Below, piece by piece: positions 1 to 56,105 of a stretch of 56,105 nt of DNA. Location: the NCBI GenBank assembly GCA_947624745.1, contig CANQLR010000015.1:1-56105 (forward strand). Direction: 5' to 3'. The notes beneath the pieces are model-generated. The model had not been told where the DNA came from, did not search any database, and saw only the letters and a list, made by a program, of their open reading frames with translations. Source of the stretch: an uncultured Clostridia bacterium. Lineage in GTDB: Bacteria; Bacillota; Clostridia; Oscillospirales; Ruminococcaceae. How positions within the stretch are numbered: position 1 is the first letter of the stretch; every line of letters begins with the position of its first letter. Position numbers and translations under genes: made by a program.

Positions 1-1125
1 TATGGATATGAAAAATCCCCGGATAATCGAAGCCGACTTGTGGTAGACGAACCCGCAGCCGAAACGGTGAAAATGATATTTTCGCTTTACAAAGACGGCA
101 TGAGCATTGAAAAAATCGCCGACCGCTTGAATGAAATGGGCGTACTTTCTCCGATGGAGTACAGGCGTTCCAAGGGCGAAAAGTTTGAAACAGCTTTCAA
201 GCGCGGCGATGTGGCAAAGTGGACGTACAAAGCGGTTAAGCGGATTCTCACGAACGAGGTATACATAGGGACTTTGGCGCAGGGAAAAAGAGGAACGCCG
301 AATCATAAGGTGAAAACCGTCCGAGCAAAGGACGAAAGCGAGTGGGTCAAGGTCGAAAATGCACACGAAGCTATCATCTCTTACGACGACTTCATGGCGG
401 TCGGTGAAATGCTTAAGCGAGATACGCGATGTTCAGCTGACAAGTCCGAAGCGGTAATCTTCTCGGGATTTCTGTTCTGCGGAGATTGCAAAGGCAGCAT
501 GGTCAAAAAGACGGTGCCGTCAGGCAAGAAAAAGTATGTTTATTATGTCTGCTCGACGAATCGCCTGACCCACGACTGCCGCCCGCACAGTATCAGCGAA
601 AAGGAGCTTGAAGAAAAGGTTTTCCACGCAATCCACGACCAGATCGAGCTTGTCTTGAACCTCGAAAACGCGCTTGAAATGATAGCGAACCTGCCGCTGC
701 AAAACCGCAAGGTTTTCAGTTACGAAGCGCAAATCGAAAAGCTCGGCGAAGAAATTGAAAGATACCAAAAACTCAAACTTCGGCTTTATGAGGACTTCGC
801 GGACGGCGTAATCGACAAGTCAGAGTACACGGATTTCCGAAATCGCTACACGCAGATAATTGAAGATAAGCAAGCAGCAGTCCTAAGAATCAAAAAGGAG
901 AAAAGCGACGCTGCCGTATTGGGAACCGGTGAGAAAAACTGGGTCACGCTTTTTCGGCAGTACGAAAATATAACCGAGCTTAACCGCCGAGTGCTGATGT
1001 CGCTTGTCGATCGGATTTTCATTTATGAGAACCACGCGATCGAAATCGTTTTCAAGTATAAGGACGAATTTGAGAAAGCTATGGAGTATGTTTTGGGCTA
1101 TAAAGATATGCTCAAAGCGAGCTAA
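1..1125 (+). CDS. Large serine recombinase, 5' end cut by window edge
   Basis: The reading frame is open from base 1 (YGYEKSPDN...), so the gene begins upstream; the GTG at 40 is internal. What remains is the part after the catalytic domain: the 'recombinase' DNA-binding domain (first ~130 residues), a zinc ribbon (FLFCGDCKGSM, then two further Cys near 545-580) and a coiled coil around 690-900. Large serine recombinases integrate and excise phages and conjugative elements through a Ser-DNA link; the catalytic Ser of this copy is outside the window. A Shine-Dalgarno (aaggaggtg) at its stop leads into the next recombinase, so the three form one operon. GC is lower than in the flanking chromosome, consistent with a mobile element. 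Confidence 0.9.
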   Translation, partial: YGYEKSPDNRSRLVVDEPAAETVKMIFSLYKDGMSIEKIADRLNEMGVLSPMEYRRSKGEKFETAFKRGDVAKWTYKAVKRILTNEVYIGTLAQGKRGTPNHKVKTVRAKDESEWVKVENAHEAIISYDDFMAVGEMLKRDTRCSADKSEAVIFSGFLFCGDCKGSMVKKTVPSGKKKYVYYVCSTNRLTHDCRPHSISEKELEEKVFHAIHDQIELVLNLENALEMIANLPLQNRKVFSYEAQIEKLGEEIERYQKLKLRLYEDFADGVIDKSEYTDFRNRYTQIIEDKQAAVLRIKKEKSDAAVLGTGEKNWVTLFRQYENITELNRRVLMSLVDRIFIYENHAIEIVFKYKDEFEKAMEYVLGYKDMLKAS

Positions 1126-1137
1126 GGAGGTGCTAAA

Positions 1138-2838
1138 ATGGCAAGAAAAAGCAGAAAAGTTACAGTTGAGCAGTCCATAATCCAGACATCGGAAACGTCA
1201 TTTCCAACCGCAATTTACGCTCGTTTATCGGTCGAAAATAGCGGTAAGTCGGAAGAAAAAGACGTTATTCAAAACCAAATTGACATCTGCAAGGAGTACG
1301 TCAAGAGTTGTCCGTATCTGAACCTTGTTGAGGTTTATGCCGACAACGGTCACACCGGAACGGTTTTCGACCGTCCCGAGTTCAATCGGCTGATGTCGGA
1401 CATTCGCTCCGGCAAAATCAAGTGCCTCGTCGTCCGCGATTTGAGCCGCTTCGGCAGGGATTACATTGAAACCGGGACTTATTTGGAAAGAGTTTTCCCG
1501 CAAATCGGTCTGCGTTTTATCTCCGTTAAGGAGCATTTTGACAGCCTCGATTCCGACGGCGACAGCCTTATAATTCCGCTCCAAAACATGATAAATGCCT
1601 TGTATTCCAAGGACATTTCAAGGAAGGTTTCCACCGCGCTCCATGCGAAAATTGCCGAGGGTACATACAAAAGCGGCAACCTGCCATATGGCTACCGATG
1701 GAACAAAAGCCATGACAATATGATTCCAGATGAGCTTACCGCGCCTATCGTTCAGAAAATCTTCACATGGAAAATGGAGGGCGTATCCAATTCCGAAATT
1801 CTCAACCGCTTGGACGATATGAACGCTCCCAATCCCGAGCAGAGAAAGCGCGAGGTCGGGACGAGAACAGGCGACGGCTGCACCTGCAAAGGCTGGGCAT
1901 GTTCTACACTCTATGGCATACTCTCAAACCCGCAGTATGTCGGAGATGCCGTCCACGGACGAGCCGAAAGGGCGATTTACAAGGGAATCAAGTACGCTGC
2001 AAAGGACAAGTCAGACTGGATAATCTACCCAAATACCCACGAAGCTTTAGTGTCCCGCGAGGATTTTCAAAAGGTTCAGGATATTATGTCGGCGGCGAGC
2101 AGCTACCGTCAGGAGCATATGCAGAAAACCGCCGAAATAAGAGCTTCGCTCGTAAATCTCTTTGACGGAAAAATCGTCTGCGCCGACTGCGGAGGGAAGA
2201 TGTATTACCACCGCCGGCGAGTGGACAAAAGTAAAAATGGCGACTGGTACGCGCACTATGAGTGCAGCACTCACGTCAGCAAAAGATATGAAAAATGCTC
2301 GGCCCATCACTTGAAACAGGCTACGCTCGAAACCAAAGTCCTCGAAGCTATCAAGCTCCAAGTTCAGACCGCGCTCGACTACGACAAACTCCTTACAAAA
2401 CTCCGCGGCAGTTCGGGCGAGAAAAGTATTCGCGACGAAATGAATGCCAAGATAAACAGCCTGACCCTCAAGCTCGGCGGCATATCTAAAAAGCGCGCAA
2501 GACTTTACGAAGATTTCACCGACGGCATTTTGAACGGCGAGGAGTACGCCTATGCAAAGAAAGCTTTTGACAGCGAATATTCCGACCTATCAAGGAGGCT
2601 CAATGAAGTAATTCAGCGCAGGAACAGTTTTTCCGAAGCGATGTCGGAGGAGAACAGGTGGATAAAGCTAATGAAATCGGTCAGTACGGCAACGCGGCTT
2701 ACGCAGGAGCTTGTGGACGAATCTATTGAGCTTATCAAGGTCCACGAGGGCGGCGACATTGAGCTGACTATGAAGTACAGAGATATTTATGAGCTGACAG
2801 TGCAAAGCATTAAAGACGTGCAGGAGGTGATGAAATGA
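1138..2838 (+). CDS. Large serine recombinase, complete
   Basis: 566 residues, a full-length member of the large serine recombinase family. The resolvase domain begins near residue 24 with AIYARLS, whose Ser31 is the expected nucleophile, and includes VVRDLSRFGRDYIETG around residue 100 with the usual arginines. A recombinase domain follows (PYGYRW near 180), then a zinc ribbon (CADCGGKM plus later Cys pairs) and a C-terminal coiled coil. It has a short extra N-terminus of about 23 residues. The start at 1138 follows aaggaggtg by a normal spacing, and the end overlaps the next gene. Likely acts with its two neighbours in element integration or excision. Confidence 0.93.
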   Translation: MARKSRKVTVEQSIIQTSETSFPTAIYARLSVENSGKSEEKDVIQNQIDICKEYVKSCPYLNLVEVYADNGHTGTVFDRPEFNRLMSDIRSGKIKCLVVRDLSRFGRDYIETGTYLERVFPQIGLRFISVKEHFDSLDSDGDSLIIPLQNMINALYSKDISRKVSTALHAKIAEGTYKSGNLPYGYRWNKSHDNMIPDELTAPIVQKIFTWKMEGVSNSEILNRLDDMNAPNPEQRKREVGTRTGDGCTCKGWACSTLYGILSNPQYVGDAVHGRAERAIYKGIKYAAKDKSDWIIYPNTHEALVSREDFQKVQDIMSAASSYRQEHMQKTAEIRASLVNLFDGKIVCADCGGKMYYHRRRVDKSKNGDWYAHYECSTHVSKRYEKCSAHHLKQATLETKVLEAIKLQVQTALDYDKLLTKLRGSSGEKSIRDEMNAKINSLTLKLGGISKKRARLYEDFTDGILNGEEYAYAKKAFDSEYSDLSRRLNEVIQRRNSFSEAMSEENRWIKLMKSVSTATRLTQELVDESIELIKVHEGGDIELTMKYRDIYELTVQSIKDVQEVMK

Positions 2839-4394
2839 GCGGCAAAATAGCGGTGTATATCCGGCTTTCGCTTGCCGATGAGGACACCGGCAAGGTAAAA
2901 TCCGAGAGCGACAGCATAGGCAATCAGCGTATGCTCATCAACCGATTTTTGGATAATCATGAGAGCTTGTCAAAGCTCCCTCGTGCCGAATTTGTTGACG
3001 ACGGTTACACGGGAACAAACTTCGACCGCCCGCAGTTTCAGACGATGATAAATCAGGTAAGAGCAGGAGAAATTTCAGTTATCTGCGTTAAAGATTTCTC
3101 GCGCTTTTCGCGAGATTACATCGAAACCGGAAACTACCTCGAATGCGTTTTTCCGTTTCTCGGCGTTCGCTTTATCTCGGTGAACGACGGCTACGACAGC
3201 GACGATTACAAAGGCACGACAGGCGGGCTGGAAGTCGTCATGCGGAATATTATCTATGCCGCGTACAGCAAGGATTTGTCGATTAAAACGACTTCCGCGA
3301 AGCTCCAGATGATGAAGCAAGGCAAATACGTCGGCGGGTATGCTCCGTATGGATATAAAATGCACCCGACGGTTCGCAATAAGCTTGCGATTGACCCGGA
3401 TTCCGCGTTAATTGTTCGTCGCATTTTCGATGAAGCGATGGCTGGCAAGACCGTTTCAGAGATAGCCAAGGGTCTGAACGACGACGAATTTCCAACGCCG
3501 GGGCAATATTTCCGAGCCAATCACCCCGACAAAAAGAATTTCAGCTATATGAGCGACAAAATAAGTTGGAACCCGCCGATGATTTACCGTATTCTGACAA
3601 AGCCTGTCTACACCGGCGCGACTGTCGGTCACGCGATGAAAATTGCTGCCCCGCTCTCAAAAAAGCGCGTCAGAGCGGACAAAAGCGACTGGATTATTGT
3701 CGAAAATATGCACGAACCAATCGTCACAAAAGCCGAGTTTGAAGCCGCGCAAAAGGCTATCCGTAAGGATGGTAAGAAAGAACTGAGAAAATTAAGCGAC
3801 TACCCACTTCAAGGACTTGTCCGCTGCGGTAACTGCAAACGTGCCATGCGTAGGCGTATATGGAATAACAAAGCATATTTCACCTGCATGAATTCGATGC
3901 AAGACAGCGATACTGAGTGCGCGGTAGGCGAACATTACGCAGAAGATGAGCTTGAGCGCGTTGCGTTTAATGCCATTAAGCAGTTTATTCAGCTTGCAGA
4001 GCATGAACATACCCAAAGAAAGCAAGCTGCCGAAAAGCGCAAAAATGCCGTGGATAAAGCAAAGCGACTGCAATCCCAAGCGGAGCAACTTAAAGTTGCC
4101 AAGTTAAGGCTTTATGAGAAATATGCCGCCGACGAGATTTCGCGGGAAGCGTATCTGAAAGCCAAGGGTGAGCTTGACAGCAAGTTATCTGAGAACGAGA
4201 AGGAGGTGAAAGAGGCGATGCCTGATTTCCCCAAATCTGAGGCTGATACACACTTGATTGAGGTTTGCAACAGCTCCAAAGGCGTTGAGAAGCTTACCCA
4301 CGACCTTGCTCACGCATTTATTAAGGCAGTGTATATTTATCCCGAGGACAGGGTAGAGATTGAGTGGAAATTCGGCAATCCGGACGGCATTTAG
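2835..4394 (+). CDS. Large serine recombinase, complete
   Basis: 519 residues. The ATG overlaps the previous stop (ATGA) and sits behind aggaggtg, showing translational coupling. The resolvase domain opens with KIAVYIRLS (Ser12 is the predicted nucleophile) and contains DFSRFSRDYIETGNYLE near residue 90. The recombinase domain has PYGYKMHP near 170; a zinc ribbon (CGNCKRAM...) and a long charged coiled coil complete the protein. Third member of the operon. Only an A/T-rich stretch of about 30 bp separates its stop from the truncated fourth copy, which lies in the same frame. Confidence 0.93.
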   Translation: MSGKIAVYIRLSLADEDTGKVKSESDSIGNQRMLINRFLDNHESLSKLPRAEFVDDGYTGTNFDRPQFQTMINQVRAGEISVICVKDFSRFSRDYIETGNYLECVFPFLGVRFISVNDGYDSDDYKGTTGGLEVVMRNIIYAAYSKDLSIKTTSAKLQMMKQGKYVGGYAPYGYKMHPTVRNKLAIDPDSALIVRRIFDEAMAGKTVSEIAKGLNDDEFPTPGQYFRANHPDKKNFSYMSDKISWNPPMIYRILTKPVYTGATVGHAMKIAAPLSKKRVRADKSDWIIVENMHEPIVTKAEFEAAQKAIRKDGKKELRKLSDYPLQGLVRCGNCKRAMRRRIWNNKAYFTCMNSMQDSDTECAVGEHYAEDELERVAFNAIKQFIQLAEHEHTQRKQAAEKRKNAVDKAKRLQSQAEQLKVAKLRLYEKYAADEISREAYLKAKGELDSKLSENEKEVKEAMPDFPKSEADTHLIEVCNSSKGVEKLTHDLAHAFIKAVYIYPEDRVEIEWKFGNPDGI

Positions 4395-4424
4395 AAAAAA
4401 ATAAAAAATTTTTTTAGTTACTAC

Positions 4425-5810
4425 TTGACACAAGCAGACCTCTCCCGCTCCGGGCGTGAGCACGTCACTATGGACTATTATCTTGAGTTTGTGTTTTCCG
4501 AAATGAACGTCCGTTATATCTCGGTCAATGACAACGAAGATACGGATAAAGACTTGAGCGATTTTGTACCATTCAAAAACTTGTTTAACGAGTTTATGGT
4601 AAAAGATACCAGTCGTAAAGTTAAGGCTGCTCTTCACGCCAAGTTTGCAGCAGGCGAGCGAACATTCACGACCGCACCTTTAGGCTATATGCGTCACCTA
4701 GAGAACAGGAACAAACTTGCGGTTGATCCTGATACAGCTTGGATAATCGAAAAGATTTTCGACCTCGCTGTTCATGGCGCAGGTGCAGGGAAAATCACGA
4801 AAATTCTCATTCAAGAGAAAGTGTCGACGGCGGGTTACATCAACTACAAAAAGTACGGTCAGTTTGCGAAAATTTACGAAAATGCTCCCGCCGAAAAAGC
4901 CTATGCATGGAACATACGAGCAGTCAGCGACATTTTGAAAGATGAAACGTACATCGGCAACAGTATTCACGGAAAGCAGACAAATGTTTCATACAAAAAT
5001 AAAAAGAGCATTCGCCGTCCCGAAAGCGAGTGGTTTCGCGTCGAGAATACCCATGAGCCTATTATTTCCAAAGAAGTTTTCAATCAAGTCCAGAAACAGA
5101 TTGCAAGTCGCCGTAGACCGATGAAATCGGGTAAAACGCAAATTTTCGCGGGACTTGTTAAATGTGCGGACTGCGGTTGGTCGATGAGTTATGCCGAGCG
5201 AAAATATAAGACCTGTTCGACAGGATTTTTCAACTGTTCGCAGTTTCGGAAGCTCGGCAAAGTCGGTGGAAGATGTTCTGCACACTATATCAGGTATGAT
5301 GTGCTTTATGCCTATGTCCTTGCGAGGTTACAAGACTGGATTTATCAGGCTCATACAGACGAGAAAGAGCTTCTGAATAGGCTACTTAAGACAAGTGACA
5401 AGGAATCTGCAAAAGCCTATAAAAAGCAGTCTGCCGAGCTTGCCAAGGCTGAAAAGCGCAAGGCGGAAGTAGACAGACTGTTCACGAAAATGTATGAGGA
5501 CTGGTCGAGCGGGCATATTACGGAGTACAACTTTAAAATGCTATCACAGAAGTATCAGGCAGAGCAACAAGAGTTAGTTGAAAAGATTGACAAGCTCAAA
5601 GCCGAACTCGCAACCGAAAAGCAGACCGCTGCCGATGCTGAAAAGTGGATTGCTTTAATCAAGCAATACTCCGAACCCACGGAACTGACTGCTGAAATGC
5701 TCAACACGCTCATTGAGAAGATAGTTGTCCATGAGGCAGCCAAAGATTTCGACGGCACCAGAACGCAAGAAATTGAAATATTTTACCGATTCGTAGGTAA
5801 AATTGATTAA
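4425..5810 (+). pseudogene. Serine recombinase lacking its catalytic N-terminus
   Basis: The frame starts abruptly at ITQADLSRSGREHVTMDYYLE, which corresponds to roughly residue 75 of a resolvase domain (compare VKDFSRFSRDYIETGNYLE in the gene before it). The nucleophilic Ser and the first half of the catalytic fold are missing. The rest is intact over ~460 residues: recombinase domain (APLGYMRH), zinc ribbon (CADCGWSM and later Cys) and coiled coil. Upstream in frame there is only A/T-rich sequence back to the previous gene's stop at 4392-4394, and no Shine-Dalgarno precedes the TTG at 4425. It cannot be an active recombinase. Best read as the 3' part of a gene split by insertion or deletion. 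Confidence 0.8.
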
Positions 5811-5829
5811 AATCCATACGCACGTCTTT

Positions 5830-6320
5830 AAGTTTGTTAAACGGGCTTGCCTAAGAGGGGGGGCGAAGGCGGGGCTTGCTCGGCGGGCGGTGCACCTGCA
5901 AAACAGGCGCACATGGGCTTCGCGATAGCGGCAAGGTGATTTAATGTGGTAAAGTGCAGGGTCTGAGGGCGAAGGCCCGGGCGCGCACGGAGTGCGCGCC
6001 AAAGGCCGCGCTTGCGCGGCCTTTACGGCGGCAACGAAGCTGCCCGCCTCGGGGCTTCGCCCCGGTTTCCTGCGTAAAGATAGCCCCCCTCCCGCCGGGG
6101 GGCTGCAGCATAGTTGTAGGTCTGCTCGAGGGTCGGAGGGGGTGGGGCTGAAAATAGCATGAGCGAGCGTGCAAGCGAATACCTTGTGCTGGTTTGCCCG
6201 GGGTCTGCTCAAGCGTATGGGCTTTGCGCAAAAATCGGCGCAGGGTTTGTAACGCGAAGGTGTTGCCGACCCGCATGGCGAAGCCCCAACGCCCGCGAAG
6301 CGGGCGTTGTCCGCCGCGGG
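5830..6320. repeat. Hairpin-rich intergenic repeat block A
   Basis: About 500 bp without a credible gene, made of short GC-rich palindromes. 5870-5962 is an inverted copy of 9550-9640. 5975-6075 holds hairpins with GGAG, CTTG and CGAAG loops that resemble 44305-44395. 6083-6107 is the C-rich/G-rich hairpin module, in the opposite orientation to other blocks together with 6135-6185 (the AGGTATTCGC module reversed). 6278-6316 is a forward copy of the module GGCGAAGCCCCAA-hairpin-TTGTCCGCCG. Long open frames here on both strands are by-products of GC-rich palindromes. Confidence 0.75.
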
Positions 6321-6412
6321 GAAGAGAATTCTTTTCAAAAGGCAAAAGTACCTCACAGTCCTTGCCATTTAAATGGATTATGTCCCCTTAAATTGCAAAC
6401 ATCAGCTATTTG

Positions 6413-6571
6413 CTATTTTGTCTTTTTGTCGTTTTCTTTGCGTATAGTTCCAATCTTTTTATCACTTCTTGTGTCGCGGCCGTTTTGATTTCTTATCGTG
6501 CCGGCGGGAAGTCCTCTCGTTTTTTCAAAGGTTCCAACTGTGCAGTCACTTCTCGTTTTTCTGATTGCCAT
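6413..6571 (-). CDS. Small basic protein, 52 residues
   Basis: A short gene with an unusually good start: GGAGG, 8-nt spacer, ATG at 6571. The product begins MAIRKTRSDCTVGTFEK and is rich in Lys, Arg, Thr and Asp, with a repeated RDTRSDKKIGTIRK-like character; it has no membrane segment. It follows the membrane protein gene (ending at 6602) by 30 bp on the same strand, so the two are probably one operon driven from 7061-7089. The high positive charge would suit nucleic-acid binding, but I do not recognise a family. AT-rich compared with the surrounding chromosome, so likely acquired with its partner. Confidence 0.6.
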   Translation of the reverse strand: MAIRKTRSDCTVGTFEKTRGLPAGTIRNQNGRDTRSDKKIGTIRKENDKKTK

Positions 6572-6601
6572 AAAATAATCCTCCAATTCTTTGAAAATAA
6601 A

Positions 6602-7027
6602 TTACCATATTAGTATCATGCTGATAACAATAAAAATAACCAGTATAGCATATGTAAGATAATCAATGACTTTCCAGAAGTCAAATTCTTTAGTAAATAA
6701 ATCTCTTAAAAACCAAAACGGTGTAAATATCAGTCCCATGATTTCTTCCGCTATATGTGACAAGATAATAACGAAAATAAAATCAGAATCAAATGTCAAG
6801 CCTTCACCATTATCCGCATACTTTGATTCATAGGCGCCGATAATAGCTATAGGGGCAAACAGAACGGAAGCCCAAAACAGGTAGCAAAAGAAAAACACCG
6901 GAAAGCCCTGCGGGTGAAAGCCATAATTCACCAAAGCAGAAATGCTTACCTTTTTCATGATCAGAGCGATAATTGCCGAAACTAATCCGTAAAAAGAAAC
7001 CTCGTGCAATTTTCCAATCACAGACAC
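6602..7027 (-). CDS. Small integral membrane protein, unknown function
   Basis: An AT-rich gene in a GC-rich neighbourhood. The start is best placed at the GTG at 7027, because the Shine-Dalgarno aaggggtga lies just before it; an upstream ATG at 7045 would put that site inside the gene. The product is ~141 residues with about four hydrophobic segments (LVSAIIALIM, FFFCYLFWASVLFAPIAII, FIFVIILSHIAEEIMGLIF and the C-terminal LTYAILVIFIVISMILIW). No family recognised. First gene of a probable two-gene operon with the 52-residue basic protein. Confidence 0.75.
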   Translation of the reverse strand: MSVIGKLHEVSFYGLVSAIIALIMKKVSISALVNYGFHPQGFPVFFFCYLFWASVLFAPIAIIGAYESKYADNGEGLTFDSDFIFVIILSHIAEEIMGLIFTPFWFLRDLFTKEFDFWKVIDYLTYAILVIFIVISMILIW

Positions 7028-7060
7028 AAAAATCACCCCTTGCATACTGGTTCTTTATTT

Positions 7061-7089
7061 ATTATATAGCTTTATTTTTATTTTGTCAA
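7061..7089 (-). promoter_or_regulatory. Sigma-A promoter of the AT-rich gene pair
   Basis: Reading leftward, TTGACA (7089-7084), a 17-bp spacer and TATAAT (7066-7061). Both boxes match consensus exactly. It lies ~35 bp upstream of the GTG start at 7027. Confidence 0.8.
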
Positions 7090-7149
7090 GTAAATGCAAG
7101 ATATTAAGTGAGTCAGTTATTTGTTCCGCAAATTGTAAGTTTTGCCTCC

Positions 7150-8343
7150 TTACCCCGCCCCCATCTCCCTCGCTATCTCCGCAAGTATTTTAATGCCTTT
7201 AACGATCTCCTCATCTGTCGGCATGGAGTAGTTGAGCCGGAAGGAGCGGCAGGGGGCGTCGGGGTCGGGGGCGAAGGCGGTGCCGGGGACGACGAAAACG
7301 AGCCTGTCGCCGGCGCGCTTCACGAACTCTCCCAGATCAATGCCCTCGGGCAGGCTGCACCAGAGGAAAATTCCGCCGTCGGGGCGGATGAATTTCACTG
7401 ATTTGGGCATGTTTTCCTCGAGAGCGCCGACCATGAGCGCGGCCTTGCGGCGGTAGAGCTCGCGAATTTCGGCGATGTGCCCCTCAAGGTCGCACTGCTC
7501 GATATACCTCGCGCAGACCATCTGGAAGAAGACGTTCGTGTGCACGTCCTCGACCTGTTTTGCGACCACTATTTTCGAGATCAGCTCCTTGCCACCGCAC
7601 AAAAAACCGATCCTCATGCCGGAAGACAGCACCTTCGAGAAGCTGCCGCAGTAGAGCACCCGCCCCTCGGTGTCAAGGCTTTTGTAGGTCGGGACGTCCT
7701 CGCCCGAAAAACGCAGGTCGCCGTAGGGGTTGTCCTCCAGAATAATTATGTCGTATTTTTTGGCGAGCTCCAAGACCTTTTTTCTTGTTTCGAGATTCGT
7801 CGTGATCCCCGCCGGGTTCTGGAATGTCGGGATCGTGTAAAGCAGCTTGGCGTCGGGGTTTGCCTTCAATGCGGATTCCAGCGCGTCTACGTCTATGCCG
7901 TCGTCGGTAAGCTCGACCGAGACGAGCCTCGCCCCAAGCGAGCGGAACGCGTTCAGCGCCCCGATAAAGGACGGATTCTCGCACACGACTGCGTCGCCCT
8001 CGTTGCAAAGCACCTTACAGCTGAGCTCTATCCCCTGCTGCCCGCCGGTCACGATAATGAGCTCGTCGTCATCGGTGCCGATCCCGTAGACCCTTTTGAG
8101 ACGCGCCTTCACGAGTTCGCGCAAGGGGGTATAGCCCTCGGTGATCCCGTACTGCAGCGCGGTCACGGGGTCGTTCTCAAAAATTTCGTCCGCGATGCGC
8201 TTCATGTCGGCGACCGGGAAGGAGCTCGGGTTCGGGTTCCCTGCGGCGAAGGAAATCGCCCCCGGCGTGCCGAGGGATTTGAATATCTCGCGTATCGCCG
8301 ACGGCTTGAGGCTTTTGAATTTTTCGGATACATTGTAGTTCAT
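7150..8343 (-). CDS. PLP-dependent aminotransferase, class I/II (MocR/LysN-like)
   Basis: 397 residues. Fold-type I aminotransferase of the 2-aminoadipate/aromatic aminotransferase group: ISFAAGNPNPSSFPV near the N-terminus, VTGGQQGIEL (cofactor phosphate region), PTFQNPAGI, EDNPYGDLRF with the PLP-contacting Asp and Tyr, and GSFSKVLSSGMRIGFL, whose Lys forms the Schiff base. It transfers amino groups between an amino acid (aromatic, branched-chain or 2-aminoadipate; substrate unclear) and a 2-oxoacid. The start at 8343 has the Shine-Dalgarno AAAGAGGT seven bases upstream; the upstream in-frame ATG at 8361 lacks one. Monocistronic, with its own promoter at 8376-8404. Confidence 0.9.
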   Translation of the reverse strand: MNYNVSEKFKSLKPSAIREIFKSLGTPGAISFAAGNPNPSSFPVADMKRIADEIFENDPVTALQYGITEGYTPLRELVKARLKRVYGIGTDDDELIIVTGGQQGIELSCKVLCNEGDAVVCENPSFIGALNAFRSLGARLVSVELTDDGIDVDALESALKANPDAKLLYTIPTFQNPAGITTNLETRKKVLELAKKYDIIILEDNPYGDLRFSGEDVPTYKSLDTEGRVLYCGSFSKVLSSGMRIGFLCGGKELISKIVVAKQVEDVHTNVFFQMVCARYIEQCDLEGHIAEIRELYRRKAALMVGALEENMPKSVKFIRPDGGIFLWCSLPEGIDLGEFVKRAGDRLVFVVPGTAFAPDPDAPCRSFRLNYSMPTDEEIVKGIKILAEIAREMGAG

Positions 8344-8375
8344 GCCGGTACCTCTTTTCAAAAATTTCTGTATAT

Positions 8376-8404
8376 ATTATCGCGCAAAATTAGGAGTTTG
8401 TCAA
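8376..8404 (-). promoter_or_regulatory. Sigma-A promoter of the aminotransferase gene
   Basis: Leftward TTGACA (8404-8399), 17-bp spacer, GATAAT (8381-8376), about 33 bp before the start codon. The repeat block begins immediately upstream of the -35 box. Confidence 0.8.
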
Positions 8405-8930
8405 TAGGGGGAGGGGCGAAGCCCCAAAGCCCATGGAATGGGCTTTGTCCGCCGTTGAGAGGGTTTGTACTGTCCTTATAAATAGCAGGAAATTCGACAA
8501 CTTGCAAAGCCTTGCAAATACTGCGACGGCGGGAATCGCGCCGAAAGGCGCGATTAGGACTTCGCCCCTCGCTCCTGCGCCTTATCCCACCTTGATATAG
8601 CCCAACCTTGCGCATAAGGTATTCGCTTCGCTCATGCTATTTAAAGCCCCCACCCCTGCCCCTCCCCGGTGGGAGGGGTCACTCGTCGAACTTTGCTGAA
8701 AATCTGCAAGTTTGAGCGGAGCTCGGGCAAACCGTAAAAGGTATTCGCTCGCAGGCTCGCTCATGCTATCTTAAGCCCCACCCCCACCTAAACCTTGAGC
8801 TGACTTACAGCTAAGCAGCAGCCCCCTCCCGCCGGGAGGGGGCTATCTTTGCGCAAAACCGGGGGGCGAAGCCCCGAGGCGGCATCAGGGGCTCCGCAAA
8901 TGCCAGCATTTGCGGGGAAGAGGAGGTAAC
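8405..8930 (+). repeat. Modular hairpin repeat, copy B
   Basis: No gene. Modules in order: M1 8413-8454 (GGGGCGAAGCCCC flank, hairpin with 9-bp arms, TTGTCCGCCG flank); imperfect stem-loop linker 8467-8525; M2 8529-8569 (GCGGGA, hairpin arms ATCGCGCC/GGCGCGAT, then TTAGGACTTCGCCCC); M3 8616-8640 and again 8739-8785 (AAGGTATTCGCTCGC...CTCATGCTAT); M4 C-rich/G-rich hairpins 8659-8678 and 8820-8844; M6 8894-8926 (hairpin ending GCGGGGAAGAGGAGG). The same order recurs at 9206-9517 and 33314-33724. Confidence 0.8.
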
Positions 8931-9205
8931 AGCAAGCGTTGCTTTTATCCGCTCGACTGCCCTCACCGTAAAGTATCGGCTCGGTTGTCTTGCGGAAAAG
9001 CAATCGCTTCTGTGCACAGAATGAGCGAGCCCCGACGCTCGCGGAAGGGCGAGGGATATGGAGCTTGCGATGACGAGCTGCCGCCCGGGCTTCGGCAGCA
9101 CCGGGCCTGCACTTTGTGATTCTAACGCAGTAAAGCGCGGGCCTGCACGTGCAAGTAGAGGCAGGAAAGCTGTGTTCCTTTGCAAGGGCATCGGAGAGGC
9201 ACCTC
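8931..9205. other. Spacer between repeat copies B and C
   Basis: About 275 bp between two repeat copies. No Shine-Dalgarno-linked reading frame, tRNA-like fold or consensus promoter is visible. It contains short palindromes such as GAGCGAGC...GCTCGC around 9021-9045 and CTGCCGCCCGGGCTTCGGCAG near 9079, so it is probably degenerate repeat material. Confidence 0.5.
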
Positions 9206-9682
9206 GGGGCGAAGCCCCAAAGCCCATGAAATGGGCTTTGTCCGCCGTGGGAAAAGTTAGTACAGTCTTTTAAAAGGCAGAAAATTCGGCGTTTTGCAAA
9301 GCCTTATAAAAACTGTAACGGCGGGAATCGCGCCGAAAGGCGCGATTAGGGCTTCGCCCCTCACCCCTCTGCACCTTGCAGAATTTCGCTTTTGCCCCAC
9401 CTTGCCGGCATAAGGTATTCGCTCGCACACTCGCTCATACTATTTTCAGCCCCACCCCCTCCCAGCTTTGATCTGACTTGCAGCGATGCGATTGCCCCCT
9501 CCCGGTGGGAGGGGGGCCTGTCTTTGCACAGGAAACCGGGGGCGAAGCCCCTTTACTTTACCGTATTAAATCACCTTGCCGCTGTCGCGAAGCCCTTCTG
9601 CGCCTGCTTTGCAGGTGCACCGCCCGCCGCGCTTTGCTCGGCGGGCATGGCGGCAGCTCTGCTGCCGCCCGGCCTTCGCCCC
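9206..9682 (+). repeat. Modular hairpin repeat, copies C and D
   Basis: Same module order as copy B: M1 9206-9247; linker with a long inverted repeat (ACAGTCTTTTAAAAGGC 9262-9278 against GCCTTATAAAAACTGT 9301-9316); M2 9321-9360; M3 9412-9460; M4 9494-9517. It continues into module M5 (9587-9682): hairpins with arms GCGCCTGC/GCAGGTGC and GGCAGC/GCTGCC. 9550-9640 is the inverted partner of 5870-5962. The block ends about 30 bp before the promoter at 9711. Confidence 0.8.
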
Positions 9683-9710
9683 TCCCCCTTCATTAACCCC
9701 CTTACCTATC

Positions 9711-9739
9711 ATTGACAACCCCGTCCAAAAATGCTAAAA
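9711..9739 (+). promoter_or_regulatory. Sigma-A promoter of the membrane protein/lipoprotein operon
   Basis: TTGACA (9711-9716), 17-bp spacer, TAAAAT (9734-9739); 31 bp upstream of the ATG at 9771. Confidence 0.8.
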
Positions 9740-9770
9740 TAGCAATATCTTTTATTTTCGGGGTGATAAT

Positions 9771-10784
9771 ATGCCTTACAACACACTGTTCCAGCGGTTC
9801 CGGCACGCGTTCCACCTTATAAAGACCCGGCCGAAGACCGCTTGGTGGCTGATAATTCTCGCCACGCTGGCGAGCGTCTTGGCGGCCGCTCTCTGCGGCG
9901 CGGTGCCGATTTTGGCGCTCCCGATATGCGCCGGAATCTCCGTCGGCGTGTTCTCGGTCTGCCTCAAGACCGTCGAGCTCGAAGACGTCGGCGCGTGCGA
10001 CCTCTTCGCGGCATTCCGCGACCTTAAGACCGCAAAGCGCGTCATCGGCGGGGTGCTCTGGACGGCGCTCATTCTCTGCGTCTGGCTGATACCCGTCATT
10101 CTTCTTTTGGGGATCGGCGCGTTCGCGATCGCAGGGCTCGGGCTGTTCCATCACAGCTTCTTCGACCACAGCAACGTCTTCTCCGCGGCAAACGGCTTCG
10201 GCATAGCGGTGTTCATGTTCATCGCGGTCATCGTCTGCTGCGTTTTCGAGGTGGTCTTCATCGTGAAGGCGCTTGAATACTGCTTCGTGCCGTTCATTCT
10301 TGCCGAGCGCGAGGACGTGAGCCCGTTCGACGCGTGGAAGGAGTCCCGCAAGCTCACCTACGGCATAAAAGGGCGGCTTTTCGGCCTTTTCGCGATACCC
10401 TCCCTCATCGTTTCGGCGATCTCGGCGGTGCTGTCGCTTCTCTCGGCGATACCCTATATCGGCGGGCTGTTCCTTTTGGTGTCAGTCGCGTTCCTCTTGG
10501 CCTGCGTCGCGTTTCTGCCGTATTTCGAGGGCCTCGCTCTCGCGGGATTCTACGTCGCCGCTAAAAACGCCCCTCCTCAGTTCCGCCTTTACGAGCAGTA
10601 CGAGCGCATGCGTGAGGAGGAAAAACAGCGCAAAAATGTATACTATCAGTATAATCAGTACCAATATCAACCATATGTAAATCAAAATCCCCCGCAGGAG
10701 CAGCCCGCTCCGGCCCCCGAGCCCGAGCCGCCCCATGAGGAGAATCAGACATCGGGCGATGAAGAAAGCGAGGAAACGAAATGA
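9771..10784 (+). CDS. Multi-pass membrane protein (DUF975-like)
   Basis: 337 residues starting at an ATG behind ggggtgataat. At least five hydrophobic segments fill residues ~25-265 (WWLIILATLASVLAAALCG, VLWTALILCVWLIPVILLLG, IAVFMFIAVIVCCVFEVVF, LFAIPSLIVSAISAVLSLL, LFLLVSVAFLLACVAFLP). The motif FDAWKESRKLTYGIKGRLFGL resembles the cytoplasmic loop of DUF975-type proteins. The C-terminal ~70 residues are a soluble tail rich in Tyr/Gln, then Pro/Glu. Function unknown. Its stop overlaps the lipoprotein start (ATGA), so the two are co-translated and may form a membrane complex. Confidence 0.75.
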   Translation: MPYNTLFQRFRHAFHLIKTRPKTAWWLIILATLASVLAAALCGAVPILALPICAGISVGVFSVCLKTVELEDVGACDLFAAFRDLKTAKRVIGGVLWTALILCVWLIPVILLLGIGAFAIAGLGLFHHSFFDHSNVFSAANGFGIAVFMFIAVIVCCVFEVVFIVKALEYCFVPFILAEREDVSPFDAWKESRKLTYGIKGRLFGLFAIPSLIVSAISAVLSLLSAIPYIGGLFLLVSVAFLLACVAFLPYFEGLALAGFYVAAKNAPPQFRLYEQYERMREEEKQRKNVYYQYNQYQYQPYVNQNPPQEQPAPAPEPEPPHEENQTSGDEESEETK

Positions 10785-11455
10785 AAAAATTTTTAGCCAT
10801 AATTCTTGCGCTCGTCATGGCGATGAGCCTTTGCGCCTGCGGACTTCTTGAGGAGGACGCCGAGCCCGAGACCCCCGCGGCCGCTCCCGAAACCGAGGCC
10901 GCCGAGACGGAAGCCCCCGAGCCCGAACCCGAGCCGCCGATAGAGGTCGGCAGATTCTGCGAGCCGGACGACATGCCCGAGGCCGACTTCCCCGAATTTA
11001 CCGACCCGAGCCTTGCCATCGAGGTCGACGGCGAGAGCTACACCATCGGCTGGCTTTACGAGCACAACATCTACGACTGGCGCGAGGCCGGGATATCCTT
11101 CGACCAGGTGAACGACCGCGCCGTGTCGATACTCGGGCTTGACTATTCGGACGAGGCGTTCGAGGCGATAAAAAGAAAGGTCTCCGACTTCACCGAGCTT
11201 ATGATGCTCACCCCTGCGGCCGACCCCGAGGCGGTCGCCGGCGACATCATCGTTTCGAGCTCGGACGGCTCGGAGGACAAGGTCTACGACCTCGAATGGC
11301 TTTCATCGCACAACGCGACCGAATACACCGAGGCCGCCATCACCGCGGACATAGTGAAGCAGTATCTCGACTCGATTGAGCCGAACTTCTGGTACACCCG
11401 CGAATACCGCTGGATAGAGGTCGTCTATGACAGGCTTGTCAACGGCTGGGAGTGA
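10781..11455 (+). CDS. Lipoprotein, unknown function
   Basis: 224 residues. Signal peptide MKKFLAIILALVMAMS followed by the lipobox LCAC, so Cys19 should be lipidated. An acidic Pro/Glu/Ala linker (residues ~22-50) is followed by two similar segments, each with a xxWLxxHNxxxxxEAxI pattern (WLYEHNIYDWREAGIS, WLSSHNATEYTEAAIT), suggesting a duplicated domain of ~75 residues. Translationally coupled to the membrane protein upstream and followed by a terminator. Confidence 0.8.
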   Translation: MKKFLAIILALVMAMSLCACGLLEEDAEPETPAAAPETEAAETEAPEPEPEPPIEVGRFCEPDDMPEADFPEFTDPSLAIEVDGESYTIGWLYEHNIYDWREAGISFDQVNDRAVSILGLDYSDEAFEAIKRKVSDFTELMMLTPAADPEAVAGDIIVSSSDGSEDKVYDLEWLSSHNATEYTEAAITADIVKQYLDSIEPNFWYTREYRWIEVVYDRLVNGWE

Positions 11456-11485
11456 TCAGATATACTATATTAAGGTATAAAAGGG

Positions 11486-11513
11486 AAAGCGTCGGCGGCG
11501 GTCGGCGCTTTTT
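11486..11513 (+). terminator. Rho-independent terminator after the lipoprotein gene
   Basis: Arms AAAGCG (11486-11491) and CGCTTT (11506-11511) around a GC-rich loop, then a run of T. The stem is short, so efficiency is uncertain. Confidence 0.55.
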
Positions 11514-11579
11514 CAGCCATAAAATGACATTATATCCGCACAAAAGCTGTAATTTTATGATTTATGTTTTCCAAAACCC

Positions 11580-11608
11580 TTGACATTTTTGCCTAAAGCG
11601 GATATAAT
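11580..11608 (+). promoter_or_regulatory. Sigma-A promoter of secDF
   Basis: TTGACA (11580-11585), 17-bp spacer, TATAAT (11603-11608). Exact consensus in both boxes, indicating strong housekeeping expression. Confidence 0.9.
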
Positions 11609-11614
11609 ATAAAT

Positions 11615-11712
11615 AATTGCGCTGTGAGGGCGTATGCTTTTCGCCGCGCTATTGGACAGGCTCATCACCTTGGACTCCTGTTCCTGAAATAAACATCAAG
11701 GAGGAAATAAAT
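11615..11712 (+). promoter_or_regulatory. Structured 5' leader of secDF
   Basis: About 98 nt between promoter and TTG start. A 7-bp stem with one bulge forms from GGACAGG (11654-11660) and CCTGTTCC (11677-11684). The segment between and including them carries CCTTGG and CTCCT, each complementary to part of the Shine-Dalgarno CAAGGAGG (11697-11704), so alternative pairing could hide the ribosome site. A possible 17-codon reading frame (ATG 11634, stop 11685-11687) covers the hairpin. Regulation is inferred; no known riboswitch class is recognised. Confidence 0.4.
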
Positions 11713-13128
11713 TTGCGACGTATCAAAAAACCCGTGTTTTTTATCGTAGTGGTTTTTATAGCCGTTTTCGCGTTTCTGACCTTTAACGGCGTTTCTACCT
11801 ATTACGGCGATATAAAGACGAGCCATATCAAGGGCGTCGATGATATCCGCTGGGGCATAGACATCTCGGGCGGCGTCGACGTTACGTTCGCTCCGCCGGA
11901 GGGCGTCACCGCCACCGCCGAGCAGATGGACGCTGCAAAGGCCGCTATCGAGGTAAGGCTTGTGAACCTCGGTATCACCGACTATGAGCTTTATATCGAC
12001 GATTCAAACTACGACATCATTGTTAGGTTCCCGTGGCAAGCGGGCGAGGAGGACTTCGACCCCGAAGCCGCCGTCAAGGAGCTTGGCGAAATGGCCGAGC
12101 TTACCTTCCGCGAGGGACATGAGGTCGACGAGTACGGCATGCCCACAGGCGTCACCGCCGAGAATATCATCGTGACAGGCGACGAGGTCGTCAGCGCCCA
12201 GCCGGTTTGGACCGAGCAGGACGGCAAGACCGAGTTCATGGTAGCCCTCGAATTCAACGAGGAGGGCGCAAAGGCCTTCGCCGACGCGACCGCAAGGCTC
12301 GCGGGCAACGGCTGCATCTCGATCTGGATGGACGACACCTGCATAAGCTACCCGAACGTCGAGACCGCCATCACCGACGGCAACGCGACCATCACCTCGA
12401 CCACCTTCACCTATGAGACCGCGAAGGACTTAGCGGACAAGATCGCCGCCGGCGCCCTGCCCTATAAGATGGTCACCTCCAACTTCTCGACCATATCTCC
12501 TACGCTCGGCGCGGGCGCAAGAAACGCGATGCTCATCGCGGGCGTTATAGCGTTTATCCTCATCTGCCTCTACATGATAGCCGTTTACAGGCTCCCCGGC
12601 GTTGTCGCCTCGATCGCTTTGTTCGGTCAGGTCGTCGGCACCATCGCCTGCATCACCGGCTTCTTCGGAAATATCCCGAGCTTCACCCTCACCCTCCCCG
12701 GTATCGCCGGTATCATCCTGGCGGTCGGTATGGGCGTCGACGCGAACGTCGTCACGTTTGAGCGCGTCAAGGAGGAGCTCAGAAACGGCAAGGGCCTCAT
12801 GAGCGCTCTCGAGCAGGGCTATTCGAGAGCTTGGTCGGCCATCTTTGACGGCAACATCACCATCGTCTTCGTCGCCGTCATACTGATGGGCGCGTTCGGG
12901 CCTCCGGATTCCGCCTTCGCCATCGTAATGAAGTGGCTCTACTTCCTGTTCCCGACAACCATTGAGGGGACCATCTATTCCTTCGGCTACACGCTCTTGG
13001 TCGGCGTTATACTGAACTTCATCTTCGGCGTCGGCGCGACAAGGCTCATGCTCGCCTCGTTGGCGAAATTCAAGTCGCTCCGCGATCCCAAGCTTTACGG
13101 AGGAGGTGTCAGCGTTGAACAGCAGTAA
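11713..13128 (+). CDS. secD: Protein translocase subunit SecD
   Basis: 471 residues from a TTG at 11713, chosen because AAGGAGG lies eight bases upstream; an in-frame upstream TTG lacks any ribosome site. SecD works with SecF beside SecYEG and uses the proton gradient to pull exported proteins across the membrane. Visible features are the N-terminal TM segment (VFFIVVVFIAVFAFLTF), DIRWGIDISGGVDVTF, the large external domain (residues ~60-260) and the C-terminal TM bundle with GIAGIILAVGMGVDANVVTFERVKEE, the SecD/RND signature. Overlaps secF. Confidence 0.96.
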   Translation: MRRIKKPVFFIVVVFIAVFAFLTFNGVSTYYGDIKTSHIKGVDDIRWGIDISGGVDVTFAPPEGVTATAEQMDAAKAAIEVRLVNLGITDYELYIDDSNYDIIVRFPWQAGEEDFDPEAAVKELGEMAELTFREGHEVDEYGMPTGVTAENIIVTGDEVVSAQPVWTEQDGKTEFMVALEFNEEGAKAFADATARLAGNGCISIWMDDTCISYPNVETAITDGNATITSTTFTYETAKDLADKIAAGALPYKMVTSNFSTISPTLGAGARNAMLIAGVIAFILICLYMIAVYRLPGVVASIALFGQVVGTIACITGFFGNIPSFTLTLPGIAGIILAVGMGVDANVVTFERVKEELRNGKGLMSALEQGYSRAWSAIFDGNITIVFVAVILMGAFGPPDSAFAIVMKWLYFLFPTTIEGTIYSFGYTLLVGVILNFIFGVGATRLMLASLAKFKSLRDPKLYGGGVSVEQQ

Positions 13129-14062
13129 GGTTTTTGACGTCTGCGGAAAGAAAAAGATCTTCTATATCGTTTCGCTGGCAGTAATTGTTCTGAGCTTAGT
13201 CTTCACCGCCGTTTTCGGCATGAACGTCGCCATCGAGTTCAAGGGCGGCACGATAATCTCCTACGCCTATGACGGCTCGGTCGATGAAAACGCCATCGCC
13301 TCCGCCGCGCAGGACATCACGGGACAGCAGTGCAACGCCACGCTCGGCGAAAGCCTTGCGGACGGCGAGACCACCGTCGCCCTTTCCTTCCCCTCGTCCG
13401 AGGGTCTCACCGCCGACATGCAGGCCGACCTGACGAACGCCCTTCAGGAGCAGTTCGCCTCGGCAAATCTCGAGCTCTACAGCTCGCAGGACGTCAACCC
13501 GTCGACCGGTCTCGGCTTCTTCGGTAAGTGCATCGTCGCCGTCATCTTCTCGGCGGTCGTCATGATAATCTACATCGGCTTCAGGTTCCGCAAGATAGGC
13601 GGCTGGGTCGCGGGCTGCTGCGCGGTCGTCGCGCTGGTGCACGATATGTGCTTCGTCTACGCCTGCTGCCTCGTCTGCCGGTTCGACGTCGACTCGAACT
13701 TCATGGCGGTACTTCTCACGATCTTGGGCTACTCGATCAACGCGACGATCATCATCTATGACCGTATCCGCGAGAACCGCAGGCTCTACGGCGAGGGCAA
13801 GACCCTCACCGAGCTCGTCAACATGAGCGTCACGCAGTCCTTCGGCCGCTCGCTCCACACCACCGTCACCACCGTCATCGCGATGCTCACCATCTGCGTG
13901 GTTGCGCTCATCGCGGGCGTTCAGTCGATCCTAAGCTTCGCGTTCCCGCTGGTCATCGGCCTTCTGGCCGGCGTTTACAGCTCGAACTGCATAGCCCCGA
14001 CCCTCTGGACGGTATGGCAGGGCGCCATCGACAAAAGGCACGCCGCCAAGGCCGCGAAATAA
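13115..14062 (+). CDS. secF: Protein translocase subunit SecF
   Basis: 315 residues. The TTG at 13115 is the likely start (GGAGG eight bases upstream); the GTG at 13106 lies too close to that site. Signature features are VAIEFKGGTIISYAY near residue 35, the TM segments after residue 125 and SINATIIIYDRIRENRRLY, the SecF D4-type motif. The gene overlaps the end of secD by 14 bp, so SecD and SecF are made in step; some clostridia carry them fused, here they are separate. Confidence 0.96.
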   Translation: MNSSKVFDVCGKKKIFYIVSLAVIVLSLVFTAVFGMNVAIEFKGGTIISYAYDGSVDENAIASAAQDITGQQCNATLGESLADGETTVALSFPSSEGLTADMQADLTNALQEQFASANLELYSSQDVNPSTGLGFFGKCIVAVIFSAVVMIIYIGFRFRKIGGWVAGCCAVVALVHDMCFVYACCLVCRFDVDSNFMAVLLTILGYSINATIIIYDRIRENRRLYGEGKTLTELVNMSVTQSFGRSLHTTVTTVIAMLTICVVALIAGVQSILSFAFPLVIGLLAGVYSSNCIAPTLWTVWQGAIDKRHAAKAAK

Positions 14063-14083
14063 AGCAAAAACCCTAAAACAAAG

Positions 14084-14115
14084 ACCCCGGCTCATATATG
14101 AGTCGGGGCTTTTTT
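14084..14115. terminator. Bidirectional terminator between secF and nrdR
   Basis: Stem CCCCGGCTCAT / ATGAGTCGGGG (14085-14106) followed by TTTTTT on the + strand and preceded by A-rich sequence that serves the - strand. It ends both convergent units. Confidence 0.85.
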
Positions 14116-14133
14116 ATGCCGAAAAAGGGGGAA

Positions 14134-14577
14134 TCACTTATTCAGCTCGCGGATTATTCTTATAAAGCTGTCGAGGTCGTTAAAGTCCTTATACACCGAG
14201 GCAAAGCGGACATACGCGACAAGGTCGATGTCCTTTAGGGCGGTGAGAACGTTGTCGCCGAGCTCGCTCGTCGTGACCTCGGTGCGCATCTCGTTCTGGA
14301 GCCTGTTCTCGATGCCGTCGACTATCCCCTCGACCGTTTCGGGGCTTATGACCCGCTTTTTGCAGGCCGACATTATCCCGGCGATGAGCTTCGAGCGGTC
14401 GAACGGCTCGAACCCGCCGCCCTTTTTTATCACCAAAAGGGTGGGCTTCTCGACGACCTCATAGGTCGTATATCTCTTGCCGCACTGCGGACATTCGCGG
14501 CGGCGGCGCTTTTTGCCCTCGCTCTGGCGGCTGTCTATGACCTTGGTTTTTTCATATCCGCAAAACGGGCACTTCAC
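14134..14577 (-). CDS. nrdR: Transcriptional repressor NrdR
   Basis: 147 residues, normal length for NrdR, which senses ATP/dATP and represses ribonucleotide reductase genes. N-terminal zinc ribbon: MKCPFCGYEKTKVIDSR followed by ECPQCGKRYTTYE (four Cys). The ATP-cone domain spans residues ~46-140 (VIKKGGGFEPFDRSKL, VAYVRFASVYKDF). Start is the ATG at 14577. Monocistronic, with its own promoter at 14638-14666. No reductase gene lies in the window. Confidence 0.96.
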   Translation of the reverse strand: MKCPFCGYEKTKVIDSRQSEGKKRRRRECPQCGKRYTTYEVVEKPTLLVIKKGGGFEPFDRSKLIAGIMSACKKRVISPETVEGIVDGIENRLQNEMRTEVTTSELGDNVLTALKDIDLVAYVRFASVYKDFNDLDSFIRIIRELNK

Positions 14578-14637
14578 GTCTTACACATCCTCTCGGCAAA
14601 TTTCCAAAGGGTAATATAGTCTTTGGCTATTACCAAA

Positions 14638-14666
14638 AGTATAACACACTTTCGGAAAAATTGCAA
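14638..14666 (-). promoter_or_regulatory. Sigma-A promoter of nrdR
   Basis: Leftward TTGCAA (14666-14661), 17-bp spacer, TATACT (14643-14638). The spacer and -35 resemble those of the yloU promoter at 19492-19520. Confidence 0.65.
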
Positions 14667-14702
14667 TAGGATTTTCCGAATTTTTTAAAATTTTCGGCCT
14701 TT

Positions 14703-15077
14703 TCAGAATATTCTCCCGACCCCGGGGAGCTCGCCCCGGTATATGCTGTCCGCCCGAGCCTCGAGCGCCGCGCACTCGGCGGAAAACTCGTCGCAGCCGC
14801 TTTCATACATCGGCCGAAGCCGCGACACCGCCTCCGACATCTCGTAAAGCTTTTCGTCGTTTATAAACACCGCCAGCGCCGGGCGATAGTCCTCCTCGAA
14901 ATAATTTTCAAGAGCCGAAATGCTCTCCTCCGCGGGCATCCCCTGCGAAAAGTCGGCCTCGACCTCGCGGATAAAGCCGTAGAGCTTACGGTTTTTTATC
15001 AAAACCTCCTCGCAGGACCACACCCCCGCCGCGACTATCGCCGCGATGATAACAATGCACAAAACAAGCCGCTTCAT
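14703..15077 (-). CDS. DUF4363 family protein
   Basis: 124 residues: one N-terminal membrane anchor (RLVLCIVIIAAIVAAGVW) and a small, helical, acidic external domain. It matches the DUF4363 family in length and layout; this family is commonly found next to DUF421 proteins in Clostridia. The start overlaps the stop of the DUF421 gene (ATGA), so the two are translationally coupled. Molecular function unknown; proximity to the germinant receptor operon suggests a spore-membrane role. Confidence 0.75.
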   Translation of the reverse strand: MKRLVLCIVIIAAIVAAGVWSCEEVLIKNRKLYGFIREVEADFSQGMPAEESISALENYFEEDYRPALAVFINDEKLYEMSEAVSRLRPMYESGCDEFSAECAALEARADSIYRGELPGVGRIF

Positions 15078-15760
15078 CTTTCCTCCTTGGCGTTTTCCTT
15101 TTTAATTATCCTGAAGCTCCCGCCCGCGTCGACGGTGCACAGAAACACCTCGCCTATCTCAAGGTGCTTCCGCTTGAGCTCCTTAAGAACGTCCTTCTCG
15201 TTTAAATTAAGCCTCACCCCCGCCGAGAGAATATAGTCCCCGTCCGAGATTATCACCTGCGGAGGGTCGCTTGCCTCCTCGGGCGAGGCGGCGGAGGAGG
15301 GGGTCAGTGGGCGGTTTTCCGGCTTTAAATAGGCGCTCACCGCTCCGGTCGTTTCGACGACGGCGTACTGGACCTCGGAAATGTCGAAGATCTGCTGCGA
15401 CCGAAGCGCCGACATCAGGTCGTCCACGGTATAACGAAGCTCCCGAAGAGTTTTCTGGTCTATCCTTCCGTCCGAGATGACTATCTTCGGCCGCCCCGAG
15501 ATGAGGTGCCTGAACCGCCGCGAGCGAAGGCTCAGATACCCCGCCGCCACATCAAGGCTCACGAGCGTTAAAATCGGCACGGTCCCCGTAAGAAGCGGCA
15601 CCGAGACGTCCTCCATGGCGAGGGTCGCGATGTTTGAAATGAGTATCGTTATCACGAGCTCCGACGGGGTCAGTTCGCCCAGCTGCCGTTTTCCCATCAG
15701 CCGCACCGAGAATATCACCAGGACATACAGAAACACCCCGCGAATAAAAACAGTCAGCAA
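15074..15760 (-). CDS. YetF-like DUF421 membrane protein
   Basis: 228 residues from a TTG at 15760, supported by GGAGG eight bases upstream; an upstream in-frame TTG at 15799 has none. Three N-terminal TM segments, then the cytoplasmic DUF421 region: VRLMGKRQLGELTPSELVITILISN, RPKIVISDGRIDQKTLRELRYTVDDLMSALR and EVQYAVVETTGAVSAYLKPENRP are characteristic. DUF421 proteins of Bacillus and Clostridia (the '2Duf' group of spoVA-mobile operons) strengthen the spore inner membrane. Divergent from gerKA across ~110 bp. Confidence 0.88.
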   Translation of the reverse strand: MLTVFIRGVFLYVLVIFSVRLMGKRQLGELTPSELVITILISNIATLAMEDVSVPLLTGTVPILTLVSLDVAAGYLSLRSRRFRHLISGRPKIVISDGRIDQKTLRELRYTVDDLMSALRSQQIFDISEVQYAVVETTGAVSAYLKPENRPLTPSSAASPEEASDPPQVIISDGDYILSAGVRLNLNEKDVLKELKRKHLEIGEVFLCTVDAGGSFRIIKKENAKEER

Positions 15761-15869
15761 ATCTATCGCCTCCGGGGTTAGCCTCCCCCGAAAGAGCAAA
15801 ATTATACCTGTGTTTTCGGGTATATTTTCCGCCGCGCGGGGAAAAGCTAAGAAAAAAACGGAGGGAAAA

Positions 15870-17333
15870 ATGGAAAATCAGACTTCTTTGCCGCTCTCGC
15901 TCGAGGAGGCCCTCGGCGGGATAAAACGGCTTTTCGGCGGCTCGTCGGACCTCAATATCGTCCGCGCCGAGGCATCGGGGATAAAATGCGCGCTTTTAAC
16001 TCTCGAGGGCATGGTCTCGACAGCGACCCTCTCGCAGGCGCTTTTCGAGCCGTTGATGAGATTTAAAGCGAGCGGCGCAAAACCTAATGATCTTCTTAAG
16101 TTTTTAAGCTCCCGCGCATTCTTTTCGACAGAGGTGTGCGTGGTGAATCTTTATGAGGAGGCTGTGGAGAGGCTCTGCTCGGGGTTCGCGGTGGTGCTGA
16201 TACACGGCTGCGGGCGGGGCGTCGCGGTGAGCGCGCAGGGCTATAAGACCCGCTCGGTAGAGGCTCCCGACACCGAGCCTAACATAAAGGGCACCCGCGA
16301 GGCCTTAAACGACAATATCCGCACCTCGATGAGCGTTCTTAGGCGGCGGATAAAAAGCCCCCGGCTTCGGTTCGAGCTTTTACGGGCGGGGAGGCTCTCG
16401 AATATCGAGCTCTGCCTTGTCTATATCGCCGGGAAGACCCCGAAAAAGCTCATCGACGAGACCCGGCAGGGGCTCAAAAAAATAGACAGCGACCTTATCC
16501 TCACGAGCGGGAACGTCATACCCTATATGCCGCGCGGAAACGGCGAGTTTTTCTCCGGCGTGTCGACCACCGAGCGCCCCGACGTCCTCTGCGCAAAGGT
16601 CAACGAGGGCAGGATAGCGGTTTTGATAGACGGCGTGCCGTTCGCGGTGATATGCCCGTCTCTTTTCATCGAGAATTTTCAGGCGGTCGACGACTACGCC
16701 GAGACCCCCTATTTCGCGACATATCAGCGGCTGATACGCTTCGCGGCGTTTTTCATAAGCTGGCTCCTGCCGGGGCTTTACGTCGCGGCGGCGGTGTTCC
16801 ACCCCGAGGTGCTCTCCCGCTCGCTGCTTCTGAATCTCATCGCCTCGGAGGAAAAAACGCCCTATCCCCTCACGGCGGAAATGCTCATCGTGACGGTGAT
16901 GTTCGAGATCCTTCGCGAGGCGGGTATACGCCTTCCCCGGGCGGTCGGCGGGGCGGTGTCGATAGTCGGCGGGCTGGTCATCGGCGACGCCGCCGTCACG
17001 AGTGGGATAATCTCTGCCCCGCTTTTGATTATCATCGGCATGACCGCGACCAGCGCGTTCGTTATCCCGGGGCTGAACCCCCAGCTCACCCTGCTTCGGC
17101 TCCTGAACATTTTAGTCGGCGGAACGCTCGGGTTCTTTGGTATTGCTGTGCTCTCGGCGGCGGTCCTCGTGAGCGCCTGCGCGACCGACTGCTTCTCGGT
17201 GCCCTACACCGCGCCCCTGACCCCCTTTACCCCTCGGGCGATGCGGGACGCCGTCCTGAAAAACCGCGCGGGCGGACAGCGCTTCGGCTCGGTCGAGGAC
17301 CTTGCGGGCGCAAAAAACGGCCAAGGAGGCTGA
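15870..17333 (+). CDS. Spore germination protein, GerA/GerKA family (A subunit)
   Basis: 487 residues. Start at 15870 behind ggaggg. The A subunit of nutrient germinant receptors in the spore inner membrane, acting as an oligomeric channel opened by germinants. Hallmarks: RTSMSVLRRRIKSPRLRFE near residue 155, then TSGNVIPYM, DGVPFAVICPSLFIENFQAVDDYAETPYFATYQRLIRFAAFFIS (residues ~255-300), and C-terminal TM segments including REAGIRLPRAVGGAVSIVGGLVIGDAAV. Followed one base later by the B subunit and then the C subunit. Confidence 0.93.
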   Translation: MENQTSLPLSLEEALGGIKRLFGGSSDLNIVRAEASGIKCALLTLEGMVSTATLSQALFEPLMRFKASGAKPNDLLKFLSSRAFFSTEVCVVNLYEEAVERLCSGFAVVLIHGCGRGVAVSAQGYKTRSVEAPDTEPNIKGTREALNDNIRTSMSVLRRRIKSPRLRFELLRAGRLSNIELCLVYIAGKTPKKLIDETRQGLKKIDSDLILTSGNVIPYMPRGNGEFFSGVSTTERPDVLCAKVNEGRIAVLIDGVPFAVICPSLFIENFQAVDDYAETPYFATYQRLIRFAAFFISWLLPGLYVAAAVFHPEVLSRSLLLNLIASEEKTPYPLTAEMLIVTVMFEILREAGIRLPRAVGGAVSIVGGLVIGDAAVTSGIISAPLLIIIGMTATSAFVIPGLNPQLTLLRLLNILVGGTLGFFGIAVLSAAVLVSACATDCFSVPYTAPLTPFTPRAMRDAVLKNRAGGQRFGSVEDLAGAKNGQGG

Positions 17334-17334
17334 A

Positions 17335-18378
17335 ATGAGCGGAAAAAGACCCGAAATATCGCCGTATCAGCTTATGATACTTCTTCTGACGGCGCGGATA
17401 ATGCACACGATGATCTTTCGCTTCGACGGGTTCAGCTCGGGGCTGCCGATAATGCTCGGGCTGATAATCACGACCGCCGTTGAGGGGGTATTGTGCCTTC
17501 CGGCAGTCCTCTACTACTCGCGCGGAGGAAGGAGCGTCACGGACGACCTCGGCCGATTTTCCAAGCCCGCGAAGCTTTTGTATTCCGCCTATTTCTGCGT
17601 TATCGCAGGCGGGACGGCGGCGCTCTTCGCGCAGTTTTTACAGAAGGAATTTTCCGACTCCGTGTCCCCCGAGGCGGCGATAATTCTGCTCGGGCTGGTG
17701 GCGGCGTTCTGCGCCTCCCACGGGATAGAGGCCTTGGCGCGCGCTTCGAGCGTGATATTCTGGCTCTTTGCGGTCATGTTCGTCTGGATGGCTGCCGTCA
17801 ACGAGGGGCGGTTCGATTTTCTGAACATCCGCCCGCTCATCGGAGACGACGTTAAGACCATGCTCTCCTACGCGCTCGAATCCCTCTCCTCGGCGTGGTG
17901 GATACCGATGCTCTGCGTTTTGGGCGAGCATCTCGGCCGGGGCGCGGCGGGGGCGGCCTACGGCTTTCTGGCGCTCAAGCTTTTAATTATCGAGACGCTT
18001 TTGGTGCTGATCACCCTCGTTTTATGGAAATATATAGGCGTTCTGGGCTATCCCATCTACGCGCTCGGGGCATACGCGAAAAGCGGCTTCATTCAGCGCT
18101 TCGACGCGATAAATATGCTCGTCTGGGCGATAAACTGCGCGGCGGTGTTCGGGGTATACGTCTTTATCTCGTCAAAGCCCATGGAGGGCAAAAAATCCGC
18201 CCCACTTCTCGCGGCAGCGGTCTCGACGGCGATAGCTTTATACGAGCTTCACCGAGGGCTTCGCTATAACGAGCCGTGGCTCCTTTGGTTCAAGGGCGCA
18301 GGGATAGCCGTTTTAGGGATAGCCTTCCCGCTCGCGGCGATGATCCGAAAAAACTCCCGAAAGGCGGAAGAAAAATGA
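17335..18378 (+). CDS. Spore germination permease, GerB family (B subunit)
   Basis: 347 residues from ATG 17335 (ggaggctgaa upstream), one base after the A-subunit stop. About ten TM segments of the APC-type amino-acid permease fold typical of GerAB/GerKB; it opens with EISPYQLMILLLTARI, close to the usual 'isp.Ql..li....ig' beginning. In Bacillus this subunit binds the germinant. The stop overlaps the start of the C subunit. Confidence 0.9.
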   Translation: MSGKRPEISPYQLMILLLTARIMHTMIFRFDGFSSGLPIMLGLIITTAVEGVLCLPAVLYYSRGGRSVTDDLGRFSKPAKLLYSAYFCVIAGGTAALFAQFLQKEFSDSVSPEAAIILLGLVAAFCASHGIEALARASSVIFWLFAVMFVWMAAVNEGRFDFLNIRPLIGDDVKTMLSYALESLSSAWWIPMLCVLGEHLGRGAAGAAYGFLALKLLIIETLLVLITLVLWKYIGVLGYPIYALGAYAKSGFIQRFDAINMLVWAINCAAVFGVYVFISSKPMEGKKSAPLLAAAVSTAIALYELHRGLRYNEPWLLWFKGAGIAVLGIAFPLAAMIRKNSRKAEEK

Positions 18379-19472
18379 AAAAGCTTGCGATTTTGGCAGC
18401 GGCGATTATGCTTTTGAGCCTTGTCGGCTGCGGCTCTGCGGGCGAGGTCCAGCGTAGGATAGTCGTTCACGCGATCGGGATAGACGCCGCCCCCGAGGGC
18501 TACAGCGTTTCCTATCAGATATTCAGCGGCAAGGCACCCGACGGCGTCGCTCCCGTCGACGCCGACGAATCGACCGTCGTGACCCTGACCGCGCAGGGCA
18601 AAAACCTCCGCGAGACGGAGGAGAGCCTTCGGCTTCAGACCGGCAAGGAGGTCTTTCTGGGGGACGCCGAGCTCGTCGTCATCGGCGAGAGCGTTCCCGC
18701 GGGGGATATCCTCGAATTTCTGAATTATTTCCGGGACAGCGACATATATCTCGGAGTGAGCGTTGTCTGGTGCGAGGGCAGCGCCGCAGAAACCGTCGGG
18801 GTAAAGCTTCGTCAGGGCGGGGCGACCGCGATACTCCTGCGCGGGGTGATAGACGAGGCGAGAGAGGTCTCGAAGGCCTTAAGCTCCCGCATAATAGAAC
18901 TGACAAACGCGCTCGAGCAGGACGGCGAGACCCCCGCCATACCGATACTGACCCTTGACAAGCGGGACAGCCACGGCGACGGCTATACCCTCACCGACAC
19001 AACCATCGGCGTTTTCGGCTCGGCTCTTGTGAGCCCCGGCGGAGAGAGGCAGGACATCTCGGTGCGCGCGGCGACGGGGCTTTCGCTTCTTCGGGCGGAG
19101 GCGAAAAAGCTGACCCTTTCCCTCGGCGAGGGCGAAAAGGCCGCCTCGGCCGAGATCGACAGGTTAAAAATAACCCGCGGGCTCGAGATAGTCGGGGGTC
19201 TGCCGGAGGTAAGGCTTCACATCTCGGGGCGGTACAAGATAAACTACCTCCCCGCCGGGATAAAAGAGGAGGAGGTCCGCCTTGCCGCGCAGAGGGAGAT
19301 CCTAAGCCTCTGCTCCGAGGCCGCGGACACCCTTTTCTTCGGCGACACCGCTGAGATAACTAAGCTCGTTATGAAATACGAGCCGGCATATTTTACCGCT
19401 CGGGGGGAGAGTTTTTCCGAAATAATTCCCAAAACAGCATTTTCTGTAGATGTGCGTCTGCGAAAATATTGA
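18375..19472 (+). CDS. Germinant receptor lipoprotein, GerC family (C subunit)
   Basis: 365 residues. Signal peptide MKKLAILAAAIMLLS and lipobox LVGC, Cys19 being the lipid site. Then IVVHAIGIDAAPEGYSVSYQIF and GKNLRETEESLRLQTGKEVFLGDAELVVIGE, both typical of the Ger(x)C family N-terminal domain. Starts inside the stop of the B subunit (ATGA). Completes a three-gene ger operon; a sigma-G promoter upstream is expected but no convincing match was seen in 15800-15869. Confidence 0.92.
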   Translation: MKKLAILAAAIMLLSLVGCGSAGEVQRRIVVHAIGIDAAPEGYSVSYQIFSGKAPDGVAPVDADESTVVTLTAQGKNLRETEESLRLQTGKEVFLGDAELVVIGESVPAGDILEFLNYFRDSDIYLGVSVVWCEGSAAETVGVKLRQGGATAILLRGVIDEAREVSKALSSRIIELTNALEQDGETPAIPILTLDKRDSHGDGYTLTDTTIGVFGSALVSPGGERQDISVRAATGLSLLRAEAKKLTLSLGEGEKAASAEIDRLKITRGLEIVGGLPEVRLHISGRYKINYLPAGIKEEEVRLAAQREILSLCSEAADTLFFGDTAEITKLVMKYEPAYFTARGESFSEIIPKTAFSVDVRLRKY

Positions 19473-19491
19473 CAAAACAACATTTTACCTA

Positions 19492-19520
19492 TTGCAATTT
19501 TATCCGAAATGTGATATGAT
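19492..19520 (+). promoter_or_regulatory. Sigma-A promoter of yloU-fakA
   Basis: TTGCAA (19492-19497), 17-bp spacer, TATGAT (19515-19520), 63 bp before the GTG at 19584. Confidence 0.65.
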
Positions 19521-19583
19521 ATATCCGATATTGCACCCGGGAGGGCGGCCGCCGTCCTCCGATTCAGAATAGGGGGAATTTCC

Positions 19584-19943
19584 GTGATAAAAGTCAATAC
19601 TCACCTCGGGGCTATCGAGCTTTCGGGGGGATATCTCTCAAACCTTATAGCGCACGCCTGTTCAAGCTGCTTCGGAGTGGTCCGCATGGACCCCGCCAAG
19701 CCCTCGCAGGGGGTAAAATCGGCGGTCTTAAAGTCCAATCCCGCCGACCAGGGGGTCAGGGTGAGGCCGGGAGAAGGCCCCAAGGAGATAATAATAGATC
19801 TTCACCTGACCTTAAGCTACGGCGTGAACGTCACCGCGGTCACCGACAGCATACGCAACAAGGTCCGCTTCGCGGTCGAGCGTGAAACGGGGCTCACGGC
19901 CGCAAAGGTGAACGTCTTCGTCGACGGAATGGAAAACAGTTAA
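19584..19943 (+). CDS. Asp23/Gls24 (YloU) family protein
   Basis: 119 residues from a GTG with AGGGGGA upstream. The sequence GAIELSGGYLSNLIAHACSSCFGVV followed by IIIDLHLTLSYGVNVTAVTDSIRNKVRFAVERETGL is the Asp23 fold. Members are small cytoplasmic proteins linked to envelope stress and fatty-acid kinase. It precedes the fakA/yloV homologue by 12 bp, the same order as yloU-yloV in Bacillus subtilis. Confidence 0.9.
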   Translation: MIKVNTHLGAIELSGGYLSNLIAHACSSCFGVVRMDPAKPSQGVKSAVLKSNPADQGVRVRPGEGPKEIIIDLHLTLSYGVNVTAVTDSIRNKVRFAVERETGLTAAKVNVFVDGMENS

Positions 19944-19955
19944 GGAGTGTGTTAT

Positions 19956-21626
19956 ATGAAAACAATAAGCGGCAAGGTTTTAAGAGACGCATTTATAAGC
20001 GCCGCTAACTGCATAGCGGCCAACAAAAAGGATATAGACGCCCTGAACGTTTTCCCCGTGCCTGACGGCGACACCGGCACCAACATGGCGATGACCCTCG
20101 GAAGCGCGAAGGCCGAGCTTGAAAGAATGGGCGACGGCGTTTCGGTGCCCGAGGTCGCAAAGGCGATGAGCGGGGCTCTGCTTCGCGGCGCAAGGGGCAA
20201 CTCGGGCGTTATAACGTCGATCTTGTTCAAGGGCTACGACAAAGCCTTCAAGGACGTGGGCGAGGTCACCGCGCAGGATCTCGCGAAGGCGATGACCCTC
20301 GGGGTCGAGCGCGCCTATAAGGCCGTGATGAAGCCCACCGAGGGGACTATACTCACCGTCGCGCGGCTCGCCGCCGAAAAGGCAAACGAGCTCTGCATGC
20401 AGGATATGGATATTTCCGAAATGTGGGAGGCTGTCTGCGAGCAGGCCGAAAAGACCCTCGACGAGACCCCGGAAATGCTCCCGACCCTTAAAAAAGCGGG
20501 CGTTGTGGACGCGGGCGGCAAGGGCTTTTGCATGTATATGCGCGCCATGGGCGACGTTTTTGCGGGCAGGGGCATTTACGAGTTCAAGGAGTCCGAGGCG
20601 AAGCCCGCCGAGCCGGTCACCATCGAGACCTACGCCTCCGCCGTCGGCAAGTTCGAGGGCGAGATAACCTTTACATACTGCACCGAATACATCGTAAGAA
20701 AGGCCTCGGGCTGCGGGGAGTCCCTCAAGCTTCGGGCATACCTCGAATCCATCGGAGACTGCGTTGTGGTGGTCGAGGACGACGAGATAATAAAGGTCCA
20801 CGTCCACACCAACAACCCCGGCCTCGCCATCGAGAAGGGGCTGGAGTACGGCTCGATAAACCTCCCGAAGATAGAGAACATGCGCTATCAGCACGAAAAC
20901 GCCAAGAAGGCCGACAAGGTAACGGTGTCGAGCTCGAACAAGGCCTACGTTTCGGTCCCGCCCGAAAAGCCATACGGCTTTGTGGCGGTCGCCGCAGGCC
21001 CCGGCATAGAGGCCATGTTCAAGGACGCGGGCGCCGACTGCATCGTCAAGGGCGGACAGACCATGAACCCCTCGACGCAGGACATTCTGGCCGCAATTCA
21101 GGCTACCCCCGCCGAGACGGTGTTCGTCCTTCCAAACAACAAAAACATCATCATGGCGGCCGAGCAGGCGGTAAAGCTCGCCGACAGAAAGGTCTGCGTT
21201 TTACAGACGAGGACTATCCCGCAGGGCATCTCCGCGCTTTTGGCATACGACCCCGAGGCCGACTTCAACACGCTTAGGAGCAGCATGACCGAGGCGTTCG
21301 AGCGGGTCAAGACCGGGCAGGTCACCTTTGCCGCCCGCGACAGCGAGTTCGACGGGGTGAGCATCAAAAACGGCGAAATTCTTGCTCTCGACAACGGCAA
21401 ATTAAGCTTCGTCGACACCGACATGAACAAGGCGGCGTACCGGCTCATCAAGAGAATGGTCGACGGCGACACCGAGTTCGTGACGGTAATCGTCGGCGAG
21501 GAGGCCACCGACGCCGACGCCGAGGCGCTTCGGCAGAGGGTCGAGGAGAAATTCGGCTCGCGGTTCGACGTCACGGTGATACGCGGCGACCAGCCGGTCT
21601 ACTACTATATTATTTCGGTCGAATAA
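19956..21626 (+). CDS. fakA: Fatty acid kinase catalytic subunit, FakA/YloV (DAK2) family
   Basis: 556 residues, start at 19956 behind aaggag. The N-terminal DhaL/DAK2 ATP-binding domain (residues ~1-200) shows NVFPVPDGDTGTNMAMTL, the Mg-binding Asp cluster, and GARGNSGVITSILFKG. The middle and C-terminal domains (EDDEIIKVHVHTNNPG; FVLPNNKNIIMAA) follow YloV. FakA phosphorylates fatty acids carried by FakB proteins, feeding exogenous fatty acids into phospholipid synthesis; no fakB lies nearby. Ends at a terminator. Confidence 0.9.
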   Translation: MKTISGKVLRDAFISAANCIAANKKDIDALNVFPVPDGDTGTNMAMTLGSAKAELERMGDGVSVPEVAKAMSGALLRGARGNSGVITSILFKGYDKAFKDVGEVTAQDLAKAMTLGVERAYKAVMKPTEGTILTVARLAAEKANELCMQDMDISEMWEAVCEQAEKTLDETPEMLPTLKKAGVVDAGGKGFCMYMRAMGDVFAGRGIYEFKESEAKPAEPVTIETYASAVGKFEGEITFTYCTEYIVRKASGCGESLKLRAYLESIGDCVVVVEDDEIIKVHVHTNNPGLAIEKGLEYGSINLPKIENMRYQHENAKKADKVTVSSSNKAYVSVPPEKPYGFVAVAAGPGIEAMFKDAGADCIVKGGQTMNPSTQDILAAIQATPAETVFVLPNNKNIIMAAEQAVKLADRKVCVLQTRTIPQGISALLAYDPEADFNTLRSSMTEAFERVKTGQVTFAARDSEFDGVSIKNGEILALDNGKLSFVDTDMNKAAYRLIKRMVDGDTEFVTVIVGEEATDADAEALRQRVEEKFGSRFDVTVIRGDQPVYYYIISVE

Positions 21627-21634
21627 AAACACGG

Positions 21635-21659
21635 CGCCGCTTTTCACGAGCGGCGTTTT
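21635..21659 (+). terminator. Terminator after fakA
   Basis: Arms CGCCGCT (21635-21641) and AGCGGCG (21649-21655), then TTTT. It lies right at the start of the ABC transporter gene, so that gene probably has its own promoter or depends on readthrough. Confidence 0.7.
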
Positions 21660-21661
21660 AT

Positions 21662-23422
21662 GTGAAAGATCTTCGCGAGGTGAGGGAAATAAAAAACATA
21701 CTTAAATATTTCAAGGGCTATACCTTGGAGGCGTTCACCGCCCCATTTTTCAAGATACTTGAGGCCTGCTTCGAGCTTTTGGTGCCTTTCGTCGTCGCGG
21801 CGATAATCGACAACGGCATACCCTCGGGCGATAAGGGCTACATCGCGAAAATGTGCGGGGTGTTGGTTCTTTTGGGAGCGGTCGGGCTCGCCTCGACCCT
21901 CGCCGCGCAGTATTTCGCCGCGAAGGGCGCGGTGGGATTCTGCACGAACCTTCGCCGCGCGGTCTTTGAGCATATCGGGGACTTAAGCTTCTCCGAGCTC
22001 GACACCCTCGGGCAGTCGAGCCTCATCACCCGCATAACGAGCGACATAAACACGGTGCAGTCGGGGCTCAACATGATGCTTCGGCTGATGATGCGCTCGC
22101 CGATAATCGTCTTCGGCGCGATGATAATGGCCTTTACAATTGATTTCAAGGCGGCGCTCGTCTTTGCGGCGGCGATACCGATACTCACGGTCATCGTCGT
22201 CGGGATAACCCTTCGCTGCATACCCCTCTACGACGGCGTTCAGCGAAGGCTCGAGGGCGTTTTGCTCTCGACAAAGGAGAACCTCACCGGCGCGCGGGTC
22301 ATTCGCGCCTTCTGCAAGGAGGACGAGGAGACCGCCCGCTTCGCCGAGAAAAACGGCCTACTCTGCAAGGCCCAGAAGCAGGTCGGGCGGATCTCCGCCG
22401 CGATGAACCCCCTCACCTTCGTGACCGTCAACCTCGCGATAATAATCCTCATATGGCAGGGCGCGCTTCGGGTCGAGGGCGGTGCGCTCACCCAAGGGCT
22501 CGTCATCGCGCTCTACAACTATATGTCCCAGATTTTGGTCGAGCTTGTCAAACTCGCGAACCTCATAATCTCCGTCCCCAAGACCGTCGCCTGCCTCAAA
22601 AGGACGGTCGAGGTGCTCGATACCGAGAGCAGCATGGCGGACGGCGACTATACAGGCCGTAATATCAGCAGCGAATATGCCGTAGAGTTTATAAGCTGCT
22701 CCCTGAAATACCGCTCCGCCTCGGCGGAATCGCTCGAAAACATCAGCCTCGCCCTCAAGCCCGGCGAGAGCCTCGGGGTCATCGGCCCGACCGGATGCGG
22801 CAAGACCAGCCTCGTGAGCCTTTTGCCGCGCTTTTACGACGCGACCTCCGGCGAGGTCAGAGTCTTCGGCCGAAACGTCAAGGACTACAGCCTTGAGCGT
22901 CTTCGCGGGCTTTTCGGCTTTGTTCAGCAAAAAAGCCGCCTTTTCCACGGAACCGTCCGCGAAAATATGCTCTTCGGCGCGCCCGAAGCTTCGGATGAAG
23001 ACATCATCGAAGCCCTTAAGGCCGCGCAGGCGTGGGAGTTTGTCGAAAAGCTTGACGGCGGGCTCGACCACGTGATCGAGCAGGGTCAGTCGAACCTCTC
23101 GGGCGGACAGGCCCAGCGCCTTTCCATCGCCCGCGCCCTCGTCAGAAAGCCGAAGATCCTCGTTTTTGACGACTCCTCCTCCGCGCTCGACTATCAGACC
23201 GACGCGAAGCTCCGCGCGGCGCTTTCTGCCCTGAGCTTCAAGCCCACCGTCGTCACCGTCTCACAGAGGGTCTCGACGGTCATGCACTGCGACAAGATAA
23301 TCGTCTTGGAGGACGGAAAAACCGAGGGTATCGGCAGCCATGGCGAGCTGATGCAGACCTGCCCCGAGTACCGCGAAATTTACGACAGCCAGATAAGATC
23401 GGCGGAGGGGGGCGCGGCATGA
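21662..23422 (+). CDS. ABC exporter half-transporter with degenerate ATP site
   Basis: 586 residues: six TM helices (residues ~1-310) fused to a nucleotide-binding domain. Walker A is GPTGCGKTS, signature LSGGQAQR, Walker B ILVFDDSSSALD. The catalytic Glu after Walker B is Asp and the switch His is Gln (VTVSQRVS), so this is the non-hydrolytic partner of a heterodimeric exporter of the BmrC/BmrD or TM287/288 type. The start is uncertain: the GTG at 21662 has no Shine-Dalgarno, and AGGTGAGGG at 21677-21685 precedes only an ATA codon. Overlaps the next gene by ATGA. Cargo unknown. Confidence 0.88.
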   Translation: MKDLREVREIKNILKYFKGYTLEAFTAPFFKILEACFELLVPFVVAAIIDNGIPSGDKGYIAKMCGVLVLLGAVGLASTLAAQYFAAKGAVGFCTNLRRAVFEHIGDLSFSELDTLGQSSLITRITSDINTVQSGLNMMLRLMMRSPIIVFGAMIMAFTIDFKAALVFAAAIPILTVIVVGITLRCIPLYDGVQRRLEGVLLSTKENLTGARVIRAFCKEDEETARFAEKNGLLCKAQKQVGRISAAMNPLTFVTVNLAIIILIWQGALRVEGGALTQGLVIALYNYMSQILVELVKLANLIISVPKTVACLKRTVEVLDTESSMADGDYTGRNISSEYAVEFISCSLKYRSASAESLENISLALKPGESLGVIGPTGCGKTSLVSLLPRFYDATSGEVRVFGRNVKDYSLERLRGLFGFVQQKSRLFHGTVRENMLFGAPEASDEDIIEALKAAQAWEFVEKLDGGLDHVIEQGQSNLSGGQAQRLSIARALVRKPKILVFDDSSSALDYQTDAKLRAALSALSFKPTVVTVSQRVSTVMHCDKIIVLEDGKTEGIGSHGELMQTCPEYREIYDSQIRSAEGGAA

Positions 23423-25143
23423 AAAAAACGGTAAAAAGCCTCCTTAAGCTTTTGGGAAGATCAAAGGCCGCCCTCGCCTTAAGCATAGCCCTTGCCGCCG
23501 CGAGCGTCGGGCTCTCGCTCTACGTCCCGATACTCTTCGGCAACGCGATCGACGAGATCGTCGAGACCGGCATAAAATTCGACGTCGTGTTCGGCTTCCT
23601 GTCGCGCGCGGGGATCATCGCCGCCGTCACCGCGCTTTTGCAGTGGGCGATGGGAATGATCAACAACCGCATCACCTACGACGCGGTGCGAAACGTCCGC
23701 CGCCTCGCGTTTGAAAAGATAGAGGTCCTGCCCTTAAAATACATCGACAGCCACGCCTACGGCGATCTTTTGAGCCGGGTCATATCCGACGTAGACCAGT
23801 TCGCCGACGGGCTTCTGATGGGATTTTCGCAGTTTTTCACCGGCGTTTGCACCATCTTTGTGACCCTCGGCTTCATGCTCTATATAAACCCGCGGGTCGC
23901 GCTCGTCGCGGCGCTTCTGACCCCGCTGTCGATCTTCGTCGCCCGCTTCGTCGCGAAAAACACCCACTCTCTCTTTGAGAAGCAGTCGAAGATCCGCGGC
24001 AGCCAGACCGCCCTCGTCGACGAGATGATCGGCGGCGAAAAGACGGTCATGGCCTACGGCTACCGCGCCCGCGCCGAGGAGCGCTTCGATAAGATCAACC
24101 GCGAGCTCGAGACTACCACCCGCAAGGCGCTTTTCTACTCGTCACTCGTGAACCCCACCACCCGCTTCGTCAACTCGATGGTCTACGCGGCTGTGTGCCT
24201 TGTCGGCGCGTTCACCGTAATCTCCGGGGGAATGAGCGTCGGCGGCTTAAGCGCAATACTCTCCTACGCGAACCAGTTCACCAAGCCCTTCAACGAAATT
24301 TCCGGCGTTATAACCGAGCTCCAGAACGCCCTTGTCTGCGCGGGAAGGATATTCGAGCTCATCGACGAGCCCGCCCAGCCTTCGGACGAGGCTTTCGGCG
24401 AGCTTCCCCCGATAAAGGGCAACGTCAGCCTGCAAAACGTTTACTTCAGCTATACCCCCGAGCGCCCGCTCATCACCGATTTTAACCTTGACGTCCGCGA
24501 GGGCAGGCGGGTCGCAATCGTCGGCCCGACGGGCTGCGGAAAGACCACTCTCATCAACCTTCTCATGCGCTTTTACGACGTCGATTCGGGCGTTATCGCG
24601 GTCGAGGGCAAAAACATCGCCGAGGTAAAAAGGCGCTCCCTGCGAAGCGGCTACGGCATGGTCTTACAGGACACATGGCTCCGCTCGGGAACGGTACGCG
24701 ACAACATCACGATGGGAAAGCCGGACGCCACCGTCGAGGAGATAATCGCCGCGGCAAAGGCCACCCACGCCCACAGCTTCATAAAACGCCTGCCGCAGGG
24801 CTATGACACCGAGGTCGGCGAGGACGGCGGCAGCCTCTCGGCGGGGCAGAGGCAGCTTCTTTGCATAACCCGGGTGATGCTCTCCGCTCCGCCTATGCTT
24901 ATTTTGGACGAGGCGACCTCGAACATCGATACCAAGACCGAAATTCGGGTCCAGCGCGCGTTTGAAAAGCTGATGAGCGGCAAAACGAGCTTCATCGTCG
25001 CCCACCGCCTGTCGACGGTGATGTCGGCGGACATAATCCTTGTCATGCGCGACGGAAACGTCGTCGAGCAGGGCAACCACAGTGAACTGATGGCAAAGGG
25101 CGGATTTTACGCCGAGCTCTATAACAGCCAGTTCCGCCGCTGA
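23419..25143 (+). CDS. ABC exporter half-transporter with canonical ATP site
   Basis: 574 residues with an N-terminal TM domain and C-terminal nucleotide-binding domain: Walker A GPTGCGKTT, signature LSAGQRQL, Walker B MLILDEATSNID with the catalytic Glu, and the switch His in IVAHRLSTV. The start overlaps the upstream stop. Together with the preceding gene this makes a heterodimer in which only one of the two ATP sites hydrolyses efficiently. Probably exports a lipid, peptide or drug; nothing nearby fixes the substrate. Confidence 0.92.
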   Translation: MKKTVKSLLKLLGRSKAALALSIALAAASVGLSLYVPILFGNAIDEIVETGIKFDVVFGFLSRAGIIAAVTALLQWAMGMINNRITYDAVRNVRRLAFEKIEVLPLKYIDSHAYGDLLSRVISDVDQFADGLLMGFSQFFTGVCTIFVTLGFMLYINPRVALVAALLTPLSIFVARFVAKNTHSLFEKQSKIRGSQTALVDEMIGGEKTVMAYGYRARAEERFDKINRELETTTRKALFYSSLVNPTTRFVNSMVYAAVCLVGAFTVISGGMSVGGLSAILSYANQFTKPFNEISGVITELQNALVCAGRIFELIDEPAQPSDEAFGELPPIKGNVSLQNVYFSYTPERPLITDFNLDVREGRRVAIVGPTGCGKTTLINLLMRFYDVDSGVIAVEGKNIAEVKRRSLRSGYGMVLQDTWLRSGTVRDNITMGKPDATVEEIIAAAKATHAHSFIKRLPQGYDTEVGEDGGSLSAGQRQLLCITRVMLSAPPMLILDEATSNIDTKTEIRVQRAFEKLMSGKTSFIVAHRLSTVMSADIILVMRDGNVVEQGNHSELMAKGGFYAELYNSQFRR

Positions 25144-25208
25144 CAAGAATGTTTTAGCGGATACAAGCATATACTTGACTACCATTAAATAGCAAAGGGG
25201 TATCAAGT

Positions 25209-25679
25209 ATGATCGTAAAGACTGTGAAAATAAAGGGCATATTGAAAACGCTTCTGACCGTTTTGGTGATCGCCGCCGTGATCCTCGCCGCCGTATACGC
25301 GATAAACCGCTTTATTTCGGCAAAGCGCGCGATAAAGCTTTCGACCGAGGAGGAGATGCTTACATTCCTCCACGACCTCGGCTGGGAGACCTCCGAGACC
25401 GCGATAAATATCCGCGAGGTGACCATCCCCTCCGAGTGGAACGACGTCTACACCCGCTATAACGACCTCCAGCGCCAGCAGGGCTTCGACCTCGACAAAT
25501 TCCGCGGCGAAACCGCCTCGGTCTACTCGTTCAGAATACTCAACTATGACTCCCACCCCGACAACATGGTCGCGAACCTTCTTATCCGCGAGGGAAGGCT
25601 CATCGCGGCGGACATAAGCTGCACCGAGCTCGGCGGGTTCATGCAGGGGATCGCGAAAGCAGAAAATCCGCAAAGCTGA
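25209..25679 (+). CDS. DUF4830 family membrane-anchored protein
   Basis: 156 residues. One N-terminal TM helix (LLTVLVIAAVILAAVYAI), then a compact external domain with DLGWETSETAINIREVTIPSEWNDVYTRYN, LQRQQGFDL and GGFMQGIAK, which match the DUF4830 pattern as I recall it. Function unknown. A ggggtatc ribosome site lies before the ATG; the pseudouridine synthase follows after 21 bp. Confidence 0.7.
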   Translation: MIVKTVKIKGILKTLLTVLVIAAVILAAVYAINRFISAKRAIKLSTEEEMLTFLHDLGWETSETAINIREVTIPSEWNDVYTRYNDLQRQQGFDLDKFRGETASVYSFRILNYDSHPDNMVANLLIREGRLIAADISCTELGGFMQGIAKAENPQS

Positions 25680-25700
25680 TATGAAAAAAGGACGTGCAAA

Positions 25701-26423
25701 ATGGATAGGCTTGACAAATTCATCTCATCGCAGCTCCCCGAGATCTCCCGCGCGAAGGCAAAGGAGCTTATCCGCCGGGGCGAGGTAAAAATAAACGGCG
25801 CTTTGGTCCGCGAGCCCGAGACCAAGCTCGACCCGGCCGCCGATACCGTCTCGGTCTCGGGGCGGGATATCGGCTATAAGGAGCACCTTTATATCATGCT
25901 CAACAAGCCCGCGGGGGTCGTTTCGGCCACGCGGGACGGCCTTTCCGAAACGGTCACCGAGCTTTTGCCGTCCAACCTTCGCCGCCCCGGGCTCTTCCCG
26001 GCGGGAAGGCTCGACAAGGACGCCGTCGGCTTTTTGCTGATAACCGACGACGGCCCCTTGGCGCACCGCCTCCTCTCCCCGAAATTCCACGTCCCGAAAA
26101 AATACCTTGTCCGCCTCCGCGACCCCGTCCCCGACGGCTGCGAGGCACGGCTTCAGGAAATAGTCCTCGACGGCGAGCGGGTCAAGCCCTCAAAGCTCGA
26201 AATTACGGGCGAAAAGGAGTGCCTGATAACTGTCTCCGAGGGGCGGTATCACCAGATAAAAAGAATGTTCTCGGCGCTTTCAAACGAGGTCGTATATCTT
26301 AAGCGGGTCGAGTTCGCGGGGATACCTCTCGACTCCGCTCTTCGCGAGGGCGAGTGCCGCGAGCTTAGCTCAAGCGAGACCTCTCTTTTAAAAAATCGGG
26401 AAAAGCAGGCACAAAAATCGTAA
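25701..26423 (+). CDS. Pseudouridine synthase, RsuA/RluB family
   Basis: 240 residues. N-terminal S4 RNA-binding domain (MDRLDKFISSQL...RAKAKELIRRGEVKING), then the catalytic domain with GRLDKDAVGFLLITDDGPLAHRL, where the Asp of GRLD is the catalytic residue, and SEGRYHQIKRMFSAL near the C-terminus. Length fits RsuA, which converts U516 of 16S rRNA to pseudouridine, better than RluB. The exact target cannot be set from sequence alone. Confidence 0.9.
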   Translation: MDRLDKFISSQLPEISRAKAKELIRRGEVKINGALVREPETKLDPAADTVSVSGRDIGYKEHLYIMLNKPAGVVSATRDGLSETVTELLPSNLRRPGLFPAGRLDKDAVGFLLITDDGPLAHRLLSPKFHVPKKYLVRLRDPVPDGCEARLQEIVLDGERVKPSKLEITGEKECLITVSEGRYHQIKRMFSALSNEVVYLKRVEFAGIPLDSALREGECRELSSSETSLLKNREKQAQKS

Positions 26424-26485
26424 TAAGGGACATTTTTCCGTCAAATTTAATAAAGCTCGGCAAATAAGTTTGGTAAAAAAAACAC

Positions 26486-26514
26486 TTGTGTTTGAGGGCG
26501 ATTTGTACTATAAT
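26486..26514 (+). promoter_or_regulatory. Sigma-A promoter of the UgpC/MsmX-like gene
   Basis: TTGTGT (26486-26491), 17-bp spacer, TATAAT (26509-26514), leaving a ~95-nt leader before the ATG at 26615. Confidence 0.65.
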
Positions 26515-26614
26515 GTAAGAGTAACTTATTCTGTTATAAGTAAGACTGGGCGCGTCGCTTTATCGCTATGAAGCACGAGAGCCTAAAAATATTTCTCGAA
26601 AGGGAGGCCTACAA

Positions 26615-27757
26615 ATGGCAAGCTTATCACTCAAGCACATCTACAAAAAGTACGCAGGCGGCGTGGTTGCCGTATCGGACTTCTGCCTCGAGGTCAAGGA
26701 CAAGGAATTTATCATCTTCGTCGGACCTTCGGGCTGCGGCAAATCCACAACTCTCCGTATGATTGCGGGTCTTGAAGAGATCACCGACGGCGAGCTTTAC
26801 ATCGGCAACCGCCTTGTAAACGACATCGCCCCGAAGGACAGAGATATCGCGATGGTTTTCCAGAACTACGCCCTCTATCCGCATATGACCGTGTTCGAGA
26901 ACATGGCGTTCGGCCTTAAGCTCAGAAAGACGCCTAAGGATCAGATCGCGAGAAAGGTCGAGGAGGCCGCTCGCATACTTGACATCTCCCACCTTCTTGA
27001 CAGAAAGCCGAAGGCTCTCTCCGGCGGTCAGAGACAGCGTGTCGCTTTGGGACGCGCCCTCGTCCGCGAGCCTCAGGTCTTCCTTCTTGACGAGCCTCTT
27101 TCCAACCTCGACGCTAAGCTCCGTGCTCAGATGCGTACCGAGATCGCCCTCCTCCACAAGAAGCTCGGCACCACCTTCATCTATGTTACCCACGACCAGA
27201 CCGAAGCCATGACCATGGCCGACCGTATCGTCGTTATGAAGGACGGCTTCATTCAGCAGGTCGACACCCCGCAGACCCTCTACAGCTATCCCTGCAACCT
27301 CTTCGTCGCGGGCTTCATCGGCTCGCCCCAGATGAACTTCATCGACTCAAAACTCGTGAAGATCGACGGCAAGTACAACATCGAATTCGGCTCCGAAGAC
27401 ACCAAGGAAAGACGCGGCCGCAAGTTCTACATCGAGCTGCCCGAGTCTAAGGTCAACGAGGAAGCCCTTGCGCCTTATCTCAACAAGGAGATCATCACCG
27501 GCGTAAGACCCGAGTGCATCCACGACGAGGAAATGTTCATCTCGACCGCCAAGACCGGTATCATCGAGGCCACCGTAAACGTCGCCGAAATGATGGGCGC
27601 CGAGACCTATCTCTACCTCAACTGCGAGGGCATCAACCTCACCGCGCGCGTCTCGAACCGCTCGACCGCAAGGCCTCAGGACGTTATCCGGTGCGCTCTC
27701 GACGCGAACAGGATCCACATCTTCGATAAAGAGACCGAGAAGGTCATCATCAACTGA
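26615..27757 (+). CDS. Sugar ABC transporter ATPase, UgpC/MsmK/MsmX family
   Basis: 380 residues from the ATG behind aaagggagg. ATPase of carbohydrate ABC importers: Walker [11 protein letters not shown]-loop [24 protein letters not shown], signature [17 protein letters not shown], Walker [17 protein letters not shown], switch [15 protein letters not shown], then a C-terminal TOBE domain (residues ~240-370). In Firmicutes one such ATPase often energises many sugar permeases. No permease is beside it, in keeping with a shared 'housekeeping' ATPase; the solute-binding protein at 40303 is a possible client. Confidence 0.93.
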
Positions 27758-27796
27758 TAACACACGGAATTCTTCATTTTTAAGCTCTCTACATAC

Positions 27797-27828
27797 CGCA
27801 ACGGGTCCACAAAAGTGGGCTCGTTGTG
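27797..27828 (+). terminator. Hairpin after the ABC ATPase gene
   Basis: GCAACG..GTCCAC and GTGGGC..CGTTGT form a stem of about 12 bp around AAAA (27797-27828). No T run follows, so it is either a weak terminator or an RNA-stabilising hairpin before the esterase gene. Confidence 0.4.
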
Positions 27829-27862
27829 GGTTTAGGGAAAAATTTCCGGGAAGGAGAACCAA

Positions 27863-29092
27863 ATGAACCTCAGAAAATTTTTCGCCTGCATACTCACCGC
27901 CACCCTCTCGATGGGGCTGCTGTCGGCCTGCGGAGGCTCCGCTCCGAAGGCGGGCCTCGAGTGGATAGACAACCCCTCGAACTGGGACGAATACCTTAAC
28001 AACGCCAAGATCACCTCGATAACCTCGCTCGGGAACAACTTCCGCCTCAAAAAAGCGATAGAAAAGGCCCGCAGCGGCGAGGACGTCAACATCTGCTACA
28101 TCGGCGGCTCGATAACCGAGGGCGACCACCTCGACACCTGCTACGCGAACCGCTCCTTCGAGGGCTTCCGCGACACCTACGGCAAGGGCAAGGGCGACAA
28201 TATCCACTACTTCAACGCCGGCATCTCCGGCACGCCGTCAAATCTCGGGGCGCTTCGCTTCGAGCGGGACGTTTTAAACAACGAGCCGGACATCGTCTTT
28301 ATCGAGTTTGCGGTGAACGACGGCGACGACGACGATACCAAGGCCGCCTACGAGGCGATGATACGCGACGCTCTTGAATACAAGTCGCAGCCCGCGATAA
28401 TCCTTCTCTTCGCGAGAATGCAGGAGGGCTGGACCTCGCAGGGCTGGAAAAAGGAGATCGGCGCCTACTATGACCTCCCGATGATAAGCTACGCCGACGG
28501 CATAACCTACCTTCTTGACGAGGGCGCGATGAAGTGGGAGGAATTTTCGAGCGACTACACCCACCCCCACGCCGAGGGAAACGCGATAGTGGCCGAGTTC
28601 ATCTCCTACTTCTATAACGAGGAGGACCGCGCCGAGGCTTCGGCCGAGGACGTGACTGTCCCCGCCGAGCCGATGTATACGACCTCCTTCTTCCAGGGCT
28701 GCCACATGGTCGAGCGTTCGAGCGGCGAGCCCAAGGATCTCGGCTCGTGGCGCAAGGCGAGCTCGGGCTTTCACTTCGAGGACGGCTGGACCAAGCTTTT
28801 CGACGACTCCAACGACCCGCTCGTGTTCGAGTTCGAGGGCAGGTGCGCCTACGTCGTCTACCCCGCAAAGGGCGAGGCGACCTTCTCCGACCTTGTCTGC
28901 GACGTCTACTTCGACGGCGAGCTTGTAAAGACGGTCGATTTCGGCGAGCACGTCGAGGGCGGCTGGGGCTGCCCGAACGTCGGGCCGCTTTACCGAAGCT
29001 TCTCGAAGGGCAGCTACCGACTCGAATTCAAGGCCAAGGAAGGCAGCGAAAAGAGCGACCTTCAGGTCCTCGCGATCGCGTATAACGACTGA
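27863..29092 (+). CDS. SGNH/GDSL-type esterase lipoprotein
   Basis: 409 residues. Signal peptide and lipobox LSACG; the Cys is the predicted lipid anchor. The SGNH domain (residues ~60-265) has ICYIGGSITEGD with the nucleophilic Ser, GISGT, FAVNDGDD with the block-III Asn, and SDYTHPHAEGN with the Asp/His pair. The C-terminal ~140 residues form a beta-rich region with FEGRCAYVVYPAKGEA. Such surface esterases commonly remove acetyl groups from plant polysaccharides. Shine-Dalgarno aaggaga before the ATG. Confidence 0.85.
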   Translation: MNLRKFFACILTATLSMGLLSACGGSAPKAGLEWIDNPSNWDEYLNNAKITSITSLGNNFRLKKAIEKARSGEDVNICYIGGSITEGDHLDTCYANRSFEGFRDTYGKGKGDNIHYFNAGISGTPSNLGALRFERDVLNNEPDIVFIEFAVNDGDDDDTKAAYEAMIRDALEYKSQPAIILLFARMQEGWTSQGWKKEIGAYYDLPMISYADGITYLLDEGAMKWEEFSSDYTHPHAEGNAIVAEFISYFYNEEDRAEASAEDVTVPAEPMYTTSFFQGCHMVERSSGEPKDLGSWRKASSGFHFEDGWTKLFDDSNDPLVFEFEGRCAYVVYPAKGEATFSDLVCDVYFDGELVKTVDFGEHVEGGWGCPNVGPLYRSFSKGSYRLEFKAKEGSEKSDLQVLAIAYND

Positions 29093-29114
29093 TAATTTGC
29101 AGGATAATCCAAAC

Positions 29115-29150
29115 GCCTCGGCCGAGCAAGTCTCGCCGGGGCTGTTTTTT
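29115..29150 (+). terminator. Terminator after the SGNH esterase gene
   Basis: GCCTCGGC (29115-29122) pairs over 8 bp with GCCGGGGC (29135-29142), followed by TGTTTTTT. Confidence 0.8.
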
Positions 29151-29171
29151 AATAATTTTTTTCGGGAGCTC

Positions 29172-29224
29172 TTGACAAAGCCGAAAAATTGTGATATTCT
29201 ATATATGCTCCAATCAGAGCATAT
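29172..29224 (+). promoter_or_regulatory. Promoter and palindromic operator of the RHH regulator
   Basis: TTGACA (29172-29177), 17-bp spacer, TATTCT (29195-29200). Directly after the -10 box is a perfect inverted repeat, ATATGCTC (29203-29210) and GAGCATAT (29217-29224), spaced by 6 bp. It covers the expected start of transcription, a placement typical of an autorepressor site. Confidence 0.65.
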
Positions 29225-29244
29225 CATGAACGGGAGGCATACTC

Positions 29245-29637
29245 ATGGAAACAAGCGAAAAGGTATCGGTCAATATGAACATCGCGACCCTGTCACAGAT
29301 AGACCTGCTGATTGACAAGGGATATTATTCCAACCGAAGCGACTTTATCAATCAGGCCGTGAGGCAGGCGCTCAGCGAGAACCGCTCGGTCATCGAGGAG
29401 GCGGGCAGGCAGCAGAAATCGCGGGATTACTCATGGTTCATCGGCGCGTCGTCCCTCGACAGGGAAGAGCTTATACAAGCCCGGGAAAGCGGCGTCAAGC
29501 TGAAAATAAAGGGCTACGGGCTTCTTTGCATCGACAGCGAGCTTGACGACCTCGCGCTCGAAAACGTCGAAAAAATTGACGTAAAGGGCAAGGTCATCTG
29601 CTCCGACAGGCTCAAAAAGCACTTCAATATCCGCTGA
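29245..29637 (+). CDS. Ribbon-helix-helix (CopG-like) regulator
   Basis: 130 residues. The first ~50 residues are a ribbon-helix-helix DNA-binding domain (KVSVNMNIATLSQIDLLIDKGYYSNRSDFINQAVRQAL): beta strand, two helices, with the SNRSDFI turn typical of the family. The C-terminal ~75 residues (SWFIGASSLDREELIQARESG...LKIKGYGLLCIDSELDD) are of unknown fold and may bind a ligand or partner. No toxin gene lies beside it, so it is more likely a transcription factor than an antitoxin. The palindrome in its promoter suggests autorepression. Confidence 0.82.
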   Translation: METSEKVSVNMNIATLSQIDLLIDKGYYSNRSDFINQAVRQALSENRSVIEEAGRQQKSRDYSWFIGASSLDREELIQARESGVKLKIKGYGLLCIDSELDDLALENVEKIDVKGKVICSDRLKKHFNIR

Positions 29638-29643
29638 AAAAAG

Positions 29644-29671
29644 GCCGCCGGCTTCCACGCAGGCGGCTCTT
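29644..29671 (+). terminator. Terminator after the RHH gene
   Basis: GCCGCC (29644-29649) and GGCGGC (29662-29667) followed by TCTTTC; A-rich upstream. Convergent with the DHHW gene. Confidence 0.6.
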
Positions 29672-29677
29672 TCATTA

Positions 29678-30772
29678 TCAAGTCATCGTCTCGCTCGAAT
29701 TGAGTATCATCGTCGAGTATATCATCAGCACGTCCGCGCCGTCGGCGTCCAAAAACCTCCCGAGCATAGGCGCGGCGAGGTATCTCGTGTCCACGAGCGT
29801 GATCTTTCTGTACGCTTCAATGAGGTGCGGCGCTAAAGACGACCCGAAGCTGTCGCGGAAGATAATAAGCTCCTTATCCGTCTTCGCGGCGGGGTTTTCG
29901 ATGCTCATAAGGCTCCTCGCCCCGCCAAGATATACCTCGTACGGGTCCGCGCCGCCCGCCCGGCCGAGGTCGTACACCCCCTGATACTCCCCCGTCTCGG
30001 CGTTATATACCCGCGCCCCGTCGATCTCGGGCGAGGAAATAATATACATCTCCTCCGCGCCGAGCGGAAGCGCCGACTGCCCGCAGAGTACCCCGTAAAA
30101 CCTTACGTCAAGCGGCTTTGCCTCCCACTGCCCCGAGAGGCTGACCCCCATTCCCTCGGCGAGAGCCTTTGCCGCCTCCCCAATTTTTTCTATCCGCCAG
30201 TGGGTGTCGGTGCGGTAATAATCCGAAAGCTCCAAATACGGGAAGATGTCGATATACTCGGCAAAATCCGCCTTTTCGGTGAGCTGCCTGACCATCTCGT
30301 CATAGTCAAGAGTCGGCGCGCCGCCGTCCCTCATAAAGTAGTTCTTGTCGGGGATCACCGAAAGATACACCGCCGAGGCCTTACCCTCAAGGAAGCTCTC
30401 GTAAATGAACCTCATTCTCTCCGCGGCGTGATCCACCGACCCCTCGTCGAGCGGAAAATCGAGCTTTGCGGCGTATCCGTCATGAAGATATATCCCGTTC
30501 GAGTCGCTCTGCATAAAAAGCCGATACTGCCCGAGCGCCTTTATCCTGCGAAAGCTCTCGCGGAAGGGAAACTGGTCGGCCGAATAGGTCTCGAACCCGC
30601 TCATAAATTCGCCGCTCAAAAGGCTGTCGGCATTTATTTCCGGCATTTGGGCGAGCTTTCTTCTCTCCGGCACCGATACCTCGCCGTCAGGCGTGATAAT
30701 CCCGAGCGCGAACAGCCCGAATATCCACCCCGCGCACACCGTCAAAACGGCATAGACCGTAAATTTTCTCAT
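29678..30772 (-). CDS. DHHW/AlgX-like SGNH domain protein
   Basis: 364 residues with one N-terminal anchor (VLTVCAGWIFGLFALGII). PERRKLAQMPEI and FETYSADQFPFRESFRRIKA, then SDYYRTDTHWRIEKIGEAAKAL, the 'DxHW' catalytic motif, place it in the DHHW/AlgJ-AlgX group of extracytoplasmic acetyltransferase or esterase domains. These act with an MBOAT protein to O-acetylate a secreted or wall polysaccharide. Last gene of the leftward lipoprotein-MBOAT-DHHW operon, 12 bp after the MBOAT stop, with TAGGAGG before the ATG. Confidence 0.85.
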   Translation of the reverse strand: MRKFTVYAVLTVCAGWIFGLFALGIITPDGEVSVPERRKLAQMPEINADSLLSGEFMSGFETYSADQFPFRESFRRIKALGQYRLFMQSDSNGIYLHDGYAAKLDFPLDEGSVDHAAERMRFIYESFLEGKASAVYLSVIPDKNYFMRDGGAPTLDYDEMVRQLTEKADFAEYIDIFPYLELSDYYRTDTHWRIEKIGEAAKALAEGMGVSLSGQWEAKPLDVRFYGVLCGQSALPLGAEEMYIISSPEIDGARVYNAETGEYQGVYDLGRAGGADPYEVYLGGARSLMSIENPAAKTDKELIIFRDSFGSSLAPHLIEAYRKITLVDTRYLAAPMLGRFLDADGADVLMIYSTMILNSSETMT

Positions 30773-30784
30773 CTTTCCGGCCTC

Positions 30785-32188
30785 CTAAAATCTGAAATAC
30801 AAAAACGGGTTGAACGAGCCGTCGACCAGATACCCGGTGCAAAGCGCCAGCAGCGCCAAAAGCGTCACCGGTTCGGCGACGGCGCGTACGGCCTCACCGT
30901 GCTTTGCGGAAAACAGCTTCATCACGCCGTTTTTGACCGCCGGGGTCGAGCCGACTGCCGCGACAGCAAGGGTCACGGCGTAGCTTTTAAGGTAATAAAG
31001 AGTCTCGGAGCTCATGATCGGCAGTCCGCCGAGGCCGAGCATGTCCCCGATCGTCCTGAACCCCTGCCCGAGGCTTTTTGCGTCGAAGATCACAAAGCTC
31101 ACCAAAACGCAGAGGATAAGGTAGACATGCGGCCAGAACCTCCCTTTTTCGAGCCGCTCAAGGTAAAAGCTCTTTTCCGAAAGGAGCAGCACCGCGAAAA
31201 ACAGCCCCCAGACGATGAACGTCCAGTCCGCGCCGTGCCAGAAGCCGGTCAGCAGCCAGACGGTGAAGATATTAAGGTACCACCGCGGCTTTGAAACGCG
31301 GTTGCCGCCCATCGGGATATAGACGTAATCGCGAAACCACGAGCCGAGGGTCATGTGCCAGCGCCGCCAGAACTCGGTCCCGCTCTTTGAAATAAACGGG
31401 TAGTTGAAGTTTTCGGGGAAGTCGAACCCCAAAATTTTCCCGAGACCGATGGCCATGTCGGAATAGCCGGAAAAGTCGTAGTAAATGTGGAGAGCGTAGG
31501 CGACGGCGTAAAGCCAGACAAACGCCACCGAGCTCCCCGACGAGGCCTTATATACCGAAACGAGCTCGCCCAAGCGGTTAGCAATAAGTATTTTTTTCGC
31601 GAGGCCGATGACAAAGCGGCTCGCCCCGGCGGCGGCCTTTTCGGCGGAGTGTGAGCGGCTTTTAAGCTGCTCCGCGATGTCGGAATAACGTACTATCGGC
31701 CCGGCGATGAGCTGCGGGAACATCGCGATGTACGCCCCGAGATCTATCGGGTTTTTCTGCGCGCTGACCCTTCCCCGCGAAACGTCGACGGTGTAGCTTA
31801 GCATCTGGAAGGTATAAAAGCTGATCCCGATCGGCAGGACGACGCCGAGGGTCTTCACCGAAAGTCCGGTCAGGCGGTCGAAATTCGTGATGAAAAAGTC
31901 GGCGTACTTGCAATACACCAAAAGCCCGATGCTGAATCCGCAGGAGAGCGCGGTGAAAAGCCTCCTCAGGCGAATTTTTTCGCGGAATTTTTCGATCAGC
32001 AGCCCGAAGACGTAGCCCTGCGCGATGGAGGCGAGCATAAAGACCGAGAATTTCGGCTCTCCCCACGCGTAAAAGCCGAGCGAGGCGACAAAAAGCACGC
32101 CGTTTTTCATGAACCTCGGCACGGCAAAGTAAAGCGCCAGAGTTATCGGAAAAAACCAAAAAAGAAACGGAATTGAAGAAAATACCAT
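30785..32188 (-). CDS. MBOAT family O-acyltransferase (AlgI/DltB-like)
   Basis: 467 residues with about ten TM helices. Family motifs are FYTFQMLSYTVDVSRGRV, FWRRWHMTLGSWFRDYVYIPMGGNRVSKPRWYLNIFTVWLLTGFWHGADWTFIVWG; the His in FWHGADW is the invariant active-site His. AlgI-type proteins move acetyl groups across the membrane to an extracytoplasmic acceptor protein such as the DHHW protein encoded next. The acceptor glycan is unknown. Confidence 0.93.
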   Translation of the reverse strand: MVFSSIPFLFWFFPITLALYFAVPRFMKNGVLFVASLGFYAWGEPKFSVFMLASIAQGYVFGLLIEKFREKIRLRRLFTALSCGFSIGLLVYCKYADFFITNFDRLTGLSVKTLGVVLPIGISFYTFQMLSYTVDVSRGRVSAQKNPIDLGAYIAMFPQLIAGPIVRYSDIAEQLKSRSHSAEKAAAGASRFVIGLAKKILIANRLGELVSVYKASSGSSVAFVWLYAVAYALHIYYDFSGYSDMAIGLGKILGFDFPENFNYPFISKSGTEFWRRWHMTLGSWFRDYVYIPMGGNRVSKPRWYLNIFTVWLLTGFWHGADWTFIVWGLFFAVLLLSEKSFYLERLEKGRFWPHVYLILCVLVSFVIFDAKSLGQGFRTIGDMLGLGGLPIMSSETLYYLKSYAVTLAVAAVGSTPAVKNGVMKLFSAKHGEAVRAVAEPVTLLALLALCTGYLVDGSFNPFLYFRF

Positions 32189-32210
32189 AAGCCCTCACAA
32201 GCGCGGCGTG

Positions 32211-33188
32211 TTATTCTGCGGACGGATAATCCCTGACGGTCACAAGAAACATCTCGTCAAGATAGCCGAGATCTATAAGATAGTCGTGAAGTTCGTCGGC
32301 GTTTTCCTGATTAAGGACGCCGATGTCGCAGTACGGCTCGCCTTCGTCGTTGTGATAAGTGCCCCACGACGTAACGCTGTATTTATCCGCAAGCTCATAG
32401 ACCAGCGTTCTTATCTCCTCGACGGTCTCGCTTCTACCGAGTTCTCCGACAGGGTCGCCCGTTTCATCGAGCTCGGGCACCGGGAAGGCGAAGGTGTTGT
32501 CGCCGCCCGCCTCGGACATATCCTCCTCGCAGTAAACGCTCAGCCCGTCGCCATAGACCTGCTTCGCGGTGTCGATGAATTTGTCGACGAGATCTCTCGC
32601 CCCGAAAACGTTCATGACGAAGTTGTTCGGCAGGGTCACGACGTAAAGCACCTCGGGCCAGCCGCACATATACGAGCGGTTCATCAGCCCGTCGCGAATG
32701 CCCTGACAGACGGCGTCGACGTCGCCCGGATCAATGACCGCATACGCCCCGCAGGTGAAGGTGTTGACGTTGAGCATGTGGCGCATGGCCGCCGCTTCGC
32801 CGATCTTTCCGACCATCTCCGCCGGGAAGCCGGTCGCGTCGTCGAGCATGGCCGCGTCGTCCTCGGTCGCGATGCTGTGCACGCCGGGCGCGTTTTCGAC
32901 CTGATTTTCCTCATTATAGTCGCCTCCGAAGGTCATAAAGCGGTCCTCCTCGGCGTAGGCGTCCCACACCCGCGCAATTGCGTCGACCGCGCCCGTGAGC
33001 GGGTTTTCGTCCTCCACATCGGGAGCGGAAGTGTCCTCGACCGCCTCCGCGGGAGGGTTGTCCTCTGCGGCTGCACTGTCGTTTGCGTTTTCGTTTCCGC
33101 CGCCGATTTCGGGCTCGGGCTTATCCCCGCACCCGACGAGCGAAAGAGCCATCGCGAAAGAAAGAATAATTGCAACAATTTTTTCCAT
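32211..33188 (-). CDS. Lipoprotein in the MBOAT operon
   Basis: 325 residues from the ATG at 33188, preceded by AGGAGG; a longer open frame upstream runs into repeat sequence. Signal peptide and lipobox LVGC, followed by a low-complexity acidic linker (Asp/Glu/Asn/Pro/Ala, ~45 residues). The mature protein has two related stretches, each with a (V/A)xxIxxLxYELxDKY or MVGKIGEAAAMR-like helix and a short beta segment. No family recognised. First gene of the operon, 22 bp ahead of the MBOAT gene, so it may help present or recognise the acetylated polymer. Confidence 0.75.
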   Translation of the reverse strand: MEKIVAIILSFAMALSLVGCGDKPEPEIGGGNENANDSAAAEDNPPAEAVEDTSAPDVEDENPLTGAVDAIARVWDAYAEEDRFMTFGGDYNEENQVENAPGVHSIATEDDAAMLDDATGFPAEMVGKIGEAAAMRHMLNVNTFTCGAYAVIDPGDVDAVCQGIRDGLMNRSYMCGWPEVLYVVTLPNNFVMNVFGARDLVDKFIDTAKQVYGDGLSVYCEEDMSEAGGDNTFAFPVPELDETGDPVGELGRSETVEEIRTLVYELADKYSVTSWGTYHNDEGEPYCDIGVLNQENADELHDYLIDLGYLDEMFLVTVRDYPSAE

Positions 33189-33282
33189 ATTGAACCTCCT
33201 GTGATTTATCCCTGCACTTATAATACGCCCGCGCGGGCCAAAATATTGCAGTAAAAAATATTTTTCGGGATAAACTACAGTT

Positions 33283-33311
33283 ATTATATACCGGGTGGGG
33301 GAGGTTGTCAA
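33283..33311 (-). promoter_or_regulatory. Sigma-A promoter of the MBOAT operon
   Basis: Leftward TTGACA (33311-33306), 17-bp spacer, TATAAT (33288-33283). Both boxes are exact. A ~90-nt leader follows. Repeat block E starts two bases upstream of the -35 box. Confidence 0.85.
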
Positions 33312-33730
33312 GCGGGGCGAAACCCCAACATTCGCGAAGCAAATGTTGTCCGCCGCGCCAGCGGTTTTACACTATCTTAAGAAAAAGCAGGAATTTCGAC
33401 ATTTTAAAAGCTCTGAAAAACTGCTCCGCGGCGGGAAGCACGTCAGAGACGTGCTTAGGGCTTCGCCCCTGCCCCCTGTGTCTTGCGAATTTCGCGATAA
33501 CCCCGCATGGGTTGCTGAAAGGTATTCGCTCGCAGGCTCGCTCATGCTATTTTAAGCCCCACCCCCTCCGCCCCTTGCGCAGACTTGCAGCTATAAATCA
33601 GCCCCCTCCCTGTGGGAGGGGGCTCTTTGCCTACGCATACAAGCGAAGCCCCGTGTGAGCCTTCGGTTCACGTTCTGCCAAATAAGGGTCCCGCAAAGTC
33701 GCAAGACTTTGCGGGAAGAGGAGGAGCGAC
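33312..33730 (+). repeat. Modular hairpin repeat, copy E
   Basis: No gene. Same module order as copies B and C: M1 33314-33355 (arms around CAACATT/AATGTTG instead of the AAAGCCCAT/ATGGGCTTT seen at 8413); linker 33363-33427; M2 33431-33469 with different arms (AGCACGTC/GACGTGCT); M3 33519-33569; M4 33600-33624; M6 33690-33724 (arms CCGCAAAGTC/GACTTTGCGG, then GAAGAGGAGG). 33731-33870 continues with short palindromes and no gene. Confidence 0.8.
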
Positions 33731-33870
33731 GGAGTGAATGAGCGGCGGCATATTTCAGCTTTTAAAATGCCGTCGCGAACGATACGTAGTCCGCGACGAC
33801 GAGCGCGACAGAACAGGCGCCCACTCCGTGGGCGCCTCGGGGCTTCTCCCCGTCACCCAAACTTCGACCC

Positions 33871-34251
33871 CTACTCCCTCCCCACCCCATTCTTTCTCCC
33901 CGTCCCCTCATAGCTCATCCTGATCATCCCCTCGATCTCCTTCATCGGCACGGTGCCGTCGAGGCGGACGGTGAGCCAGTGCGCCTTCGACATATGATAC
34001 GCCGGGTGGCAGCCCTCGCGCGCAAGAAGCGAGCCGAGCGCGATGGGGTCGCACTTGACGTTCAGGATATCGACCTCGCCGCCGTCAAGCCCCAGCTTTT
34101 CCCTGTTGATGCGCATGATCAGCGCGTACCATTTCCTGCTCTTTTTGTGGCGAAGGACCGCGTAATCCGGCTCGTCGTCCCAAGGATAGTCCGGCTCGGT
34201 CCCGAAATAGTCGAGGCAGAATTTCAGAACTTCCTCCCGCAGCGTGACCAT
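33871..34251 (-). CDS. MmcQ/YjbR family protein
   Basis: 126 residues. MmcQ/YjbR proteins are small, single-domain proteins with a double-stranded-DNA-binding-like fold. Seen here: EEVLKFCLDYFGTEPDYPWDDEPDYAVLRHKKSRKWYALIM, LNVKCDP and GCHPAYHMSKAHWLTVRLDGTVP, all characteristic. Role unknown. Start at 34251 behind AGGAGG; last gene of the leftward metG group, 12 bp after the kinase-like gene. Confidence 0.9.
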   Translation of the reverse strand: MVTLREEVLKFCLDYFGTEPDYPWDDEPDYAVLRHKKSRKWYALIMRINREKLGLDGGEVDILNVKCDPIALGSLLAREGCHPAYHMSKAHWLTVRLDGTVPMKEIEGMIRMSYEGTGRKNGVGRE

Positions 34252-34263
34252 ATTTTTCCTCCT

Positions 34264-34812
34264 TTAAAGCCCAAACCGCTCCTTGATCGCCCTTGCGGCC
34301 TCGGGAGCGGAAATTTCCGTGTTATCAATTTTCAGATAATTTTCAAACCCCGTCTCGCCGGGGAGGCTCTCGACCCGGCCGGTTTTTTCGTCCATGATGA
34401 GCGCCTCCGAAAATTCCAAATCCCGCTTGCCCGGCTTTTTGACGAGGCGGTTTTCGGTGCGGTTCCGCCTGAGCCTCTCGCCAAGATCGCACACAAGCTC
34501 GACAAGATAAACCTCCGCCCCGGCGTCCTCAAAAATTTTCCTTACGCTGTTTATGTACTGCCGATCGGCCTCGGCGGCGAAGTCCCAAATATAGGTGAAA
34601 ACAAGGCCGTAAAGCCCGCTTTTTGCGAAATTTTTAAAGATTACGTTTCGCACGGCGTTGATGGTCTCGCCGTCGTACCGGCCGAAAACGCTCTTCACGA
34701 GGTCGATGCTCATGTGGTTGTGAAAGAGCCTCAGGTCGGTGATCTTACAGAGCTCCTGCCCTACGGTCATCTTCCCCGAGGCCCCTCCGCCGATGATAAT
34801 TACAAGCTTCAC
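34264..34812 (-). CDS. P-loop kinase-like protein (shikimate kinase-like fold)
   Basis: 182 residues from a GTG at 34812, chosen because GGAGG lies seven bases upstream. MKLVIIIGGGASGKMTVGQELCK is a Walker A (GGGASGKMT); EVYLVELVCDLGERLRRNRTENR resembles the lid region of small-molecule kinases. No Walker B of AAA type. Probably phosphorylates a small molecule; the substrate is not evident. It overlaps no neighbour but follows the membrane protein gene by 14 bp. Confidence 0.75.
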   Translation of the reverse strand: MKLVIIIGGGASGKMTVGQELCKITDLRLFHNHMSIDLVKSVFGRYDGETINAVRNVIFKNFAKSGLYGLVFTYIWDFAAEADRQYINSVRKIFEDAGAEVYLVELVCDLGERLRRNRTENRLVKKPGKRDLEFSEALIMDEKTGRVESLPGETGFENYLKIDNTEISAPEAARAIKERFGL

Positions 34813-34826
34813 GGCGCTTCCTCCGC

Positions 34827-35963
34827 TCAATATTTGTCTGCCAGCTCTTTCACGCGGTCATAGTATTTCTCCGCCGCTTCGAGCCTTGACATAAACGATC
34901 CCCAAACGACGTCGTCGGCGGCCTTTTCGCCGTTTTCGCCGACGACCGAGAAATGCCGCGCAACATATTCGCAGGTTCTCTCAAAATTCGGGTTTCCTTT
35001 CGTCGCAAGCCTTCTCACCGCTTTTATCCCGCCGCGAACGCTTTCAAGATATTCCCCGACTGCGGACTTGGCGCTTAAATATTTTTCGCGGGCGTTGGCG
35101 ATGTGGAACATATATCTCAGATTCCCGAAAAACGACGGCACCCAGTATGCGATCATCAGAACGACCGCGATCGCGGTGAGCGCCAGGACCGTCGCCGCGG
35201 AATTGGCCTCTGCCCTCGGCACATCGTTGTCAAGAGCAGTTATCGCAATGACCATTCCGAGGCCGCCCGCCAGGATATAGCCGAGGCAGCCGCTGAAATA
35301 TCCGAGGTGTTCCTGATATTTTTTCCACACGAACACGCCTAAAACTATCGCGGATATGACCGAAAGCGCTCCGCAGAAATCCCGAGAAAAGAGCGCGGAA
35401 ACGGGCTCGACGAGCCACAGCGCGCAAACAAGCCCCGCGACTATAGCAAGAATTATCAGGTTTTTGATGAACCCGCCCAGCGAGCCGCCCGTATAGATCC
35501 TCTCCGCCTTATAAAGGCGCTCCATAAGAGCGCCGATATGTGAAAAGGGATACGGTGTTTCGCCGTCTGTCGTTCGGATCAGAAGGGTGTTTCCGATCAT
35601 GGCGGCGTTGTTGATAAGGCTCAGATCTGCCGAGCCGTCCGCATTCGCCTTGGCAAGATAGGTGAGCGTCACCTCTCTCAAGGCCATCGACTGATCGTAC
35701 ATGTTGTTTAACTCAAGGATCCTCAGCGCATAGTCGACGGTGTACTCGGCATATTCAAGGACCTGCCTGCCCGAGGGGTTTTCCCTGTCGCTCTGCAAGC
35801 GCTTTTCAAATTCCGCCGTCGTCCGCGATACAAGCTCCGACGCACCGCAGTAACCGCTGCCCGAATTTAACTCTCCGCTTTTGTGAAGAAGCTTCAGCGC
35901 ACGGTTATACTCACTCGTAAAGAGCATACAGTCCTGCGGCATGACCATCTTTTTCTTCGCCAT
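34827..35963 (-). CDS. Membrane protein, unknown function
   Basis: 378 residues. A soluble, helical N-terminal region (~1-165), about four TM helices between 170 and 290 (FIKNLIILAIVAGLVCALWLV, FCGALSVISAIVLGVFVW, GYILAGGLGMVIAITAL, ATVLALTAIAVVLMIAYWVPSFFG) and a soluble C-terminal tail. No family recognised. Between metG and the kinase-like gene, same strand, with aggggaaa before the ATG. Confidence 0.75.
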   Translation of the reverse strand: MAKKKMVMPQDCMLFTSEYNRALKLLHKSGELNSGSGYCGASELVSRTTAEFEKRLQSDRENPSGRQVLEYAEYTVDYALRILELNNMYDQSMALREVTLTYLAKANADGSADLSLINNAAMIGNTLLIRTTDGETPYPFSHIGALMERLYKAERIYTGGSLGGFIKNLIILAIVAGLVCALWLVEPVSALFSRDFCGALSVISAIVLGVFVWKKYQEHLGYFSGCLGYILAGGLGMVIAITALDNDVPRAEANSAATVLALTAIAVVLMIAYWVPSFFGNLRYMFHIANAREKYLSAKSAVGEYLESVRGGIKAVRRLATKGNPNFERTCEYVARHFSVVGENGEKAADDVVWGSFMSRLEAAEKYYDRVKELADKY

Positions 35964-35984
35964 ATTTTTCCCCTCTGCTTTATT

Positions 35985-37949
35985 TCACCTTATCTTCGCC
36001 CCGGCCGGCACGCTGCCGTCAAGGAAGCAGACCTTTGCCGAGCCGTCCGGCATATCTGCGGCGCAGATCATGCCCTCACTCAGCTCTCCCGCAAGCTTTG
36101 CGGGCTTGAGGTTCGCGACGAAAAGGACGGTCTTGCCGACGAGGTCCTCGGGCGAGTACCATTTTGCGATGCCCGAGAGCACCTGCCGGCCGCCCATGCC
36201 GTCGTCAAGCTTTATTCTTAAGAGCTTTTTGGACTTTTCCACCTTTTCGCAGGAGATTATCTTCCCCGCGCGAAGATCCGCTTTGAAAAATTCGTCGATG
36301 TCTATTTTGGGGGCGAGAGGCGCGGCCTCGGCGGCTTCGGCGGCCTCCTCTGCGGCCTTTTCGGCGGCGGCCTTTTTCTTCATCTCCTCCATCTCGGCTA
36401 TGAGCTCGTTCAGCATTTTCTCGCTGTCTATCCTCGCAAAGAGGGGCTTTGCCTCGCCCACAGTCGTTCCCGCGACGTATCCCCCGAAGGCGGAAAGGGT
36501 CGCGAAGTCGGTGATGTCGGTGTTTATCTGGCGGAAGATCTCGGCGCCGGTCGAGGGCATTATCGGGCTTATCAGCACGCCGATGAAGCGTATCGCCTCG
36601 GTGAGCTCATACATAACCGTTTCGAGCCGCGACTTATCGTCATCTTTTGCGAGCACCCACGGGGTCGTCTCGTCGATATACTTGTTTGCGCGGCGGGCGA
36701 GGGCGATAACGTCCTCGACGGCGTCGGCAAGGCGGAACGCGTCGACGTGTTTTATAAAGCTCTGCGCCGCCTCAAGGCTCTTGGCCTCGAGATCGAGATC
36801 AAACTCGTTCTTTTCGTGAGGAGCGTTCACCACTCCCCCGAAGTATTTATTCACCATGGCGACGGTGCGGTTCACGAGGTTTCCGAGGGTGTTCGCAAGG
36901 TCGGTGTTGTAGCGCTCTATAAACGCCTCGTAGCTCATCGAGCCGTCCGCCGCAAAGGGCATTTCGGAGAGCATATAGTAGCGGGTCGCGTCGGTGCCGA
37001 AGCGGTCGGACATCTCGGAAGCATAGATAACGTTGCCCTTTGATTTCGACATCTTATCCTCGCCGAAAAGGAGCCAAGGGTGGGCGAAGATCTTCTTCGG
37101 GAGCTTCGCGCCGAGCGCCATCAGCCACGCTATCCAATAAATGGAGTGGAAGCGAAGGATATCCTTGCCGATGACGTGGGTGCAGTTTTCCCAGTATTTT
37201 TCATAATTTTCGGAGGGGTGCTCGGGGTCGTAGCCGAGCGCGGTGACATAGTTGTTGAGCGCGTCGATCCAGACATAGACGATGTGCTTCGGGTCAAAAT
37301 CGACCGGCACGCCCCACTTAAACGTCGAGCGGGTGATGCAGAAATCCTGAAGGCCTGGCTTGATGAAGTTGTTGATCATCTCCTTGCGGCGGCTTTCGGG
37401 CTGAATGAACTCGGGGTCCTGCTCGAAGAACTCCTCGAGCCTCTTCTGGTACTTCGAGAGGCGGAAGTAGTAGGCCTCCTCCTTGGTCTTTCTTACCTCG
37501 GCCCCGCAGTCGGGACAGCGGCCGTTTTTGAGCTGGACCTCGGGGAAGAAGCTCTCGCAGGGAAGGCAGTACCACCCCTCGTATTCCGACTTGTAGATAT
37601 CCCCCTGCTCATAGAGCTTGTCGAACATTCTCTGCAAAGCTTTTTCGTGCTCGGGGTCGGTGGTGCGGATGAATTTATCGTAGCTCACGCCGAGGCTGTC
37701 GATGTCGCGGCGTATTATCGCGGAGATGTTGTCGACGTGCTGCTTCGGGGTGATGCCCTGCTTTTCGGCCTCCTCCTCGATCTTCTGGCCGTGCTCGTCG
37801 GTGCCGGTCAGAAAGAAAACGTCATAGCCCTGCATTCGCTTTGTCCTCGCGATCATATCGGCGCAGACGTGGTCGTACAGGTTGCCGATGTGAGGGCGCT
37901 TCGAGGCGTAGGCAATGGCGGTGGTGATCAAATAAGGCGTTTTGGACAT
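35985..37949 (-). CDS. metG: Methionyl-tRNA synthetase
   Basis: 654 residues, usual length. Class I synthetase charging tRNA-Met. HIGH motif as HIGN in AYASKRPHIGNLYDH; zinc-binding CLPCESFFPEV...GRCPDCG; KMSKS motif as DKMSKSKGNV; the anticodon-binding helix bundle follows. An Ala/Glu-rich linker (residues ~525-550) leads to a C-terminal tRNA-binding domain (KADLRAGKIISCEKVEKSKKLLRIKLDDG) of the Trbp111/EMAP type. ATG at 37949 with aaaggaag upstream; own promoter at 37987-38015. Confidence 0.97.
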   Translation of the reverse strand: MSKTPYLITTAIAYASKRPHIGNLYDHVCADMIARTKRMQGYDVFFLTGTDEHGQKIEEEAEKQGITPKQHVDNISAIIRRDIDSLGVSYDKFIRTTDPEHEKALQRMFDKLYEQGDIYKSEYEGWYCLPCESFFPEVQLKNGRCPDCGAEVRKTKEEAYYFRLSKYQKRLEEFFEQDPEFIQPESRRKEMINNFIKPGLQDFCITRSTFKWGVPVDFDPKHIVYVWIDALNNYVTALGYDPEHPSENYEKYWENCTHVIGKDILRFHSIYWIAWLMALGAKLPKKIFAHPWLLFGEDKMSKSKGNVIYASEMSDRFGTDATRYYMLSEMPFAADGSMSYEAFIERYNTDLANTLGNLVNRTVAMVNKYFGGVVNAPHEKNEFDLDLEAKSLEAAQSFIKHVDAFRLADAVEDVIALARRANKYIDETTPWVLAKDDDKSRLETVMYELTEAIRFIGVLISPIMPSTGAEIFRQINTDITDFATLSAFGGYVAGTTVGEAKPLFARIDSEKMLNELIAEMEEMKKKAAAEKAAEEAAEAAEAAPLAPKIDIDEFFKADLRAGKIISCEKVEKSKKLLRIKLDDGMGGRQVLSGIAKWYSPEDLVGKTVLFVANLKPAKLAGELSEGMICAADMPDGSAKVCFLDGSVPAGAKIR

Positions 37950-37986
37950 ATGGTTCTTCCTTTCGGCTAAAGAATAAATATATAGT

Positions 37987-38015
37987 ATTATACACTTTTA
38001 AGGGGGGAATGTCAA
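37987..38015 (-). promoter_or_regulatory. Sigma-A promoter of metG
   Basis: Leftward TTGACA (38015-38010), 17-bp spacer, TATAAT (37992-37987). Exact consensus. No T-box is visible in the short leader. Confidence 0.85.
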
Positions 38016-38034
38016 GGGGGAGGGGAGGGGGCAA

Positions 38035-38303
38035 AGCGGCCAAATTTATGTGAAAAGCGGGAAATGGAAAACGGTCAGTAACGAAGAATCATCAGGCAAA
38101 GTTTTTTATAATGTGGGCGGGATGGACGCTCATGGGGGCGGGGAGGACACGGAGGCCTGCGAGGGGGTGTAGCGGGGTTGCTGCTCGCGCCACATGGCGA
38201 AGCCCGTGTGCGCCTGCGAAGCAGGCGCACCGCCGCCGAACTTGTTTGGCGGGCATGGCGGCAGCTCCGCTGCCGCCCGGGCTTCGCCCCGCCCAGCTCC
38301 CCA
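38035..38303. repeat. Hairpin repeat block F
   Basis: No gene. Module M5 occupies 38209-38290: hairpins with arms GCGCCTGC/GCAGGCGC and GCGGCAGC/GCTGCCGC, followed by GGGCTTCGCCCC. The same module is seen at 44427-44513 and 9587-9682. The part 38035-38205 has no recognisable feature beyond G-rich runs. Confidence 0.65.
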
Positions 38304-38331
38304 CAAAAAATCCCCCTCCACCCGGAGGGGG
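38304..38331 (-). terminator. Terminator of tRNA-Pro
   Basis: Leftward GCCCCCTCC, loop, GGAGGGGGA, then TTTTTT. Nine bases after the tRNA 3' end. It has the same C-rich/G-rich character as repeat module M4. Confidence 0.75.
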
Positions 38332-38339
38332 CACATATA

Positions 38340-38416
38340 TGGTCGAGGTGACGGGATTCGAACCCACGGCCTCCACGTCCCGAACGTGGCGCTCTACCAA
38401 ACTGAGCCACACCTCG
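38340..38416 (-). tRNA. tRNA-Pro(CGG)
   Basis: 77 nt including encoded CCA. Acceptor arms CGAGGTG/CACCTCG, discriminator A, D stem GCTC/GAGC, anticodon stem CCACG/CGTGG with loop TTCGGGA giving anticodon CGG, T arm GTGGG-TTCGAAT-CCCGT. Reads CCG, a frequent codon in GC-rich genomes. Confidence 0.95.
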
Positions 38417-38459
38417 ATATCAGGCGGACGATGTCGCTCGACCGCTCGACCGCCCAAAT

Positions 38460-38488
38460 ATAATATCACATTTTGCGCCGATTGTCAA
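38460..38488 (-). promoter_or_regulatory. Sigma-A promoter of tRNA-Pro
   Basis: Leftward TTGACA (38488-38483), 17-bp spacer, TATTAT (38465-38460), about 45 bp before the tRNA 5' end. Confidence 0.8.
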
Positions 38489-38506
38489 TAGCTTCGCGAA
38501 GATTTT

Positions 38507-40237
38507 TTACACCGTCTTCACAGTGATCTCGCCGAAGCCTTCGGGAAGCTCGTTTTCCTCCAAAAGATCGAGCACCGGCTCGCCGTCGAAGCCGAAATGC
38601 ACACGGCGGATGCCGCTTGACCTCGGCCCGTTTATGCCCGGGCGGGCGTGATAGGTGTTCCACACGTCGCCGTATTCGTCGGTGACGTAGGCATTGTGCC
38701 CGGGACCGTATTCGCCCGGCTTCGAGAGCGAGTGCAGCAGCGGATAGTTTGTCTTGGTCCAGTTTTTAACGTCGAGCAGGTCCGCCCCGTCGTCGGCGGT
38801 CAGCATTCCCACGCAGTAGGTCGAATCGACCAAGGCCGAGGAGAAGGTCAGATAAATTTTTCCGCCGTTTTTGAGCATGAACGGCCCCTCGTCGACGAGC
38901 GTGTGGTTGTTCTGCCAGCCGTATTCGGGCAGGGTCAGCAGTACCGGGTCGCTTATGAGCTTCCACGGTTCCTTTTGGTCGATCTCGGCGATGTAGACCC
39001 ACGCGCCAAGATCAATCGGGTTGAACTGCCGCTGGCTCCACGCGACATAGACGCGCCCCGCGCTCTCGAGCGTGGTCATGTCGAGGGTGATCCCCTTGTC
39101 ATAGAGCGGCGTGCCGTCCTTTTTCAGCACCCTCTTCGGCGCCTCCCACGAGCCCTTGTCGTCGAGCTCGCCGCCGTCCTTCAAGACCATGACGTGCGAC
39201 TGCTCGTCGCCAAACTCCTTCGGGGTGCAGGCGTGGAAGATGTACTCCTTTCCCGCGACGTTGTGAAACTCCGGCGCCCAGAGCAGTCCGCCGACGTGCG
39301 GATATGTCACCGCGTCCAGAACGAGCTTTTCGGGGGCGGTCACGAGCCCCGGGATAGTCTTTGCGCGGCGCGCGTAGAGGCTTCGGTTGCCGTCGGCGTC
39401 GTTCGTCGCGATGAAGTAGTAATCGCCCTTGTAGAAGTAAACGCAGGGGTCTGCGCGGTTTTCGGCGATCGGGAAGTCATAGTGCTCGACGTGGACTTTT
39501 CCGCTGATCTTTCCGCCCTCGGGGGAGCCCCAGTCGACCCTCTTTTTGTGCGTCGAGCCGTCCGAGTAGTGCACTGTCACCCGATATTCGCCGAGATTTT
39601 CCGCGCTCACCGTTTCGGGGACGTCCACCGAGACCGCCTTCGGGGTCAGCAGCTTTTTGAGGACATAATCCGCCTTTTCGGGAGATATTTCAAACTCCGC
39701 ACAGTCATATGCTCCCTCGATATTACAGTCAGTATAATCTTTTCCGAGGTTTCCGCACTCCTTTACGTCGTCGGTCGGAAGAAGCAGGTCGTCGAGCCGC
39801 CTGCGGTAAACTTTCCCCCCGGCAACGTATTTCGCGACCACCCCGCCGTGGCAGCCGCAGAGCTTCAGGGAAACGTCCTCGAGATACTCCCCTGCGAGCC
39901 TTATAAGACCGAGCTCGCTGTAGTGAACGAGATCCGCCGTCTCGAACAAAAGCGCGCAGCCCTTTGAGCTCTCGTCCGGCTCGCCGTTTGCAAGGGTTCT
40001 TATCGCGATCACGAGAAATTTATCGCCCATGTCGAGCACGAACGGCTTTTTAAGGCTCATCGGCGTGAGGGCGTGGGTGGTCGGGTCCTGCGTAGCCTTG
40101 GCGAACAGAACGCCGTAGTTGTGGTTCAGCGGAGCGAAGCCGTCCGCGGTCTCATAGCCGAGGTGCATCGAAAGCCCGAGCCGAGGGGCATATTCCGCCT
40201 CCGAAACGGGGCGGCGGTTATAGCAAATCATCTTCAT
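38507..40237 (-). CDS. Glycoside hydrolase family 43-like enzyme
   Basis: 576 residues, no signal peptide, so cytoplasmic. The C-terminal ~300 residues form a five-bladed propeller of the GH43 type: RADPCVYFYKGDYYFIATND supplies the catalytic-base Asp, LLWAPEFHNVAGKEYIFHAC the blade with the trp/pro motif, and LVDEGPFMLKNGGKIYLTFSSA the general-acid Glu. The N-terminal ~200 residues look like a second, incomplete propeller repeat (GVLFAKATQ, LDMGDKFLVIAIRTL). Likely an arabinofuranosidase or xylosidase on imported oligosaccharides. Downstream of the solute-binding protein gene, past a terminator. Confidence 0.82.
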   Translation of the reverse strand: MKMICYNRRPVSEAEYAPRLGLSMHLGYETADGFAPLNHNYGVLFAKATQDPTTHALTPMSLKKPFVLDMGDKFLVIAIRTLANGEPDESSKGCALLFETADLVHYSELGLIRLAGEYLEDVSLKLCGCHGGVVAKYVAGGKVYRRRLDDLLLPTDDVKECGNLGKDYTDCNIEGAYDCAEFEISPEKADYVLKKLLTPKAVSVDVPETVSAENLGEYRVTVHYSDGSTHKKRVDWGSPEGGKISGKVHVEHYDFPIAENRADPCVYFYKGDYYFIATNDADGNRSLYARRAKTIPGLVTAPEKLVLDAVTYPHVGGLLWAPEFHNVAGKEYIFHACTPKEFGDEQSHVMVLKDGGELDDKGSWEAPKRVLKKDGTPLYDKGITLDMTTLESAGRVYVAWSQRQFNPIDLGAWVYIAEIDQKEPWKLISDPVLLTLPEYGWQNNHTLVDEGPFMLKNGGKIYLTFSSALVDSTYCVGMLTADDGADLLDVKNWTKTNYPLLHSLSKPGEYGPGHNAYVTDEYGDVWNTYHARPGINGPRSSGIRRVHFGFDGEPVLDLLEENELPEGFGEITVKTV

Positions 40238-40254
40238 AATAAAATTCCTTTCGT

Positions 40255-40290
40255 AAAAAAGTCCCCGTCGGTATTAGCCGATGGGGACTT
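40255..40290 (-). terminator. Terminator between solute-binding protein and GH43 genes
   Basis: Leftward AAGTCCCCATCGGC, short loop, GCCGACGGGGACTT-like arm, then TTTTTT. A strong stem; partial readthrough would give much binding protein and less enzyme. Confidence 0.85.
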
Positions 40291-40302
40291 GATCAGCTGT
40301 TA

Positions 40303-41760
40303 TCAGCCTGTGAACTGTCCGGTGTAGGAATAGTCGGCAACAAGCTTGTTGACTTCGTCGAGATAGTACTGAAGCTGCTCGCCGCGCTGCTCCTTGATCT
40401 GCGCCCAGGTGTTGGCCGCGCCGGAGCGGTGGATACCCCAGTCGATCTGGTTGTAGGTGTCCTGGAGGTTAGTCGGCATATCGCCGGTGTAGTACATCCT
40501 GATGTTGGCTGCTGCGAGCTCGCGGCAGGTATCCCACATGGAAAGCATTTCCTCGTTCCACTTGTAGATCTCCTTGAGCTGCTTGCGGTCGATGTTGATG
40601 ACGGTCGGGTCGATGATCTTGAAGCGGTTGCAGGCCGCGAGGAGGTAAACGCCCTCGGGGTTCTTTGCGCCGGTGATGATCATGTAGCCGGTCGGAGTGG
40701 AGTTGAGGTAGTAGGTGCCGTCGCCGTCGGGGTCTCTCGGCAGAGGAGCGAACATGAGCTCGCCGGCCTCGATGTCACCCCAGACCTGGTTGATCTCGTC
40801 AACGGGGTGAGTGAAGCCCGAGTCGTCGCACGGCCAGAACAGGCAGACGCCGTCCTTTATGCCCGCGCCGTATTCGGCGTTGTTTCTGTTGGCCCAGTAG
40901 TTAGTGCCTTCGCGGTAGGTGCAACCGTTCTTAACAAGGTCATAGACAAGGTTCTCGGCGCGCTCGATGATCGGGTCGTCAAGGTTCGAGTAGAAGCCTC
41001 TCTCCTCGTCCTTCTGAACGATGTAGTGGCCGGTCGACTCCTCGCAGAGCGAGTTTACGACGTACCAGCCGTCAACGGCATATCTTCCGGCGTCGCCGTC
41101 GGTGAAGTCCATGCACATGTCATAGTAAACGTCCCATGTCCACTCGTCGTTGTAGTAGAGCTCGGCGGGATCGTCGAAGCCCCATTCCTGCATGACTCTG
41201 CGGTTGTAGGGCATTACCGACTTGAAGGCAAGGTCGGTGATTATAGCGAAGTGGTGGTCGCCCAGAGCGAAGTACTCGGCGGCGTCGGCCATCTCGGACC
41301 AAAGCGGGTCGGTATAGTCGATCCACGCGTCGACCGGCTGATACATGCCCTTGAGGCAGCTCATCGGGAAGACGGCGGTGTTCGAGGTACCCGCAGGGCC
41401 GCAGTCGGGCGAGGTGCCGGCCATAAGGAGGTTGGCAAGGTCGTCGTTGCGGTTCTCGTATGTAGTCTCGACGTATTCGATCTTGCTTCCGTATTTGTTC
41501 TGGAAGGTCCAGTAACCCGAGTTTACTATTTCGTCCTCATCGTAGTTCTGGAGCGGGTCGTACCAGCAGAACCACTGTACCACGGAGTTTGCGCCCGCGG
41601 CAGTCTCGGCGTCGGGAAGATAGATTCCCGCTGCGTTAAGTATAGCTTCGGCGTCCTCGGTCGAGAGCGTCAGCTGAATAGGTTCGCGCTTTCTGCCGCC
41701 GCAGCCTACAAGGGCGACTATCATAAGCAGACAAAGCGCTATGGCGATAATTCTTTTCAT
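40303..41760 (-). CDS. Extracellular solute-binding lipoprotein (sugar ABC importer)
   Basis: 485 residues. Signal peptide MKRIIAIALCLLMIVA and lipobox LVGC. The mature protein shows features of the family 1 sugar-binding type: NLLMAGTSPDCGPAGT near residue 110, WTWDVYYDMCMDFTD near 210 and LPRDPDGDGTYYLNSTPTGYMI near 350. It captures an oligosaccharide for import. No permease genes are adjacent; the GH43 enzyme follows, pointing to arabinoxylan- or xylan-type sugars. A promoter and a perfect inverted repeat lie upstream. Confidence 0.87.
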   Translation of the reverse strand: MKRIIAIALCLLMIVALVGCGGRKREPIQLTLSTEDAEAILNAAGIYLPDAETAAGANSVVQWFCWYDPLQNYDEDEIVNSGYWTFQNKYGSKIEYVETTYENRNDDLANLLMAGTSPDCGPAGTSNTAVFPMSCLKGMYQPVDAWIDYTDPLWSEMADAAEYFALGDHHFAIITDLAFKSVMPYNRRVMQEWGFDDPAELYYNDEWTWDVYYDMCMDFTDGDAGRYAVDGWYVVNSLCEESTGHYIVQKDEERGFYSNLDDPIIERAENLVYDLVKNGCTYREGTNYWANRNNAEYGAGIKDGVCLFWPCDDSGFTHPVDEINQVWGDIEAGELMFAPLPRDPDGDGTYYLNSTPTGYMIITGAKNPEGVYLLAACNRFKIIDPTVINIDRKQLKEIYKWNEEMLSMWDTCRELAAANIRMYYTGDMPTNLQDTYNQIDWGIHRSGAANTWAQIKEQRGEQLQYYLDEVNKLVADYSYTGQFTG

Positions 41761-41798
41761 CTGTTCCTGCCTTTCTGTAAGGTAAATGCGAAAATTCT

Positions 41799-41857
41799 CC
41801 CTTAATACGATATTAAGGGTACAAATAATTATAGCACGAAAACGGTACTGGTTGCAA
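41799..41857 (-). promoter_or_regulatory. Promoter and inverted repeat upstream of the solute-binding protein
   Basis: Leftward TTGCAA (41857-41852), 18-bp spacer, TATAAT (41833-41828). Just downstream is a perfect inverted repeat with arms CCCTTAAT (41799-41806) and ATTAAGGG (41812-41819), spacer 5 bp. It could be an operator or a 5' mRNA hairpin. Confidence 0.6.
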
Positions 41858-41925
41858 GTGTGATATTATACAGTTTTTAGGCCATGCTTTTGGACTATTT
41901 GACGATTTTAACAGTTGAAAGCGTT

Positions 41926-42999
41926 TCACACTTTACCTCTTTTCGCCGCGAAATATGCCTTGTTGGCCAGAACCGACGGGTGGCCGGGCTCGATTTTTTC
42001 GGCAAGCAGGTTAAATTTTTCCGAGAGATCATGCTGCCCGAGGCGGTCGCAAATCACGCAGAGCTGTAAATACGGCACCAGTCCCCCGTAATCCGCCGGG
42101 ACGAACCCGCCGAGGCGCTTTCGGTACTGCCCCGGGGCCATGAGATACCAGAGCTTTGCGGCGTTAAGGTCGCCTTTTTCCAAAAACCTCCGCCCCATCT
42201 CGCAGCAGAGGTCGGCCCTCGGCTCGCCCAAAAGAAGGCAGTAGGAGAGTTCAAGGTCGGCGGCCTCTCGCTCGCCCATATCTAAAAGCAGCTGCGAGAG
42301 TTCGAACGAGGCGGATATGCGCGTTTCAAGCCAGCCGGACGGGTCGCGCGAGCAGCGCAGGAACCAATTTTTGGCCTCCTCACGCCGCCCGGCAGAGAGG
42401 AGCTCGCGCGCGAGGTAGTAGCTCTCCCTCGGGGGCAAAAAGCCGTCGCGAAGGAGCTTTTTCTCCAAAATGCGAAGGTTTCGCGCGGGGTCGGAGGGCT
42501 TTATTTTTCGGTGTTCGATGTACGCGGGGCTGTGGATTATTTTTCCGCGCGGAGGCACCGCCTCGTGCACCTCGCCGACAAAGCGGAACGCGGGGTCGTT
42601 TTTAAAAATCCTCTCGCGAGGATACTCGAGGGTCGCCCTCTCCCCCGAAAAGCCGACGCGATAGTTAAGCATCACGATATCGGGGCGCTCGGTTTCGAGC
42701 CGGGAAAAGAGGTTTTTGAGCTCCTCGCGGCTCTCGGGCGGGATCACGTCGTCGGCGTCGAGCCACATGATGTAATCCCCCGAAGCCTTTGAGATAGCGA
42801 AGTTGCGCGCCGCCGAAAAGTCGTCCGCCCACTCGAAATCGAAAACGTTCCGGGTGAATTTAAGGGCCTCCTCACGGGTCCTGTCCCGCGAGCCGGTGTC
42901 GACGATAACGATCTCGTCGAAAAGCCCCGCGGCGCTTTCAAGGCACCTCGGCAGGGCGGCCTCCTCGTCGCGGACTATCATGGTAAGCGAAATTTTCAT
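41926..42999 (-). CDS. Family 2 glycosyltransferase with TPR-like tail
   Basis: 357 residues from ATG 42999 (GGAGG six bases upstream). GT2 domain of the SunS/WaaE type: [35 protein letters not shown] and [15 protein letters not shown], where DADD is the metal/nucleotide-sugar motif. The C-terminal ~130 residues are helical repeats ([38 protein letters not shown]) like TPRs, common in protein glycosyltransferases. Divergent from the collagen-like protein across ~145 bp, which makes the Thr-rich GXT repeats a likely substrate. Confidence 0.85.
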
Positions 43000-43077
43000 A
43001 AAAAGCCTCCGAAGTTTTTTATACATTATATTCGCGCGGGAGGCTTTTAAAGACCGTGGCGGCGGGGCGCGGGGCTG

Positions 43078-43085
43078 CATAAAAT
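43078..43085 (+). promoter_or_regulatory. Possible sporulation (sigma-E/K-like) -10 element
   Basis: CATAAAAT is one mismatch from the CATACAnT -10 consensus of mother-cell sigma factors, 60 bp before the collagen-like gene. No -35 match was found, and no sigma-A promoter is visible in the divergent region. Tentative. Confidence 0.25.
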
Positions 43086-43144
43086 GTATTACGGCGACAA
43101 AGCGCGCCGCCTCCCTCGGGAGGTATCTATCTGGAGGAAAATTT

Positions 43145-44281
43145 ATGGAAATAAACAATTGCGGGTGCTGCGGCGGACTGCCGAACGGCACCAACGTATA
43201 TAACTTCGGCTGCGGCGCGGCCGGCGGAGGCGGTTACGTCATCGGCCCCACCGGGGTCACCGGTCCAGCCGGCCCCGTCGGCGCAAGAGGAGCCACCGGC
43301 GAAGCGGGAGCCCCCGGCGTCACCGGCGCTACGGGTGCAACGGGAGCCACGGGTGCAACAGGCGCAACGGGCGCGGCCGGAGCTGCGGGTCCCACGGGCG
43401 CTGCGGGTCCCGCCGGGGCAACGGGAGCTACGGGAGCGACAGGAGCGACAGGCCCTGCCGGCGCCACCGGCCCCGCAGGAGCCCCCGGACCCGTGGGCGT
43501 GACTGGGGCGACGGGGGCGACAGGTGCGACTGGGGCTACCGGGCCTGAGGGACCTGCGGGTGCTGACGGCGCTACTGGTGCGACGGGTCCGACTGGCGCA
43601 ACTGGGCCTATTGGTCCTACGGGAGCAACTGGTCCTATTGGGCCTATCGGTTCGACCGGAGCAACCGGGCCCACTGGTGCAACTGGTCCGATCGGGCCAA
43701 CTGGTGCTACAGGCCCTGCGGGTGCTGACGGTGCTACGGGAGCTACGGGTGCTGACGGTGTTACTGGTGCGACGGGTACTACTGGTCCTATTGGGCCCAC
43801 CGGCGCAACCGGACCCACTGGGGCTACCGGGCCGACCGGGGCAACCGGTGCCACAGGGGTCACCGGGCCGACCGGGGCTGCGGGGCCCGCGCCTGTCAGC
43901 GCGTTTGCGCAGGTCTACAACACCGCGGCGCAGGCAGTTCCGGCGGGGAGCCCCGTCACCTTTGACAGCACCTCCGCGGCGAACGGGGTGAGCTTCACGA
44001 ACGGCGGGAGCGCCATCACCCTGAACGAGCCGGGGACCTACCTTATTCAACCCTATATCGCGCCGGACGCCGCCGGGAGCTTTGCCGTCGAGCGAAACGG
44101 CGAGCTTGTCGCGGGAGGAACGCTCCCGAACAACGGTAGCGCGGCCTCGGGGCCGGTGGTGATAACTGCGCAGGCGGGCGACACCGTCAGCGTGGTCAAC
44201 ACCGGGACTGCCGCCGCTAACCTTCCTGCGGACGCCGCCGCGCCTAACGCGACGGTGCTGGTGCAGAGGCTGGGGGATTAA
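43145..44281 (+). CDS. Collagen-like Gly-X-Thr repeat protein (BclA-like spore surface protein)
   Basis: 378 residues from the ATG behind ggaggaaaattt. A short Cys/Gly-rich N-terminus ([22 protein letters not shown]) is followed by ~215 residues of uninterrupted Gly-X-Y triplets (GPTG, GATG, GPIG types) and a ~130-residue C-terminal domain ([22 protein letters not shown]...[13 protein letters not shown]...[11 protein letters not shown]) like the trimerising C-terminal domain of BclA. BclA proteins form hair-like filaments on the exosporium with sugars on Thr. The repeats show strong nucleotide-level repetition, so length probably varies between strains. Confidence 0.88.
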
Positions 44282-44945
44282 GCGGGTTGGTGCGGGGGCG
44301 AAGCCCCGTTGGCGCACGGAGTGCGCCAATGCCGAACGCGCTTGCGCGTTCGGCGGGGCGGCAGCGAAGCTGCCGCCCCGGGGCTTCGCCGCGCGGGGTC
44401 TGCAGGGCGCCCGGTGGGCGAAGCCCGTGTGCGCCTGCGGAGCAGGCGCACCGCCCGCCGAGCAAGCTCGGAGGGCTTGGCGGCAGCTCCGCTGCCGCCC
44501 GGGCTTCGCCCCGGCCGGAGTGCAGCGCCCAAACCGCCTGCCGCCCGCCTTTTGTGCGCAATCGTTTACCTTTGACGTAACTCCGGGCTTCTCTTTGCCT
44601 CGCTCATCGCTCGGCAAATAAGGAGCCGCCGCCCCACTCATAGAGCAACATTCGCATTAACTGCTTAGCTACACCTTCTCTTTGCCTCGCTCGTCGCTCG
44701 GCAAATAGGGGACCCCCGGCGAGGGTCCCCTACGCCAAAACAGTCAACCGGACTGATTTTGGCTACCCTCCTGCGCTCGCTAACGCTTGGGGGAATTTCG
44801 CGACTGCGGTCGCGACAAGGGACTCTGCCCCTCGACCCCGCGGCCTTTTGAGGAAAGGCCGGCGAAACCTTCTCGGTTTGTCTTGCCGAAGGTCGAGCAT
44901 AATCTCTAACCTCTATCCTCTAACCCTCTACCCTCTAAGCGCGCA
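44282..44945. repeat. Hairpin repeat block G
   Basis: About 660 bp without a credible gene. 44305-44395: hairpins with arms GGCGCAC/GTGCGCC, GCCGAACGCG/CGCGTTCGGC and GGCGGCAGC/GCTGCCGCC. 44427-44513: module M5. 44588-44624 and 44672-44708: a direct repeat of ~37 bp beginning CTTCTCTTTGCCTCGCTC. 44712-44732: hairpin GGGACCC/GGGTCCC. 44734-44761: CCAAAACAGTC/GACTGATTTTGG hairpin. 44900-44940: degenerate CTCTAACC-like tandem repeats. The block ends at the -35 box at 44950. Confidence 0.7.
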
Positions 44946-44949
44946 GCGC

Positions 44950-44978
44950 TTGACACCCGCCCTCCCCGGTGCTATAAT
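44950..44978 (+). promoter_or_regulatory. Sigma-A promoter of the gene at 45007
   Basis: TTGACA (44950-44955), 17-bp spacer, TATAAT (44973-44978). Exact consensus, 29 bp before the start codon. Confidence 0.85.
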
Positions 44979-45006
44979 ATCCCCAGACCTGCTTGGAGGC
45001 GATGAA

Positions 45007-45519
45007 ATGTCAAAAAAACCGCTTTCGCCGATCGCGTCATTTAAAATTCGGCTGATAATTTTCTACCTTCTGTCGGTGGTGCTCTGCATATTCTGGCTCG
45101 CCGCCGAGGTCGACATAACCCGCCGGGTGAAGCTTGACCGCATCACCTCGGAAAACGCCCTCGCCGTCGCCGAGAGAGGACTTTCCGACGGCGATACCTC
45201 GGGTATAACCTCCGCCGGCGAGAGGCTTTTAGACTTCTACTCGGTCGCGAAGAGAAATTCCGAACCGGGCAGCGTTCTTGCTGCGCTCCGAAGGGGCTAT
45301 CCCAAGCTCACTCAGGCCCAGCTTGCCGACATCGGCGGGCTCGCGGCGATGATGCTCCAAAGCCCCGAAAGTTTTTCGGGACATTCCGGTGAGCTTTCCC
45401 GGGCCGTGGCGATTATTCATGAAAACGTCGCCCAAAAGGACAGGCGGATATCCGACGAGGCGGCGGAGATCTTCGCGAAGGTGCGCAGTGATCTGTCTTC
45501 GGGGGAGGACTATCAATAA
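45007..45519 (+). CDS. Single-pass membrane protein, unknown function
   Basis: 170 residues from ATG 45007 behind TTGGAGG; the open frame extends further upstream through the promoter and repeats, but that cannot be coding. One TM helix (LIIFYLLSVVLCIFWLAAEV, residues ~17-36), then a helical soluble domain of ~130 residues with no recognised motif. Monocistronic with its own promoter and terminator. Confidence 0.7.
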   Translation: MSKKPLSPIASFKIRLIIFYLLSVVLCIFWLAAEVDITRRVKLDRITSENALAVAERGLSDGDTSGITSAGERLLDFYSVAKRNSEPGSVLAALRRGYPKLTQAQLADIGGLAAMMLQSPESFSGHSGELSRAVAIIHENVAQKDRRISDEAAEIFAKVRSDLSSGEDYQ

Positions 45520-45523
45520 AATC

Positions 45524-45557
45524 AGCCGATTGCAGGCTTTTGCAGTCGGCTTTTTTT
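45524..45557 (+). terminator. Terminator after the gene at 45007
   Basis: AGCCGA.TGCA (45524-45534) pairs with TGCA.TCGGCT (45541-45551), followed by TTTTTTT. Confidence 0.85.
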
Positions 45558-45586
45558 GTGCGCTGTTACAAAACGCGCGGGTTTGA

Positions 45587-45615
45587 TTGACTTTTTCGGC
45601 GGACTATATTATAAT
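45587..45615 (+). promoter_or_regulatory. Sigma-A promoter of the yfcE-like/adhE unit
   Basis: TTGACT (45587-45592), 17-bp spacer, TATAAT (45610-45615), 32 bp upstream of the ATG at 45647. Confidence 0.75.
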
Positions 45616-45646
45616 AATGAATAATAAGCAAGAGGGCGGTGAGAAT

Positions 45647-46183
45647 ATGAAATTGGCGATCGCTTCGGATATACACGGCTCTAAGACCTGCTGCGCGGCG
45701 CTTTTGGAGAGGTTTGAGCGCTCCGGCGCAGAAAAGCTCCTTCTTTTGGGGGATATCCTGTACCACGGCCCCCGGAACGGACTCTGCGACGGCTACGACC
45801 CCAAGGCCGTGGCGGATTTGCTTAACGCTTACGCCGACAGGATCATATGTATAAAGGGCAACTGCGACAGCGAGGTCGACCAGATGGTCCTCGATTTCCC
45901 GATAATGAGCGAGACGGCGCTTATCTTTAACGGCGGCGTGACCGCCCTCGCGATACACGGGCACAGGGGCATGGACAGCCTCCCGCTTAAGGGCGTGAGC
46001 ATAGTCTTTTCGGGGCATACGCATATCCCCGACAACACAGTCAGGGGCGGCGTTATCTATGCCAACCCCGGCTCGGTATCCATCCCGAAAAACGGCACGC
46101 CCAAGGGGTTCATACTTTGGGAGAACGGCGCCCTCAATTGGACGTCCCTTGAGGGCGATCGGTACGGCAGCCGCGATATTTAA
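45647..46183 (+). CDS. YfcE/MJ0936-type metallophosphodiesterase
   Basis: 178 residues. MKLAIASDIHGS, LLLGDILYHGPRNG, KGNCDSEVD, LAIHGH and SGHTHIPD are the five metal-binding motifs of calcineurin-like phosphoesterases in YfcE order. YfcE proteins hydrolyse small phosphodiesters in vitro; the physiological substrate is unsettled. The ATG at 45647 is chosen for the upstream ggcggtgag; an earlier in-frame ATG at 45617 lacks a site. adhE follows after 33 bp. Confidence 0.9.
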   Translation: MKLAIASDIHGSKTCCAALLERFERSGAEKLLLLGDILYHGPRNGLCDGYDPKAVADLLNAYADRIICIKGNCDSEVDQMVLDFPIMSETALIFNGGVTALAIHGHRGMDSLPLKGVSIVFSGHTHIPDNTVRGGVIYANPGSVSIPKNGTPKGFILWENGALNWTSLEGDRYGSRDI

Positions 46184-46216
46184 GTCTCTTTTATAATTTT
46201 ATATAGGAGGATATAT

Positions 46217-48835
46217 ATGGAAAAAAGAATCTATGAAACCGTCGACAGCGTTAAAAAGCTTGAATCGCTGATCGGCAGGGTGCGCAAGGCTCAGGCCAAA
46301 TTTGCGGAATTCTCTCAGGCCGAGGTCGACAAAATTTTCCTTGCCGCCGCGACGGCCGCCAACCGGCAGAGGATACCGCTCGCCAAGCTTGCCGTCGAGG
46401 AGACCGGCATGGGCGTTGTGGAGGACAAGGTCATCAAAAACCATTACGCCTCCGAGTATATCTACAACCAGTATAAGGACTTCAAGACCTGCGGCGTCAT
46501 CGAGGAGGACGTCTCGGGCGGCATGAAAAAGGTCGCCGAGCCCATAGGCGTCATCGCGGCGGTCATTCCCACCACCAACCCGACCTCCACCGCCATCTTC
46601 AAGACCCTTATCTCGCTAAAGACCCGAAACGGCATCATAATCTCCCCTCACCCGAGGGCGAAAAAGTCGACCATCGAGGCGGCGCGGATAGTTTTGGAGG
46701 CCGCCGTCGAGGCCGGAGCCCCGGAGGACATCATCGGCTGGATAGACGTCCCGACCCTTGAAATGACCACGCTTCTGATGCGCGAGGCGGACATTATCCT
46801 CGCCACGGGCGGCGCGGGAATGGTAAAATCCGCCTATTCGAGCGGCAAGCCCGCCCTCGGTGTCGGCGCGGGCAACACCCCCGCGATCATCGACGACTCC
46901 GCCGACGTAAAACTTGCGGTAAATTCAATAATTCACTCAAAAACTTTCGACAACGGCATGATCTGCGCCTCCGAGCAGTCGGTCATCGTTCTTGACGGCG
47001 TTTACGACGAGGTCAAGGAGGAATTTTCCCGCCGCGGCTGCCACTTCTTAAGCCCCGAGGAGACCGACATGGTCCGCCATACGATGATCATAAACGGCGC
47101 TCTGAACGCGAAGATCGTCGGCCAGCGTGCCCCGAAGATAGCCGAGCTCTGCGGCTTCACCGTCCCCGCCGCCACCAAAATTCTTATCGGCGAGGTCGAG
47201 AGCGTCGATCTTTCGGAGGAATTCGCCCACGAAAAGCTTTCGCCGGTCTTGGCAATGTATCGCGCAAAGAGCATCAAGGACGCCTTCAAAAAGGCCGAGC
47301 GGCTTATCGCCGACGGCGGCTTCGGGCATACTTCCTCGATTTATCTCAACGTGCAGACCGAGCAGGCAAAGCTCAACGAATTTGCCGAGAGAATGAAGAC
47401 CTGCCGCATTCTGGTGAACACCCCCTCCTCGCAGGGCGGCATAGGAGACCTCTACAACTTCCGCCTCGCGCCGTCGCTGACCCTCGGCTGCGGCTCGTGG
47501 GGAGGCAACTCGGTGTCCGACAACGTCGGCGTGAAGCACCTTCTGAACATAAAGACAGTCGCCGAAAGGAGAGAGAACATGCTCTGGTTCCGCGCACCCG
47601 AAAAGGTATACATCAAAAAAGGCTGCCTGCCCACGGCGATGAACGAGCTTAAGGAAATGGGCAAAAAGCGCGCGTTCGTCGTCACCGACAGCTTCCTCTA
47701 CAAAAACGGCTACGCAAAGCCGATAACCGACAAGCTTGAAGAGCTCGGCATCGCCTACACCTGCTTCTTCGACGTCGAGCCCGACCCCACCCTTGCCTCG
47801 GCAAAGGCGGGAGCAAAGGCAATGACCAGCTTCGAGCCCGACCTTATAATCGCTCTGGGCGGCGGCTCGGCGATGGACGCCGGAAAGATAATGTGGGTCC
47901 TTTACGAGCACCCCGAGGCGGACTTCGCGGACATGGCGATGAGATTTTCGGACATCAGAAAGAGGGTATACAAGTTCCCGCACATGGGCGAGAAGGCCTA
48001 CTTCGTCGCGGTGCCGACCTCTGCCGGCACGGGCTCCGAGGTAACACCCTTCGCGGTCATCACCGACGAGACTACCGGGGTGAAATATCCCCTTGCCGAC
48101 TATGAGCTTCTGCCCGACATGGCGATAATCGACACCGATTTCCACATGTCGGCTCCCAAGGGGCTTACCTCTGCTTCCGGCATCGACGCCGTCACCCACG
48201 CCCTCGAGGCCTACGCCTCGGTCATGGCGACCGATTTCACCGACGGCCTCGCGCTTCAGGCTCTGAAAATAATCTTCGAGTACCTCCCGAGGGCCTATGA
48301 AAACGGCTCCGACGTTGAGGCGAGGGAGAAGATGGCCAACGCCGCGACCATGGCGGGCATGGCGTTTGCGAACGCGTTCTTGGGGGTGTGTCACTCGATG
48401 GCGCACAAGCTCGGCGCGTATCATCACATCGCGCACGGCGTTGCAAACGCGCTTCTGATAGACGAAGTCATCCGCTTCAACTCGGCCGAGGTCCCCGCGA
48501 AGATGGGCACCTTCCCGCAGTACGCCTATCCTCACGCGCTTGAAAGATACGCCGAGATCGCCGATTCTCTGGGCCTCAAGGGCAGTAACGACAGGGCGAA
48601 GGTCGAAAGCCTCATCAAGGCGATAGACGAGCTCAAGGCGAAGATAGGCATAAAGCCGACCATCAAGGACTATGTGCCGGACGAGAATAAGTTCCTCGAA
48701 ACGCTCGACGAAATGGTCGAGAACGCCTTCGACGACCAGTGCACCGGCGCGAACCCGAGGTACCCGCTTATGAGCGAGATCAAAAAAATGTATCTTAACG
48801 CATATTACGGCAAAAAATGGACGGAGGAGGAGTAA
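46217..48835 (+). CDS. adhE: Bifunctional aldehyde-alcohol dehydrogenase AdhE
   Basis: 872 residues, normal length. The N-terminal acetaldehyde dehydrogenase domain (residues ~1-440) has IPTTNPTSTAIFK, GVGAGNTPAIIDD and FDNGMICASEQS with the catalytic Cys. The C-terminal iron-dependent alcohol dehydrogenase (~450-872) has ALGGGSAMDAGKIMW, VPTSAGTGSEVTPFAVI and CHSMAHKLGAYHHIAHG with the metal-binding His residues. It reduces acetyl-CoA to ethanol in two NADH-dependent steps and forms spirosomes. Start behind taggagg. Followed two bases later by the APH-fold kinase gene. Confidence 0.97.
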   Translation: MEKRIYETVDSVKKLESLIGRVRKAQAKFAEFSQAEVDKIFLAAATAANRQRIPLAKLAVEETGMGVVEDKVIKNHYASEYIYNQYKDFKTCGVIEEDVSGGMKKVAEPIGVIAAVIPTTNPTSTAIFKTLISLKTRNGIIISPHPRAKKSTIEAARIVLEAAVEAGAPEDIIGWIDVPTLEMTTLLMREADIILATGGAGMVKSAYSSGKPALGVGAGNTPAIIDDSADVKLAVNSIIHSKTFDNGMICASEQSVIVLDGVYDEVKEEFSRRGCHFLSPEETDMVRHTMIINGALNAKIVGQRAPKIAELCGFTVPAATKILIGEVESVDLSEEFAHEKLSPVLAMYRAKSIKDAFKKAERLIADGGFGHTSSIYLNVQTEQAKLNEFAERMKTCRILVNTPSSQGGIGDLYNFRLAPSLTLGCGSWGGNSVSDNVGVKHLLNIKTVAERRENMLWFRAPEKVYIKKGCLPTAMNELKEMGKKRAFVVTDSFLYKNGYAKPITDKLEELGIAYTCFFDVEPDPTLASAKAGAKAMTSFEPDLIIALGGGSAMDAGKIMWVLYEHPEADFADMAMRFSDIRKRVYKFPHMGEKAYFVAVPTSAGTGSEVTPFAVITDETTGVKYPLADYELLPDMAIIDTDFHMSAPKGLTSASGIDAVTHALEAYASVMATDFTDGLALQALKIIFEYLPRAYENGSDVEAREKMANAATMAGMAFANAFLGVCHSMAHKLGAYHHIAHGVANALLIDEVIRFNSAEVPAKMGTFPQYAYPHALERYAEIADSLGLKGSNDRAKVESLIKAIDELKAKIGIKPTIKDYVPDENKFLETLDEMVENAFDDQCTGANPRYPLMSEIKKMYLNAYYGKKWTEEE

Positions 48836-48837
48836 TT

Positions 48838-49587
48838 ATGGATCTTTCCAACATCATAGCCGAGCGCCCGACAAAAACGGTCTACCGCGACGGCGGCCGC
48901 TGCATAAAGCTCTTTGCCGAGGGCTACAGCAAGGCGAATATCTTAAACGAAGCGCTGAACCAGGCGCGCATCGAAGAGACCGGGCTTCCGATACCGAAGC
49001 TTTTGGAGGTCACCATGATAAACGGCCGCTGGGCAATAGTTTCGGAGTATATCGAGGGGAAGACGCTCCAGCAACTCATGGACGAAAACCCCGAAAAGAA
49101 GCAGGAATATCTTGAGCTTTTGGTCGACATTCAGGTCGAGATACAGTCAAAGACCTGCCCCATGCTCAACAAGCTCAAGGACAAGATGAACTCGAAGATC
49201 TCTCAGGCCCGCCTCGACGCGACCACGAGATACGAGCTCCACGTCCGCCTCGATGGAATGCCGAAGCACAACAAGGTCTGCCACGGCGACTTCAACCCCT
49301 CGAATGTCATCATCACCGACGACGGAAAGTGGTACGTCATCGACTGGGCGCACGCCACGCAGGGCAACGCCTCGGCCGACGCCGCAAGGACATACCTTCT
49401 GTTCTGCCTCTCGGGAGAATACGAGACCGCAAAGAGATACCTCGACCTGTTCTGCTTAAAATCCGACACCGCGCGGCAGTACGTCCAGAAGTGGATGCCG
49501 ATAGTCGCGGCCTCGCAGTCGGTAAAGGAAAAGGAAAAGGAAAGAGAGTTCCTCCTCAACTGGGTGAACGTCGTCGATTACGAGTAA
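48838..49587 (+). CDS. Aminoglycoside phosphotransferase-fold kinase
   Basis: 249 residues from ATG 48838 (ggaggaggag upstream), two bases after the adhE stop. APH/choline-kinase fold: the catalytic loop HGDFNPSNVII carries the catalytic Asp and metal-binding Asn, and YVIDWAHATQGN carries the metal-binding Asp that replaces DFG. N-lobe with a Lys-containing RCIKLFAEG. A linked role in small-molecule or protein phosphorylation is likely rather than antibiotic resistance, given the housekeeping context. Substrate unknown. Confidence 0.82.
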   Translation: MDLSNIIAERPTKTVYRDGGRCIKLFAEGYSKANILNEALNQARIEETGLPIPKLLEVTMINGRWAIVSEYIEGKTLQQLMDENPEKKQEYLELLVDIQVEIQSKTCPMLNKLKDKMNSKISQARLDATTRYELHVRLDGMPKHNKVCHGDFNPSNVIITDDGKWYVIDWAHATQGNASADAARTYLLFCLSGEYETAKRYLDLFCLKSDTARQYVQKWMPIVAASQSVKEKEKEREFLLNWVNVVDYE

Positions 49588-49590
49588 GCC

Positions 49591-50601
49591 ATGATAGTTA
49601 TTTTGAAACGCGACCCCGACAAGGCGCAGCTCCGCTCGCTTATGACCTGGCTCGAATCGAAGGGCGTGAGCGTACACACCACCGTCGGCGCGCAGCAAAC
49701 GATACTCGGGCTGGTCGGCGACACCTCGGCCATAGATATCGACCTCATTTCGGCTCTCGATATCGTCGAGGCTGTTCGCCGCGTTCAGGAGCCCTATAAA
49801 AACGCAAACAGAAAATTCCACCCGCAGGACACCGTCGTCACCGTAAAGGGGGTAAGTATCGGCGGGGGGAGGCTCGCCGTGCTGGCGGGGCCCGGCGCGG
49901 TCGAGAGCAGGGAACAAATAGTCTCCCTTTCCGAGCGCTTAAAGGCCGCCGGAGCGGACATCTTATGGGGCGGGGCGTATAAGTCCCGCTCCTCTCCCTA
50001 TTCCTTCCAGGGGCTTCGGGCCGAGGGGGTAAAATATCTCTGCGAGGCGGGAAGTCTCTGCGGGCTCCCCGTCGCGGCCGAGCTTGCCGACATCTCGCAG
50101 GCCGAGGAGCTCAAGGATGTCGACATCATCATCGTCGGCGCAAGGAACATGCGAAACTACGAGCTTTTACGCTTCCTCGGCGGGATAAATAAGCCGGTGA
50201 TACTTAAGCGCGCGGTCTCGGCGACATACGAGGAACTTCTGATGAGCGCCGAATACATAATGTCCGCCGGCAACCCCGAGGTGATACTCTGCGAGCGGGG
50301 GATACGCACCTTCGAGCCTCATACGAGCTTCACCTTCGACATCTCGGCGATACCCGTATTAAAGCAGCTCTCGCATCTTCCGGTGATAGCCGACCCCTGC
50401 TATGCGGCGGGGAGCTACAGCCTGGCCGAGCCTCTTTCCGAGGCAGCCGCGGCGGCGGGCGCGGACGGGCTTCTTCTGGTCGTGAACGCAGACCCCGCGC
50501 ACGCTTTGTGCGACGGGCCGCTCTCAATAAAGGTCGAGGGCTTTGAAAAAACAGTCAAAAAGGTGAGAAGGATAGAAAAAACGCGCTTGGAAAGCGACTG
50601 A
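49591..50601 (+). CDS. DAHP synthase-like protein (AroF type I-beta) lacking metal ligands
   Basis: 336 residues, colinear with Thermotoga-type DAHP synthases including the N-terminal ferredoxin-like domain (residues 1-70). Substrate-binding segments are kept: GGAYKSRSSPYSFQG, IIVGARNMRNYELL, VILKRAVSATYEE and VILCERGIRTFE. But metal ligands are not: Cys of GPCxVE is Gly102 (AGPGAVES), His of DPSH is Tyr271 (DPCYAAG), Glu of VEVH is Val297 (LLLVVN); only Asp308 (CDG) remains. DAHP synthases need the metal, so activity is doubtful; it may be a regulatory or repurposed paralogue. Start three bases after the kinase stop; pheA-like gene follows after 13 bp. Confidence 0.85.
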   Translation: MIVILKRDPDKAQLRSLMTWLESKGVSVHTTVGAQQTILGLVGDTSAIDIDLISALDIVEAVRRVQEPYKNANRKFHPQDTVVTVKGVSIGGGRLAVLAGPGAVESREQIVSLSERLKAAGADILWGGAYKSRSSPYSFQGLRAEGVKYLCEAGSLCGLPVAAELADISQAEELKDVDIIIVGARNMRNYELLRFLGGINKPVILKRAVSATYEELLMSAEYIMSAGNPEVILCERGIRTFEPHTSFTFDISAIPVLKQLSHLPVIADPCYAAGSYSLAEPLSEAAAAAGADGLLLVVNADPAHALCDGPLSIKVEGFEKTVKKVRRIEKTRLESD

Positions 50602-50614
50602 CGGGGGCGAGGAC

Positions 50615-51748
50615 ATGGCGATTGACGAGATAAGAAAAGAGATAGACGAGCTCGACCGGGAGCTTTTGCCGATAATTTTAAAGAGAATGGAGCTTTCGGC
50701 AAAGGCTTCGGAGGAAAGCGGATTAAGCCCCGCCGAGATAAAGGGGCGGGAGCGGGAGATGCTTAAGTGGGCGACCGAGCGCGGCGGCGACATGGAGCCG
50801 TACATACACCGCTTTTACAGCTCGCTGTTCGAACTCGGGCGGGCATACCGCGAATGCCGCGACCCCGGAAGCACCAAGGTGAGAAAAATGCTCGCCGAGG
50901 TGCTTGAAAAGGACTTCGGCGAATTTCCGCAGAGCGGCACCGTCGCCGTTCAGGGGGTCGAGGGCGCAAATTCGCAGATGGCGGCGGACAGCCTCTTTCC
51001 GCGCGGAAACCTCATGTTCTTCAAGAGCTTCGAGGCGGTCTTCGACGCCGTGGAGAGCGGGCTTTGCCGCTTCGGCGTGATACCGATAGAAAACTCCTCG
51101 AACGGCTCGGTGAGGGCGGCGTACGAGCTTTTAAACCGCAAAAACGTCAGCATAGTAAAGTCCACACGGCTCTGCATACGCCACGAGCTTTTGGCTAAGC
51201 CGGGCACCAAGCTCAGCGATATCCGCGAGATTCGCTCCCACGAGCAGGCGCTCGGGCAGTGCTCCGAGTTTCTAAAGAGCCTCGGCGGGAAGGTCTCGGT
51301 CGTTCCCTGCGCGAACACCGCCATGGCGGCCGAGCTTGCCTCGCGTTCCGAATTCGGCGACATCGCGGCGATCGCCTCCCACCCCGCCTGCGAGCTCTAC
51401 GGGCTTGTGCCGATCGCCGAAAATATCCAGAACAGCGACAACAACTACACCCGCTTCATCTGCATTTCCAAGGAGCGGGAGATATACCCCGGCGCGGACA
51501 GGATAAGCCTGATCCTCGCCCTAAAGCACCGCCCCGGCGCGCTCTACGAGATACTTGCGCGGCTGACCGCGCTCGAGATAAACCTTATAAAGCTCGAGAG
51601 CTGCCCCATCGTCGGCCACGATTTCGAGTTCATGTTCTTCTTCGAGATGCAGGGCTCGGTCCGCGACCCGAGAGTTGCGGCCATGCTCGAAACGCTTGAG
51701 CAGACCTGCGAGAGCTTCAAGTTCTTGGGAAACTATGCGGAAAGCTGA
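50615..51748 (+). CDS. pheA: Chorismate mutase/prephenate dehydratase (P-protein)
   Basis: 377 residues: AroQ chorismate mutase (~1-85), prephenate dehydratase (~107-285), ACT domain (~297-370). The two domains would make phenylpyruvate from chorismate. The dehydratase TRF motif (NYTRFICIS, 279-281) and ENSSNGSV are present. In the mutase, Arg7 and Arg24 match E. coli Arg11 and Arg28, but Lys39 falls on a Ser/Glu stretch (ASEESG) and Asp48 is not apparent. In ACT, the Phe-binding motifs GALV and ESRP read GALY and ESCP. Start behind ggggcgagg. So dehydratase activity looks sound while mutase activity and feedback inhibition are doubtful. Confidence 0.9.
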   Translation: MAIDEIRKEIDELDRELLPIILKRMELSAKASEESGLSPAEIKGREREMLKWATERGGDMEPYIHRFYSSLFELGRAYRECRDPGSTKVRKMLAEVLEKDFGEFPQSGTVAVQGVEGANSQMAADSLFPRGNLMFFKSFEAVFDAVESGLCRFGVIPIENSSNGSVRAAYELLNRKNVSIVKSTRLCIRHELLAKPGTKLSDIREIRSHEQALGQCSEFLKSLGGKVSVVPCANTAMAAELASRSEFGDIAAIASHPACELYGLVPIAENIQNSDNNYTRFICISKEREIYPGADRISLILALKHRPGALYEILARLTALEINLIKLESCPIVGHDFEFMFFFEMQGSVRDPRVAAMLETLEQTCESFKFLGNYAES

Positions 51749-52154
51749 ACGGAGCATGCCCTCGGGAAAATTAAAAAAGCCGGAGCTTGCGCTGATTATA
51801 GCGATAGGCTCGGCGGTCCGCCTCTGCGCGGTGCTTCTTGTCGGCTGCATTATCCTTCGGAGCGCAGTTTTGATCGCACGGAGCGCTCCCCAAGCCGTCG
51901 ATACCTCGAAATACGGCGAGTATACCCTTTATCTTCAGGCGCTCGGCTCGCCGGACTGGCCTTTCGGTCCGCAGGACGGCCGGGTCGTCCTCAAAAAAGA
52001 CGGCAGGACCGTCGCGGAGGAGGATTTCGAGCTTCACAACGACGGCAAGAACATGAACGGCGGGAACTGGACGGTGCACTGGAACGGCTCGGGCGTCACC
52101 GCGATAATAAGCGGCGAGGAGCAGGACGACATGATAATTCGGTTTTATTTTTAA
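51735..52154 (+). CDS. Small membrane-anchored protein, unknown function
   Basis: 139 residues if started at the ATG 51735, which overlaps the pheA end; an ATG at 51756 is the alternative (cggag immediately upstream). One TM helix (LALIIAIGSAVRLCAVLLVGCIIL), then an external beta-rich domain (KYGEYTLYLQALGSPDWPFGPQDGRVVLKKDGRTVAEEDFELHNDGKNMNGGNWTVHWNGSGVTAIISGEEQ). The pattern resembles small extracellular immunoglobulin-like domains but no family is recognised. bioY follows 12 bp later. Confidence 0.65.
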   Translation: MRKAERSMPSGKLKKPELALIIAIGSAVRLCAVLLVGCIILRSAVLIARSAPQAVDTSKYGEYTLYLQALGSPDWPFGPQDGRVVLKKDGRTVAEEDFELHNDGKNMNGGNWTVHWNGSGVTAIISGEEQDDMIIRFYF

Positions 52155-52166
52155 CGGAGGCAGAAA

Positions 52167-52700
52167 ATGACAGAAAAAGTAAAGATCAGAGATTTAACAC
52201 TCATCGCGCTTTTTTCGGCGCTTTTGTGCATAATTTCGTCCTTTTCGGTGCCGATAGGCCCGGTCGGGATCACCCTCGCGACCTTCGGGATATACCTTTC
52301 CGGTGCGGTTCTCGGCTGGAAAAGGGCCGGGGCGGCGGTCGCGGTATACCTGCTTCTGGGGCTTGTCGGGCTGCCGGTGTTCTCGGGGTTCATGGGCGGG
52401 GTGCAGCGCCTCGCGGGGCCTACCGGGGGATACCTCGTCGGATACATTCTCTGCGCGGTAATAACCGGGCTTTTGTCCGAAAAGATCGGCAAGGCTTGGG
52501 GCGCGGCCCTCGGAATGGTTCTCGGGACTGTTGCGCTTTACGCATTCGGCACGGCATGGTTTTGCATAATGAGCGGGAGCGGGCTTTTGTCCGCGCTTTC
52601 CGTCTGCGTGATACCATTTTTGCCGGGCGACGCGCTGAAAATCGCCCTTGCGGCGGTCTTGGGCTCAAGGCTCGCGGGGATATTAAACTCCAAAAAGTAA
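52167..52700 (+). CDS. bioY: Biotin transporter BioY
   Basis: 177 residues, six TM helices. LTLIALFSALLCIISSFSVPIGPVGITLATFGIYLSGAVLGWKRA, YLLLGLVGLPVFSGFMGGVQRLAGPTGGYLVGYI is the BioY signature with the conserved GG-P-TGGYL motif. BioY is the substrate-binding S component of a biotin ECF transporter and can work with a shared energising module; none is nearby. Start behind cggaggc. Ends at a terminator shared with thrS. Confidence 0.93.
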   Translation: MTEKVKIRDLTLIALFSALLCIISSFSVPIGPVGITLATFGIYLSGAVLGWKRAGAAVAVYLLLGLVGLPVFSGFMGGVQRLAGPTGGYLVGYILCAVITGLLSEKIGKAWGAALGMVLGTVALYAFGTAWFCIMSGSGLLSALSVCVIPFLPGDALKIALAAVLGSRLAGILNSKK

Positions 52701-52714
52701 AAAGGAATAAAAAA

Positions 52715-52745
52715 GCGGCGTGAGAGCATCACGCCGCGATTTTTT
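52715..52745. terminator. Bidirectional terminator between bioY and thrS
   Basis: GCGGCGTGA (52715-52723) and TCACGCCGC (52729-52737) followed by TTTTTT on the + strand and preceded by AAAAA, serving the convergent thrS unit too. Confidence 0.85.
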
Positions 52746-52747
52746 GT

Positions 52748-54511
52748 TTATACCCGATCCTTTATCTCTTTCGTGATCTTTTCGACAAATTCGTCGAGCG
52801 GCATGGAGACCGTCTCGGTCGAGTCGAGCTTTCTTACCGACACCGTGCCCTCTTCGGCCTCCTTCTGGCCGACGATGACCATGTAAGGCACCCTGCCGAC
52901 GACCTGCGCCTCGCGGATCATATAGCCGATCTTTTCGTTTCTGTCGTCGAGTTCCGTCCTGACCTTAGCCGAGCGCAGCGCCTCGTAGACCTTGTTTCCG
53001 TAGTCGGCGCACTTTTCGGAGACCAAAAGCACCTTCGCCTGAACCGGCGCGAGCCATGTCGGGAACTTGCCGGCAAACTGCTCGATGAGGTTTCCGATAA
53101 AGCGCTCAAGAGAGCCGAACACCACGCGGTGTATCATTATCGGGCGCTGCTTCTCGCCGTTCTGGTCTATATATTCGAGGTTGAAATTGAGAGGCATCTG
53201 GAAGTCGAGCTGGATGGTGCCGCACTGCCACGACCGCCCGAGGCAGTCCTCGATGTGGAAGTCGATCTTCGGGCCGTAGAACGCGCCGTCGCCCTCGTTG
53301 ATGGTATAGGGCAGGCCGAGCTTTTCGAGCGCGAGCTTAAGGCCGTTCGTCGCGGCCTCCCAGTCCTCGTCCGAGCCCATCGAGTTTTCGGGCCGGGTCG
53401 AGAGCTCGACGGTGTATTTGAACCCGAATTTCTTGTAGACCTCGTCTATGAGGTTCACAACGCCTATGATCTCGTCGGTTATCTGCTCGCGGGTCATGAA
53501 GATGTGCGCGTCGTCCTGTGTGAAGCATCTCACGCGGAAGAGCCCGTGCAGAGTGCCCTTAAGCTCGTGGCGGTGGACAAGTCCCAGCTCGCCCATTCTT
53601 ATCGGCAGGTCGCGGTAGGAATGCGGCTGCGAGCGGTATACCATAACTCCGCCGGGGCAGTTCATCGGCTTGACGCAGTAAATTTCGTCATCGATGGTGG
53701 TGGAGTACATATTGTCCTTGTAGTGGTCCCAGTGTCCCGAGGTCTCCCAGAGCTTGCGGCTCATTATCATCGGGGTCTGTACCTCGACGTAGTGGTCGCG
53801 GGTGTGTATCTCGCGCCAGTAATCGACGAGGGCGTTTTTGATAGCCATTCCCTTCGGCAGGAAGAACGGGAAGCCGGGGGCCTCCTCTGCGAGCATGAAC
53901 AGCCCCATCTCCTTGCCGATCTTTCTGTGGTCGCGCTTTTCGGCCTCCTCAAGAAGCTTGAGATAGTCGTCCAGCTCCTGCTGCGACTTGAAAGCCGTGC
54001 CCTTGATTCGGGTGAGCATCTTGTTGTTCTTGTCGTTTTTCCAGTATGCGCCGGACACCGCGGTCAGCTTGAACGCCTTAAGCCCCTTGGTGTAGGTAAG
54101 GTGCGGGCCTACGCACATATCGACATAGTCGCCCTGCTTGTAGAAGCTTATGACGGCGTCTTCGGGAAGATCCGAGATGTGCTCGACCTTGTATTTCTCG
54201 CCGCGCTCCTGCATATAAGCCACGGCTTCCTCGCGCGGCAGAATAAACGGCTTGATCGGCAGGTTCTCCTTGACGATCTTTTTCATCTCGGCCTCGATCT
54301 TCGGCAGGTCCTCCTCGCCGACTGTGCTCTCGCCGAGGTCGATGTCATAGTAGAACCCCTGCTCGTTCGCGGGGCCGTAGGCAAACTTCGCCTCGGGCCA
54401 CAGCCTCTGCACTGCCTGCGCCAAGATGTGCGCGGCGGTGTGCCGAAGTATGTGCAGCTCCTCCTCCTGCTTTGCTTCTTCAACGTTTCCGTTCGGGTAA
54501 ATTACTTTCAT
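52748..54511 (-). CDS. thrS: Threonyl-tRNA synthetase without TGS domain
   Basis: 587 residues, about 50 shorter than the usual ThrS because the N-terminal TGS domain is absent. It begins near the editing domain (HILRHTAAHILAQAVQRLWPEAKFAYGPANEQGFYYD, with the HxxxH metal/editing motif), then the class II catalytic core (MNCPGGVMVYRSQPHSYRDLPIRMGELG, LFRVRCFTQDDAHIFMTREQ, zinc Cys/His) and the C-terminal anticodon-binding domain (AKVLLVSEKCADYGNKV). Start behind ATAGGAGG. Cotranscribed with the methyltransferase from the T-box promoter. Confidence 0.95.
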   Translation of the reverse strand: MKVIYPNGNVEEAKQEEELHILRHTAAHILAQAVQRLWPEAKFAYGPANEQGFYYDIDLGESTVGEEDLPKIEAEMKKIVKENLPIKPFILPREEAVAYMQERGEKYKVEHISDLPEDAVISFYKQGDYVDMCVGPHLTYTKGLKAFKLTAVSGAYWKNDKNNKMLTRIKGTAFKSQQELDDYLKLLEEAEKRDHRKIGKEMGLFMLAEEAPGFPFFLPKGMAIKNALVDYWREIHTRDHYVEVQTPMIMSRKLWETSGHWDHYKDNMYSTTIDDEIYCVKPMNCPGGVMVYRSQPHSYRDLPIRMGELGLVHRHELKGTLHGLFRVRCFTQDDAHIFMTREQITDEIIGVVNLIDEVYKKFGFKYTVELSTRPENSMGSDEDWEAATNGLKLALEKLGLPYTINEGDGAFYGPKIDFHIEDCLGRSWQCGTIQLDFQMPLNFNLEYIDQNGEKQRPIMIHRVVFGSLERFIGNLIEQFAGKFPTWLAPVQAKVLLVSEKCADYGNKVYEALRSAKVRTELDDRNEKIGYMIREAQVVGRVPYMVIVGQKEAEEGTVSVRKLDSTETVSMPLDEFVEKITKEIKDRV

Positions 54512-54536
54512 GGTGTATCCTCCTATTTATATAGTA

Positions 54537-55346
54537 TTAAACTTTTCTTAAAACATACAGCGTGGTGATGTCTCCTATTTCAATGCCCACGCGCTCGGCC
54601 TGCCTGCCGAACTCGTTGTCGGATCTGTCCCATTTGTGATAGTACGACTTGTCGCAGGATTCGATCGCAAACCCGCACCTAATAAACATCTCTTTCCATG
54701 TTTCGCCGGGCTCGTCGCTGTAGGGCTTCCAAAGCGGCGGGTCCCACGTTGCATAGACCTTTTTGACCGCTTCAATATCCTTCCAGCCGTCGCTTTCTAT
54801 GGCGACAAACCTTCCGCCGTCCTTTAAAACGCGGTGTATCTCCTTAAGCGCTTTTATCTGCCCCTCTTTGCCCGCCCTCGTCGAAGAAACGCCGATGTAG
54901 CTTGTCACGTTTTCAAAAGCGCCGTCGACAAGCGGGATATCCATGACGCTGAACTGTGCAAGGCCGATATTAAAGTCCCGCAGATCCTTGTCAATATACT
55001 CTCGCCAAGCCTCGATAAGAATCGAGCAGGCGTCGGTCGCCAGACAGCCAAGCTTCGGGTTGCTCCCTAAAATTATCGGGGCAAGACCCATTCCCGGGCC
55101 GCAGGCGATCTCAAGAAAAGGTGCGGAGACGTCGGAAAACAGCCTTCGGACCTCGTCAAAGATCTCTTTGAGGACGGGGCCTTCATGCTGCTTATCATGC
55201 CATGTGTTACGGAAGCAGCTGTCGAGCCAATAATCGCGGTCCTCTTCATCAAATTGGTCGCCGTCTGCGTCGGTGCCGTAGTAGTAATCGCCGCGGATCA
55301 CTTTTTCGGGCCGGCGGCTGAATAAGCCGCGAAATAAATCGTTCAT
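54537..55346 (-). CDS. Class I SAM-dependent methyltransferase
   Basis: 269 residues from ATG 55346 (GAGGAGG upstream). Motif I is FLEIACGPGMGLAP, followed by LATDACSILIE with the acidic residue that binds the SAM ribose, and a post-II region MDIPLVDGAFENVTSYIGVSS and EIHRVLKDGGRFVAIES. N-terminal ~60 residues are charged and lack a known domain. Substrate unknown. It sits between the T-box leader and thrS, 25 bp from the latter, so it appears to be induced by threonine limitation as well. Confidence 0.85.
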   Translation of the reverse strand: MNDLFRGLFSRRPEKVIRGDYYYGTDADGDQFDEEDRDYWLDSCFRNTWHDKQHEGPVLKEIFDEVRRLFSDVSAPFLEIACGPGMGLAPIILGSNPKLGCLATDACSILIEAWREYIDKDLRDFNIGLAQFSVMDIPLVDGAFENVTSYIGVSSTRAGKEGQIKALKEIHRVLKDGGRFVAIESDGWKDIEAVKKVYATWDPPLWKPYSDEPGETWKEMFIRCGFAIESCDKSYYHKWDRSDNEFGRQAERVGIEIGDITTLYVLRKV

Positions 55347-55380
55347 CGAAAAACCTCCTCTTTGTTGACAGCGGGGGGTA

Positions 55381-55416
55381 AACAAAAACGCCCCACAAGC
55401 GCCTGCTCATGGGGCG
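55381..55416 (-). terminator. T-box terminator hairpin
   Basis: Leftward GCCCCAT..GTGGGGC stem followed by GTTTTTGTTT; competes with the antiterminator that includes 55424-55438. Confidence 0.85.
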
Positions 55417-55510
55417 GCAAAAACCGCGGTTCCACCCAAGTTTATAACTCGTAAGCCTATAACGGAGGCAGCCGGCGCTTTTTGGGCGCGCTCGGGAAAC
55501 GGTACCCGTT

Positions 55511-55687
55511 TAGAAGACAGATTGTTAGAATTCAGATGTCAGAGGTGCGATTTAGCGGGGGCTGCGATAGGGGCGGTCGTCCGGGCTTTATCGGCCTGTA
55601 AGAAGATAGACGCGTATGCGCCGTACTTTGTCGAAAAAGCCGAGGGGGCACTTTCTGATTTCTGATCTCTGTTTTCTGTTTTCTTGC
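55511..55687. repeat. Imperfect inverted-repeat insertion in the T-box leader
   Basis: Arms 55511-55549 (containing CAGATTGTTAGAATTCAGA) and 55648-55687 (containing TCTGATTTCTGATCTCTG) are near-complementary, low-complexity sequences around ~100 bp. They lie between stem I and the antiterminator. Looks like a small MITE-like insertion or expansion. Confidence 0.5.
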
Positions 55688-55772
55688 TTTGGGCTTTGCG
55701 CCGCTCACACCTTCCGGCGCTCTCTTGAAAAGCCGTTGGCACGGGATTTTCCTTCATAGCTTTGTACCGATG

Positions 55773-55801
55773 ATTTTATCACGAAAAGGCCGGCTTGTCA
55801 A
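55773..55801 (-). promoter_or_regulatory. Sigma-A promoter of the T-box operon
   Basis: Leftward TTGACA (55801-55796), 17-bp spacer, TAAAAT (55778-55773). Confidence 0.8.
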
Positions 55802-55862
55802 TAGGCCGCGGGGCTTATTTTTAAAAAATTTGCGGGTTTTTAAACATTTTTTCAAATTGGCC

Positions 55863-55891
55863 TTGACATATACGCAAAAAAAGTATACAAT
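55863..55891 (+). promoter_or_regulatory. Sigma-A promoter near right edge, gene outside window
   Basis: TTGACA (55863-55868), 17-bp spacer, TACAAT (55886-55891). Transcription to the right. Confidence 0.75.
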
Positions 55892-56105
55892 ATGATATGT
55901 ATATTGCATCAGTATGCTCGGCGAAATGCCGCCGGGACGATTGTAATGTTTATTATATATATTTTTCCAAGTTCACATTATATTATATACATTATATTTT
56001 TAAGACGGATGCCGATATCACATTTTTCCGACCGATCCCGGAGATGATAAAGCATACGCTTTTTATTTTCGGGCGGGTCTATTGAATTATTTATCACTTA
56101 CGAAA
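55892..56105 (+). other. AT-rich leader or untranscribed region at window end
   Basis: About 210 bp downstream of a good promoter with no convincing gene: the 62-codon frame at 55897 starts within a few bases of the transcription start and has no ribosome site. A short hairpin (CGGCGAAATGCCG, 55920-55932) and AT-rich runs (55953-56000) are seen. It may be the 5' leader of a gene beyond the window. Confidence 0.35.

Follow-up and report, generated by a model that had tools for sequence, protein, structure and literature searches.

The stretch of DNA analysed here (the window, 56,105 nucleotides from an uncultured Clostridia bacterium) contains an open reading frame of 336 amino acids (49591..50601, + strand), which starts with ATG and runs without interruption. 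As judged from the reading frame, Pfam and alignment, it encodes a homologue of type I-beta DAHP synthase (DAHPS) that is deficient in metal ligands, referred to as DHS hereafter. The gene located 3 nt upstream, kin (48838..49587, + strand), encodes an APH/RIO-like phosphotransferase; it is preceded by an adhE-type bifunctional aldehyde/alcohol dehydrogenase gene (46217..48835, + strand), the upstream gene of a conserved run. On the other side DHS is followed by pheA (50615..51748, + strand), whose product is a P-protein composed of CM, PDT and ACT domains. Elsewhere in the window, nucleotides 42803-44281 encode one long collagen-like Gly-X-Thr repeat protein; at Rfam gathering scores, the whole window yielded a tRNA and nothing else.

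DHS contains one ferredoxin-like (FL) effector-sensing domain (residues 1-70; 49591..49800, + strand) and one (beta/alpha)8 barrel (residues 76-325; 49816..50565, + strand). The Pfam models PF18152, for the FL domain, and PF00793 matched residues 1-67 (3.3e-20) and 82-326 (2e-55), respectively. DHS aligns colinearly and with no large gaps to the DAHPS of Thermotoga maritima (1rzm, 4grs), and belongs to the FL plus (beta/alpha)8 barrel sequence family of the type I-beta enzymes. It also scores above the NCBIfam cut-offs of NF006421 (394 bits; cut-off 335) and TIGR01361 (313.6; cut-off 267.75). Prediction from the single sequence was poor (pLDDT 42) and was replaced by a model based on 39 aligned rows, which reached a pLDDT of 92.2; its top structural matches are T. 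maritima-type DAHPSs, and the engineered KDO8P synthase structures 2nxg and 2nxh are also among the matches. Modelling, which the original prediction had proposed as a check, thus predicts that the DAHPS fold is intact.

Passages of PMC6362186 list which residues of type I-beta enzymes bind the metal, PEP and E4P, with Arg126 among the PEP contacts. Alignment with the T. maritima enzyme bore out the original prediction that three of the four metal ligands are replaced. Cys is replaced by Gly102 (GGC, 49894..49896), His by Tyr271 (TAT, 50401..50403) and Glu by Val297 (GTC, 50479..50481), all on the + strand; Asp308 (GAC, 50512..50514, + strand), which is an E4P contact too, is the single ligand retained. 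The same three ligands are gone in all 14 members of the clade to which DHS belongs. Position 102 is fixed as Gly (14/14), while position 271 (Tyr 4, Asn 7, Ser 1, Ile 1, Asp 1) and position 297 (Val 1, Ala 6, Thr 6, Phe 1) are variable; among 94 canonical rows, all four ligands are present in every row covering the position. The further claim that the substrate contacts remain held in part. Lys131, Arg133, Arg185, Lys206, Arg236 and Asp308 are each retained in 14/14 clade members, and four of the five counted positions of the PEP site are kept in DHS. However, Arg126 is lost throughout, being Trp in 13 members, including the window (TGG, 49966..49968, + strand), and Met in one. As for E4P, Arg133 and Asp308 are retained, and position 134 is Thr in 11 members and Ser in three, the window among them. 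Measured against the list of PMC6362186, DHS is therefore incomplete in its PEP and E4P contacts. Pro132 of the KPRTS motif is replaced by Ser in 14/14.

Could other residues supply the missing ligands? Positions 297-299 hold no compensating ligand: canonical proteins have EVH there, the window has VVN and the remaining 13 members have xVH. Cys at position 270 occurs in the window only, the other 13 members having Ser. Across the clade alignment, no conserved Cys, His, Asp or Glu substitute was found near the lost ligands. Shifted ligands, named in the original prediction as a refutation, were therefore rejected. The near-fixed derived residues at canonically invariant positions are Gly102, Leu117, Trp126, Ser132, Tyr190 and Leu311, with Arg188 present in 10/14 only; no acidic, basic, Cys or His residue has become newly fixed at such positions in the clade. 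DHS has almost certainly lost DAHPS catalysis.

A type I-beta gene is present in all 31 genomes of the genus. Cys, His and Glu are absent in 14 of them (G000, the window's genome, G003, G004, G005, G007, G010, G011, G015, G016, G017, G018, G020, G022 and G028), and all four ligands are retained in the other 17. A tree built from 38 selected rows unites the 14 degenerate genes with a support of 100/100 on a stem of 0.41; the nearest canonical relatives are weakly resolved. Because the same state recurs in 14 genomes of one clade, sequencing error, also listed as a possible refutation, and assembly artefact were rejected. The TAA of G022 was considered as a premature stop and rejected, as it is the natural stop after 327 codons.

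The canonical rows comprise 74 of 75 related loci (L038-L112) and 20 others, some of them near-copies. In these rows 95 barrel sites are invariant (at least 97%), of which 72 are kept in at least 13/14 clade members. Losses are enriched at the metal ligands: three of the four are gone, compared with 20 of the remaining 91 barrel sites (Fisher p 0.043). Of the FL-domain sites that are invariant in canonical rows, 12/12 are retained. A clade profile of 13 rows, built without G022, was searched against 396 family genomes. The six degenerate genomes of the genus within this sample scored 634-672 bits, and the next protein scored 522. The ligands are canonical in all of the next 24 loci (L187-L210), below which residues were read for a minority of the matches, and there are no clade members among four weak-scoring genomes (G121, G148, G155 and G174). 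As clade-level scores in the 396 family genomes occur only in this genus, a wider distribution of the clade was rejected.

We then compared selection on the two domains using IQ-TREE codon models. For the 14 clade sequences, omega is 0.088 overall, 0.031 for the FL domain and 0.098 for the barrel; for 16 canonical genus-mates, the FL and barrel values are 0.037 and 0.029, respectively. Reference values (12 sequences each) are 0.036 for kin, 0.043 for adhE and 0.028 for the type I-alpha DAHPS described below. Mean pairwise identity follows the same pattern: it is 0.90 for the FL domain and 0.72 for the barrel in the clade, versus 0.89 and 0.92 in the canonical genus-mates. Since these omegas rest on saturated trees (tree length 6-12), close pairs were checked. 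Eight close clade pairs gave omegas of 0.047-0.105 (barrel 0.057-0.113; FL 0.009-0.049, one undefined) and six canonical pairs gave 0.029-0.046 for the barrel and 0.00-0.10 for the FL domain (one undefined); several of the dS values are high, and the contrast between FL domain and barrel is one of omega values set side by side. One canonical pair, G001/G023, has a loose FL domain (omega 0.102). Taken together, the constraint has moved: the FL domain is as tight as in the canonical set, whereas the barrel is about threefold looser. The frames are intact in 14 genomes at an omega of 0.088; a pseudogene was thus rejected, in agreement with the earlier argument that an intact frame speaks against simple decay. 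DHS is an intact gene under purifying selection that has lost catalytic residues, as is characteristic of pseudoenzymes.

The window's genome holds a second, canonical DAHP synthase, which the original prediction had suggested looking for. It is of type I-alpha (TIGR00034) with canonical motifs. Of the 14 degenerate genomes, 13 carry such a gene, which in G020 is truncated by the contig end, against 0/17 canonical genomes of the genus, although phylogenetically this co-occurrence is close to one event. A second CM is found in the same 13 genomes, as a CM-AroB fusion in the three examined. The exception, G007, has neither; its assembly is 86% complete. In the window's genome (G000), the type I-alpha gene closes a run of CM-aroB fusion, aroC, aroE-aroK, aroQ, aroA, tyrA and aroF-Ia; as judged by Pfam, this run lacks none of the seven steps to chorismate. 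The fusion gene heading this replacement operon (L176:3628-4920, - strand, contig C22) carries CM at the N-terminus of 3-dehydroquinate synthase; we know of no description of a CM-AroB fusion.

The gene order around the type I-beta gene differs as well. In the canonical genome G026, this gene comes first and is followed by tyrA, aroB, aroA, aroC and pheA; at 10 canonical loci, of which G041 and L048 are seemingly the same locus, pheA starts 4.0-5.8 kb past the start of the type I-beta gene. In 13/14 clade genomes, DHS and pheA are directly adjacent, with a gap of -11 to 68 nt; in G015 they lie on different contigs. The order adhE, kin, DHS, pheA is found in 11/14 clade genomes. The kin gene sits between adhE and DHS in 12/14; the G011 contig starts within kin, truncating the gene, and neither adhE nor kin was found in the examined stretch of G016.

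PheA is the sole prephenate dehydratase found in the window's genome; a single PDT match per genome, lying within PheA, was found in all 31 genomes. The NNYTRF motif is present in 14/14 clade members. Using E. coli CM positions, we found that the CM domain of PheA (50615..50866, + strand) has lost Lys39 (Ser), Ser84 (Gly) and Gln88 (Arg) and kept Arg11, Arg28, Arg51 and Glu52. Throughout the clade Gln88 is Arg (14/14), Lys39 is absent in 13/14 (G017 has Lys), Ser84 is Gly in 13/14 and a short loop is deleted; Arg11, Arg28, Arg51 and Glu52 remain. With these four kept, and with the Lys of G017, weak CM activity is possible. In 15 aligned P-proteins from genomes with canonical or G240-type DAHPS (see below), Arg11, Arg28, Lys39, Arg51, Glu52, Ser84 and Gln88 are all kept; the G084 row begins past the CM domain and was excluded. 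The three examined CM-AroB fusions keep the same seven residues, except for S84A in that of G020; Asp48 is variable in this comparison. In the clade, omega is 0.108 for the CM domain of PheA and 0.033 for PDT-ACT (13 sequences). Where the E. coli P-protein has the ACT motif ESRP, most clade members, like canonical G026 and L036, have ESCP, so that feedback by Phe on PheA may already differ.

Outside the genus, type I-beta residues were checked in 17 genomes carrying a type I-alpha gene and in four more genomes of genus g132; G086 and G215, two sample genomes with both types, lie outside these 21. The type I-beta gene is intact in 19/21, and the two others, G240 and G422, both belong to g132. 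In G240 (L251:5665-6621, - strand), His271 is changed to Arg, and Arg126, Lys131 and Arg236 are lost; in G422 (L257), the metal ligands are kept, and Lys206 and Arg236 are lost. FL and barrel identities to the intact gene of G345 are 0.857 and 0.776 for G240 and 0.943 and 0.732 for G422; for intact genes they are 0.957 and 0.968 (G386), 0.871 and 0.952 (G297), and 0.871 and 0.792 (G161), so that the shift is clear in G422 alone. The CM domain of G240 is intact, hence CM loss has not followed there; no pheA was found in the examined stretches of G422 and G297. G240 and G422 are two independent erosions in another genus, in genomes carrying type I-alpha. With 19 genes intact and two eroded, type I-alpha permits erosion and does not force it. 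The type I-beta gene of a Lawsonibacter MAG (L086:6001-6975) has Lys131 changed to Asn, Pro132 to Ser and Gln140 to Trp with the metal ligands kept, possibly another erosion. Two canonical type I-beta genes lie close together in Clostridia and Lentisphaerae records (L103:3448-4422 and 6001-6975; L053:801-1787 and 6001-6996).

The reading we favour, at a probability of roughly 0.6, is that DHS is a catalytically dead DAHP synthase retained for sensing through its FL domain, with PheA as its most likely partner. Of its parts, the FL-domain constraint and gene order make it highly probable that DHS is a non-catalytic sensor; that PheA is the partner is somewhat better than an even bet. The ancestor of DHS would have been a type I-beta DAHPS heading an aromatic operon, as in the canonical relatives. 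Catalysis may then have passed to a second shikimate operon, complete and equipped with a type I-alpha DAHPS and an AroB-fused CM of its own. The old locus would have been reduced to DHS and pheA, with loss of catalytic residues from both the DAHPS barrel and PheA's CM domain. The FL domain may still bind an aromatic amino acid (Phe or Tyr), the signal being passed to the degenerate CM domain and PDT. We take position 29 to be an effector contact in the T. maritima enzyme; it varies in the clade (His 7, Gln 6, Arg 1), and effector specificity may therefore have changed. In T. maritima DAHPS, FL-bound Phe or Tyr blocks access to the active site (passages of PMC5526877 and PMC5545217), and in several bacteria CM domains regulate or depend on DAHPS (PMC5526877, PMC12202928 and PMC4281200). 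By analogy with fusions of type I-beta DAHPS and CM, a ligand-dependent DHS oligomer could dock on the dead CM domain and tune the sole prephenate dehydratase, which catalyses the step that commits to phenylalanine. PEP, E4P or phosphate could be sensed through the anion contacts that are retained (Lys131, Arg133, Arg185, Lys206 and Arg236). Amino-acid sensing alone does not explain them; a phosphometabolite may be sensed, or the fold may need them.

Constraint on the FL domain, a looser barrel and CM loss in the same lineage together make a non-catalytic regulator, one of the roles originally proposed, the best fit, and the second DAHPS agrees with it. Also in its favour are the clade-wide ligand loss, the distribution of type I-alpha (13/14 versus 0/17), the adjacency of DHS and pheA, the extent of CM loss (14/14) and, by analogy, the precedents for DAHPS-CM partnership and FL sensing. 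Against it, the two genes could lie side by side as a remnant of the old operon, the threefold loosening of barrel and CM would also be expected from slow decay, and the clade stem is long (0.41). The split of DHS and pheA in G015, the loose FL domain of G001/G023, and G007, which has no type I-alpha gene, also count against it, as do the 19/21 intact type I-beta genes, from which it follows that gain of type I-alpha alone does not kill type I-beta.

If DHS is a non-catalytic sensor, it might have another protein as its partner, such as the neighbouring kinase, the type I-alpha DAHPS or the CM-AroB fusion, and sit next to pheA by inheritance only. The selection and loss data are equally compatible with this, and the four-gene order in 11/14 genomes makes the kinase nearly as good a neighbour as PheA. 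However, pheA alone of the old operon stayed beside DHS (13/14), its CM domain degenerated in the same lineage, and type I-alpha DAHPSs normally have their own allosteric site; we regard another partner as unlikely, though a serious candidate. DHS might also have no present role and be decaying slowly after becoming redundant, held by weak residual selection such as avoidance of toxic misfolding. The second DAHPS does make it redundant; relative to the canonical barrel and to PheA's own PDT, the barrel and CM domain have loosened about threefold, and independent erosions occurred in the type I-alpha-carrying G240 and G422. But frames are intact in 14 species, with omegas of 0.047-0.105 in the eight close pairs; FL constraint is undiminished, the six contacts from Lys131 to Asp308 are kept in 14/14, and loss is concentrated at the metal ligands (Fisher p 0.043). 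Slow decay is thus improbable.

Those same six residues are what would recommend an active protein, whether a DAHP synthase that needs no metal or a novel aldolase that uses PEP, working on the retained anion pocket, as the original prediction had entertained; metal-free KDO8P synthases, both a natural class and engineered proteins (2nxg, 2nxh), occur in the same superfamily. Both forms are disfavoured. The PEP contact Arg126 is lost in 14/14, and the residues at positions 271 and 297 are variable, some of them being hydrophobic; for an aldolase, no new polar catalytic residue has been fixed at the canonically invariant positions, and the constrained part of the protein is the FL domain, not the barrel. 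All reported DAHPSs are moreover metalloenzymes according to passages of PMC6362186, and this explanation is very improbable. It is hardly credible that DHS is still a working DAHPS with its metal held by other residues: Asp308 and most substrate contacts are kept, but three of four ligands and Arg126 are gone in all 14 members, no conserved Cys, His, Asp or Glu lies nearby as a substitute, and a canonical-looking type I-alpha DAHPS is present.

DHS is thus most likely a real, conserved pseudoenzyme of a family described, in passages of PMC6362186, as always metal-dependent. Among the matches listed from a library of 5.39 million open-access papers, in which subscription journals are largely missing, there was no dead DAHP synthase. 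A group of related gut bacteria has kept the sensor domain intact after probable loss of catalysis, which suggests a role as a regulator. If the dead DAHP synthase indeed serves as a sensor, the regulatory half of a textbook allosteric enzyme has been split from its catalytic half in nature, and it can be read from the direction of selection which of the two matters. The genes would form a graded series, from intact through partly eroded (G240, G422) to dead but long conserved, and apart from one incomplete genome the eroded and dead forms occur alongside a replacement enzyme. Tentatively, and with the odds against it, one may go further: a dead DAHPS and a dead CM domain may be what is left of a displaced pathway, now dedicated to allosteric control, with the FL sensor docked on the CM domain and controlling the sole PDT. 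This would be a natural uncoupling of DAHPS allostery from catalysis, perhaps beginning again in G240 and G422. DHS is also an annotation trap: as it passes an NCBIfam DAHP synthase equivalog cut-off, metabolic models would credit an activity that is very likely absent.

Among known systems, T. maritima TM0343 (PDB 1rzm, 1vr6, 4grs) shares 41-44% identity and the same FL plus barrel architecture with DHS. The substrate contacts Lys131, Arg133, Arg185, Lys206 and Arg236 are kept as in TM0343-type enzymes; unlike these, DHS has lost three of four metal ligands and Arg126, and its constraint is concentrated on the FL domain, not on the barrel. Non-metallo KDO8P synthases belong to the same barrel superfamily and, like DHS, have lost the metal-ligand Cys; they change only this Cys to Asn, keep His, Glu and Asp, and remain active. 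DHS has Gly at position 102, and its His and Glu are gone too, which sets it apart from that class. HisZ, which has the fold of class II aminoacyl-tRNA synthetases, offers a parallel in another pathway. It is a regulatory protein with an enzyme-like fold that controls an amino-acid enzyme, ATP phosphoribosyltransferase (PMC9734150 and PMC10795190); its fold and pathway are unrelated to those of DHS, and its regulation has been shown by experiment. DAHPS-CM partnerships are known from the fusions of B. subtilis, Listeria and Geobacillus and from the non-covalent complex of M. tuberculosis, and in these systems one partner controls the other (PMC5526877, PMC4281200 and PMC7762937; PDB 5j6f is among the structural matches of the DHS model). 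Like them, DHS places the DAHPS fold beside a CM domain; different from them, both DHS and the CM domain have lost catalytic residues, the two are separate polypeptides, and the CM domain lies inside a prephenate dehydratase. The adjacency (13/14) and CM loss (14 genomes) are suggestive of such a partnership between DHS and PheA.
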